DNA of 46,449 bases from Candidatus Peribacteria bacterium (GTDB lineage Bacteria > Patescibacteriota > Gracilibacteria > UBA1369 > LOWO2-01-FULL-3). Shown piece after piece: positions 1 through 46,449 of this stretch (the stretch's first letter is position 1; each line of letters opens with the position of its first letter). Below the pieces are notes generated by a model that was given only the letters and a program-made list of their open reading frames with translations, did not search any database and was not told the origin of the DNA. The translations under genes and the position numbers were made by a program. Where the stretch lies: contig CALREX010000003.1 of assembly GCA_943356465.1 (NCBI GenBank), forward strand, positions 1 to 46,449, given 5' to 3'.

Positions 1-7
1 TGTGTTT

Positions 8-27
8 GGCATGATTTTTGTCATGCC
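8..27. repeat. short perfect inverted repeat at window edge
   Basis: GGCATGA (8-14) is mirrored exactly by TCATGCC (21-27) around a 6-nt loop. Neither side is followed by a T-run, so it does not look like an intrinsic terminator. It lies upstream of the adaptor promoter and could be an operator or the end of an upstream unit. Apart from this and the promoter, bases 1-148 show no gene. Confidence 0.35.
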
Positions 28-85
28 CTCAGCCTACTTCTCTCCCAAAAAAGTGCAAAAAGTGTGTGCACATTACCTCCGAATC

Positions 86-114
86 TTGACAAATTCCTCA
101 AAATGGCGGACAAT
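86..114 (+). promoter_or_regulatory. predicted sigma-70 promoter for the RND operon
   Basis: A consensus -35 TTGACA (86-91) is followed by a 17-bp spacer and GACAAT (109-114, 4 of 6 to TATAAT). Transcription would start near 121, giving a leader of about 28 nt without a Shine-Dalgarno sequence before the ATG at 149. Prediction by eye only. Confidence 0.5.
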
Positions 115-148
115 TCACGACTCTTAAGTACAAATAAGCATCAAAAAC

Positions 149-1822
149 ATGAAGAAAATCATCTCATTTATCATCATTATTGGATTAGCTGCAGGACTAT
201 ACGTATACAGAGACAAGCTAACCTCCCTTTTGAACAAAAAAGTTGCACGAACAGCTTATAAGCAAGACATGGCAAGCACAAGCTCAGATAGCACCCTTGT
301 AAGCACGATTCAGGTTCAAAAAAATCAAAAATCTTATATAGATGCCATGGCCACGATCAAATCCGAGACTCAAATCAAAATCTACCCTTCAGTCACCGGC
401 CAAATCACAAAAGTAAATGTACAAGAAGGCCAAACCGTAACCCAAGGCACTGTCCTTTTTGAAATAGGAGGAGCAAACAACACAAAACACGTGGCCCTAA
501 GCCAACTTGAAATAGCCCAAAACAACTATAATACAGCGCTGGAATCCTACAATCAGACAATAAATAGCAACCAAGTAGCGGCAAATACAGCTAAAATTCA
601 GTTAAATAGCTCAAAAAATCAATACGACGCTTCAAATTTGGACATGCAATCTATGGACAACAGCATAAGCACAGCCGAAGAAGGCGCAAATTTACTTGGA
701 GAAATTTTAGATCTAACTCAAGAAAAAAACTCAAATGATCTACAAAAACTTTCAGATGTAATAGACAACCTAAATCAAACAAAAGACAGCCTAGATAGCG
801 CAAAATCAGATCTACAGACACAACTTGATAGAACAAGCGCTGATACATCACTCGACCCACAAATCAAGCAAGATACGATAAATACGCTAACAACAGCCAT
901 AACAGACACAGATAAAAAAATCTCGGATCTTGAAAAACAAATAGACACATCCAATAACGCATATGACGCAGCAGAAACAGGAACACAAATTGCAGAAGAT
1001 CAGCTACAAATACAACTAAATCAATCTGAGACAACAGCAGACAATCTTCAAATAACAAAAGAAAGCACAGCAAAAAAACTTGGATTAAATGACGTAACAA
1101 GTGATCCGGTAAGACTTGCCCAACAAAATTATTTCGGAACACAGATAAAAAATTATCTTTCAATAATGCAGGCAGAATCACAATTAACACTTGCAGAAAT
1201 AAACTTAGAAATGATGCAGGCTCAAGCAAGCGGACTTACCATATGCGCTCCTACAGACGGAGTTATCGCAGGAATTACGGCAAATTTAGGAGATATGGTA
1301 AATCCACAATCCCCTGTCTCACAAATCATAGGGACAGAGAATTACACTGCCGAAATTTATGTCGACGTCGATACTGCAAAAAGAATTTCACGAAGTACGC
1401 AGTCGGAAATCGAAGTAGACGACAAATACATTCCTGCAAAAATCAAAACAATTTCACCATTGGCCGATCCTGTTTCGAAATTAGTGAAGATAGTTTTCTC
1501 GCTTCCAAAAGGCCAGTTCTCGGTTAACGAGAATGCAAAAATGAGAATAACAATAGTAAACACAAGTGCAACTCCAAACACATTTTTCATACCATTAGAT
1601 GCAGTGATCATCGGGACAGAAGAAAAATACGTATACATTCTTGAAGACGGAAAAGCAAAAAAGACAACAGTGGAAATTGCAGATATCATTGGAGACAACG
1701 CAAAAATTTCCAGCGGACTTACATCAAAAGACAGAGTTATAGTTGACGGTGCAAAAACAGTAATTGACGGACAAAATGTTTACACAAAAATTTCTAGAAC
1801 AATAGCGAACAATGGAAATTAA
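149..1822 (+). CDS. HlyD/MFP-family adaptor of an RND transporter
   Basis: This 557-residue product is the membrane-fusion (adaptor) subunit that links an inner-membrane RND pump to the exterior. It starts with a Lys-Lys and hydrophobic anchor (residues about 3-20). A biotinyl/lipoyl-like half follows (GQITKVNVQEGQTV, about residues 86-99). Next comes a very long Gln/Asn/Asp-rich predicted alpha-hairpin (about 120-350), then the second lipoyl half (APTDGVIAGITANLGDMV) and beta-barrel domains. It overlaps the transporter gene by 11 nt, so the two are translationally coupled. The coiled hairpin is longer than in classical AcrA (whole protein about 397 aa). Adaptors of this type normally dock on TolC-like outer-membrane channels, but no such gene is present here. 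Family call is firm; substrate unknown. Confidence 0.85.
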   Translation: MKKIISFIIIIGLAAGLYVYRDKLTSLLNKKVARTAYKQDMASTSSDSTLVSTIQVQKNQKSYIDAMATIKSETQIKIYPSVTGQITKVNVQEGQTVTQGTVLFEIGGANNTKHVALSQLEIAQNNYNTALESYNQTINSNQVAANTAKIQLNSSKNQYDASNLDMQSMDNSISTAEEGANLLGEILDLTQEKNSNDLQKLSDVIDNLNQTKDSLDSAKSDLQTQLDRTSADTSLDPQIKQDTINTLTTAITDTDKKISDLEKQIDTSNNAYDAAETGTQIAEDQLQIQLNQSETTADNLQITKESTAKKLGLNDVTSDPVRLAQQNYFGTQIKNYLSIMQAESQLTLAEINLEMMQAQASGLTICAPTDGVIAGITANLGDMVNPQSPVSQIIGTENYTAEIYVDVDTAKRISRSTQSEIEVDDKYIPAKIKTISPLADPVSKLVKIVFSLPKGQFSVNENAKMRITIVNTSATPNTFFIPLDAVIIGTEEKYVYILEDGKAKKTTVEIADIIGDNAKISSGLTSKDRVIVDGAKTVIDGQNVYTKISRTIANNGN

Positions 1823-4800
1823 TAATAAATCCACAGATTCACTATACCTGGATACGCTTAAGTATCAGGAAAAAGACGGGCAAACATGGCTCAATTTTTT
1901 CATAAAAAATTTTCGAGTAACAATTTTAATAGTAGTAGCAATCTTAATTTGGGGGATAATCTCATTATTTTCACTTCCACAAGAATCAATGCCGGAAGTA
2001 AAAATCCCATACGGATTTGTGACAGTAACAATCCCTGGAGCATCTCCGGAAGACATGGAAGAAATGGTCGTAAAAAAAATAGAGAATAGAATTCAAAATT
2101 TAAGCGGAGTAAAAACAATAACATCAACCGCCTCTAATTCATTTGCGATAACAACAGTGGAATTCAACGCAGATCAAGATATAAAAGACGCAATAAGCAG
2201 GCTTAGAGAGGCTGCAGCCTCAGCAAAAAGCGAATTGCCACAAGACGCATCAGATCCAAACGTTAAAGAAGTTTCTTTCACAAGTACTCCGGTTTGGACA
2301 CTTGTAATAACAGGCCCATATGACAGTTTCACCCTAAGGAAATACGCAGAAATGGTTCAAGATGAACTTAAAAAATTGCCTGGAGCAAGCGAAGTTACAT
2401 TAAGCGGAGGAGACAAATCAGAAATACAAATCGTATACGATCCTGCAAAATTAGAATATTACGGAGTTTCTATAGATCAAATAAATAGCGCTATAAAGGC
2501 AAATAACTTCTCACTCCCACTTGGCACAATCAAGCTTTCAAACTACGAATACACAATAAAAGCCAACGGAAAACTGGCAGACATACAAGATCTACGAGAC
2601 ATTCCAATCACTACAAATTCAGGCCAAACGATAAAATTAAGCTATGTCGCAGACATCGTAGAAATGGCTCAAGACAGAAAAGTAATAAACACTTTCTCTC
2701 TTGATGGAGCGAGTCCTGAAAATGCAATAACAATAAATGTAATCAAAAAAACAGGAAGTTCAATTCTTGACTTAAAAGACAACGGACAAAAAATAATAGA
2801 TAAAATGGAGAAAAACACATTCCCCAAAGAGCTGAAGATAGAGACAATAATGGATCAGTCAAAAATCATACGAAAAAATATAAACCAGCTTGCACGCGAC
2901 GGATTATTGACGGTAATTTTAGTTTTCACAGTAATCTTTTTATTCGTCGGATTAAAAGAAGCATTCGTTGCAGGACTTGCAGTACCACTAGTTTTTTGTG
3001 TAAGTTTTGGCGTCATGTATCTAACCGGAATCACATTAAATTTCCTCTCTTTATTCTCGCTTATCCTATCGCTCGGATTATTGGTCGACGATGCAATAGT
3101 CGTAGTACAAGCCACAAAACAATATTTGGCCACAGGAAAATTCACTCCGGAAGAAGCGGTACTTCTTGTATTCCGCGATTACAAAATCCTACTAACGACA
3201 ACAACATTAACTACAATTTGGGCATTCATTCCACTATTACTAGCATCAGGAATCATCGGAAGTTTCATACGATCAATCCCAATAACAGTTTCAATAACAC
3301 TCGCAGCGTCATACTTTATCGCCATCATAATCAACCATCCGATGGCAATAATCCTAGAACGTTTCAGGCTTACGCGAAGCCACATTAAGACATTATTAAT
3401 TATACTTTTTGTAATAACATTAGTTATAACAATCTTCACAATAAAAAATACAATCAATTTATTTTTTGGAATTCCAATGATGCTGATATTTGGATTTATT
3501 TCGTTCGTATTTTTAAAATACTATAGAAATTCACTAAAAGATTCACTCATAAAAAATGAAGAATTAATCCTCGAAGAAACAGCAGATAGAAATAAAATAA
3601 AAGCAAAAATCCATCATCATTATTTGGCGGAAGCGGAAGAAAAAAGCTTTATGGGAAGGCTTATTGGAGGGATTATAAAAATGGACAAAATCCTTCCCGC
3701 CTACGGGAATTTCCTAACCGGACTTTTGACAGACAAGAAAAAAACAGCAACAACACTGATAATAACAATCGCATTATTTTTTGTAGCACTTTCATTGCCA
3801 GTCCTTGGACTTTTAAAATCCGAGTTTCTTCCTCAGGCAGATAATGAAAATATGTACATAAATATCGAGGGACCTCCGGGGCTTACAACAACGAAAACAA
3901 AAGAAGTCACAGACAAAGTTTCACAAATATTATTAAAAGAAAAAAGCATAAAAAGTTTTTCACTGGTCGTCGGAGCTGCAGGAGTGAACATATCAGACAA
4001 AATGTCATCAGCCGGAAATGGCACAGAGACAAACAAAGCTCAATTCGCAATCAATCTGGTCCCATTAAAAGAAAGATCCGAGGAGTCATATGTAATCGCA
4101 CAAAATTTAAGAAAAGAAGTTTCGAACATAACAGGTGCAAAAATCGAAGTTGCGGAATTAAAAGGAGGACCGCCAACTGGAAGTGACATCTCTGCAACAA
4201 TTTCTGGAGACGATATGCTTGTACTTGAACAACAAGGAAATAAATATAAAGAAATCCTTAGTAGCATAAAAGGAGTTATTAATCCAAAAACTTCCATCAC
4301 ACTAAGTCCGGGGGAATTCAATATAAAACTGGATTATGACAAAATGAATCTACACGGAGTCACAACTGCACAAGTTGCATCATTACTCCGAACAGCATTA
4401 AGCAGCACAGAAATAACAAAAATTTTACAAAATAATGACGAAATAACAGTAAGAGCAAATTTCGAAAAAGGATCACTTGCAAACATCGATCAAATCAAAG
4501 CATTAAAAATAACAAATGCACGAGGGCAAATTTTCACACTTGGAGATATCGCAGAAATAAGCCTTGGATCATCATTAACGTCAATCAGTAGAATAGACGG
4601 GAAACGCATAATTTCACTTTCAGCCGGTGTGGAAAAACCAAATATTCCGGCAGAAATCCAGGCGGAATTTCAAAAAAGAATTGATAAAGAACCACTTCCA
4701 AAAGGGTATGAAATAAAATTCGGAGGACTGCAAGAAACTAATGCGGAGTCCATTTATTCGATATTAAAAGCAATGATTATTGCAATGATCTTGATTGTTG

Positions 4801-5282
4801 GAACATTAGTTTTACAATTCAATTCATTCACAAAAGCGATCATGATTTTGACAGCAATTCCATTTGCAGTCACAGGAGTATTCTATGGATTTACAGTCAC
4901 AGGACTTACACTTTCATTCCCGGCATTGATCGGAGTTGTCGCACTCTTTGGAGTTGTAGTAAAAAACGCAGTCATATTGGTAGACAAAATAAATCTAAAT
5001 TTAAGAGTTGGAATTCCTTTTACAGAAGCCATAGTCGATGCAGCAAAATCTAGACTTGAAGCGATTTTCCTTACATCAACCGCAACAGTTATAGGAATGA
5101 TTCCAATTACATTAACAGACGAAACATGGGCTGGAATGGGAGCCGCACTCATATTCGGACTTTCAACTTCAACACTTTTGACACTGATTGTTCTCCCAAT
5201 CCTCTTCAAAATTTTGAATAAGAAATCTCACGAAAAAGAAGAGAAGATAAGACAATTAAAATTGCTTGCAGAAAATTCTTAA
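1812..5282 (+). CDS. AcrB/HAE-type RND efflux transporter
   Basis: This 1156-residue inner-membrane pump is probably driven by proton flux. The RND proton-relay residues are visible: the Asp pair in GLLVDDAIVVV (Asp426/Asp427) and Lys1051 in VVVKNAVILVD. After the first TM (about residues 36-53) come the porter-domain motifs typical of AcrB relatives (LPQESMPEVKIPYGFVTVTI). The protein is longer than AcrB (1049 aa). Between TM6 and the second half there is an extra hydrophobic stretch (about residues 525-575) that looks like two additional membrane helices, followed by a charged His/Glu-rich cytoplasmic loop. It starts inside the adaptor gene, forming a two-gene operon. The substrate cannot be read from sequence; drug, lipid or metabolite export are all possible. 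Confidence 0.88.
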   Translation: MEINNKSTDSLYLDTLKYQEKDGQTWLNFFIKNFRVTILIVVAILIWGIISLFSLPQESMPEVKIPYGFVTVTIPGASPEDMEEMVVKKIENRIQNLSGVKTITSTASNSFAITTVEFNADQDIKDAISRLREAAASAKSELPQDASDPNVKEVSFTSTPVWTLVITGPYDSFTLRKYAEMVQDELKKLPGASEVTLSGGDKSEIQIVYDPAKLEYYGVSIDQINSAIKANNFSLPLGTIKLSNYEYTIKANGKLADIQDLRDIPITTNSGQTIKLSYVADIVEMAQDRKVINTFSLDGASPENAITINVIKKTGSSILDLKDNGQKIIDKMEKNTFPKELKIETIMDQSKIIRKNINQLARDGLLTVILVFTVIFLFVGLKEAFVAGLAVPLVFCVSFGVMYLTGITLNFLSLFSLILSLGLLVDDAIVVVQATKQYLATGKFTPEEAVLLVFRDYKILLTTTTLTTIWAFIPLLLASGIIGSFIRSIPITVSITLAASYFIAIIINHPMAIILERFRLTRSHIKTLLIILFVITLVITIFTIKNTINLFFGIPMMLIFGFISFVFLKYYRNSLKDSLIKNEELILEETADRNKIKAKIHHHYLAEAEEKSFMGRLIGGIIKMDKILPAYGNFLTGLLTDKKKTATTLIITIALFFVALSLPVLGLLKSEFLPQADNENMYINIEGPPGLTTTKTKEVTDKVSQILLKEKSIKSFSLVVGAAGVNISDKMSSAGNGTETNKAQFAINLVPLKERSEESYVIAQNLRKEVSNITGAKIEVAELKGGPPTGSDISATISGDDMLVLEQQGNKYKEILSSIKGVINPKTSITLSPGEFNIKLDYDKMNLHGVTTAQVASLLRTALSSTEITKILQNNDEITVRANFEKGSLANIDQIKALKITNARGQIFTLGDIAEISLGSSLTSISRIDGKRIISLSAGVEKPNIPAEIQAEFQKRIDKEPLPKGYEIKFGGLQETNAESIYSILKAMIIAMILIVGTLVLQFNSFTKAIMILTAIPFAVTGVFYGFTVTGLTLSFPALIGVVALFGVVVKNAVILVDKINLNLRVGIPFTEAIVDAAKSRLEAIFLTSTATVIGMIPITLTDETWAGMGAALIFGLSTSTLLTLIVLPILFKILNKKSHEKEEKIRQLKLLAENS

Positions 5283-5289
5283 GTTTTTG

Positions 5290-5298
5290 TGCTATAAT
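5290..5298 (+). promoter_or_regulatory. extended -10 promoter of priA, predicted leaderless
   Basis: TGC-TATAAT (TATAAT at 5293-5298) lies in the tail of the transporter gene and has no good -35. Only six bases (5299-5304) separate it from the ATG at 5305. A start 7 nt after the -10 would place the mRNA 5' end on the A of ATG. Confidence 0.5.
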
Positions 5299-5304
5299 CC
5301 GTGC

Positions 5305-7341
5305 ATGAAATACGCACAAGTTTTATTCCCGCAAAAAATAATTTTCAAGAATTCAAAGGATGGTTCTCTTGAAGAATTGAATTCAACTCTTACCTATAAA
5401 ATTCCGGAAAACCTAAAAGTAGAAAAAGGATCCCTAGTCAAAGCTCCAATAAGAAATTCACAGAAAATAGGCATAGTTTTAGAACTTTCATACAAAGAAC
5501 CGGCATTCAAAACACTCGAAATTCAAGAAATCATGTTGCCCTACCCTATTTTGACAAATAGTCAAATAGAGCTATTAAAATGGATTAGCTCTTATTACTA
5601 CTGCCCTATCCATCAAATTATTAAGCTATTTATACCCAAAAAACTACTCACCACAAAACAACCAAAAAGTAGGACAAGCAAGCCAAAAACAAAAGAAGTT
5701 GAACAAATTATTAGCTCTGAACAAAAAAACTTAACAGAAGAACAAGAAATAGCGATAAACAAAATACTAGAAGACCCATCGAACACTTTTTTAATACAAG
5801 GAGTGACCGGATCAGGCAAAACAGAGATTTATGTACATCTGGCAAAACATTTTATAAGTCAAAACCTTCAAGTTCTGATACTTGTCCCGGAAATTGCCTT
5901 AACACCACAAACAATTGAGTATTTTGAAAGGTCAATTGGCATAAATGCATCAGTAATTCACAGCAAACTTTCCGAAGGAGAACGCATAAAAAACTGGAAA
6001 GACATATCGGTAGGAAAAACAAAATTGATCATCGGTTCACGCTCCTCAATATTCACTCCATTCAAAGATCTTGGCTTAATAATTATAGATGAGGAACATG
6101 AATCATCATATAAACAAGAAAATGCACCAAGATATTCCGTTCAACGCGTCGCAGAAAAAATTCAAGAATTATCGAAGGACAGACAAATAAAAATAGTTTA
6201 CGGAAGCGCAACTCCATCAATAGAAACAGCTGAACTTCTCAAAGATTCCACTATAAAACTTATGAATCGTATCGGCAATATTGCTCTACCGGAAGTCGAA
6301 ATCGTCGACCTAAGAGAAGAGTTCAAAAAACAAAATAATTCAATCTTCAGTGAAAAATTACAAAAAGAATTAGAGAAAGTTTTGAGCGAAAACACTCAAG
6401 CAATTCTATTTTTAAATCGCAGAGGATCATCTTCATCAGTAGTATGCCGAGACTGCGGATTCGCATACAAATGCACGGATTGCGAAATGCCTATGACATA
6501 CCACGAAAAGACATTAGGCACTCCAAACATGATTTGCCACCACTGCGGAAAGATATCAAAGCCACCATCTCTATGTCCGACATGCAAAGGAACAAATATT
6601 CGATTTTTAGGAATCGGGACTGAAAGAATAGAAAAAGAAATTCAAAAACTTTTCCCGAAAGCAAAAATACTTAGAGCGGACAAAGACACAACAAGCAAAA
6701 AAGACAGTTTCAAAACAATCTACAAAGATTTCAGAGACCACAAAGCAGACATACTTATTGGCACACAAATGATAGCAAAAGGCTTACACCTACCCTTAGT
6801 AAGTCTCGTTGGAGTCATATTGGCAGACATAGGACTTAATATTCCGGACTTCAAAACTCTGGAAAAAAATTTCCAACTTTTGACGCAGGTCGCAGGCCGC
6901 GCAGGACGATCCGGCACAAAAGGAAAAGTAATAATTCAAACATACAATCCGGAGAATCTAGCATTGAAATACGCACAAGAAAATTCATACGACGAATTTT
7001 TCAAATACGAAATAACACAAAGAAAACTGCTACTAAATCCCCCATTTTCAAATCTTATAAAAATTATAATAGAAGATAAATCGCTCAAAAATTGTCAGAC
7101 AAAAACAGAAAAACTTTACACGCAGATAAATAAAATTCTTTCAAAATTAAATGCGATGTCGGAAGTGGAAGTACTAAAATATCCTGCATATTTAATGAAA
7201 TTACATGGAAAATACCGCTACATTATTCTTTTAAAATCCGTAGACAGAAAAATACTGGATAAAACATTAGAAAATATTGCAAAAGAGATTATAATAGACA
7301 CGTCTATAAAAATAGACATCGACCCAAATACAACATCATAA
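5305..7341 (+). CDS. priA: primosomal protein N' (replication restart helicase PriA)
   Basis: PriA is a superfamily-2 DNA helicase that recognises stalled forks and reloads the replisome. The 678-residue product has the N-terminal fork-binding domain (starting MKYAQVLFPQ) and Walker A GVTGSGKTEIY (about residue 167). Walker B is DEEH. A four-pair Cys zinc module begins CRDCGFAYKCTDC, and the helicase C-terminal motif is QVAGRAGRSG. I chose the ATG at 5305 over the in-frame ATG at 5266. The upstream start would add 13 residues unlike PriA and overlap the transporter gene, while TATAAT sits just upstream of 5305. Length is slightly below E. coli PriA (732). Confidence 0.93.
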   Translation: MKYAQVLFPQKIIFKNSKDGSLEELNSTLTYKIPENLKVEKGSLVKAPIRNSQKIGIVLELSYKEPAFKTLEIQEIMLPYPILTNSQIELLKWISSYYYCPIHQIIKLFIPKKLLTTKQPKSRTSKPKTKEVEQIISSEQKNLTEEQEIAINKILEDPSNTFLIQGVTGSGKTEIYVHLAKHFISQNLQVLILVPEIALTPQTIEYFERSIGINASVIHSKLSEGERIKNWKDISVGKTKLIIGSRSSIFTPFKDLGLIIIDEEHESSYKQENAPRYSVQRVAEKIQELSKDRQIKIVYGSATPSIETAELLKDSTIKLMNRIGNIALPEVEIVDLREEFKKQNNSIFSEKLQKELEKVLSENTQAILFLNRRGSSSSVVCRDCGFAYKCTDCEMPMTYHEKTLGTPNMICHHCGKISKPPSLCPTCKGTNIRFLGIGTERIEKEIQKLFPKAKILRADKDTTSKKDSFKTIYKDFRDHKADILIGTQMIAKGLHLPLVSLVGVILADIGLNIPDFKTLEKNFQLLTQVAGRAGRSGTKGKVIIQTYNPENLALKYAQENSYDEFFKYEITQRKLLLNPPFSNLIKIIIEDKSLKNCQTKTEKLYTQINKILSKLNAMSEVEVLKYPAYLMKLHGKYRYIILLKSVDRKILDKTLENIAKEIIIDTSIKIDIDPNTTS

Positions 7342-7348
7342 AAAAATC

Positions 7349-8338
7349 ATGCCTCAAACAAATAAAAAACGGATTTTATCAGGCATACAGCCAAGCGGAC
7401 GTCCTCATCTGGGGAATTATTTAGGGGCAATGCGGCAACATATAGAGATGCAAAAAGATTTCGAATGCTTTCTTTTTATCGCAGACTTACATGCATTAAC
7501 AACAGTCCACGACGCAAAACAAATGCAATCGAACACTTATGACCTTGCAGTTTCATATTTAGCCCTTGGACTCGATCCGGAAAAAACAGTTTTCTTCAAA
7601 CAATCCGATGTCCCTGAACATACAGAGCTTTTCTGGATTTTCGATTGCCTTGTGAAAATGCCGTTTTTGGAAAGAGCCCATGCATGGAAAGACGCAAAAG
7701 CAAAAGGCAAAAAAGAAGAAAGCGTAGGCCTTTTCAACTATCCGGTTTTACAAGCTGCCGACATTCTCTTATACCAACCGGACCTGGTACCGGTAGGAAA
7801 AGATCAAAAACAGCACATTGAAATGAGCCGTGACATAGCCACCACATTCAATACTACATTTGGAGAAACTTTTAAAATTCCGGAACCATTTATCAAAGAT
7901 GAAGTCGCCGTAGTCCCCGGAACAGACGGACAAAAAATGAGCAAATCATATAACAATACAATCGATATTTTCGCAGAGGAAAACGAACTAAAAAAGCAGG
8001 TCATGAGCATCGTGACAGACTCAACTCCGTTAGAAGAGCCGAAAGATCCAAAAAAATGCAACGTTTTTAATCTATACAAACTGCTGGCGACAAAAGAAGA
8101 AATAAAAGACCTCGAATCAAAATACAAAAAAGGCGGTTTTGGCTACGGAGATGCAAAGAAAACCCTGCTCGCAAAAATACTTGAATATTTCAAAGAAGCA
8201 CGGGAAAAATACAAGACAATATATCCGCAAAAAGAGATGATTTACGACATCTTGGGAAATGGCTCAAGAAAAGCAAAAATACTGGCATCAAAAACACTAA
8301 CAGAAGTTAAAACAAAAGTAGGATATATAACAAGATAA
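7349..8338 (+). CDS. trpS: tryptophanyl-tRNA synthetase
   Basis: This class I aminoacyl-tRNA synthetase charges tRNA-Trp with tryptophan using ATP. The 329 residues match the bacterial family length. The HIGH-type signature is PHLGN (residues 19-23) after SGIQPSG, and the KMSKS loop is intact (196-200). The start is 7 nt after priA, so the genes are probably co-transcribed. There is no Shine-Dalgarno sequence before the ATG, only an A-run. Nothing unusual in the catalytic domain. Confidence 0.96.
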   Translation: MPQTNKKRILSGIQPSGRPHLGNYLGAMRQHIEMQKDFECFLFIADLHALTTVHDAKQMQSNTYDLAVSYLALGLDPEKTVFFKQSDVPEHTELFWIFDCLVKMPFLERAHAWKDAKAKGKKEESVGLFNYPVLQAADILLYQPDLVPVGKDQKQHIEMSRDIATTFNTTFGETFKIPEPFIKDEVAVVPGTDGQKMSKSYNNTIDIFAEENELKKQVMSIVTDSTPLEEPKDPKKCNVFNLYKLLATKEEIKDLESKYKKGGFGYGDAKKTLLAKILEYFKEAREKYKTIYPQKEMIYDILGNGSRKAKILASKTLTEVKTKVGYITR

Positions 8339-8354
8339 ACCTAAAATTTATCAC

Positions 8355-8383
8355 TTGAACTTTGGCCTCCCTTCGATTAAAGT
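8355..8383 (+). promoter_or_regulatory. possible pyrG promoter in the trpS-pyrG gap
   Basis: TTGAAC (8355-8360), a 17-bp spacer and TAAAGT (8378-8383) form a plausible sigma-70 promoter. Transcription would begin around 8388-8391, at the start of the G-rich tract that also contains the ribosome binding site. Prediction by eye only. Confidence 0.35.
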
Positions 8384-8387
8384 AAAC

Positions 8388-8396
8388 AGGAGGGGG
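8388..8396 (+). promoter_or_regulatory. strong Shine-Dalgarno sequence of pyrG
   Basis: AGGAGGGGG is the clearest ribosome binding site in the window. It lies 17 nt before the TTG start at 8414, which is long, but only 8 nt before an in-frame ATT at 8405. A short C/T tract at 8365-8370 could pair with 8392-8397 (one G-U) and hide it in transcripts read through from trpS. Confidence 0.55.
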
Positions 8397-8413
8397 CAAT
8401 TAATATTAGAAAT

Positions 8414-10033
8414 TTGTGTAAATATATATTCGTCACAGGAGGCGTCTGTAGTTCATTAGGGAAAGGAATTTCCTCAGCGTCCATCGGCGCACTACTCAAG
8501 GCTTCCGGACTGAAAATATTCACACAAAAACTCGATCCATATCTAAACGTAGATCCTGGAACAATGAGCCCTTTTCAGCATGGAGAAGTCTTCGTCACAG
8601 ATGATGGAGGTGAAACAGATTTGGATCTTGGCCACTATGAAAGATTTATAGATACAAATCTCAACAAACTTTCCTCTGTAACAACAGGAAAAGTATATAG
8701 CGAAGTCCTTGAAAAAGAGAGAAAAGGAGGCTTTTTGGGACGTACAATACAAATTATTCCGCATATTACAGATGCTATTCAGGAAAAAATAACAAAAGCC
8801 GCAGAAGAATCAAAATGTAACGTTATGATGGTAGAAATAGGAGGAACAGTCGGAGATATAGAAGGTCAGCCATATCTTGAGGCAATCAGACAACTACGAA
8901 ACAAACTTGGAGCAGAGAACACATTTTTTGTTCATCTAACGCTTCTACCTTATCTTGCAGCCTCAAAAGAACTTAAGACAAAACCCACTCAAGCATCTGT
9001 AAAAGAACTAAGATCAATAGGTATACAACCTGACATGATTTTGACAAGAGCTGATTATCCGATCAAAAAAGAAATTTTAAAAAAAGTATCACTGTTCTGT
9101 GATGTTCAAGAAGAGTATGTAATTCCAGCACCTACAGTAAGCACAATTTACGAAGTCCCATTGAATTTTGAAAAATATAATATAACTCAACTGATTGCAG
9201 ACAAATTAAATTTAGGCAAACTAAAGCCAAATCTGAAAGAATGGGAAAAAGTTGTTGAGAGAATAAAAGCAAAGAAAGAGTCTTTAAATATAGCATTGGT
9301 TGGCAAATACACAGGACTCGATGATGCTTATTTAAGCGTAATAGAGTCACTAAAAATCGCTTGCTACCACGCCAATAGAGACTTAAATCTGCTCTGGGTT
9401 TCATCTGAGAGCTTGGAGGAAAAAGACAAAGAAACATGGGAATTATTGCATACAGCAGATGGAATAATAGTGCCTGGAGGATTTGGATCACGCGGAATCG
9501 AAGGAAAAATTATGGCGGCAAAATACGCAAGAGAAAATAAAATTCCTTATCTGGGACTTTGTCTCGGAATGCAAATAATGACCATAGAGTTTGCAAGAAA
9601 TGCTTTAAAAGATCCTAAAATAACATCGGAAGAATTTGATGAAGAAAGGAAACTTTCCCCTGAGAAATACGTGATTCACTTTCTGGCAGGACAATCGGAT
9701 GACAGAGCAAAGGGCGGAACACTGCGACTTGGCTCATATCCATGCAAAATCAAAGAAGGCACAAAAACATACAAACTGTACAAAAAGACATTAATAGAAG
9801 AAAGACACAGACACAGATATGAGTTTAACAATGATTATAAGTCTCTGCTTGAAAAAGCCGGTATGATATTTTCAGGAATAAATCCGAAGCAAAATCTCGT
9901 TGAAATAGCTGAAATAAAAGGACATCCATTTATGATAGGATCTCAATTCCATCCAGAATTTAAATCAAGACCACTTCGTCCTCATCCCCTGTTTGAAGGG
10001 TTTATTGAGGCATGCAAAAAACTCAAAAAATAA
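8414..10033 (+). CDS. pyrG: CTP synthase
   Basis: PyrG aminates UTP to CTP using glutamine and ATP. The 539-residue protein has the synthetase domain (YIFVTGGV and the SSLGKG P-loop near the N-terminus). It also has a class I glutamine amidotransferase domain with nucleophile Cys383 (GLCLGMQ) and the C-terminal His-Pro-Glu triad part (FHPEF). The TTG start at 8414 gives MCKYIFVTGG, matching the usual family N-terminus (compare MTKYIFVTGG in Bacillus). An in-frame ATT at 8405 has better ribosome-site spacing and would add three residues. It precedes a membrane protein gene by 5 nt. Confidence 0.95.
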   Translation: MCKYIFVTGGVCSSLGKGISSASIGALLKASGLKIFTQKLDPYLNVDPGTMSPFQHGEVFVTDDGGETDLDLGHYERFIDTNLNKLSSVTTGKVYSEVLEKERKGGFLGRTIQIIPHITDAIQEKITKAAEESKCNVMMVEIGGTVGDIEGQPYLEAIRQLRNKLGAENTFFVHLTLLPYLAASKELKTKPTQASVKELRSIGIQPDMILTRADYPIKKEILKKVSLFCDVQEEYVIPAPTVSTIYEVPLNFEKYNITQLIADKLNLGKLKPNLKEWEKVVERIKAKKESLNIALVGKYTGLDDAYLSVIESLKIACYHANRDLNLLWVSSESLEEKDKETWELLHTADGIIVPGGFGSRGIEGKIMAAKYARENKIPYLGLCLGMQIMTIEFARNALKDPKITSEEFDEERKLSPEKYVIHFLAGQSDDRAKGGTLRLGSYPCKIKEGTKTYKLYKKTLIEERHRHRYEFNNDYKSLLEKAGMIFSGINPKQNLVEIAEIKGHPFMIGSQFHPEFKSRPLRPHPLFEGFIEACKKLKK

Positions 10034-10038
10034 AATCC

Positions 10039-11427
10039 ATGGAAGTTTTTAAATATATCGTCGCAAATAAAGACGGGAAAAAACTTACAGGAACAGTGGA
10101 AGCTCCGGATGAACAAACAGCTAGAGTTGAACTAAACAATCTAGGATTTTCCATTTTGACATTGGAAAAAACTCAAGAACTTCCAAAACAGGATGATTCA
10201 CTAATCAAATATATTTTTGAAGCAATAGATTCAAATTCAAAATTAATTTCAGGAACAATCCCTGCAAAAAATCCGGATGAAGCCTTTTCAAAACTTACAA
10301 GCGGATACGCATTAACTGTCACAGCAATATGGAAAGAAGGCGCTTCAGAAGAAGAGATAAATGAAGCAAGAAAAAAAGGAAGCCAGAAAATACAAGAATT
10401 CCTGGAAAAAAGAAATCAGGAAACAGAAAAACAAAAAATAAAAAGCATAGAACAGCAAAAAGAAGAAGCTTTTGTAAAAGAAAAAATTGAGAATCTTTTA
10501 AAAGAAATAAACACAGTACTTCTAAAATTCGACAAAGATTTCACTCCGGATCAAAGAACCGAAATAGACCAAAAGATAAACAAATTGTTAAGAATAAAAA
10601 ACAGTACAAATTTACATTACATACTGGAAACAGCGGAGGACCTATTAAGTACAATAAGAGCACAGGAACAAACCCTTGTAGAAAAAGGATACTTCGAAAA
10701 AAAGATGCACCTTGAAATGGAAACACAAAAATTAGTCAACGAACTCCATAAATCATCGGCACCAGCATCATTTTCCGAAGATATAATAAGCAAAATAGAT
10801 AAATGGGAAGAAACACACGTAAATAAAAAACAGGAAAATATCCCGACAAAATTTCTTGAAAAAATCTTTAGGTGGATTAAAAAAATGTTTGAAACTCCAC
10901 CTCAAATAATGGTCATACAGGAACAAATAAGGACATACAATCATCAACTCTGGGAATTTGCAAAAATGTATTTCAAAGAACCGACAAAAGAATATAAAGA
11001 CAAGGTAAAAAATGCGATAAAAACAATATGGGCCGCAAGAAAAAAAGCAGTCCACAGTCTGGATCAGGCAAAAGCACTATTAAAAAGTAGAAGGAGCAAC
11101 GAAGAAGATATATTAGACATAGACAATAAATTTATAGAACCGGCTATAATAGAACTAAATTCATTAACAGGATGGCTGCTTGTTTTTTACTTAATTTACT
11201 ATTTTGTCTCGATATTAATCACGACAAAAAATTTCGGATTCACTCAAATACCGCAAGGATTTTTCGTATATAAAAGCCACATTTTCAAATATATACTGGG
11301 AATATTATTTTTAATGCACGCATCGACGTCATTAAAAATAAATTTCTTTCAAAAAAATATTATCGCAAACATACTTTTACCGACAGGATTTGTATTTGGA
11401 AGCGTTTTAATTTTACTTAACTTTTAA
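10039..11427 (+). CDS. membrane protein with two GspF-N-like modules and a coiled coil
   Basis: About 462 residues, function not recognised. The N-terminus contains two consecutive copies resembling the short N-terminal module of GspF/PilC proteins. The first runs FKYIVANKDGKKLTGTVEA to SILTLEK; the second runs IKYIFEAIDSNSKLISGTI to LTVTAIW. A long charged helical region follows (Lys/Glu/Gln-rich, about residues 105-365). The C-terminus has three or so hydrophobic helices (from TGWLLVFYLIYYFVSIL to the end). The GspF membrane core itself is absent. I start at the ATG 5 nt after pyrG because the GspF-like motif begins there; an in-frame ATG at 10012 lies inside pyrG. The lgt-like gene begins 3 nt downstream. 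A scaffold role linked to secretion or pili is possible but unproven. Confidence 0.65.
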   Translation: MEVFKYIVANKDGKKLTGTVEAPDEQTARVELNNLGFSILTLEKTQELPKQDDSLIKYIFEAIDSNSKLISGTIPAKNPDEAFSKLTSGYALTVTAIWKEGASEEEINEARKKGSQKIQEFLEKRNQETEKQKIKSIEQQKEEAFVKEKIENLLKEINTVLLKFDKDFTPDQRTEIDQKINKLLRIKNSTNLHYILETAEDLLSTIRAQEQTLVEKGYFEKKMHLEMETQKLVNELHKSSAPASFSEDIISKIDKWEETHVNKKQENIPTKFLEKIFRWIKKMFETPPQIMVIQEQIRTYNHQLWEFAKMYFKEPTKEYKDKVKNAIKTIWAARKKAVHSLDQAKALLKSRRSNEEDILDIDNKFIEPAIIELNSLTGWLLVFYLIYYFVSILITTKNFGFTQIPQGFFVYKSHIFKYILGILFLMHASTSLKINFFQKNIIANILLPTGFVFGSVLILLNF

Positions 11428-11430
11428 ACT

Positions 11431-12252
11431 ATGAACCCGGTATTATTTGAAACAAAATATTTCGCAATCAACACGCTCTGGCTTTTCATAACAACAGGAG
11501 TAATTGCAGGAACTTATGCATTAATAATTTTGGCGGAAAGAAACAGCTTAAAATTACAATTCCTAAGCGAAAATTCATTAAAACTTATTCTCTGGACACT
11601 TATCGGGGCAAGAGTCTTTGCAGTCATCGGGAATTATCAGGCATACTTTTACGAGTTCTCAATTCGTGCAATTATGAACATTTTCTACATATGGGACAAA
11701 GGTTTAAATTTTGGTGGAGCGGCACTGGCATTTTTGATTTACTTTTATATAATCTGCAAAAAAAACGAACAGGATTTTTTCAAATGGCTGGATGTATTAA
11801 TACCGGCATCTCTTATCGCCATTGCATTCGGCAACATTGGAACATTTTTCGACGGATCAAATTACGGACATGAAACATCACTACCATGGGGTGTAAACTT
11901 CGAAAGCCCGTCAATAAAATACACAGTACCAATTCATCCGACACAAATTTATGCATTCATATACACGGCAATTATAGCTACAGGACTAATCCTTTTAAAT
12001 CGCACAGAAAAAATATCAAAACTCGAAACAACAGGATTTATAGGATTATTGGGAATAATTATATATAACATTTTCAGATTTTTAGAAGAATTTTTAAGAG
12101 GAGATGATGCAATAATGATTCTAGGAATCAGATTGCCTCAAATAATATCAGTACTAATCGTAATATCCGCTGGAATATTTTTATATCTACGCTATAATTC
12201 AGCCATCACAAAAAAAATTATAAATAAATTCAAAAAAATATGGAAAAAGTAA
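11431..12252 (+). CDS. lgt: prolipoprotein diacylglyceryl transferase-like membrane protein
   Basis: Lgt transfers diacylglycerol from phosphatidylglycerol to the lipobox Cys of prolipoproteins. This 273-residue protein has about seven membrane segments and the family landmarks GARVFAVIGNY (59-69), HPTQIY (169-174) and RFLEEFLRGDD (216-226). The signature region is altered. Where E. coli has GRLGNFING this protein has GNIGTFFDG (134-142), replacing the Arg and Asn of the motif, and the FHGG His is replaced (NFGG, 93-96). It is therefore an Lgt-family member whose activity is uncertain. It sits between the GspF-N-like membrane protein and a small membrane gene that overlaps its end by 13 nt. 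Confidence 0.75.
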   Translation: MNPVLFETKYFAINTLWLFITTGVIAGTYALIILAERNSLKLQFLSENSLKLILWTLIGARVFAVIGNYQAYFYEFSIRAIMNIFYIWDKGLNFGGAALAFLIYFYIICKKNEQDFFKWLDVLIPASLIAIAFGNIGTFFDGSNYGHETSLPWGVNFESPSIKYTVPIHPTQIYAFIYTAIIATGLILLNRTEKISKLETTGFIGLLGIIIYNIFRFLEEFLRGDDAIMILGIRLPQIISVLIVISAGIFLYLRYNSAITKKIINKFKKIWKK

Positions 12253-12671
12253 ATATATTTTTCAAATATCTTTTCGACACAACACCGGGATCTGATTTTG
12301 GCTATTATCTGCCAATGCTAATACTGTCAGGACTACTTATCGTTGCAGGAATTACATTCATGTTTGTATACAACAATAAGAAAAAATATGATTTCGCTTT
12401 CAAGAGAATGTTCAAGAACACAAGCAGAAACCTTGTTCTTTTTGGAATCCTGTTTTTATTCCTTGTCGCAACAAGATACGAAAACATTCCATATTTTGGC
12501 ATGAGATTTTTACTATACATATCACTTCTAGGTCTTGCATACATGCTTTTCTGCTATGTTAAAATCCACACTACAGATTACAAAAGAGAAATTAAATCAA
12601 ATCCGAAAAGCACACTAAAAAAAGAAGTAACAAAAGAGACAAGTTACTCGGCAAAAAAGAAGAAAAAATAA
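12240..12671 (+). CDS. small three-helix membrane protein
   Basis: 143 residues, not recognised. Three hydrophobic helices are visible (about residues 20-43, 60-78 and 84-104), followed by a Lys-rich cytoplasmic-type tail that ends in a poly-Lys run. It overlaps the lgt-like gene by 13 nt, so it is probably translated with it. Its TAA stop directly abuts the TGA stop of greA on the other strand, with no bases in between. Confidence 0.7.
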   Translation: MEKVNIFFKYLFDTTPGSDFGYYLPMLILSGLLIVAGITFMFVYNNKKKYDFAFKRMFKNTSRNLVLFGILFLFLVATRYENIPYFGMRFLLYISLLGLAYMLFCYVKIHTTDYKREIKSNPKSTLKKEVTKETSYSAKKKKK

Positions 12672-13349
12672 TCAGTCTAATTTTACGATCTGATATTCAA
12701 CACTTCCTGCAGGAACAGCAACTTTAATTTTATCTCCTTTTTCCTTATCAAGAAGAGCGCTGCCTATAGGAGACTCATTTGAAATCTTTCCGGCAAATGG
12801 ATCGGCTTCAGTAGATCCGACAATCGTATAAACCTCAAGATCATCTTTTCCCTTAGTAAGATTTCTAAGATGAACAGTTGTTCCAAGCTGAACAGTTTTA
12901 GTAACTTTCTTACGTCCGGAAATAATCTTGGCATTTTTAATTTTCTCATCAAGTTCAAGAATTCTTCCTTCAACAAAAGCCTGCTCATTTTTAGCTTCTT
13001 CATATTCAGAATTCTCGGAAAGATCTCCATATGAAATAGCCTCTTTAATTCTGGCAGCAACATCCTTTCTCTTTGTTTCTTTTAAATATTTTGATTCATC
13101 TTTAAGCTTATCCAAGCCCTCTTTCGTGATAAGAGTAACTTTTTTTCCATCTTCATTTACCATCTCTTCATCATAATCAGCGCCATACTGCTCCATCAAA
13201 TCAAGTTCAGCCTTCTCGTCTTCTTCATCAACATATTCTTCAGACTTAACAGCCTGACCATCATCATCGTCATCATCTCCAGCTCCAAACCCGGAAACAC
13301 GAGCAGTAGAACTAAACAAATCATCTTCTTGAACAAATAAGTTATTCAT
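12672..13349 (-). CDS. greA: transcription elongation factor GreA with acidic N-terminal extension
   Basis: GreA enters the RNA polymerase secondary channel and stimulates cleavage of backtracked RNA. The core (about residues 71-225) has the coiled-coil tip GDLSENSEYEEAKNEQ with the Asp and Glu needed at the active site, and the FKBP-like C-terminal domain. The usual length is about 158; here 225. The extra 68 residues are strongly acidic, with a six-Asp run (25-30) and many Glu. Neither the family nor the neighbours explain this tail. It ends in TGA, supporting standard stop usage. It is the last gene of a minus-strand set after rpoD (33-nt gap). Confidence 0.92.
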   Translation of the reverse strand: MNNLFVQEDDLFSSTARVSGFGAGDDDDDDGQAVKSEEYVDEEDEKAELDLMEQYGADYDEEMVNEDGKKVTLITKEGLDKLKDESKYLKETKRKDVAARIKEAISYGDLSENSEYEEAKNEQAFVEGRILELDEKIKNAKIISGRKKVTKTVQLGTTVHLRNLTKGKDDLEVYTIVGSTEADPFAGKISNESPIGSALLDKEKGDKIKVAVPAGSVEYQIVKLD

Positions 13350-13382
13350 ATGTATTTTTTAAATTAGTTAATCATTTATATT

Positions 13383-14570
13383 TTAATGTGGGCGAATCTT
13401 AGCACTTGTTGGATGTTCTTTCAACTTCTGAAGCACTTTTGCCTCAATTTGTCGTATTCTTTCACGCGTAACCCTGAATTCCTGCCCAACTTCCTCAAGA
13501 GTATGCCCTACACCATCTTTAAGTCCAAATCTCATTTCTATAATTTTCCTTTCACGTGGAGACAGATATTGCAGCATTTCATGGATATTTTCCTTTAAAA
13601 GCTGTCTATTTGTCGATTCTGAAGGGGAAAGAGCGTCATCATCCTCAATAAAATCCCCAAGTTTGCTATCCTCCTCAGTGCCAACAGGCGCCTCAAGAGA
13701 AACAATATCCTGTGAAATCTTTAAGATATGACGAACTTTTTTGATATCCATATCCATTTCCGCCGCAAGCTCTTCCACAAGCGGTTCACGCCCAAGCTCC
13801 TGAACAAGTCTTCTTTGAGCATGGGTCAACTTATTTATGGTTTCAACCATATGAACCGGAATACGAATCGTTCTGGCCTGATCTGCAATAGCACGAGTAA
13901 TGGCCTGTCTGATCCACCAAGTTGCATAAGTTGAAAACTTGAATCCCCTATTTGGATCAAATTTCTCTACTGCACGGAAAAGTCCGATATTTCCCTCCTG
14001 AATCAAATCCAAGAAAGAAAGTCCACGCCCGATATATTTCTTCGCAATACTGACAACAAGCCTCAAATTCGCCTCCGCAAGCTTTGATTTCGCAGATTGA
14101 TCACCCTTGGCAATCCTTCTGGCAAGCTCAACCTCCTGCTTTGCATTAAGAAGAGGAACACGGCCAATCTCACACAAATAAAGCCTGATAGAATCATTCG
14201 CAATCTCCTTATATTCGGCTTCCTTTTTCTGCTTCTTGTCTTTAACTGCAACTACATCGAAAATCTTTTCCTCAGGAATTTCACCGGCAACTTCAGGAGA
14301 AACGTCATCATCAACAGGGAAAAGATCATCATCTTCCAAAATAAAAGCATCTTTGGTATCAAGAACCTCGATACCCATATCCATAAACATGCTATAAAGC
14401 TCGTCCAAAAGGATCAAATCCTCTTCAACATTTGGCATAGCCTTAAGAAGTTCCTGCTGAGTGATAAACCCTTGTCCTTTTCCCTTCTTAACAAGCTCCT
14501 GTACTTCCTTGGGGAACTTAGACAACTGATCATCTGTCGGCTGACTTATAAATTTGCTTGTTCGAGCCAT
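13383..14570 (-). CDS. rpoD: primary sigma-70 factor RpoD
   Basis: The housekeeping sigma factor directs RNA polymerase to promoters. The 395-residue protein has region 1.1 (about 15-65), region 1.2 ([17 protein letters not shown]) and region 2 with the -10-binding and melting segment ([14 protein letters not shown]). It also has region 3 and region 4.2 with the helix-turn-helix ([20 protein letters not shown]). There is an acidic stretch between 1.1 and 1.2. The start is 6 nt after dnaG, the classic dnaG-rpoD arrangement. Region 2.4 looks canonical, which fits the TATAAT-like hexamers in this window. Confidence 0.96.
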
Positions 14571-14576
14571 TTAAAA

Positions 14577-16358
14577 TTATTTAGATAATAATACTTGTTG
14601 CTCCTGTAAAAGTTTTAATAATAGGGCTTTATCTCCGGATTTTTCCGCCTCTTTAATCTTTTCCTGCACTTCTTTCAAAGAGTTGTTTTTACGACTTTGC
14701 TTCATCTTGTCAACCAATTTTTTCACCTCTAGCGCTATCGCCACATCTGAAAAATCTTGATACTTATCTTCGACATAAAGCACGTAAACGCCGATATCGG
14801 CTTTAAAATGGGCAAAAACCTCGCTTTCAAAGTCCCACTTTCCCCCACGGGTTCGGGTCGAATTATACTGATTTAAGCACTCTTTGTAAATATTTTTGCC
14901 ATCTTCGTCAAAAGCATCTTCATCTAAGGCAACAGATATTTCTCCAAAAATATGCGGGTATCCAAAAATTATACCAAGAATAATTTCATACACTCCTATT
15001 TCAAATTTCTTTAAAACAGAATTTTCAGAAGAATTAGTTTGGAAACTTTGTCTGGCAGGATGATCTTTTGGCAATTTATAACTATCAATCTCGTCATAAA
15101 GAATTTTTTCTCCCATAGAAATTTTACCTGCAAGCTCTTTCACATAAAAATCACGATCAGTCGGAGTCATAACTTTGTAAAAAGGCATAAGCAAATTCAT
15201 AACACCTTTCCTGCCGTCAAAAGTATTAATATCAAAATCTTTAATCAACCTATCCATATAGAAACTTATAAAATCTTTTGCAGAAGAGACAGCATCCTTG
15301 AATGCACCTCCGCCATTTTCTTTAACATAATCAGCAGGATCTTTTTTGTCGAAAGCAAAAACAGTTTTTACATTAAAGCCTTCGGTTTGTAAAATCTCAT
15401 AAGCCCTTCTGGTAGCCTCAAATCCTGCACTGTCTGTATCAAAAGAAGTTACAGCATTTTTTGTTATTCTACTCATCATTTTAGCCTGGTCCTTTGTCAA
15501 AGCAGTTCCACTCGTCGCAACAATATTTTTTACACCCTCCTGGTATGGCATAATCACATCAAAATATCCCTCAACAAAAACAACATTATTTAATTCTTTT
15601 ATATATTTTTTAGCATGAGAAAATCCATACAAAACCTTACTTTTACTGTAAATAATATTTTCCGGAGAATTCAAGTATTTTGGCATCTGATCAGCCTTAA
15701 GAGCACGTCCGCCAAAGCCACAAATCCTACCAAGTGAATCAAAAATAGGGAACATAAGCCTCATCCTGAATTTATCAAAAATCTGATCCGAAGAAATATT
15801 TTTTACAGAAACAAATCCGCTTTTTAAAAGCACATCTTTTTTCACCCCACTCTTCAAAAGCTCAGCATGAAGAGCATCATAGCTATCAGGAGAAAAACCG
15901 ATACCAAATTCTCTTATAGTTTCATCTTTAACTCCACGAGAATACAAATATTCCAAAACTTTTTTCCCGTCATTAGTATTATGAAGTTGATTCTCGAAAA
16001 ATTTCTGAGCCAAATCATGGGCGGCAAAATATTCATCTTTTTCAGTTTTTCCTTCTTTTTTTGCAACTTTTTCAAAGTTCTCAATCTTAAGACCCGCTCT
16101 ATCTGCCAATATCTTAATAGCCTCAGCAAAAGTGACAGCTTCAACCTCCTGCACAAAACCAAAAATATCACCTCCCTTATTGCATCCAAAACAATGACAA
16201 ATCTGTTTTTCAGGGCTTACAACAAAGCTCGGAGTCTTTTCACTATGAAACGGGCAAAGCCCTTTAAAATTATGGCCGGCCCTTTTTAGCTGAACATACT
16301 GCGAAACAACGTCAGTTATGTCCAACCTGTCCTTTATGTCAGAAACAATATCTCCCAT
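14577..16358 (-). CDS. dnaG: DNA primase DnaG
   Basis: DnaG makes the RNA primers for replication. The 593-residue product has the N-terminal zinc ribbon (Cys35, His38, Cys56, Cys59) and the RNA-polymerase core. The TOPRIM fold shows its Glu motif VFVEGYFDVI (about 258-267) and the Asp motif SFDTDSAG. A helical C-terminal region, probably for helicase interaction, follows. Length and order are normal. A TTGTTT-17-TATAAA promoter lies upstream, giving a short leader. It is followed by rpoD 6 nt later. Confidence 0.96.
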   Translation of the reverse strand: MGDIVSDIKDRLDITDVVSQYVQLKRAGHNFKGLCPFHSEKTPSFVVSPEKQICHCFGCNKGGDIFGFVQEVEAVTFAEAIKILADRAGLKIENFEKVAKKEGKTEKDEYFAAHDLAQKFFENQLHNTNDGKKVLEYLYSRGVKDETIREFGIGFSPDSYDALHAELLKSGVKKDVLLKSGFVSVKNISSDQIFDKFRMRLMFPIFDSLGRICGFGGRALKADQMPKYLNSPENIIYSKSKVLYGFSHAKKYIKELNNVVFVEGYFDVIMPYQEGVKNIVATSGTALTKDQAKMMSRITKNAVTSFDTDSAGFEATRRAYEILQTEGFNVKTVFAFDKKDPADYVKENGGGAFKDAVSSAKDFISFYMDRLIKDFDINTFDGRKGVMNLLMPFYKVMTPTDRDFYVKELAGKISMGEKILYDEIDSYKLPKDHPARQSFQTNSSENSVLKKFEIGVYEIILGIIFGYPHIFGEISVALDEDAFDEDGKNIYKECLNQYNSTRTRGGKWDFESEVFAHFKADIGVYVLYVEDKYQDFSDVAIALEVKKLVDKMKQSRKNNSLKEVQEKIKEAEKSGDKALLLKLLQEQQVLLSK

Positions 16359-16381
16359 AAATTTTTGAAAAACCCGAGTGT

Positions 16382-16410
16382 TTTATACTCCAAATTAAGT
16401 GCAAAAACAA
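16382..16410 (-). promoter_or_regulatory. predicted promoter of dnaG-rpoD-greA
   Basis: On the minus strand TTGTTT (16410-16405), a 17-bp spacer and TATAAA (16387-16382) precede the dnaG ATG by 23 nt. The same TTGTTT -35 appears before tpiA. The gap 16359-16419 holds nothing else. Confidence 0.5.
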
Positions 16411-16419
16411 CCATCATTG

Positions 16420-17508
16420 CTATTTTAGACGTCTTTTTTCTTTAATCTTAGGCAAGAATATCAAAGCAGACCCCAAAAGCAGCATTAAAATAAACAGCCC
16501 GATAATAATAAAAAATTTCTGATTTGTGCTCACAAAAGCAACAGCCATTACTCCAAAAACAGCTACAATCAAAAGATAAGACAACACGGCGACCCTTTCA
16601 GTAAGGCCTGCGACAAGAAGCCTGTGATGCAAATGCTTCAAATCGCCACGCCAAAAACTTTGCCCTGATAAAATTCTTCGAAAAACAACCCAAACCATAT
16701 CAAGAATAGGAAGACCTAAAACCAAAAAAGCAGTTGCCACCTTTCCTCCGGAAAAAATCGCAAGAGTTGCAATCATAAAACCAAAAAAAGTACTACCACT
16801 ATCCCCCATCAAAATTTTCGGAGGATAAAAATCAAATATAAAGAATGCAAGAGCACAAGCCGATAAAATAAGAGCGATTGTAGCAACAGAAAACTGTCCG
16901 GCAGGATTTTCATGAATCCCGGGATGAATACTAAGAATAAAAATAATAAAAGCTGAAATAGCAGATACACCGCTATTTAAGCCGCTTATTCCATCCACAA
17001 AATTCATAGCATTGATGATCGTAAGAACCCAAAAAACTGTAAAAATTGCACCAAACAAATAAATAATTATTTTAAAATTAAACAAAGAAGTTACAATTTT
17101 TATTGAAGTAAAATCAATATTTCCCAAAAAAGGAAGTTTTATAGAAAGAACCCCAATACCAAATATCACAAGTGCCACAGCTGCCAAAAACTGCACAAAC
17201 AATCGCAAAAAAGGACTTAAAGAAAATTTATCATCAAAAAAACCAAGTAAAAAAATCAAAGTTCCACCAAAGAGAAGTCCAAAAACACGGGTATCAAAAG
17301 GTACAAAGACAACAAGCGAAATTAAGAAAGCTAAGTAAACTGCAATTCCGCCATAGTAAGGAATTGGCGCTCTCTTAAGGCCATATTTCTCAGGACGATC
17401 AAGCAGGCCTATCTTTGGAAAAATCTTTGTCGCCAAAAACACAAAAATCAGACAAAGAAAAAAAGAAAAAATAAAAATCCAAATATAATTTGAGAAAAAG
17501 TTTTCCAC
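16420..17508 (-). CDS. undecaprenyl-phosphate sugar-1-phosphate transferase (WecA/TagO-like)
   Basis: This polytopic enzyme of the MraY/WecA family moves a HexNAc-1-phosphate from a UDP-sugar to undecaprenyl phosphate, starting envelope polysaccharide synthesis. The 362 residues have about ten membrane segments. Family motifs are GFFDDK (89-94, catalytic Asp pair), NAMNFVDGISGL (166-177), MGDSGSTFFGF and the WecA/TagO-type KHLHHRLL (about 297-304). The His-rich motif argues for WecA/TagO rather than MraY. The start is GTG, 7 nt after a CATACT hexamer, with no Shine-Dalgarno sequence. A 150-nt gap with a long inverted repeat separates it from truB. Confidence 0.87.
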   Translation of the reverse strand: MENFFSNYIWIFIFSFFLCLIFVFLATKIFPKIGLLDRPEKYGLKRAPIPYYGGIAVYLAFLISLVVFVPFDTRVFGLLFGGTLIFLLGFFDDKFSLSPFLRLFVQFLAAVALVIFGIGVLSIKLPFLGNIDFTSIKIVTSLFNFKIIIYLFGAIFTVFWVLTIINAMNFVDGISGLNSGVSAISAFIIFILSIHPGIHENPAGQFSVATIALILSACALAFFIFDFYPPKILMGDSGSTFFGFMIATLAIFSGGKVATAFLVLGLPILDMVWVVFRRILSGQSFWRGDLKHLHHRLLVAGLTERVAVLSYLLIVAVFGVMAVAFVSTNQKFFIIIGLFILMLLLGSALIFLPKIKEKRRLK

Positions 17509-17515
17509 GAAGGCA

Positions 17516-17521
17516 AGTATG
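17516..17521 (-). promoter_or_regulatory. possible leaderless -10 of the wecA/tagO-like gene
   Basis: CATACT on the minus strand ends 7 nt before the GTG start at 17508. No convincing -35 is visible, so this is weak alone. It fits the spacing seen before tpiA, gatC, priA and the riboflavin kinase gene. Confidence 0.25.
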
Positions 17522-17547
17522 ATATGTTTTTGATGGTAGGTAAAGTA

Positions 17548-17661
17548 GAAATAGTTGGCAAAAATATTCCTGAGAGCGCTTTGCGTTCATTTTAGATATA
17601 ACATATTTCACAATCAAAAGAAGCACCTAAGCTCGAAGGAATGTTTTTTGCCAACTATTTC
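17548..17661. repeat. 114-bp long inverted repeat between wecA-like and truB
   Basis: The arms 17548-17570 and 17638-17661 are inverted copies: 17 bp perfect, then a small bulge, then 5 bp. They enclose a 67-nt loop. The right arm includes the first bases of the truB TGA stop. No T-run follows the second arm in the direction of truB transcription. It could be a structured 3' end, a processing site or a miniature inverted-repeat element. Confidence 0.6.
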
Positions 17662-18373
17662 AATCAACCTTTTTCAAAAATTCTTCATACTTGCCTTCGC
17701 GAAACAACTTTTCCACTTCCTCTATCTTCAAAGCATCATCAACGCTCAAGTCCCCGATTTTGGTTCTTCTAAGTCTTTCAACGTAAGCCCCGACGCCCAA
17801 AACTTGGCCCAAATCATGAATTAAAGAACGAATATAAGTACCACTACCACACTTTATTCGAAATGAAATTTTAGGAAAATCATTCTTAAACATTTTAAAA
17901 TCTTGAACAAAAATTTTGCGCGGTTCTAGTTTGACTTCTAAGCCCTTTCTCGCCAAATCATATGCTCGCTTTCCTCCAACTTTTAGCGCAGAAAATTTGG
18001 GAGGCATTTGCAAAATCTCACCAATAAAATGCTTTTTTATTATGTCTTTTATAGGCTGACAATCTTCTGAAAATAAATCTTCCAATTTCTTTTTATCAGA
18101 AACAGGCAAACTTTCAGAAATAGGTCCCTCTTCATCATAAGTCTCAGAGACAAATCCAAAATGCGCAGTAACTTTATATTCTTTATCACAACCCAAAAAT
18201 TGATTCAAAGACTTTGTAGCCTTTCCAACCCCGACAACAAGAAGTCCTGTAGCCAAAGGATCAAGTGTACCACCATGCCCAACCCTCCTTACTCCAAAAA
18301 TCCGCCTAAGAGTTCTTACAACAAAAAAACTTGAAACACCTTTTTCCTTATCAACCAAAACAAATCCATCCAT
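17660..18373 (-). CDS. truB: tRNA pseudouridine-55 synthase TruB
   Basis: TruB converts U55 of the tRNA T-arm to pseudouridine. The 237 residues include the catalytic motif GHGGTLDPLATG with Asp38, and the downstream KEYKVTAHFG and SGTYIRSL motifs of the family. It is shorter than E. coli TruB (314), ending soon after the catalytic domain with little of the C-terminal PUA part. The gene ends in TGA inside a long inverted repeat. It lies 21 nt after the murE-like gene. Confidence 0.93.
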   Translation of the reverse strand: MDGFVLVDKEKGVSSFFVVRTLRRIFGVRRVGHGGTLDPLATGLLVVGVGKATKSLNQFLGCDKEYKVTAHFGFVSETYDEEGPISESLPVSDKKKLEDLFSEDCQPIKDIIKKHFIGEILQMPPKFSALKVGGKRAYDLARKGLEVKLEPRKIFVQDFKMFKNDFPKISFRIKCGSGTYIRSLIHDLGQVLGVGAYVERLRRTKIGDLSVDDALKIEEVEKLFREGKYEEFLKKVD

Positions 18374-18394
18374 ATTAAAAATTTTAAATAAAAT

Positions 18395-19702
18395 CTAGGT
18401 CACAGAAATTTCCATTTCCCTATTTAAAAGTCCTTCAATAACCTGTTTATCATTCCAAGGAAGACGTTTTCCTCTAAGCATAATAACCTCTTCACATCCT
18501 TTTCCGGCAACAACAACACAATCCCCTTCTCTAGCCAAAGTAAGAGCTAAACGAATAGCCTCTCTTCTATCAGGAATTTTCCAAAAACCATGCCCTTCTT
18601 TTCTTGGAATTCCTGTAGAAACTTGATCTATGATAGATAATTCATCTTCAGAATAGGGATCATCATCAGTCACTATAATATAATCAGAATTTTCATTAAC
18701 AACCTGGCCCATTTTAGGCCTCTTTGACTTGTCTCTTCCGCCTCCTGTAGCTCCAAAAACAGTATACAACTTACCTTTTGCAAGCCCTTTATAAAGCTTG
18801 GTCAAACTCTCAAGAGCCTCAGGAGTATGCGCATAATCCACGACAACACTATAAGGCTGACCGGCATAAACTTGTTCAAATCTACCAGGAACACCACTGC
18901 TCTCCTCTAAGCCTTTTTTTATTATATCCAGAGGAACGCCGATAGCCAAACATGCGCTTGCTGCAGCAAGAGCATTGTACACATTAAATTGTCCGGGAAG
19001 CTTGATTTCCACAGGAATTACATTGTTTGGAACATGCAAAACAAATTTTGACCCACTTGTGGTACTTTCGACATTTTCACTGTAAACAGTAGCATAATTC
19101 ATTCCATAAGTTATTTTTCTGTCAGAAATATATTGATTGAAAAAATTGTAATACTGATCATCAGCATTTAAAACAAGCACTTTTGGAACACCTACTTTTC
19201 TGGAATCCATAGAAACTTTTTTGAAAAATTTTCCTTTTTCATTCAAATAATTATTGAAACCACCATGATATTCGATATGATCAGGAGTAACATTTGTAAT
19301 GACACCGACATCAAAATTTATTCCAAGAATTCTGGATTGAGTCACAGAATGAGACGTCACTTCAATCACAGCATACTTACATCCCTCGTTCTTCATGCGC
19401 TTCAGTAAGCCCTGAATCTTGAATGCACCAAGCGTACTTTGTTTTGTAGTATTAGTCCATTTTGCATCCCCGACCTGGAAATTCACAGTAGAAGTCATTC
19501 CAACTTTTTGACCCCAAGCAGTCAAAATATTCGTAATAAGATTTACAGTCGTAGTTTTTCCATTTGTTCCTGTTACACCTATAACTATCATATTATCAGC
19601 AGGATAAAAATTTATAAGAGCAGCAAAGAAAGCCGCAATTTTGTGATAAAGAAGGCGTAAAGGATGAGTGTCAGGAATCAGTTTCCTTAAAAAATCAAAC
19701 AT
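18395..19702 (-). CDS. murE: MurE-like Mur ligase lacking the usual N-terminal domain
   Basis: Mur ligases add an amino acid to the peptidoglycan stem precursor with ATP. The P-loop GVTGTNGKTTT is at residues 42-52, and NVTPDHIEYHG, VVDYAHTPEALE and FGATGGGRDKSKRP mark the MurE-type central and C-terminal domains. The N-terminal UDP-binding domain, about 100 residues in classical MurE, is replaced by about 40 residues with a hydrophobic helix (LLYHKIAAFFAALINFY). The specificity-loop position reads TDDDPYSED rather than the DNPR of diaminopimelate-adding enzymes, so the amino acid cannot be assigned. It begins 4 nt after the riboflavin kinase stop. Confidence 0.85.
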   Translation of the reverse strand: MFDFLRKLIPDTHPLRLLYHKIAAFFAALINFYPADNMIVIGVTGTNGKTTTVNLITNILTAWGQKVGMTSTVNFQVGDAKWTNTTKQSTLGAFKIQGLLKRMKNEGCKYAVIEVTSHSVTQSRILGINFDVGVITNVTPDHIEYHGGFNNYLNEKGKFFKKVSMDSRKVGVPKVLVLNADDQYYNFFNQYISDRKITYGMNYATVYSENVESTTSGSKFVLHVPNNVIPVEIKLPGQFNVYNALAAASACLAIGVPLDIIKKGLEESSGVPGRFEQVYAGQPYSVVVDYAHTPEALESLTKLYKGLAKGKLYTVFGATGGGRDKSKRPKMGQVVNENSDYIIVTDDDPYSEDELSIIDQVSTGIPRKEGHGFWKIPDRREAIRLALTLAREGDCVVVAGKGCEEVIMLRGKRLPWNDKQVIEGLLNREMEISVT

Positions 19703-19708
19703 ATAAAA

Positions 19709-20167
19709 TCAAATATTTTTCTTAAAAAAGTATCCCACATTTTTTACATCTTCTGCAATCTGCTTTTTAAGTTCATCAAGATTTGCAAATTTTTTTGTAT
19801 CTCGAATTTTCTCAAAAACTTCTACTTTTATTTCTCTACCGGAAAGATCTTTATCAACAAATTTTTCAAAACCATCAATTATATGAGCCTCAAGAATTGG
19901 TTCATTTTCATTTATTGTAGGCCTTTTCCCAATATGCACAGCAGCAACAAAACCTTTTTTATTCTGTTCGGAACCACACAAACATCCACCTCCGCAGTGA
20001 CAAGCTTCACGACCAAAAGCAGTAACGATTTTAGGCTTCTCTCCAATAAAAACTTTACCGGCGAAAACACCTGAAAGTTTTCCGTCATACAAAATATTTA
20101 TAGTTGGAAAACCAAGTTTTTTCCCAACACCCAAACCTTTCACAACTTGTCCTTCAATAATTTCCAT
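19709..20167 (-). CDS. ribF: stand-alone riboflavin kinase with a Cys-rich insert
   Basis: It phosphorylates riboflavin to FMN with ATP. Only the kinase (C-terminal) domain of bacterial RibF is present: GKKLGFPTINI (15-25), VHIGKRPTIN (77-86) and the catalytic Glu region LEAHIID. The N-terminal FMN adenylyltransferase domain of the usual fusion (about 310 aa) is missing. A Cys-rich loop (Cys56, His57, Cys58, Cys62, Cys64) is inserted just before the VHIGKRPT strand. It looks like a metal-binding knuckle and is not part of the standard domain. The RibL-like gene at 39989 could supply the FAD-forming step. It ends in TGA. Confidence 0.85.
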   Translation of the reverse strand: MEIIEGQVVKGLGVGKKLGFPTINILYDGKLSGVFAGKVFIGEKPKIVTAFGREACHCGGGCLCGSEQNKKGFVAAVHIGKRPTINENEPILEAHIIDGFEKFVDKDLSGREIKVEVFEKIRDTKKFANLDELKKQIAEDVKNVGYFFKKNI

Positions 20168-20173
20168 AATTGA

Positions 20174-20179
20174 AATATA
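20174..20179 (-). promoter_or_regulatory. -10 element of the riboflavin kinase gene, predicted leaderless
   Basis: TATATT on the minus strand ends 6 nt before the ATG. A weak TTGTAC lies 18 bp upstream. The whole divergent gap to the next gene is only 40 bp, leaving little room for leaders. Confidence 0.35.
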
Positions 20180-20207
20180 CTAAATCTAGCCACATAAGTA
20201 CAACAAA

Positions 20208-21425
20208 ATGAACTTGAAATTAGAAAAATTTTTCAGAAATTTAACAAAAATCCTCCTTTTTACAAATATTTTTTTTCTGCAATCCTACCTAATAAGATTT
20301 AAAATATTTTCATACTCGACAAATCTTCAGGAAATTTTAATAGCATTAACGGGAGTTTCATTTTTCATAAAATCAATTTTTTCAAAACCATTTTTTCAAA
20401 AAATAAAAAACTTCTACAAACATAAAGTGATTACGGTTTTCGTCCTTTTAACAGCCATCTCCATCCTCACAGTAGATCCAATAAACAGTTTGGATTTTTT
20501 TAGAAATCTTAAATTTTTTGTATTCGCAATTGCATTTGTTTATTTATTTTTAGAAACATTTAAAACACGTGAAGAAAAAATCTCAGCAATTCGCATAGGC
20601 GGATTCGGTGCAATCTTTTTTGGGATTTTTTCAGTAATTTATAATCTATCAGGATACAATATTGCACATGACTTAAGACTACTCGGACCTCTTGATGCTG
20701 CGGTTTATCTGGCATATTACATGACACCGTTTTTCATATTTTTCGTTTTGCAATTCACACAAAATATAAATAAAAAAGTAAATTTCATTTCTGCAATTCT
20801 ACTTTTAATTTTAATACTTGCGACACGTTCCGCAGGATCGATACTCGGAAGTTTTTTAGTAATTGCAATTTACACATTAAAAAACACAAACATAAAAATC
20901 CTCAGCCTGAAAGCCACAAAAGTCATTTTCACGATCATAGGCATATCTATATTTGTCGGAGTTTTCTACACAAAAATACTTCCGTCATTTCAAACAAATT
21001 ATTCCAGTCTAAACGAACGCGAAGAGATTTGGAAAACATCTTTGTATCTCGCTACGCAGCCTGCAAACTTGCTTTTTGGACTTGGAGTAGGACAGTTTCA
21101 AGAATATTATTTACAAAATTCAGACAAAGTCTTAGGACATAAACCACTTGATTATTATGTCCTTCAACCTCACAATATCTTCTTTTTATTCCTTTTTCAA
21201 TATGGCGTTTTAGGGCTTCTGTTTATAGCAATTTGCATATACAGAGCATTCAAAAAAACATCGTTGTCGGAAAATTCCACAGATAAAAACCAAGCACTTA
21301 TTTTTACATTTATTCTTCTTTATTTTTTCATTCATGGCATGATCGACACGCCGTTTTACAAAAACGATATGTTGATTTTGTTTATTCTTTTCATGGAACT
21401 AGGACTAGAAAAACAGAAAGATTAA
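20208..21425 (+). CDS. O-antigen ligase/polymerase-like membrane protein
   Basis: 405 residues with about ten membrane helices and one larger outside loop containing NEREEIWKTSLYL, then FGLGVGQFQEYYLQ and HNIFFLFLFQYGVLGLL. This layout is typical of the Wzy_C/O-antigen ligase superfamily, which polymerises or transfers lipid-linked glycans. The conserved loop Arg and the HN before a late membrane helix are present. The acceptor is unknown. The gene is alone on the + strand between two minus-strand units. Its TAA overlaps the hpf stop on the other strand, and there is no terminator. Confidence 0.75.
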   Translation: MNLKLEKFFRNLTKILLFTNIFFLQSYLIRFKIFSYSTNLQEILIALTGVSFFIKSIFSKPFFQKIKNFYKHKVITVFVLLTAISILTVDPINSLDFFRNLKFFVFAIAFVYLFLETFKTREEKISAIRIGGFGAIFFGIFSVIYNLSGYNIAHDLRLLGPLDAAVYLAYYMTPFFIFFVLQFTQNINKKVNFISAILLLILILATRSAGSILGSFLVIAIYTLKNTNIKILSLKATKVIFTIIGISIFVGVFYTKILPSFQTNYSSLNEREEIWKTSLYLATQPANLLFGLGVGQFQEYYLQNSDKVLGHKPLDYYVLQPHNIFFLFLFQYGVLGLLFIAICIYRAFKKTSLSENSTDKNQALIFTFILLYFFIHGMIDTPFYKNDMLILFILFMELGLEKQKD

Positions 21426-21973
21426 ACTTCCTCGTCCACATCTATCGTTCCATACCCATCCTCGCTTTTTCGCTTGTAGACAACGTGAATAGCACCATCA
21501 CCTTCATTGCGATAAACAAAAAAATCATGACCGATAAGCTCCATTTGATTGATCGCTTCCTCCTCAGTCATCGGTCGAAGTTTTTTTAATTTTTTTCTTT
21601 TAACAACATTCGACATAACTCCAAATTCATCCTGCGCAGTCAAAACATTTTCCAAAGTCGAAGACTCAAGAAAATCCCCATCCTTCGTCCTTCTTTCCTC
21701 TGATTCTTTGTATTTCTCTATCTGTTTTTCAAGTTTTTCACAAACATTTCGTAGCGCAACCTCCATCGATTCACCACTTTCCTCAGCCCTAATCACAGCA
21801 TGAGGCACATACATGGTAATCTCAATTTTATTCTTCTCGACTTTCACCTGAACAATTGTCGCTTCATCATCAATTCGATCAGCATATTTCGCCAAATGTT
21901 CTATTTTTTCACGAATAAAATTTTCCTCAATTTCACTCAGAACAACTCCATCACGATAAATTTCAATTTTCAT
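21422..21973 (-). CDS. hpf: long-form ribosome hibernation promoting factor
   Basis: This ribosome-associated protein inactivates and dimerises ribosomes in stationary phase. The N-terminal half (about 1-100) is the S30AE/RaiA domain (KIEIYRDGVVLS to LRNVCEKLEKQI). A linker leads to the C-terminal domain of long HPF (RKKLKKLRPMTEEEAINQME, IGHDFFVYRN). At 183 residues it has the long-form architecture that makes 100S dimers without RMF. It follows tpiA by 19 nt. Its stop overlaps the stop of the convergent gene. Confidence 0.92.
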   Translation of the reverse strand: MKIEIYRDGVVLSEIEENFIREKIEHLAKYADRIDDEATIVQVKVEKNKIEITMYVPHAVIRAEESGESMEVALRNVCEKLEKQIEKYKESEERRTKDGDFLESSTLENVLTAQDEFGVMSNVVKRKKLKKLRPMTEEEAINQMELIGHDFFVYRNEGDGAIHVVYKRKSEDGYGTIDVDEEV

Positions 21974-21992
21974 AAAGTTTTAACATCAAAAA

Positions 21993-22655
21993 TTAAGACT
22001 TAAGTCCGCTGACAAGATCCATTAAAACAGAATAAGGATCTTCAGCTTTTACCACTCCTGAAGCCAATAAAACCCCACTCGCTCCAAGGGCGAGAGCAAT
22101 TTTCACATCCTCTCCATCTTTGATTCCAGCTCCGACCAAAACTTTTCCTGCACCAACTAAATCCACAGCTTTTTCTATAATCGCAGGCTCTGTTTTTGAA
22201 ACAGATAATTCTCCACCGATAAGTTCCGGAGGCTCTACGGCAACAAGATCAGGATTAAATCCGGCAATTTTTTTAGCCCTGGAAGGATCATTTGCACAAG
22301 CCACAACAAAGAGTCCGGCACGTTTCGCAGCATCAATACATTTCTCCAAAGTCTCATCTCCAAGCTGAAATTCAGCATGATTAAGCAATGTTCCATAAGC
22401 TCCAGCTTCCTTCACCATGTCGGGCAAAATGTGTCCGGTATGGCCGCCGTATCCCTCAAAATCGGTATGCTGGGCAAAAACAGGAATATCAACTACCTCA
22501 CAAACTCGCGCCAAATCAAGGGCAGATACCGCAATACAAACATTCGCACCTGTTTCTTTTGCAACTTTCTCATGAATTTTAGCCAAAGATACAGCACTTT
22601 CTCCTGTTGCCTGCTCATATGCCTTAAAATTAACCAAAATCAAAGGTAATTTCAT
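21993..22655 (-). CDS. tpiA: triosephosphate isomerase, archaeal type
   Basis: It interconverts dihydroxyacetone phosphate and glyceraldehyde-3-phosphate. At 220 residues it is about 30 shorter than typical bacterial enzymes. It carries archaeal-type motifs: VNFKAYEQATG (catalytic Lys11), VFAQHTD, GTLLNHAE (His93), VAVEPPELIG (Glu141), VLVGAGIKDGEDV and GVLLASGVVKA. All three catalytic residues are present. The origin is probably ancient transfer from or shared ancestry with archaea. The promoter lies immediately upstream, predicting a leaderless mRNA. Confidence 0.93.
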   Translation of the reverse strand: MKLPLILVNFKAYEQATGESAVSLAKIHEKVAKETGANVCIAVSALDLARVCEVVDIPVFAQHTDFEGYGGHTGHILPDMVKEAGAYGTLLNHAEFQLGDETLEKCIDAAKRAGLFVVACANDPSRAKKIAGFNPDLVAVEPPELIGGELSVSKTEPAIIEKAVDLVGAGKVLVGAGIKDGEDVKIALALGASGVLLASGVVKAEDPYSVLMDLVSGLKS

Positions 22656-22661
22656 AAGAAA

Positions 22662-22690
22662 AGTGTACTACAAAATTTAGTCATAAACAA
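22662..22690 (-). promoter_or_regulatory. tpiA promoter, predicted leaderless
   Basis: On the minus strand TTGTTT (22690-22685), a 17-bp spacer and TACACT (22667-22662) end exactly 6 nt before the tpiA ATG. A start 7 nt after the -10 would fall on the A of ATG. Confidence 0.5.
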
Positions 22691-22693
22691 CCC

Positions 22694-22722
22694 TTGCTCA
22701 AAAAGGGAAAATTTGCTATAAT
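22694..22722 (+). promoter_or_regulatory. promoter of the giant two-gene locus
   Basis: TTGCTC (22694-22699), a 17-bp spacer and an extended -10 TGC-TATAAT (TATAAT at 22717-22722) form the strongest promoter in the window. A small dyad (CCCTT 22691-22695, AAGGG 22703-22707) covers the -35. It is back to back with the tpiA promoter, whose -35 ends 3 bp away. Confidence 0.65.
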
Positions 22723-22740
22723 ATTATGATAAATTTAATC

Positions 22741-22759
22741 GACTCCACATAAAGGAGTC
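22741..22759 (+). promoter_or_regulatory. leader hairpin of the giant locus
   Basis: GACTCC and GGAGTC pair perfectly around the 7-nt loop ACATAAA. The 3' arm contains the only purine-rich GGAG, 18 nt before the ATG. A purely A-rich stretch follows. The hairpin may tune translation or mRNA stability. Confidence 0.4.
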
Positions 22760-22775
22760 CGAAAACAAAAACAAA

Positions 22776-25700
22776 ATGGCCATAAGAAGATTTCTAGATT
22801 GCATCTCTCACTACAGCCAAAAACTCTCTTCGAAAGAGAAGAGATTTTTGTACGAAGAAACACCTCCAAAAAACGCAAAAGCAGAAAAAGTAGAAGCAAA
22901 GAAAGAGCCGAAAGACATGAACCACGAGGAATTCAAAAAATTTCTGGAAGAAAAAACAGGAATAAAAATCGGCAGAAAAGAAACACAAAAAGCAGATGAT
23001 AAACAAGACAGATTCACATTCAAAATAGATGGACTTGAAAGAAGTTTTTTGTGGAATCAAAAATTTGAAGACACGCTAAAAAAATTAAACGATCCGGAAA
23101 AAATCAAACAAGCTGTTTACAAAGAACTTGCAAGAATTGTAGAAAAAGAAGGAATTGATGAAGTGTTAAACAAATTGAAAGGAGAATTAAGACAACTTAG
23201 CGGAGATACAGCACAAGTTTTGCTAGGCAGTTTGAACAAAGACATGCTTGAAGAGCAACAAAAGCAATTACAGGCAGGAATATTGACAAAAAACTCAGCC
23301 ACAGGAGGTCCGGCAGAAGATAAGGCACCACAACCAGCGGAATCAGGAGATAAAACAAGCGACACCCCGGCAGACGGAGCAATAGATAAGCTTAAAAGCA
23401 AAAATCCAGACAGACAGGCCAGAGCCACATTATTTGATGACAAGCAGGTGCCAACCAACGCCATGCTAGAATACATACAGAAGTTAGCGGACACCATCAA
23501 AAAGGGAAAACCAGAGGAAATCGCCGTAATCACTATTCACGACGACAATTCCGGTGACAGCCAGATGCGCTCGGTAAATGCGGCTAACAAAATAAAAAAG
23601 ATTTTGCTTGGAGAAGATGTGCCGGCAGACAAACTGATTGTGTTTGGCGTTGGCACACAAATACCGGATTTAAAACCAGGTCGCGAAACACTTGGACCAC
23701 ATCGTATCCAAGTCTACTTACTAAACAAAGATGAAGTAAAGGACTTCAAAAAACCTGCACCGGGAAAAGCTCCAGCACCAGCACCCGATGCATCCAAAGG
23801 TCCAGGAGGCAGAGAAGAAAAACCTGTAAAAATCGAGACAACAGCATTTGCAGACTTTAAAATAGCGACAACCGACGCTGAAAAAGCAAAACAAGTAAAA
23901 CAAATTGCAAAGATTAAAGAATTAATCCAAGAGGACGAAGGACAACTTACGACCGTACGAGGAACAAAAATGAACGAAAAAAACAAAGAAGCAATAATAA
24001 AAAGAATAGAAAAAAACTTAGCCAGCCTTAGAGCAACACTTGCAAGACTGGAAAAAGGAGAAGTTTTAACTCCTGATGGAGAAGCAAGCTTGATGAAAGG
24101 AAGTGAGAAATTTGTAGTAGATACAAGACCTCCGGAAGAAAAAGCTACAGATAGAGCACCTGCACCTGCACCAAGCCCTGCAGCAGCTCCAGAAGCAGGA
24201 ATAGACACAAACGAACATGCACGTAAAATTAGCAAAGCTGCAGAAAAAGTTGCGGCAGAAGCAGGAACAAGAGAGCCAGACAAATCAAAAGGAGAAACAA
24301 AAGACAAAAAAACAGACAAAGATGGAGATATTTCAGAAGGCATCTTTGATAAAGATGGAAACTTAATAGAAGGAACTTTAACAGTAAAAAATAAAGACGG
24401 GATAGTAATCATCAAGGGAAAATTTGAAGATGAAATGTTAGTAGAAGGAACAAAAACATTACCAAATAAAGACATTCAAAAAGGAAAGTTCAAAGATGGA
24501 GTTTTAATAGAAGGGACAATCGTCCATTCTGACGGCAAGGAAGAAGTGATCGCAGGTGAAACTGAAAAACCGGCAGAAGCTCCAAAAGGAGAACCGGAAA
24601 TACCTAAAGAATATTTGGCAAAATACAACGAAACTCGAGCAAAAGAAAAAGAGATAAGAGCACAAGCAAAAGAAACCTTAATAAAAGCCGGCGCAGATGC
24701 AAAGACAATAGACCCATCAGTAAAAACAGCAATTGACGCAGCTACACAAGCTGCAGATGATGCAGTAAAAGATCTAAAAGGAAAAACATACAAATTAAAT
24801 GCTCACACAAATATAATAATCGGCGAACTGAAAGACAAAACAAATTTACTTACTAAAGGAAGAATAATTCAAAGAAATGGATCCATAACAGAAGGAGAAT
24901 TCGATAAAGATACAGGATATTTAATAAAAGGAAGAATAATTTACCCTGATGGCTATATTTACGAAGGAGATTTTGACAAAAATACAGGATATTTAATAAA
25001 AGGAAGAGTCATTAATCCAATGGGATACATTTACGAAGGAAATTTTGACAAAGGCACGTTAATAAAAGGACGCATAATTTTACCGGATGGAACAATCAAA
25101 GTAGTAGATAAAATTAAAACACCGGAAATACCAGCTCCATCAGCCATTCCATCACCTATTGCAGCAGCTCCAATTCCTGCACCACTTGCCGCACCGGTAG
25201 CAGCCAAAGCCGCAGAATCAAAAGGCAAAAAAGGCAGAGAAGCGGCGGAACAAGCCGCAAGATTAGCAGAGAGACAACCAAGATCTCTTGATCAATGGAA
25301 AGATCTTTTCGCGCAAGACAAGCCGGTTCATAAAAACGTAGCCGACCTAGGCGAAAAAGGCTTATTTAATCCGGAAGGAATCGAAGAAAAATGGAAACAA
25401 ATAAAAGGACACGGAAGAGTTGATAAAATACTTACAAGAGAACCATTTAACATCGACTCAACAAAAACAGGCAGATTTATAACACAAGTAATTACACAAG
25501 GCTCAAACAAAACTGTCACTTTCAAAGATATCTTAAAATTCGCAAAAACATACAACACAACATTCCCTTATAAAGACTATGACGACTTTATAGATAAATT
25601 GGATGAGGAATGGGATGAGAAAAATGTAGACGAAAAAAACAAAATGATAGGAGAACTGAAAGAAATGTTCCACAAAATCATTCTTCCTACCCTAGACCTT

Positions 25701-28700
25701 CTGCAAGCCATAACAGAGCTTGAATATAAAGGAGGTGAAAGACCAAAAGATGCAGAAATTTCGGAAGAAGAGAGACAACAAAAAATCGAGCAATATAATG
25801 CTGAAATAAACATAGACAAAAAACTCGCACTAAGACAGGAACTCATGAGAGACGACCTATATGGCATGTTCCAGTATTCAGAAAGAGAACCGGGAGGATG
25901 GGAACGCATGATGGCATGGTTCAAAGGAGTGGAAAACGAAGTTCCCGTCATGACTGACGCAACAGGAGAAATAAAATATCTGGACAAAGGAATACTAAGA
26001 CGTTCATACGATCCAAAGGCAGCATTTAAAATTTTCCTTGAAACACGCGGAATATACACTGTCGACAATAACGACAACAGAAAAATAGATGAGAAAAAAA
26101 TGCTCGCAGAAATAAACAGATTGATCTTCCTTGGAGGAAAAAGTATCGCACTACAGAGATTGATGTTTGCAGATAAAGAACATGAAAAAACACCGAAAGA
26201 ATTACAAAGAGAAGCCAAAGCCCATCCAGAGCAACTATTACAGTACGTAAAAGGATTGGAAGTTAGAGATTTAAGCAAACTTACTCCTGACCAACTCGAT
26301 GCATTCCAGCTCGGATTCATCATTTCACAAGAAATGAAAGAAGCGAAAGAGCTTCAAGACATACAAGAAAAATTAGGAGACAAAAACGACACATCTCCAG
26401 AAGGCCAAAAAAACCAAGCAATGGCAGCAATGGTACAAAACCTTCAAGAACAAAGAGTACCAAGCGAAGACATAGTAAAAATACAAGATACGCTTTTCGC
26501 GATTGGAGAAGTCACATTCGATACAAATGGAAATCTCTTATCTCATGGAGTAGCTTTGAATAAGAGAATTATGCTAAGACCAGGAGTATTCCTCACAATT
26601 GGAGGAGTCAAACTGGAAAAAGGAGGAACACCGATAATCGCACTTACAGCCGCATACGAAGGTGACAATTTCAGCGCAAGCGCTACATTGGAACTTGATC
26701 TCTCAGGTGTCAGCATCGGAGGAAGCGTTGCATGGGAAAATTTAAGCATAGGATTCGGAAAAAGAGCAAAAATCACGATCGGAGCTGGCGCAAGAGCCGA
26801 TTTCAAAAACTTTGAACTCAGCCTCGGCGCAGGAGCAATGATCACACGCAGAAGAGTCGACATCGTAGCCAAAGAAAATGCCGCCGAAATGGAACAAGAG
26901 GCAGGATTGGCATCTAGAAGCTGGGAAGCTTTCAAGAAATCGAAAGGCCAACCTGCTGAAAAAAGATATGCACAACTTAAGGACATACCAAACCTATACA
27001 ACAATGTAATCGAACCATTCCAAACGACATTTAAAGCCACAAATGAAGACATCGTCTATCTCATGGACAGCCTGAAAGACGAAATCTCAAACAAAGGACT
27101 GGATAAAGTTGCAAGCTCTTGGACAGAATTTTTCCATGGAGTCGGACTTGGGCTAAAACTAACAACAAAACCTCCATTCCTATATATAGGAGTATTCGAA
27201 TTCAAAATCGGATCTGCCAAAGTTTACCTTCCAAACAGAAGCGAAATCGGAAGGATGAGAGATGCAATAAGCGGCAGAATGGTGGAAAGAAAATTGGAAT
27301 TGGCGCTTGCGGAAATAGACAAAAAAATCGCGGCCGGACAAGCTCTTACGCCTGAGACAAAACCGGGAGAAGGAAAACCTGCAGAAGGTACAGCAGAAGT
27401 TCCAAAAGAAGTAAAAACAGAATTCAAAAACGCCGACACATTACCGGGAGCAGTTTCTTATGGCAAAGATGGAATGCCTAAAGTCCACATAAAAGGCGCG
27501 AACTTCAGCTTTGCGACAAACCTTGAGGAGGTAAAAGGAAAAGCACCTGTAGAACCAAAGGAACCGGAAGCAGAAAAACCACCTGAAACAGAAAAAGACA
27601 AGATCGCTCGCTTTAATAAAGCAGTCAGGGGTGTCACAACAGGACCGGACGGCAAAGAAACATACGACAAAGATCAAGATGCCGAAGTACAACTTGGTGA
27701 AGAAAAAGAAGGCATGCGTGAATTTAAGATTCTTAATACGTACAACAAAGACGTTGAAGTCTATATAGATCCTACTCTGTCCCTTTCAGATCTAGGACTC
27801 GTAATAAAAGGAGGAAAACTCTATATCACAGGAGATATCGACCAAATCGCAATTTCACGCGAAAGATTTTTCATGCCATTCCAGTCACAAAAAAGCGCAA
27901 GCAACATAAAAGATGTGATCGTAATCAGAAACCAAAACTCAGTCAGGGGAGGAATAACAAGAGACTGGATCGAGAAATATTCAGGCGGATATGCAGAAAA
28001 ACTTGAAGGCGACAGCGGATTCTCATTTGAAAAAGGATATGCAAAAGCACCTCAGGCAAACATAAAAAATGAAACACTGACAGATGCAGAAGAAAAGGAA
28101 ATACAGTCAATACCGGACAGAGAAATAAAAAAAGAACAAGTCAGAAAAGATAGAATTGCAAAAAATGCAAAAACAAAAGCAGACATAGCCGCAGAAAAAC
28201 AAAAAGTCGCAGAAAGAAATGCACAAATCGACAAACGTGCAGAAGAAGCCAAGGAAATGGACAAATCAACAGACAGACGCCACAGAGTTATAGGTGCGAT
28301 AAAACAGGAAGATTATGAAAAACAGAAACTTTCCGACGATTATTTCTCAGACATGGACAAATTATCAAATGACAAAAAATTCCAAATTGAACTAGGAAAA
28401 ATCACAGACAATGATGAAGCAATAAAAAATCTAATAATCTCTCATTCAAAAGATACAGATAAGAAAGGAAATCTAAAATATCCTGCGCTAAAAGACATAG
28501 AAAAAGCAGGTCACGAATCAGAATTAGACACTGCCGTAATATTAGCCCTAAATGAATGGTTTAAACCTCTATATAAGAAAGGCACTGAAAAAGACAAATT
28601 AATACACAGAATACTTGATAGAAGAATCAAGTTTGCACAAAGAGTGCTTAAAAAATCATTTGAACAAGCCATCGCTTCTGCAAACACACGTCTTGCTAAA

Positions 28701-29813
28701 GACAAACAAATAAACATTTCCGCACAAGATGCCGCTCAACAAGTAATAGATAAAGTATATGGAAACATAAAAGATAAAAATTTCAAATTCAGCGAACTAA
28801 CATGGACAGGCGACAAAACAGACATAGAATACATAGACAAAGGCTCAACATTATTCTCAGCAACAAGAAAAAAGAGCGACAAAAAAGCAGAAGGAACTCT
28901 TACAAAAACAATTGCATACAAATCATTGATTAGTAGTTGGGGAAAAATGGAGCTAGACCATGGCTTCATAAAAGCCGCGATGCAAGAATACGACCCAAAC
29001 AGCAAAGATGAAAACAACAAACAAATCGCTCGCCTACTTCTGGAAATGGCCAGCCCATCTCCTGAATCAGATGTAAACAGCAGTCCGGAAAAAGCGGAAA
29101 AGTTCCTAAAATCACCGCTAGCATTAAAATTGGCAAGCTTGGAAACACTTATGCTTATTCCTGAACTTGGAAAAGACAAATTTGATAAAATTTCAGATCT
29201 TTATGAAAAGATCTCAAATCCTGCCGAATTTGCCGCATTATTGGCAAAACCGGGATACAAAGAAGCACTTGAAGCATACAGAAAAATCGTTCAGGACGTC
29301 AGAGATGCCGAAACATCAGGCAAACCATACGAAAAAACATTCAAATGGGGCGACGACGAATACACTTTACGTCTGACGATGAAGACAAAGATCGTAGCCG
29401 GCGCCTATGCACGTTGTGCAAACGCAAGCTTCTCAGTCAAAGAAGACGGTGACGTCGAAATAGTAAAAGTACAAAAACCGGTCAAACCTGGAGAATATAA
29501 ATACGAAGAACCTGAAAAACCTAAAGAACCGGCAAGACCAATGATAGTCTACATGGAATCGACAGAAACACTAAAATCACAACAAGGCAAAGAACGTGTA
29601 ACAGCAGGCGTAGCCGTAGGAGTGGAACCAAAAGAAAAACCGGAAACACCACCAGAAGAAAAAGTCCACGATAAACAAGCAAAACAGGGAGCAGCCGCAG
29701 AGGAATCTACAGACAAACAGGCAGATCAAGGCGCAAGCCTACCACAACCGGCACAAAGCGGAACACAATATAATGTTCCAAATGAGAATAAAGGCACGCA
29801 ATTACCACATTAA
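22776..29813 (+). CDS. giant multidomain protein (2345 aa) with OmpA-like, MORN-like and beta-rich segments
   Basis: Function not recognised. The N-terminus has no signal peptide and I see no clear membrane helix. In order: a charged N-terminal region; about 249-318, an OmpA-C-like fold (VNAANKIKKILLGEDVPADK, then FGVGTQIPD); Pro/Ala-rich linkers; and MORN-like repeats at about 516-591 and, as exact 24-residue units, 695-778. A large alpha-helical region (about 800-1240) follows. Then come amphipathic beta-strands rich in Gly (about 1257-1368, such as ASATLELDLSGVSIGGSVAW) with more such strands near 1460-1490. The rest is Lys/Glu-rich helices, ending in a Pro/Glu/Gln low-complexity tail. It leads a two-gene unit with a strong promoter, 34 nt before the second giant gene. 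Confidence 0.8.
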   Translation: MAIRRFLDCISHYSQKLSSKEKRFLYEETPPKNAKAEKVEAKKEPKDMNHEEFKKFLEEKTGIKIGRKETQKADDKQDRFTFKIDGLERSFLWNQKFEDTLKKLNDPEKIKQAVYKELARIVEKEGIDEVLNKLKGELRQLSGDTAQVLLGSLNKDMLEEQQKQLQAGILTKNSATGGPAEDKAPQPAESGDKTSDTPADGAIDKLKSKNPDRQARATLFDDKQVPTNAMLEYIQKLADTIKKGKPEEIAVITIHDDNSGDSQMRSVNAANKIKKILLGEDVPADKLIVFGVGTQIPDLKPGRETLGPHRIQVYLLNKDEVKDFKKPAPGKAPAPAPDASKGPGGREEKPVKIETTAFADFKIATTDAEKAKQVKQIAKIKELIQEDEGQLTTVRGTKMNEKNKEAIIKRIEKNLASLRATLARLEKGEVLTPDGEASLMKGSEKFVVDTRPPEEKATDRAPAPAPSPAAAPEAGIDTNEHARKISKAAEKVAAEAGTREPDKSKGETKDKKTDKDGDISEGIFDKDGNLIEGTLTVKNKDGIVIIKGKFEDEMLVEGTKTLPNKDIQKGKFKDGVLIEGTIVHSDGKEEVIAGETEKPAEAPKGEPEIPKEYLAKYNETRAKEKEIRAQAKETLIKAGADAKTIDPSVKTAIDAATQAADDAVKDLKGKTYKLNAHTNIIIGELKDKTNLLTKGRIIQRNGSITEGEFDKDTGYLIKGRIIYPDGYIYEGDFDKNTGYLIKGRVINPMGYIYEGNFDKGTLIKGRIILPDGTIKVVDKIKTPEIPAPSAIPSPIAAAPIPAPLAAPVAAKAAESKGKKGREAAEQAARLAERQPRSLDQWKDLFAQDKPVHKNVADLGEKGLFNPEGIEEKWKQIKGHGRVDKILTREPFNIDSTKTGRFITQVITQGSNKTVTFKDILKFAKTYNTTFPYKDYDDFIDKLDEEWDEKNVDEKNKMIGELKEMFHKIILPTLDLLQAITELEYKGGERPKDAEISEEERQQKIEQYNAEINIDKKLALRQELMRDDLYGMFQYSEREPGGWERMMAWFKGVENEVPVMTDATGEIKYLDKGILRRSYDPKAAFKIFLETRGIYTVDNNDNRKIDEKKMLAEINRLIFLGGKSIALQRLMFADKEHEKTPKELQREAKAHPEQLLQYVKGLEVRDLSKLTPDQLDAFQLGFIISQEMKEAKELQDIQEKLGDKNDTSPEGQKNQAMAAMVQNLQEQRVPSEDIVKIQDTLFAIGEVTFDTNGNLLSHGVALNKRIMLRPGVFLTIGGVKLEKGGTPIIALTAAYEGDNFSASATLELDLSGVSIGGSVAWENLSIGFGKRAKITIGAGARADFKNFELSLGAGAMITRRRVDIVAKENAAEMEQEAGLASRSWEAFKKSKGQPAEKRYAQLKDIPNLYNNVIEPFQTTFKATNEDIVYLMDSLKDEISNKGLDKVASSWTEFFHGVGLGLKLTTKPPFLYIGVFEFKIGSAKVYLPNRSEIGRMRDAISGRMVERKLELALAEIDKKIAAGQALTPETKPGEGKPAEGTAEVPKEVKTEFKNADTLPGAVSYGKDGMPKVHIKGANFSFATNLEEVKGKAPVEPKEPEAEKPPETEKDKIARFNKAVRGVTTGPDGKETYDKDQDAEVQLGEEKEGMREFKILNTYNKDVEVYIDPTLSLSDLGLVIKGGKLYITGDIDQIAISRERFFMPFQSQKSASNIKDVIVIRNQNSVRGGITRDWIEKYSGGYAEKLEGDSGFSFEKGYAKAPQANIKNETLTDAEEKEIQSIPDREIKKEQVRKDRIAKNAKTKADIAAEKQKVAERNAQIDKRAEEAKEMDKSTDRRHRVIGAIKQEDYEKQKLSDDYFSDMDKLSNDKKFQIELGKITDNDEAIKNLIISHSKDTDKKGNLKYPALKDIEKAGHESELDTAVILALNEWFKPLYKKGTEKDKLIHRILDRRIKFAQRVLKKSFEQAIASANTRLAKDKQINISAQDAAQQVIDKVYGNIKDKNFKFSELTWTGDKTDIEYIDKGSTLFSATRKKSDKKAEGTLTKTIAYKSLISSWGKMELDHGFIKAAMQEYDPNSKDENNKQIARLLLEMASPSPESDVNSSPEKAEKFLKSPLALKLASLETLMLIPELGKDKFDKISDLYEKISNPAEFAALLAKPGYKEALEAYRKIVQDVRDAETSGKPYEKTFKWGDDEYTLRLTMKTKIVAGAYARCANASFSVKEDGDVEIVKVQKPVKPGEYKYEEPEKPKEPARPMIVYMESTETLKSQQGKERVTAGVAVGVEPKEKPETPPEEKVHDKQAKQGAAAEESTDKQADQGASLPQPAQSGTQYNVPNENKGTQLPH
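24858..25110 (+). repeat. in-frame tandem repeats encoding MORN-like units
   Basis: Four consecutive units begin at 24858, 24930, 25002 and 25068. The first two are 72 nt, the third 66 nt and the last is partial. Each encodes GRII/GRVI, then an NG/DG turn, YEGDFDK-like and TGYLIK. The Tyr-x-Gly pattern is MORN-like. DNA identity is high enough for recent duplication or copy-number change. Confidence 0.75.
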
Positions 29814-29847
29814 AAATAATCAATTAAAAAAATAATAAAAAAACAAA

Positions 29848-32800
29848 ATGAAAACATTCCAAAAAATTAGCCAATCAATCCTTATATTCTCAATACTGCT
29901 ATCATCCTATCCGGTGAATATCACCTATGCGGTAGATTACCAAAATATATCCAACTTCACACCTCCAAACAGAGCAATAATAGAATATAAAGATGGAGTG
30001 CCTGGACTGGATTATCCAAGTTTTAATAACTTCACAAACAATCCAAACATTCCAGGAGCATTCAACAAAGACGAAAGACAATTCATAGTAGGTAAAAACT
30101 GTGGACAATCTACAACAGATTGTGAATCAAAAGCCTATTACAACACGCTGGATCAAGGAATCAAAGAGGGAGATACGGTAAGATTTGCACTATATTTTCA
30201 CAACAACGGAGGCGATCCATACGTGAAAGAAACAAGTGTAAAAAGCATACAAGACGCTACGAATGTAAAAATCGGAGTGATTTTTGACAAACAGGATCCA
30301 AATCCACAATTCGCACAAGATTGGTTAAGACCAGAGGGATTTATCTCTGCAGACAATAATCAATACAGAACAACAATAACAGATCCAAATTCTGTCATAA
30401 AAGACAAAGACGGAAATCAATTAAAAACAGCAACAGATGACATGGCAATCATGCTGGCAGAAAAAGGTCTATATCTGGAGCCAATAAAAGACAGCGCTTG
30501 GCTTTGGAACAAAAATGCAAATTTTCAAAAACTGGTAAACGTCGGTGACGAATTAATCTTCGTCGCAGACTCAACCGAAACACCGATCTCCCCTGCCACA
30601 AAAGACAATTTAGCTAAAACAAAAGTGACAGCTATAGATTATTCTCCAAATAAAATATCACTAACTTTCGACAAATTACCTGGTTGTTTCCGTTATAGCG
30701 GATTTATATCCTTCGATGTAAAAGTAGTCAAAAAACCTGTGGAGACATCAATATGTTCATCATTGAAAATTACAAAAACAGACTACCTTGATAAAGTACT
30801 TTCACCACAAACCGCATCTAAAATTTCTGCAACTACAACATTTGCACCGGACAATACAATTCCTGCAAAAACAGAAATCCGATGGAAATCAGATGACAAA
30901 AATGGCCTATTTTGGAGAGCGACAAAAGCAGCAGACGGAACAATAAAGTACACTAATATCACGGCAGGAATAAATACTGCAAACCCAGGGGCATTTTCTG
31001 AAGTTGGTGAAGAAATCTACTACACAGGCTACGGAAAAGTGACAGCAGAGTTGGTAAACATAGCAAACGTGCCATACAAAACAATAGAGCCACAATGTAC
31101 AGACAACTTCACAGTAGTAAAACCTGTGAACCCACCAACATGTTCAGAACTTCAAATAAATTATCCAGTAAGCATAACAGAAGGAGTCATATCTGACCTA
31201 ATGGCAAAAGCCACAAATATAGATGAAAACGGCAAAAAATCAGACTTCGTAGGTCAAATAAAATACTTTGTAGACAATGCAAAAAACGGAGAATTTTTCA
31301 CAGAACCTCCAGCAGAGTATCCTTACATGAATCAGCCATATCATATTGATAAATTCGGCTATACAGGAAAACTCCAAGGAGATCCTAAAAAAGAAGGCCA
31401 AACAGGTACACAAACAGTGACAATAGATCAAAAAAAATGGACACATTTCGTAGGATTAAAAGCTGGAGAAAAAATACATATTGAAGCAGTGTTTGATCCT
31501 AAAACAGGAGTAGATGTATCCAAATGTAAAGCGGACTTCCCTATCGCACCCGCTGCAAAATGTACAGAAATAAAAGTAAACAAAAACCTTATTATAACTG
31601 AAGGACAAGTAGCAGAATTTTCAGCAATAGGACAAGATGCAAATAAAAAACTATACAACGGAAAAATCACATATTCAGTACCAGAAGAATACGGCACATT
31701 CTACACAGATCCAAACGATCCGGAAGTAAAAGCCGCAAAAAAGAACACATCTCAACAATCAAAAGAATACAGCGACAAAAACATAAATCTAGATCTTACA
31801 AAACCAATAGGCGGCGAATTTTGTGCAAATTCAGCACAAAAATTCAAAGACGTCTTGCCTCTGATGGTAGCAAATACAAACCTCATATCTTATGCCATAG
31901 ATACGGCATTAAACGTAATGTACGAAATAAATCCGACATACATAGTAAACAATACAATTCAATTTGCAGAATCAAACTATTACACAATCCCAAGTTACAC
32001 AATAAATCAGATTACATATCCGACAATAAATCAGGTTACAGATCCAACAAAATTGGACATGTCCCAAGACAATCCATTCAACAAAATCCCTGGCACAGAC
32101 AACGTTTTCGGTGCATTCGGTTCTGAAAAACTTACACAAGCAGACAAAACAAAAATATCGTCATTAAATAAACAAATACTACAAGTTAAAGCTGGAGATG
32201 CTCAAAAAGGCTCTACTATAGTAGTCGATCCAAACACAAAAGTTTATTTTGTTCCAAAAAAAGGATCTGATGGCAAAAAAGTTATCTCAATTCTTATAAA
32301 CTGCCAATCAGAAAAAGGATGCGACAAATCATTCGATATCGTACCTTTGCCAAAAGAAAAACCAATCGTTTGTGAAGCTCTTGGACTTACGGTCTCAAAC
32401 AAAACAGATCCAAAAAACATACAAACAAACGTTCCATGTCTTTCTAAAAAAGGCACATATAGCCTAAATGTCGAAGCATATAAAGACGCAAGCAAGATTG
32501 CTAAATTATTCGCCATAGGATTCTGGAAAAACAATGTTGTAAAATGGGAATCCACAGATCCGGATGGAGTATTTACAGATATTATAAATAAAACAGCAAA
32601 ACCAGGAAAAAGTCCTTTCCTTGGAAATTATTCAGTAGATTATACAGGTGAAGGAAAAATAACCGCTACACTTGTAGCAATCGATGGAAAACCATATACG
32701 GAAAAAACTTGTTCAACCTTTGTCGAACCTTGTACAAGGTCTTGTAAATCAATTGCCTTTACCTCAAATGGAGAGACCATAACACCAAATTCATCTCCAC

Positions 32801-35535
32801 TGGCAGCACAAAAAGACGCAAAACTTTCGCTTTCTCTTGTGACAAAAGACAATCAAGACGATCCATTACCACAAAGCACAAAATTAAAAGTCCAATGGAA
32901 CACAAATGGAACAATCACAGACAAACAAAACAGCAAAAGCACAGACGTCGGAATAGCAAAAACTATTCAAACCACTCTTGAGGATTTACCTCTAACATAT
33001 TTCGGAGCGACAAAAAACGGACAAATCACAGCAACACTTGTACCGGATCCATCAAGCACTCTTTACGCCGCACAATGTAAAGCTGATGTAAATATAGTAA
33101 TACCATCACCTGAAGAGGCATTATCTTGTAAAAAGACAACTCCAACACTATCCAAATACTTCGGAACATCACAAGAATCATCTCTTGTGCAAAACGAAAT
33201 ATATAAAGTCGGCGCTACAACAACTTACTCAAAAGCAACCACGGAAAAAAATACTTTCGCGGTAGATCCACATATCGGAACAGTTGTCGTAATAAGCAAT
33301 GATCCGCTTGTAAAAGCTGCAATATCAACACTATTAAATAATCTAAAACTTTCAAACGCTCTTACTCAAACAAATCTTGAAAAATACAAATTCACATTAC
33401 TTCCTGAGCAAACAGTAGCAAACGGGGAATCAATCTATGTCGTTACATACAGCGACACAAAGATATCACTTACAAACGCACTTGAAGTAAAAGCGGAAAA
33501 CTTCTCAAATCCATCTGATTGTGACAAGACATTCGGATTAAATTACATTCCTGAAAAACCAAAGGAACCACCAAAAAAACAGGAAATAGTTTGTGAAGAC
33601 TTAAATATTAAAACACCAAAAAGCCCATGGATAGCTGATTCATCAAAGAAACAATTATTTGAAATCGACGTCACAACAACTCCAAAAAACGGCAAAGAAG
33701 ATTTGAAATATGTTTGGAACGTCTCAAAAGGTGACGGAAAATGGAGCAATGGCAGCACTGAAGAAAAAACAAACTCACTAAAAAATACTCTAAAAAATGC
33801 AGGCAAAAACACAACAGTAGAAGTCTACGCATTAGACAAGAATGGAGACAAAATCGAAAAATGTTCAGATACTATCAAGGCAAAAACAGTGGAAAGTCCA
33901 AAGATGAGCAAAACAGTTTACGTCACGGAAGCCAACCCATCAAACACCACAAAAGATTTACTAAACATTGGATCTTCGTCAAAAAATAAAAACGTCACAT
34001 ACAAAATCGAATTTCAGGCAAATTCAGCTACTGCAGCTGATATTCGCGAAAACGCCATGAAAGATGACGGCAAAATTTTCGGAGACAAAAACGGAAATCT
34101 TTCATACCAAGGAATGATCATAAACATCACACACAGGTTAGACAAATACACGATTTTGAAAGACGGAGCTTATTCTCTTGAGAATGAAGACAGCAAATTC
34201 ACAGACTATAATTTCAAGCTTTTAAATCTGGAAGACAAACACAATTGTTACAACGGAACCCAAAAAGCCGGAACAGAAGCAAATAAAGTCTGTATCGGAG
34301 ACAAAGATTCACAAATAGCATTCAAAGACATCATAAACAGATTCAAAAATGGTGAGCCAATAACATTCCAAAATTTAGACACAGACACTTTCATCGAAAT
34401 AAAAGTTCAGATGAAAAACAACACAACTATCAATACAGAGAGCTGTAAAAAATTAAGTGCATCTGATGGTTGTGGAGAACAGTTCAACAACACAGCAAAA
34501 TTCCAGGCGCAAATGGCATTAACAAACGACATAGAAAAAGGCTCATCATCAGCAAAAGTCATAGTTATTTGTCCTTACGTCCTTACAAGACAGGCCGGAG
34601 ACGTATTCTTCCACGACGTACTCGACACAGGAATCGACGTATCACGTTGTTCCGAAGTAAAAAGCACACCGGGGCTAGTCATCCAACCTGAAAAAGTGAT
34701 AAGAAGAAATCTGTTAAAATCAGGTGCGGGAGACTTACCTGCGGAATCAGCATTTCTCGATGTACCTTCACATGACATTTGTCGCTACAGTAATACAAAA
34801 GGAAACATAGAAGGATACAATGACATCCTCTCAAATTTCTCAAGCACAATTTGTGAAATGCGTGCGGATGTTGCCGAAACATGGAAAGAAGCCTATATCA
34901 ATGAATCAATCAAAGCCAACGTAGAAAGAATCTCAAGATTTGGCGAAAACCTTAGAACAAAAGACACAGTCACAAACATGACAGATCTGCAAAACGTTGA
35001 TAACGCACAAAGCGGAGTATTTGTTAAAGAAGGCGGAACACTTACAATAGGAACAGGCTCAGGTGGAACATTTGAAATCAAATCGGACACAAACGTTCCG
35101 GCAGGCCAAACATACGTTGTAAAAGGTGGGACACTTCACATAACATCAGATATCAAATACGGAGAAACAGATTATACAAATCCTGCAAAAATTCCGTCAG
35201 CGGCATTCATCGTCATCGATGGAAACATAATCATAGACAATAATGTAGGACAAATCGACGCCATAGTAATGGCTATAGATACAGACGGAAATGGTGACGG
35301 GAAAATCACAAACAACGCAACTTTCGATGAGAACAACAATACAGAAAGAATGCTTGTAATAAATGGAAGTCTTATCGGAAACGTATCTGAATTATTCAAA
35401 ATTCGTGTCGGCGCAGGCGATCCTACAAAAGATGAAGGAGCAGTGACAATCCGCTACGACGAAAGAATCCTTCTAAATACACCACCAGGATTAAGTGATC
35501 TTCTAAACATCACACAATCATTAATTCCGGGATAA
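29848..35535 (+). CDS. giant secreted surface protein (1895 aa) with Cys-bracketed modules
   Basis: Function not recognised. A signal peptide (residues 1-28, cut after TYA) shows export. The N-terminal domain has a DERQFIVG ... VRFALYFHNN pattern that I recall from other large candidate-phylum surface proteins. Then about seven modules of roughly 80-170 residues follow (about 303-1350). Each opens with a Cys motif (CSSLKI, CSELQI, CTEIKV, CEALGL, CKSIAF, CKKTTP, CEDLNI) and closes with another Cys (CTDNFTV, CKADFPI, CDKSFDI and so on). This suggests disulfide-stapled Ig-like domains. The C-terminal 500 residues include PYVLTRQAGDVFFHDVLDTG and a beta-strand-rich end. No LPXTG anchor or C-terminal membrane helix is visible. 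A terminator follows. Confidence 0.82.
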   Translation: MKTFQKISQSILIFSILLSSYPVNITYAVDYQNISNFTPPNRAIIEYKDGVPGLDYPSFNNFTNNPNIPGAFNKDERQFIVGKNCGQSTTDCESKAYYNTLDQGIKEGDTVRFALYFHNNGGDPYVKETSVKSIQDATNVKIGVIFDKQDPNPQFAQDWLRPEGFISADNNQYRTTITDPNSVIKDKDGNQLKTATDDMAIMLAEKGLYLEPIKDSAWLWNKNANFQKLVNVGDELIFVADSTETPISPATKDNLAKTKVTAIDYSPNKISLTFDKLPGCFRYSGFISFDVKVVKKPVETSICSSLKITKTDYLDKVLSPQTASKISATTTFAPDNTIPAKTEIRWKSDDKNGLFWRATKAADGTIKYTNITAGINTANPGAFSEVGEEIYYTGYGKVTAELVNIANVPYKTIEPQCTDNFTVVKPVNPPTCSELQINYPVSITEGVISDLMAKATNIDENGKKSDFVGQIKYFVDNAKNGEFFTEPPAEYPYMNQPYHIDKFGYTGKLQGDPKKEGQTGTQTVTIDQKKWTHFVGLKAGEKIHIEAVFDPKTGVDVSKCKADFPIAPAAKCTEIKVNKNLIITEGQVAEFSAIGQDANKKLYNGKITYSVPEEYGTFYTDPNDPEVKAAKKNTSQQSKEYSDKNINLDLTKPIGGEFCANSAQKFKDVLPLMVANTNLISYAIDTALNVMYEINPTYIVNNTIQFAESNYYTIPSYTINQITYPTINQVTDPTKLDMSQDNPFNKIPGTDNVFGAFGSEKLTQADKTKISSLNKQILQVKAGDAQKGSTIVVDPNTKVYFVPKKGSDGKKVISILINCQSEKGCDKSFDIVPLPKEKPIVCEALGLTVSNKTDPKNIQTNVPCLSKKGTYSLNVEAYKDASKIAKLFAIGFWKNNVVKWESTDPDGVFTDIINKTAKPGKSPFLGNYSVDYTGEGKITATLVAIDGKPYTEKTCSTFVEPCTRSCKSIAFTSNGETITPNSSPLAAQKDAKLSLSLVTKDNQDDPLPQSTKLKVQWNTNGTITDKQNSKSTDVGIAKTIQTTLEDLPLTYFGATKNGQITATLVPDPSSTLYAAQCKADVNIVIPSPEEALSCKKTTPTLSKYFGTSQESSLVQNEIYKVGATTTYSKATTEKNTFAVDPHIGTVVVISNDPLVKAAISTLLNNLKLSNALTQTNLEKYKFTLLPEQTVANGESIYVVTYSDTKISLTNALEVKAENFSNPSDCDKTFGLNYIPEKPKEPPKKQEIVCEDLNIKTPKSPWIADSSKKQLFEIDVTTTPKNGKEDLKYVWNVSKGDGKWSNGSTEEKTNSLKNTLKNAGKNTTVEVYALDKNGDKIEKCSDTIKAKTVESPKMSKTVYVTEANPSNTTKDLLNIGSSSKNKNVTYKIEFQANSATAADIRENAMKDDGKIFGDKNGNLSYQGMIINITHRLDKYTILKDGAYSLENEDSKFTDYNFKLLNLEDKHNCYNGTQKAGTEANKVCIGDKDSQIAFKDIINRFKNGEPITFQNLDTDTFIEIKVQMKNNTTINTESCKKLSASDGCGEQFNNTAKFQAQMALTNDIEKGSSSAKVIVICPYVLTRQAGDVFFHDVLDTGIDVSRCSEVKSTPGLVIQPEKVIRRNLLKSGAGDLPAESAFLDVPSHDICRYSNTKGNIEGYNDILSNFSSTICEMRADVAETWKEAYINESIKANVERISRFGENLRTKDTVTNMTDLQNVDNAQSGVFVKEGGTLTIGTGSGGTFEIKSDTNVPAGQTYVVKGGTLHITSDIKYGETDYTNPAKIPSAAFIVIDGNIIIDNNVGQIDAIVMAIDTDGNGDGKITNNATFDENNNTERMLVINGSLIGNVSELFKIRVGAGDPTKDEGAVTIRYDERILLNTPPGLSDLLNITQSLIPG

Positions 35536-35562
35536 ACATACAAGCCAATAAGAATTAACAAC

Positions 35563-35593
35563 AAAAAGAGCCTCTCAATACGAGGCTCTTTTT
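35563..35593 (+). terminator. intrinsic terminator after the giant locus
   Basis: GAGCCTC (35568-35574) pairs with GAGGCTC (35582-35588) around a 7-nt loop, extended by an A-run and T-run on the two sides. It is the only classical Rho-independent terminator in the window. It would work in both directions. Confidence 0.9.
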
Positions 35594-35623
35594 GACATAT
35601 CTTTATAGTTTCTTCATTTTCTG

Positions 35624-35654
35624 TTTACACATAAACACATATTTAGATTATAAT
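35624..35654 (+). promoter_or_regulatory. predicted holA promoter
   Basis: TTTACA (35624-35629) and a consensus TATAAT (35649-35654) are separated by 19 bp, slightly long. The GTG start of holA lies 25 nt after the -10, with no Shine-Dalgarno sequence. The gap 35536-35679 otherwise holds only the terminator. Confidence 0.5.
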
Positions 35655-35679
35655 AGCCTTCCAATATAACTAAATAATC

Positions 35680-36771
35680 GTGGCAGAAACTACATCAACC
35701 GAACAAAAAGCCCAAATCTCTGTCTTCCTACTTTTTGGAGAAGACAATTTTTCCTCAAATCAGAGACTCAAAACTTGGCAAAACGGATTTATAAAAAAGT
35801 ATGGAGAAGACAGCAATATTGAGATATTAGACGGTGCAAAATTAGACCTAAAAAATTTCGAAACAGATCTACAGTCACTCCCCTTCTTATCAGAAAAAAA
35901 ACTTGTAATCATAAAAGATTTTTTAGAAGAAAGAAACGCCGAAGAACACAAACAGATGGCAAAAATAATAGAAAAAACTCCGGATTTCTGTGTCCTGTTT
36001 TTCTACGAAAACACAGGAATCACAAAAACATCATCCCTGTATAAGAAAATTGTACAGATTGGGAAAGCGGAAGAGTTTCCTACACTTTCCCCTCAAGAAA
36101 GTACGAAATGGATACTCTCAAAAGCTCAAAAAGATAATGATGGGATATTAAAAAATATAGAACAATCGACACAGACAACGACAATAAAAATTTCGGTCAA
36201 AATCTCACCATCAGCCGCCAGAGTATTGGCAGATAGAATTTCGGGGAGCCTTTGGTCTCTATCAAGCGAATATGAAAAACTCAAAACATACGCAAACGGA
36301 CAGGAAATAACCAAAGAAATGATTGAAGAATTGGTTTCTCCAAGTTTAACAGCATCAATTTTTCACTTAACAGATTTCATAGCAGAAAAAAAACAAAAAG
36401 AAGCAATAAGCATACTCCAAATACTCGAGGAATCAGACGGAGACATAGCAAAAATATTTTTCATGATCGTCAGGCACTTCAGATTACTTATTCAAGTTTT
36501 CGACATGAACCAAAGAAAAGAATCACATCAAACAATTGTAAAAAAACTTGGTTTACCGGTTTTCGTAGTTCCAAAAATGACATCACAATGCAGAAATTTT
36601 ACAGAAAAAGATCTTATTGAAATTTACAAAAAACTTCTTAAAATAGATACAGATTTCAAGACAGGACAAATAAAAACTTCATCTCAAGACAACAGTCATC
36701 ACAAACTCGCAATAGAAAAATTCATTATAGATTGCTGCAAGAAAAAAGAATTGTTAAAATCTACACCGTAA
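35680..36771 (+). CDS. holA: DNA polymerase III subunit delta
   Basis: The delta subunit opens the sliding clamp within the clamp loader. The 363-residue protein shows the family start (VFLLFGEDNFSSNQRLKTW), the truncated AAA+ fold (LPFLSEKKLVIIKDF) and the helical collar domain (FHLTDFIAEKKQKEAI, IFFMIVRHFRLLIQV). As in other delta subunits it lacks a Walker A motif. The start is GTG, because the first in-frame ATG is far too late for the conserved N-terminus. The stop lies in a weak hairpin before the TrmB-family gene. Confidence 0.9.
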   Translation: MAETTSTEQKAQISVFLLFGEDNFSSNQRLKTWQNGFIKKYGEDSNIEILDGAKLDLKNFETDLQSLPFLSEKKLVIIKDFLEERNAEEHKQMAKIIEKTPDFCVLFFYENTGITKTSSLYKKIVQIGKAEEFPTLSPQESTKWILSKAQKDNDGILKNIEQSTQTTTIKISVKISPSAARVLADRISGSLWSLSSEYEKLKTYANGQEITKEMIEELVSPSLTASIFHLTDFIAEKKQKEAISILQILEESDGDIAKIFFMIVRHFRLLIQVFDMNQRKESHQTIVKKLGLPVFVVPKMTSQCRNFTEKDLIEIYKKLLKIDTDFKTGQIKTSSQDNSHHKLAIEKFIIDCCKKKELLKSTP

Positions 36772-36786
36772 ATCTGTCGTAGATTT
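36770..36786 (+). promoter_or_regulatory. weak A+T hairpin between holA and the TrmB-family gene
   Basis: AAATCT (36770-36775) pairs with AGATTT (36781-36786) around GTCGT and runs into a short T-run. It includes part of the holA stop codon. It may be a weak terminator or an operator for the regulator 23 nt downstream. Confidence 0.3.
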
Positions 36787-36808
36787 TTACAACATAAATC
36801 CGCATACA

Positions 36809-37696
36809 ATGGAAAAAGAGCTTATCCAAATCCTTATAAGCCTCGGGCTTACAGATAAAGAATCGAAAGTTTATCTTGCAGCAACGGAAACAGGAACATC
36901 ACCGGTTTCACAAATCGCACAAAAAGCAGGGATAAACAGAGTTACTACATATGATATTTTGGAAAAATTAAAACAACGCGGCTTAATAAGTCATTTCACA
37001 AAAAAACAAATCAAATATTTCAGCGCAACAAAGCCTGAAACGCTACTAGAAGAATTCGAAAAAAGAACAAATTCACTCAGAGTGGCACTCCCAAAACTAA
37101 AGAGACTGACAGGCGAAACAGCACATCCGAGAGTCAGATATTTCGAAGGACTTGAAGGAATCAAAGCAATTTATGCAGACACATTAACAAGCAAAACAGA
37201 GATTTTAAATTATTCAAATTCTCTGGAGATAAGAAAAAACTGGCCAAACTACGACAGCGAATATGTAGAAAAAAGAGCAAAAAAACAAATCTTTCTAAGA
37301 GGGATTTGTCAAAATGACGACTATGGCAAAAAAGTACATGAACTGGACCAAAAATACTTCCGTGAAATGCGCGTCCTTGATCCGTCGCAATTTGATTTCA
37401 CAAACGAAATAAATATTTATGACGACAAAGTAGCCATAATTTCATTTAAAGACGAACTCATCGGAATGATTTTAGAAAGCGCAGAAATCGCAAACAGCCA
37501 ACGTGCAATTTTTGACATGTGCTGGAAATTTGCAAAAATTTTGGGCGACATGAACAAAAAACAAAAAGCTCATGAAGTAGACGAAAAAGACATCAAACAT
37601 AAACTTCTCGAGCCAATCAAAAGCACAAAAAACCTGATTGCAGACAAAGAAGAAACTGCTGAGGAGATTTATAAAAAGAATCTGTCTTTGTTCTAG
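36809..37696 (+). CDS. TrmB-family transcriptional regulator
   Basis: The N-terminal 75 residues form a winged helix-turn-helix of the TrmB type (GLTDKESKVYLAATETGTSP, IAQKAGINRVTTYDILEKL, RGLISHF). A C-terminal effector domain follows (about 105-250, RVRYFEGLEGIKAIYADTL onwards), resembling those that bind sugars or other small ligands in archaea. The ligand and targets are unknown. The 295-residue length is typical. TrmB regulators are most common in archaea but also occur in candidate-phylum bacteria. The TAG stop borders a large inverted repeat shared with gatA's 3' end. Confidence 0.85.
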   Translation: MEKELIQILISLGLTDKESKVYLAATETGTSPVSQIAQKAGINRVTTYDILEKLKQRGLISHFTKKQIKYFSATKPETLLEEFEKRTNSLRVALPKLKRLTGETAHPRVRYFEGLEGIKAIYADTLTSKTEILNYSNSLEIRKNWPNYDSEYVEKRAKKQIFLRGICQNDDYGKKVHELDQKYFREMRVLDPSQFDFTNEINIYDDKVAIISFKDELIGMILESAEIANSQRAIFDMCWKFAKILGDMNKKQKAHEVDEKDIKHKLLEPIKSTKNLIADKEETAEEIYKKNLSLF

Positions 37697-37846
37697 AAAG
37701 GAAAAGAGAAAATATATTCGAAAAAATATTGCTAAAAAAGACGAGCATCATGATGCGAGTCTTCACGGAGGGCGTACATGTTAGCCCGAGTGATGCGCGA
37801 ATAGCGCTTTAGCTATTTTTGAGAATATATTTTCTCTTTTCCTTTC
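37696..37846. repeat. 151-bp palindromic element with perfect 24-bp arms
   Basis: The arms 37696-37719 and 37823-37846 are exact inverted copies. The 103-nt centre is clearly richer in G+C than its surroundings and holds further dyads. These are a 12-bp palindrome GCATCATGATGC (37745-37756), a GGGC/GCCC pair (37770-37773 with 37784-37787), and GCATCA with TGATGC (37791-37796). Imperfect pairing continues inward from the arms. It lies between convergent genes, 8 nt from the gatA stop, and could be a bidirectional terminator, a structured RNA or a miniature mobile element. Confidence 0.75.
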
Positions 37847-37854
37847 TTATCCAA

Positions 37855-39300
37855 CTACGCCTGAACCTTTTCCACGCTATCACCCACGGTAAAACATCTT
37901 CCCTCTTCAAATTGTGGAGCGATGATCTGTAGACCGATTGGAAGACCTTCTTTAGACATTCCGGCAGGCACAGCCAAACTTGGGACACCAGCCGCACTTG
38001 CAGGAATAGTCAACACATCCGCCATATACATCGCAAGCGGGTTATCAACAAGTTCCCCAACCTTAAACGCAGGAATTGGGCTTACCGGAGCGATCAAAAC
38101 GTCAACCTCCTTAAAAGCTTTTTCAAAATCTTTAATAATCAAAGTACGAACTTTCTGAGCTTTTTTGTAATAAGCATCGTAATAACCGGCAGACAAAACA
38201 TAAGTTCCGATCATAATTCTACGCTTGATTTCACTTCCAAAACCCTCACCACGAGCAGCAAAATAATATTCAACTAAATCCTTTGAAGCAGTCTTAGAAG
38301 GCTTTTTTCCATATCTTATACCGTCAAATCTTTCCAAATTTGCAGAAAGTTCTGCAGGCATCATTACATAATAAGCCGCAACCGCATATTTCGTCATTGG
38401 CAACGAAACTTCAACCACTTTCGCTCCTTCTTTTTTAAGTTTTTCCACAACTTCCATCACTTTATCAGCAACTTCTTTATCAATCCCCTCCCCAAAATAC
38501 TCTTTTGGAATACCTATCCTAAGCCCTTTCACGCCTTTTCTCAAAAATGAAGTATAATCCGGAACTTCTATATCCGGAGTCGTAGAATCTTTTTTGTCTT
38601 TTCCAGCAGTTACATTTAAAACAATAGCAGCATCTTCTACATTTTTAGCAAAATGCCCCACCGTATCCCAACTGGAAGCCATCGCAGTAATTCCACTTCT
38701 AGAAACACGACCATAAGTAACCTTAAGTCCTGTAACTCCACAAAAACTTGCAGGCTGACGAATCGAACCTCCGGTATCACTTCCCATGGCATAGATACAC
38801 ATATCAGCAGATGTTGCCGCAGCGCTTCCTCCGGACGTTCCTCCAGCAACTCTCGAAAGATCATAAGGATTTCTGGTAGCACCAAAACACGAATGTTCAG
38901 TACTTCCTCCACATGCAAACTCGTCCATATTTGTCTTTCCAACCATTATCATTCCGGCATCCCTAAGCCTTTTTATGACACTAGCATCATAAGGCGGAAC
39001 AAAATCTTTCAAAAAAGGAGAACAACAAGTAGTTTTTACACCACGTGTATTAAAATTATCTTTAACTCCACAAGGAATTCCCATAAGTGGTCCTAAATCC
39101 TCGCCTTTCTTAAACCTCTTATCCATTTCTTTTGCCTCAGCTAAGGCCATTTTTTCATCTACAAAAACATACGCATTCAAATCTTTATTCTTGGCAGAAA
39201 TTTCCGCCAAACAATCTTTCATCAAATCCTCACAAGAGAATTTCCCTTCCCTAAGCCCTTTTCCGGCCTCACGAATTGTAAGTTTATTTAATCCCGCCAT
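37855..39300 (-). CDS. gatA: aspartyl/glutamyl-tRNA amidotransferase subunit A
   Basis: GatA is the amidase that frees ammonia from glutamine so that GatCAB can convert misacylated Glu-tRNA-Gln (and often Asp-tRNA-Asn) to the correct form. The 481 residues carry the amidase signature with Lys80 (GVKDNF), the cis-Ser region GGTSGGSAAA and the nucleophile Ser179 (GSDTGGSIRQPAS). The gene starts 5 nt after gatC. gatB is not in this window. It ends in TAG, 8 nt from the large palindrome. Confidence 0.96.
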   Translation of the reverse strand: MAGLNKLTIREAGKGLREGKFSCEDLMKDCLAEISAKNKDLNAYVFVDEKMALAEAKEMDKRFKKGEDLGPLMGIPCGVKDNFNTRGVKTTCCSPFLKDFVPPYDASVIKRLRDAGMIMVGKTNMDEFACGGSTEHSCFGATRNPYDLSRVAGGTSGGSAAATSADMCIYAMGSDTGGSIRQPASFCGVTGLKVTYGRVSRSGITAMASSWDTVGHFAKNVEDAAIVLNVTAGKDKKDSTTPDIEVPDYTSFLRKGVKGLRIGIPKEYFGEGIDKEVADKVMEVVEKLKKEGAKVVEVSLPMTKYAVAAYYVMMPAELSANLERFDGIRYGKKPSKTASKDLVEYYFAARGEGFGSEIKRRIMIGTYVLSAGYYDAYYKKAQKVRTLIIKDFEKAFKEVDVLIAPVSPIPAFKVGELVDNPLAMYMADVLTIPASAAGVPSLAVPAGMSKEGLPIGLQIIAPQFEEGRCFTVGDSVEKVQA

Positions 39301-39305
39301 AAAAT

Positions 39306-39596
39306 TTATTTAATTGCGTGCATCACTTTCACTTGATTATTGTCGATTTCAAGCTCACTACAAGCCAAAAGCTCCTCTCTCGTAGCTTCACTTTTAACAA
39401 CCTCATCCTTTCTTAGAACATTTTTAAGCCCTGTTACCTGACTGGTAATTTCAACTCCATCCGTATCAACCTCCTTCAAAATATCGACATACTCAAGAAC
39501 TCCGGATAATTGTCCGGAAAATTTTTTAACCTCTTCGTCGCTTAATTTAAGCCTTGCAAGTTTTGCTACATGCCTGACCTGCTCTTCTGTTAACAT
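39306..39596 (-). CDS. gatC: aspartyl/glutamyl-tRNA amidotransferase subunit C
   Basis: GatC is the small subunit that stabilises the GatA-GatB complex. The 96-residue product begins with the typical MLTEEQVRHVAKLARLKLS and continues through QLSGVLEYVDILKEVDTDGV and LRKDEV. It is followed by gatA after 5 nt. A -10-like hexamer ends 6 nt before the ATG, so the mRNA is probably leaderless. Confidence 0.93.
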   Translation of the reverse strand: MLTEEQVRHVAKLARLKLSDEEVKKFSGQLSGVLEYVDILKEVDTDGVEITSQVTGLKNVLRKDEVVKSEATREELLACSELEIDNNQVKVMHAIK

Positions 39597-39602
39597 GCCA
39601 AA

Positions 39603-39631
39603 ACTCTACAAAAAAAGTAGCCAAAAAGCAA
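39603..39631 (-). promoter_or_regulatory. gatC promoter, predicted leaderless
   Basis: On the minus strand TTGCTT (39631-39626), a 17-bp spacer and TAGAGT (39608-39603) end 6 nt before the gatC ATG. The divergent gap is only 57-60 bp. A TAAAAT at 39641-39646 may serve the + strand gene. Confidence 0.4.
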
Positions 39632-39656
39632 GAACTAAGCTAAAATTCCCTCATTG

Positions 39657-39977
39657 ATGCCACAAACAAAAATGAACACATTCCTAAATATAAAAAAAGT
39701 CTCCCTCATATTCTTTATTGCAATAGGACTAATACATATCGGATCAAGCATGCTGATCGCAAATAATGTCTTTCCCCAAATAAGTTATATCATAAACAAA
39801 ACAATGGAAATTCCATTCATCCTGACAGGAATGACTTACGGATTTTCCTCTTTAAGAATTTCCATGTTTGATCAGGAAAATCCACACAAAATACTGGACA
39901 TTTTCCTGATATCATTGATAATAATCGTCCTGATCTCATTAGTAGTCATAAATCTCGCAATTAAGACAATTGTATAA
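39657..39977 (+). CDS. small membrane protein, three helices
   Basis: 106 residues, not recognised. Three hydrophobic helices are visible: after IKKVSLIFFIAIGLIHIG, a weaker middle one (FILTGMTYGFSSL), and LDIFLISLIIIVLISLVVI at the C-terminus. An in-frame TTG directly precedes the ATG. TAAAAT at 39641-39646 lies 7-10 nt upstream, again suggesting little or no leader. It is followed after 11 nt by the RibL-like gene, so the two are probably co-transcribed. Confidence 0.6.
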   Translation: MPQTKMNTFLNIKKVSLIFFIAIGLIHIGSSMLIANNVFPQISYIINKTMEIPFILTGMTYGFSSLRISMFDQENPHKILDIFLISLIIIVLISLVVINLAIKTIV

Positions 39978-39988
39978 ACTTAAAGAAA

Positions 39989-40465
39989 ATGACGAACGAA
40001 AAAAATAAAAAATTGGTAATGGTATTCGGGACATTTGATTACTTGCATGCCGGTCATGAAAATCTATTTTCACAAGCACGCGAACTGGGAGATGAAATCA
40101 TAGCTGTAATAGCACGCGACAAGACAGTAAAGACTATAAAAGGCGCACTTCCGGACCATAACGAAAAAGAGAGAATGAAAGCACTTGAAGAAACTGCGTG
40201 GGCAAACAAAGTGATTTTAGGCGACATAAAAGACAAAACAACAGGCATCAGAAATTACAAACCTGATATCATAGCCCTTGGATATGATCAATTTGCTTTC
40301 ACATACTTGCTCGACAAAATGATTATAGAATTAAAACTTCAAACAAAAATCATAAGGCTAAAGCCATATCGTCCTGATATGTACAAATCTTCAATAATTA
40401 AATATAATCTAAACAGTGTAAATCAACCTCATGAAACAAACACCCTCATCACTCAACCTGATTAA
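39989..40465 (+). CDS. RibL-like nucleotidyltransferase (probable FAD synthetase)
   Basis: This 158-residue nucleotidyltransferase of the cytidylyltransferase-like superfamily has VFGTFDYLHAGHENLF (HxGH at 20-23), ARDKTVKTIKG (42-52), KERMKALEE and KPDIIALGYDQ. The ARD-TV-KG and PDIIALG-DQ motifs match archaeal RibL, which adenylylates FMN to FAD, better than the TagD glycerol-3-phosphate type (which typically has STDEFN). Because the riboflavin kinase here lacks its adenylyltransferase half, this enzyme is a good candidate for the missing step; this is inference. Its last 35 nt overlap ftsX. Confidence 0.75.
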   Translation: MTNEKNKKLVMVFGTFDYLHAGHENLFSQARELGDEIIAVIARDKTVKTIKGALPDHNEKERMKALEETAWANKVILGDIKDKTTGIRNYKPDIIALGYDQFAFTYLLDKMIIELKLQTKIIRLKPYRPDMYKSSIIKYNLNSVNQPHETNTLITQPD

Positions 40466-41354
40466 ACGCGGGCTTTCCCTCGCAATTTCCAATGTATGGA
40501 GAAATAAATTTTTATCAGTAGCCACAATATTTGTAATGGCGGTAATTTTACTTATATTCAACACTATTTTACTTGTAAACTTCATTTCAAAAGACGCACT
40601 CACAGACCTGAATAGAAAAATAGATATCGTCGCATATATCAAGGAAAGTACAACATATGAACAATCGGTTTCAATAATAAACGATTTAAAAAGTGTTGAA
40701 GGAGTTCAGAGCGCAATCTATTTTTCAAAAGACGATGCACTCAAACAAATCAACAAATTACATCCTGACATCTCAAATGCATTTGAAAAATACAGCCTTG
40801 GAAATCCGCTTCCTGCAAGCATAAATATAAAGACAATACATCCGAAATATTACGAGAGTGTAACAAAATTTTTGTCACAGGAAAAATACAAACAATACCT
40901 TTCAAATTTTGAATCAAGCAGCGCGGAAAACACATCACTCATCACAAGCGCAGCACAAAATCTGGTAAAAATCACAAATTTTGCAGGACAAATAATATTT
41001 TGGCTTATAACAATTTTTATAGTCGGAGGCTCACTCATAATCTTAAACGCAATACAAATCACAATTTTCAATCGTAAAAAAGAAATAGAAGTCATGAATC
41101 TTGTAGGAGCATCCCACTCATTCATAAGACTCCCATACATCATGGAAAGCATAATTTACGGCCTTCTCGCAATTATTTTAAGCATGGGAATGTTCGCAGT
41201 AATTACACAAAAAATAGACATATCATCATACGGAATTTCCACGACATTTGAAAATATTCAAATTATAAAAATAATCGCAGGAGAAATTCTTGCTACAATT
41301 ATTTTAAGCACAATCAGTTCTTTAATCGCAGTACACGAATACCTAAATCAGTAA
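40431..41354 (+). CDS. ftsX: cell division protein FtsX
   Basis: FtsX is the membrane half of the FtsEX ABC-type complex that relays signals to peptidoglycan hydrolases at division. The 307 residues have the family layout. A cytoplasmic N-terminus with NVWRNKFLSVATIFVMAVI enters TM1. A large outside domain follows (about 55-180, DIVAYIKESTTYEQ onwards). Three more TM helices come after it, with FNRKKEIEVMNLVGAS between TM2 and TM3. FtsE is not adjacent here. The start overlaps the RibL-like gene by 35 nt and the end runs into recO. Confidence 0.9.
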   Translation: MKQTPSSLNLIKRGLSLAISNVWRNKFLSVATIFVMAVILLIFNTILLVNFISKDALTDLNRKIDIVAYIKESTTYEQSVSIINDLKSVEGVQSAIYFSKDDALKQINKLHPDISNAFEKYSLGNPLPASINIKTIHPKYYESVTKFLSQEKYKQYLSNFESSSAENTSLITSAAQNLVKITNFAGQIIFWLITIFIVGGSLIILNAIQITIFNRKKEIEVMNLVGASHSFIRLPYIMESIIYGLLAIILSMGMFAVITQKIDISSYGISTTFENIQIIKIIAGEILATIILSTISSLIAVHEYLNQ

Positions 41355-41407
41355 CAACAAAATGCATAATTTTAGGACACAAGAATGTCGGCGAATCCGA
41401 TAGGCTT

Positions 41408-41941
41408 GTGTATTTATACTCGGAAGAATTGGGAAAAATAAAAGCATACGCAAAAGGAGGAAGAAAAATTCTAAGCAAATTTGTAGGACACATAGAAACA
41501 CTAAACATCGCAGAGGTATCGCTTTATTTCGGACCACAAAAAATAATTATCACAGAAATTTCAAGCAATGAGACACTATTGAAAAAAGCGGTGAAACTCG
41601 AAACCTTGCAAAGTGCACTTAAAATTGCGGAGATAAGCAACGCAATGCTTCTTGAAGAACAAAAATACGAAAACCTCATCGGTTTAATGAAAAAAGCAAT
41701 AATGCATTTAATAACATCAACAAAACCTCATCTTATTTACACAGCATTCGCGATAAAACTAATGGATAAACTCGGAATCGTTCCTGATTTCAAAGCAAGC
41801 GTTATGTCGATTTCGGAAAAATACATGAAATTTTTCGAATTCATAAAAGCAAAAACTTTCACAGAAATAGAGAAAATCAAGACAACAAAAGAAGAAGATG
41901 TTTATATTTCAAAATATCTAAACAAGTTATTGGATTTTTAA
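41408..41941 (+). CDS. recO: DNA repair protein RecO, true start probably upstream
   Basis: RecO helps load RecA on single-stranded DNA with RecR. From the first canonical start (GTG 41408) the product has 177 residues. It shows the end of the N-terminal OB fold (EELGKIKAYAKGGRK) and a helical C-terminal part; no zinc Cys cluster is seen. The open frame upstream (41354-41407) encodes TKCIILGHKNVGESDRLV, the conserved RecO beginning, so 41408 is too late. No ATG, GTG or TTG lies in frame nearby. An ATA at 41339 or an ATT at 41369, or a one-base error near ATG 41362, would explain it. The stop overlaps relA's stop on the other strand. Confidence 0.82.
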   Translation: MYLYSEELGKIKAYAKGGRKILSKFVGHIETLNIAEVSLYFGPQKIIITEISSNETLLKKAVKLETLQSALKIAEISNAMLLEEQKYENLIGLMKKAIMHLITSTKPHLIYTAFAIKLMDKLGIVPDFKASVMSISEKYMKFFEFIKAKTFTEIEKIKTTKEEDVYISKYLNKLLDF

Positions 41942-44130
41942 GTTTTCTTAAAACCAAGCTTTCTTCTCACTTGCGATCCGGGTAAATATCGACCACCTCT
42001 TTCAGCTCTGGAAACTTTCATTATGCCGTCGATACTTTCAAGCTCATCCATAATTACGTCAAATTTATTCAAATCATCCATCTCAAGCAAAAAATAATCT
42101 TCATAAAGCCCGCAATCTTTTAGCTCCTTAAGCTGAATATCTTTTATAATAACTTTTTGCTTCGCAATAAACGCTGTAATTTCATTCATAATTCCAAGTC
42201 TTGGCATCACCATAAGCTTTATACCAACAAGATATTTTGGCGAATCATCAGAAACATTTTTAAAACGAGCCGCAACAAATCTATCATAATTAAGAGAACC
42301 TATCGTTTTACAATCCATTCTATGAACAGTTACACAATTCCCACGTGTAACATAACCAATAATATTATCTCCAAACTTCGGGACACAACATGAGGCAAAT
42401 TTTATAGGAAGACCTTCTTCTCCACCAATTAGAACTTGTTTTTCAATCACAACGCTTCCAGCAAGATCTCCATTTTTTCGCCTTTTAGAAGGCTTGGCAG
42501 GCATAATTACAGAATGTACAACAGCCTCCTCATAAGGATAAATTTTCTTAACAACATCGTGAGCAAATTTTCCACCCCTTCCTATTTCTTCAATAAAACT
42601 TTCTCTTTCAGCTAAAGTAAGATTTTTCCCGAGATATTTTTTCAAAATAGTATAATTTTGATCAAGCAAAGGCTTACCGATTCTTTCAAGATGATTATTC
42701 AAAAGATCACGTCCAAGCTTTATATTATTATCGCTGTTTAAAGAGCTAAAATAAGCCTTTATTCTGTTTTTGGCAAAACCACTTTTCACTATAGAAAGCC
42801 ACTGAAGTTTTGGCACACCGTCAGCCCTAGTGATAATTTCAACAACTTCACCATTTTTAAGCTCATAATCCAAAGGAACAATTTTACCATCAGCTTTAGC
42901 CATCACACACCTATTTCCAATATCAGTATGAACACTATATGCAAAATCAAGAGGCGTCGATCCAGCAGGCAAATCACGAACTTCACCGCGAGGAGTAAGC
43001 ACAAATATTTTATCTTTAAAGACATCTAGATCGTTTAATCCTTCACGAATATCAGAAATTCCTCTAATCCAATCGCAGTGGGCTTTAAGAGCAAGACTAT
43101 TTGAAGCAACTCCATTCTCTTTATAAAACCAATGAGCGGCAATTCCAAATTCACTGTCCATATGCATATTTTCATCTCTTATTTGTATTTCAACAGGTTG
43201 ATCCATATCCTTTGGTGCAAGCCCCAAAACAACAGTATGCAAACTCTTGTATCCATTAGATTTCGGCACAGCGATATAATCTTTAAATCTTCTTGTTACA
43301 GGCCTCCATTCACTATGAATAAGCCCAAGTGCAGAATAAAGATGATCCACCTGCGGATTTCCAAGCACATCTTTTTTCTCGGGCAAAACAATTCTAATGG
43401 CAAAAACATCGTACAAATCATCGGGAGAACTTAAGCCCTTTTTCTTCAATTTTTTATAAATACTATGCACACCTTTAATTCTCCCTGAAATGTCAACAAC
43501 AATTCCACGATTTGCAAAAAAGTCAGTAAGTCTGCGGGTAATCCAAGCTATAGAAATTTCACAGCTCTTTTTAAGAGCCTTTAATTTTCCGGCAATATCC
43601 TTATATTCTTTAGAATCGGTATATTTAAAAGAAAGATCTTCAAGCTCTGTTTTAAGACTGTAAATACCAAGTCTATCAGCAATCGGAACATACAAATCAA
43701 GCGTTTCTTTGGCAAACAAAACATCGTCCGACACCTCGTGAAAATGTTGAAGTTTATTCAGCCTGCAAACTAAACTCATCAAAACAACTCTTATATCTTT
43801 TGCCATAGTCAAAAACATCTTTCTCAAAACCTCAAGCTTGGAAGTACGATCATTTTCTCCATAACTCAATGCTTCTATCTTGGTAACAGCACGCACAAGA
43901 TCCATTACAGCCTTTCCAAAAAACTCCTCAATTTGTTTTTCTGTTAAAATTTTTCTGGAAAAAAGATCTTTTACAAGCAAAGCAATAGCCGTATCCTCAT
44001 CAGGATTCATTGGCATCAAAATATCCAAAGCTTTTATACAACAAGAATCGTGTTCTTTCGCAATAGAAAGGGCACGACTAAACCTTTCGGAATCAAACAA
44101 TTTCGCTTTTTTTGAAATTTTTTGAGACAT
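41938..44130 (-). CDS. relA: RelA/SpoT-family ppGpp synthetase with degenerate hydrolase domain
   Basis: Long RSH proteins make and degrade (p)ppGpp in the stringent response. The 730 residues show the N-terminal HD region (about 20-190) and the synthetase (GRIKGVHSIYKKL, FKDYIAVPKSNGYKSLHTVV, EIQIRDENMHMDSEFGIAAH). A TGS domain (FVLTPRGEVRDLPAGSTPLD) and a C-terminal ACT-like domain follow. The HD metal motif is lost: where Rel has LLHDVVED this protein has LLVKDLFSR (51-59), and the ADRLHN motif is VCRLNK (121-126). The synthetase motifs look intact. I therefore call it synthetase-only, like E. coli RelA. It lies 45 nt after the acidic membrane protein gene. Confidence 0.9.
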   Translation of the reverse strand: MSQKISKKAKLFDSERFSRALSIAKEHDSCCIKALDILMPMNPDEDTAIALLVKDLFSRKILTEKQIEEFFGKAVMDLVRAVTKIEALSYGENDRTSKLEVLRKMFLTMAKDIRVVLMSLVCRLNKLQHFHEVSDDVLFAKETLDLYVPIADRLGIYSLKTELEDLSFKYTDSKEYKDIAGKLKALKKSCEISIAWITRRLTDFFANRGIVVDISGRIKGVHSIYKKLKKKGLSSPDDLYDVFAIRIVLPEKKDVLGNPQVDHLYSALGLIHSEWRPVTRRFKDYIAVPKSNGYKSLHTVVLGLAPKDMDQPVEIQIRDENMHMDSEFGIAAHWFYKENGVASNSLALKAHCDWIRGISDIREGLNDLDVFKDKIFVLTPRGEVRDLPAGSTPLDFAYSVHTDIGNRCVMAKADGKIVPLDYELKNGEVVEIITRADGVPKLQWLSIVKSGFAKNRIKAYFSSLNSDNNIKLGRDLLNNHLERIGKPLLDQNYTILKKYLGKNLTLAERESFIEEIGRGGKFAHDVVKKIYPYEEAVVHSVIMPAKPSKRRKNGDLAGSVVIEKQVLIGGEEGLPIKFASCCVPKFGDNIIGYVTRGNCVTVHRMDCKTIGSLNYDRFVAARFKNVSDDSPKYLVGIKLMVMPRLGIMNEITAFIAKQKVIIKDIQLKELKDCGLYEDYFLLEMDDLNKFDVIMDELESIDGIMKVSRAERGGRYLPGSQVRRKLGFKKT

Positions 44131-44159
44131 ACCCTACTCAAGAATAAATACCCGAGCCA

Positions 44160-44188
44160 AGTATACTCCTTTTCATTATTCAGATAAA
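44160..44188 (-). promoter_or_regulatory. predicted relA promoter
   Basis: On the minus strand TTTATC (44188-44183), a 17-bp spacer and TATACT (44165-44160) straddle the end of the upstream gene. The leader would be about 23 nt. Confidence 0.35.
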
Positions 44189-46113
44189 CGAATAATTGCA
44201 TTGATATCAGACCCCTGGACATCGAAGACATGTACACCTTTTACCAATGCTTCAAAATTTACAGAAATATCCTTATACCTCGGAGTAAGTTTATTCAGAG
44301 AATTGAGGTACATCGTAGCAATATAATTATACGCTTTATAATAAGCACGAAGACGCAAAGCATTTTGAGAAAATCCTACAAATTTTTCAAGATTGTTGAA
44401 AGAATCCTGTCCTCTCAAATCTTTTATGTCAGTAAAAAATTCAGTTTCAAAGATATCTCTTTGCTCACTTAGTGAAATATCCGCGGCATTCAAATTTTCC
44501 GCCGCTTTCGAAACTTCATTTTGAATCTGTTGTCCAACCTCTATCGCATTTTTCATCTTATTCAAAAAATCAGTCAAAGTTTTTCTTCTATCATAAGATT
44601 GATCAAGCAATTTATAAATATCCTCACCATACAAATTTTGCATCTCATTCAAGTGTTTCATATAGTATGAAAATCTGTGTTCAGAACCTGAGAATTCACC
44701 ACCAAGATGAAGAGCAAAAAATACACCGGAGATTTTATCATTTCCAAGAACAAGATAATTATATTCATTGCCAAGGATTTCGCTCATATTCAAGGCCTGC
44801 GTTCCATTTTGAATTTCCAGAGTCGACTCCTTTTGCGGCTCAGAAACAGATTGCTTTTCCACTTTTTTAGGAAGAGCTACTTTTGACGATTCTTCATTTT
44901 GTTGATTTTGAACAACATTATTTGATTTCAAACCTCCATTAAAAATATTTCCAAATGGAATATAAAATGCCGCAATAATTCCAAGAATCACAAAAACAAA
45001 AATCGCAAAAATTCCAAAAATTTTACCTTTAGTAATTCCAGCCTGTTCCAGTATATGAAAAAATCCATAATTTTCATCTCTATAAGGCTCTACATCAGAC
45101 AAAACAGACGCCTCCGTTTTTTGTGGCTCAGATTCAAGTTCAGAAAAATTCCCAGACTCTTTCTCAATACTCCGATTTTCTATAACTTCAGGCGTAACAA
45201 CATTTTCATCAGGAACCTTATCCTCTTCAACGACAGGCTGATCAACAACATGCTTTTTTTCTTCAAAAACTGATTCCTTCCATTTTGGCTCTTCCCACTG
45301 AGCCTGAGAAGACTCGGCAAAAGGATTTATCGCCTTAACTTCGTCTTGTTTTTGAGTAACATCAATTGGTGAGGCGGCATCGATTGATGGCTGAGCATCA
45401 ACAACTCCATCTCCAAAAGGATTAAAAGTACCTATTTCAGATGTGACGGTCTGTACCGGTTCTTGAAAAACAGATTTTTCAGACAAAACAGCTTCAGATT
45501 CTTTTGGTTCCGGCACTAAAACTTCAGGCTCTTGAACTTCAGATTTTTGTTCTTCAACAAAGGGATTAAATTGCACATCTTGCACATCTTGAGCACCCTT
45601 AACAGGCTCAACATATGACGAAACAGCAGGTTTTACAACTTCTTCAGGCTCAATTTTCGACTCTTCAGGAACAACTTCAGTAAAAATAGAACTTTCAGGA
45701 GCAGAAACAGCTCCCACAGAAGGAGCATTCTCCGCCTTAACCTCAGTAACTTTCTCGGCAACACTTACCTTCTTCCTTCTCTTTCTTTTACGTTTTTTCT
45801 TAACAGCAACATCTTTATCTGCAAAAACACCTTCCTCTCCAAGAGAATCTTTAAGCTCAGACATTTGCCCTTTTGCAGCAGTTTTACTCACATATTGCTT
45901 AACATCGTTTTTATATCCTTTTATAGTTTTCTTAGTTTTATACTTAACCTCAGCCTTATCTTCCTTCAAATCTTCATCTACAGCACTTGAAGTCTTTTTC
46001 TTACTTTTCTCAGATTTGTCACCATCATCATCGGAAAATTGCTTACCTGAAGCGGCATTCGAATCATCTTCGAACGGATTTATTCCGAAATTTTTTGCCT
46101 TTTTATCGTCCAT
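44176..46113 (-). CDS. single-pass membrane protein with long acidic NPF-containing cytoplasmic part
   Basis: 645 residues, not recognised. About 365 N-terminal residues are low-complexity, rich in Glu, Val, Pro and Ser. They contain a Lys/Arg cluster (KKKRKRKRRKKV) and four Asn-Pro-Phe motifs: INPFEDD, FNPFVEE, FNPFGDG and INPFAES. One membrane helix follows (IFAIFVFVILGIIAAFYIPF, about 370-390). A roughly 250-residue outside domain follows, mostly helical after a short YNYLVLGNDKISGVFFALHL segment. The topology suggests a cytoplasmic scaffold linked to an external helical domain. It has its own strong promoter. relA follows 45 nt later. Confidence 0.72.
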   Translation of the reverse strand: MDDKKAKNFGINPFEDDSNAASGKQFSDDDGDKSEKSKKKTSSAVDEDLKEDKAEVKYKTKKTIKGYKNDVKQYVSKTAAKGQMSELKDSLGEEGVFADKDVAVKKKRKRKRRKKVSVAEKVTEVKAENAPSVGAVSAPESSIFTEVVPEESKIEPEEVVKPAVSSYVEPVKGAQDVQDVQFNPFVEEQKSEVQEPEVLVPEPKESEAVLSEKSVFQEPVQTVTSEIGTFNPFGDGVVDAQPSIDAASPIDVTQKQDEVKAINPFAESSQAQWEEPKWKESVFEEKKHVVDQPVVEEDKVPDENVVTPEVIENRSIEKESGNFSELESEPQKTEASVLSDVEPYRDENYGFFHILEQAGITKGKIFGIFAIFVFVILGIIAAFYIPFGNIFNGGLKSNNVVQNQQNEESSKVALPKKVEKQSVSEPQKESTLEIQNGTQALNMSEILGNEYNYLVLGNDKISGVFFALHLGGEFSGSEHRFSYYMKHLNEMQNLYGEDIYKLLDQSYDRRKTLTDFLNKMKNAIEVGQQIQNEVSKAAENLNAADISLSEQRDIFETEFFTDIKDLRGQDSFNNLEKFVGFSQNALRLRAYYKAYNYIATMYLNSLNKLTPRYKDISVNFEALVKGVHVFDVQGSDINAIIRLSE

Positions 46114-46137
46114 TTATAAGCTTATTTATATCTGAAC

Positions 46138-46166
46138 ATTATACCACAAAACAGCCTCTTTTTAAA
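46138..46166 (-). promoter_or_regulatory. promoter of the NPF-repeat membrane protein
   Basis: On the minus strand TTTAAA (46166-46161), a 17-bp spacer and an extended -10 TGG-TATAAT (46143-46138) precede the ATG by 24 nt. The gap 46114-46197 also holds a tiny CTCTTT/AAAGAG dyad overlapping this -35. I see nothing else in it. Confidence 0.6.
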
Positions 46167-46197
46167 GAGTTAAAAGCCAAAAAAAGATGAGCGATAT

Positions 46198-46449
46198 TTA
46201 AAAGTATCTATACACGCTTCCAACCAAAATTCTTCCCAAAATCCATTGAATCACAAAATAACCTAAAACTCCGATCACAATTATCTTTACTGCGTCATCT
46301 TTATGCACTTTATGGTAATCCAAAAGCATATGATAAGAAACAGCAAAAACAAACACAATAAAGATTAAATTTATTAAACTCAAAAGGTTGAAAACGTCAA
46401 AAATTCCTAGAATCGAAAGCAATCCTGCTGGAATAGAAAGCCAAGAAAC
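46198..46449 (-). CDS. partial membrane protein, runs off the window
   Basis: The reading frame is open to the last base, so the true start lies outside. The visible 83 residues contain a hydrophobic N-terminal part (LLSILGIFDVFNLLSLINL and IFIVFVFAVSYHMLL), a short charged loop (DYHKVHKDDA) and another helix (VIGVLGYFVIQWILG). A TTG at 46422 is possible as a start but is not needed. Family not recognised. Confidence 0.6.
   Translation of the reverse strand, partial: VSWLSIPAGLLSILGIFDVFNLLSLINLIFIVFVFAVSYHMLLDYHKVHKDDAVKIIVIGVLGYFVIQWILGRILVGSVYRYF

Follow-up and report, generated by a model that had tools for sequence, protein, structure and literature searches.

A two-gene giant locus of a Peregrinibacterium that may encode an undescribed surface or envelope structure

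The window, i.e. the whole stretch of DNA analysed (46,449 nt), belongs to the 1.08 Mb genome of a Peregrinibacterium (CPR), whose close relatives carry the names Candidatus Peregrinibacteria, Gracilibacteria or Peribacteria. Mechanically called open reading frames confirmed the two adjacent giant genes, of 2345 and 1895 codons, that the first-pass annotation had described as filling more than a quarter of the window. GENE1 and GENE2 are co-oriented, separated by 35 nt, make up 27.4% of the window, and are flanked by a divergent tpiA and a co-directional holA. The two genes and the transcription signals around them are as follows.

22694–22722, + strand: predicted promoter TTGCTC-17-TATAAT with an extended −10 (TGCTATAAT), read in the sequence
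22741–22759, + strand: small putative 5′-UTR hairpin GACTCC...GGAGTC, a minor feature
22776–29813, + strand: GENE1, 2345 aa, no signal peptide, two Cys, probably a cytoplasmic giant partner
29848–35535, + strand: GENE2, 1895 aa, exported, Cys-rich, putative adhesin-like fibre
35562–35594, + strand: intrinsic terminator downstream of GENE2, a hairpin with a 13-bp stem and a T-run

The proposal that both genes share one strong promoter held up: the −10 element of the extended site before GENE1 (TTTGCTATAATANTATGATA) is also present upstream of GENE1 in two sister species (G231 and G232), and the listing contains no promoter-like site in the 35-nt gap. In sister species a 5′-UTR hairpin occupies the same place with another sequence (GCCC...GGGC), and the keeping of this structure hints at a regulatory or mRNA-stability role; an Rfam search found no RNA element. 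The hairpin downstream of GENE2, previously called the only classical terminator, is the strongest terminator in the window but not the sole terminator-like site (another lies at 39501–39518, for example).

Searches of Pfam, NCBIfam, PHROGs and PADLOC with the GENE2 sequence gave nothing usable, and PDB profile searches with both proteins returned no relatives. Three parts of GENE2 could be delimited.

29848–29931, + strand: signal peptide with likely signal peptidase I cleavage after TYA (residue 28), read in the sequence, with the same layout in homologues
30754–33864, + strand: stalk of putative Ig-like units of ~110–130 aa with a Cys pair each, delimited by Cys spacing and C-x-x-L-x-I starts
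34573–35532, + strand: C-terminal domain (residues 1576–1895), predicted by AF2 and VIA comparison to be a beta-solenoid of the ice-binding/ComZ type, with a conserved YDERILLNTPPGL tail

Across the order, those GENE2 homologues whose N-terminus is complete have a signal-peptide-like start, in agreement with the earlier statement that the second product is exported, and the homologues contain 20–78 Cys and a high proportion of Ser, Thr and Asn. The stalk units, which have no Pfam match, each begin with the C-x-x-L-x-I motif and end with another Cys, a pattern suggestive of Ig-like domains with one disulfide each. The conserved part of the protein is its last 400 residues, and the tip is conserved order-wide. 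The AF2 model of the tip (pLDDT 79, with most of the solenoid >90) has the discontinuous beta-solenoid, adjacent helix and inserted cap that define the fold of DUF3494-type proteins. Comparison using VIA with DUF3494-type ice-binding proteins gave Z scores of 9.8–11 (11.0 for FfIBP) and an rmsd of 3.5–3.8 over ~180 residues, and the competence protein ComZ gave a Z of 10.6. No sequence match to the DUF3494 Pfam family was seen in 40 GENE2 members or 8 solenoid fragments, and the only Pfam matches to the solenoid are sub-threshold (DUF7305 and pAdhesive_15, “ice-binding-like adhesive domain”). A bactofilin, an idea suggested by the rhythm of the sequence, was rejected with a Z of 5.3 versus ~11 for ice-binding proteins. 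The first-pass annotation could place neither product in a characterised family; this no longer applies to GENE2, as the predicted fold of its tip is the beta-solenoid of ice-binding proteins and ComZ, and extracellular proteins of large size and high Cys content have already been described in Peribacteria (PMC4736985).

Because the modelled solenoid matches ice-binding proteins and ComZ, GENE2 may act in the manner of an extended adhesin whose tip does the binding, and we infer an adhesin-like fibre with a role in adhesion. Its size, export, Cys content and conservation, together with its presence at one locus per genome, would also suit a main S-layer (lattice) protein, to whose synthesis GENE1 would be an accessory, and S-layer genes are reported in Peribacteria (PMC4736985). 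We regard an S-layer as very unlikely, given that GENE2 matches no S-layer family and that conservation in it falls on a tip-type solenoid, with a stalk that diverges quickly, a pattern that would point to a fibre rather than a lattice.

The inability to place GENE1 was borne out, as it has no match in Pfam, NCBIfam, PHROGs or PADLOC and no PDB relative, and Foldseek with its model returned matches only at E > 0.1, in the PDB and in viral models. The following parts were distinguished.

22827–22868, + strand: N-terminal motif SSKEKRFLYEETPP, common to a few other large proteins with no signal peptide
23469–23666, + strand: weak, accessory OmpA-like stretch (residues 232–297; PF00691, 13.2 bits, E 0.11)
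24855–25052, + strand: accessory MORN-like tandem repeats, 72-bp unit × 2.8, varying in number
26553–26849, + strand: beta-meander (residues 1260–1358), resembling part of a membrane beta-barrel in the AF2 model
27678–28004, + strand: conserved beta domain (IDP ... ISRERF, residues 1635–1743), the best conserved block in alignments
29400–29432, + strand: invariant motif Cys-x-Asn (C2214, N2216), close to the C-terminus and flanked by two strands, found in all aligned homologues

OmpA-like, MORN-like and beta-rich parts had been noted in GENE1 before. The OmpA-like stretch exists as a weak similarity, but its score lies below the gathering cut-off of 27.2 bits and the alignment shows it to be absent in the same-genus sister G233. 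The tandem repeats are real, but they have no match to Pfam MORN and are not in the conserved part of the protein: species of the one genus already differ in the first 800 residues and in repeat number. Owing to this absence and variation both parts are regarded as accessories, the same-genus alignment having ruled them out as core features, and the conserved core consists of the C-terminal 1200 residues. The beta-rich description was upheld by the AF2 model (pLDDT 81, pTM 0.54), in which the core is arranged as a helical domain, the amphipathic meander of 7–8 strands around residues 1260–1358, the conserved beta domain, a long helix and a C-terminal hairpin. D1665 and R1695 are nearly invariant in the conserved beta domain, and C2214-x-N2216 sits in the loop of the C-terminal hairpin; the invariant Cys is notable because GENE1 homologues hold only 1–14 Cys each. 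Over 90 residues the meander matched the PapC pore with a VIA Z of 9.3, followed by avidins at ~7.4, a comparison that concerns the model only. No Omp85 was found in the genome, making a standard outer membrane unlikely, and a membrane beta-barrel or usher role suggested by the PapC match was set aside for this reason and for the lack of a signal peptide.

In order to follow the two genes across the class, profile searches were run on 288 genomes, 60 within the order and 228 outside it, incomplete MAGs among them. GENE1 matches were confined to the order (46 of 60 members, versus 0 of the 228 other genomes), and GENE1 is, as judged from its sequence, a new order-restricted family. The tip domain of GENE2 occurs widely across the class, also in genomes that lack GENE1, and a solenoid of this type therefore needs no GENE1 in general. 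Counting strong matches only, 43 of the 60 order members have both genes, five have GENE2 only, three have GENE1 only and nine have neither (Fisher p = 2e-5). The eight genomes with one gene mostly reflect contig edges. Two of the five with GENE2 only (G201 and G204) carry a giant ORF in the expected position, included in alignment A2 with the invariant Cys and Asn present, and the remaining ones are mostly contig edges. Homologues are thus not routinely found apart (43 genomes with both versus eight with one), a check that had been set beforehand as a refutation test.

In all 35 loci where both genes are readable, which represent many families of the order, GENE1 and GENE2 are adjacent on one strand, usually with a gap of 2–45 nt and almost always between tpiA and holA. 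A direct search for both flanking genes showed that tpiA and holA are still neighbours in seven of the nine order genomes lacking the pair (with a spacing of ~45 bp in G197), indicating that gain and loss affect the module as a unit. In f2 genomes without the pair, the tpiA–holA interval is filled by a 467–470-aa protein with an N-terminal TM segment (L233:2228–3640, L234:12–1415). Distances between GENE1 cores and between GENE2 tips remain correlated after removal of the HolA/TpiA distance (partial r 0.55, Mantel p ~5e-4, 19 loci), which is taken as supporting evidence only because GENE1 distances are saturated and the control consists of two genes. Order-wide adjacency, joint loss and correlated divergence support the earlier view of a dedicated gene pair. 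It is conceivable that the two products are co-transcribed and act separately, GENE1 as a cytoskeletal or cytosolic scaffold and GENE2 as an independent surface protein, as no physical link between them is visible and GENE2-type solenoids are found widely in the class without GENE1. Such independence is unlikely in view of the joint loss and strict adjacency across an order in which nothing else in the operon is conserved, and of the excess correlation of GENE1 and GENE2 divergence.

The first gene had been described as lacking a signal peptide, which was confirmed for GENE1 and extends to its homologues throughout the order; neither GENE1 nor GENE2 has a clear TM segment. Analysis of 32 loci showed that the charge and the Ser/Thr/Asn content of GENE1 follow tpiA, holA, gatA and other cytosolic neighbours and not GENE2 (Wilcoxon p 4e-5 to 5e-10), and in the 13 loci with a strongly acidic GENE2 the K+R fraction was 0.131 for housekeeping proteins, 0.142 for GENE1 and 0.047 for GENE2. 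This composition supports, short of proof, a cytosolic location, and GENE1 is probably cytosolic; the inside/outside split proposed earlier stands in this form, with GENE2 exported and GENE1 probably internal. Charge complementarity between GENE1 and GENE2 was rejected, being seen at a few loci only and not overall (Spearman 0.12), as was Cys depletion as proof of GENE1 location, since several large cytosolic proteins are equally poor in Cys.

The N-terminal motif, K-E-x-R-[FL]-[LV]-[YF] ahead of a linker rich in Pro, Ala and Glu, is carried by GENE1 homologues and again by other large proteins that lack a signal peptide, with occurrences in the same genome at C1:56070–57518, C2:155169–156242, C1:180866–183415, C2:151240–152277 and C5:75210–81107. 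The last of these is a 1965-aa protein in which the motif accompanies a part that resembles glutamate synthase by eye, an unusual fusion. A 14-residue PSSM whose training left out G000 gave scores of 18–27 for the top four N-terminal windows, versus ≤15.2 elsewhere in the genome, whereas under a stricter PSSM of 10 residues a single internal window outscored all but one of the N-terminal motif windows. In the 80% of G228 that was covered, the motif is carried by one 710-aa protein. With statistics this modest, the motif is a possible targeting or docking signal. Directly upstream of GENE1, family f106 has a 155–190-aa gene (L076:13253–13825, L078:791–1351, L080:14258–14725), and in two of the three the N-terminus has a motif resembling the one in GENE1.

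Alternatively, both products might lie outside, GENE1 being exported by a non-Sec route, perhaps by way of its motif (K-E-x-R-F-[LV]-[YF]), and forming a base or wall layer that holds the GENE2 fibre. GENE1 ranks with the large proteins of the genome that are poorest in Cys, shares its motif with other large proteins and has an amphipathic or hydrophobic Gly-rich beta region, and a few homologues (L103, L110, L109) become more basic opposite an acidic GENE2, all of which would fit. An external GENE1 is nevertheless rather unlikely, because its composition is that of its cytosolic neighbours even where GENE2 is very acidic, the genome offers no Omp85 for a barrel route, and GENE1 has no known export signal.

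The reading that we favour, which we hold at a little short of an even chance, is a two-gene surface module in which GENE2 is a secreted fibre and GENE1 a cytoplasmic scaffold for it. GENE2 would be secreted by Sec, cut by signal peptidase I and folded into a disulfide-stabilised Ig-like stalk, its ice-binding-like solenoid most likely being the adhesive or ligand-binding tip of the surface fibre. GENE1 would share the message with GENE2, remain in the cytoplasm and most likely act as a large membrane-proximal scaffold to make, assemble or display the fibre. A further step would see in the locus a surface apparatus not described before, with a giant adhesive fibre outside the cell and, as its obligatory partner in the cytosol, a giant protein from a new family specific to the order (with the invariant Cys-x-Asn loop), the two being linked across the membrane; this step is tentative and somewhat unlikely. 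A point against the favoured reading is that neither product has a TM segment to connect the two sides of the membrane. Exactly between GENE1 and GENE2, family f5 encodes a protein of 174–178 aa that has a TM helix at its N-terminus and a beta-rich domain on the outer side (L075:6721–7257, L109:7101–7637, L110:6587–7111). This protein is a candidate inside–outside bridge, and f5 is the sole family with such a candidate; a cohesin-like assignment of the 178-aa form, made by eye, was dropped as Pfam gives no support.

CPR genomes are tiny, yet ~1% of the genome goes to the pair in this order, and this expense, together with the retention of one site across widely diverged families, points to an important role. 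The pair is not the sole giant surface investment, as two further giant exported proteins are encoded in the same genome (C4:134797–146544, 3915 aa; C4:43701–52349, 2882 aa). The pair plausibly has a role in attachment to partners, a process that is a central unknown of CPR biology. GENE1 provides an order-specific target open to testing, and the joint absence of the pair in a few lineages, such as f2 and f97, a natural knock-out comparison.

Compared with known systems, GENE2 has no SLH or other curated S-layer domain in Pfam or NCBIfam, and its C-terminus, NTPPGLSDLLNITQSLIPG, has neither an LPXTG sortase anchor nor a hydrophobic tail; a sortase is present in the genome. The modelled tip resembles the DUF3494 proteins FfIBP and LeIBP over the ~180 aligned residues, which include the strand before the helix, the inserted cap and the solenoid. 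It differs from them in having no sequence-family match, in terminating a giant Ig-like stalk and in a Cys-rich inserted region, and ice binding is not implied. ComZ-type tip pilins have a type IV pilin N-terminus, a retained hydrophobic helix and a solenoid inserted in the pilin domain. GENE2 appears to share the solenoid fold with ComZ, the competence tip pilin of Thermus thermophilus, but has a cleavable signal peptide (TYA/V site), a long stalk and the solenoid at the far C-terminus, and is no type IV pilin. The ComZ solenoid is itself closest to FfIBP, and ComZ has been proposed as a pilus-tip receptor (PMC6561018). GENE2 further resembles the Cys-rich proteins of Peribacteria and the giant surface proteins described in Vampirococcus, which are giant, exported and often Cys-rich, with a proposed attachment role; the parts of these two accounts considered here treat exported proteins in general and mention neither the present locus nor a giant partner in the cytosol (PMC4736985, PMC8080830). 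Within the literature and databases searched here, the matched inner partner GENE1 is undescribed. MpIBP is a giant RTX ice adhesin that uses type I secretion, carries RTX repeats and has another ice-binding fold than that of the GENE2 tip. The likeness between the two, which is one of outline of working with no claim of relation, is that each is very long and carries its binding domain near the end (PMC5014055).
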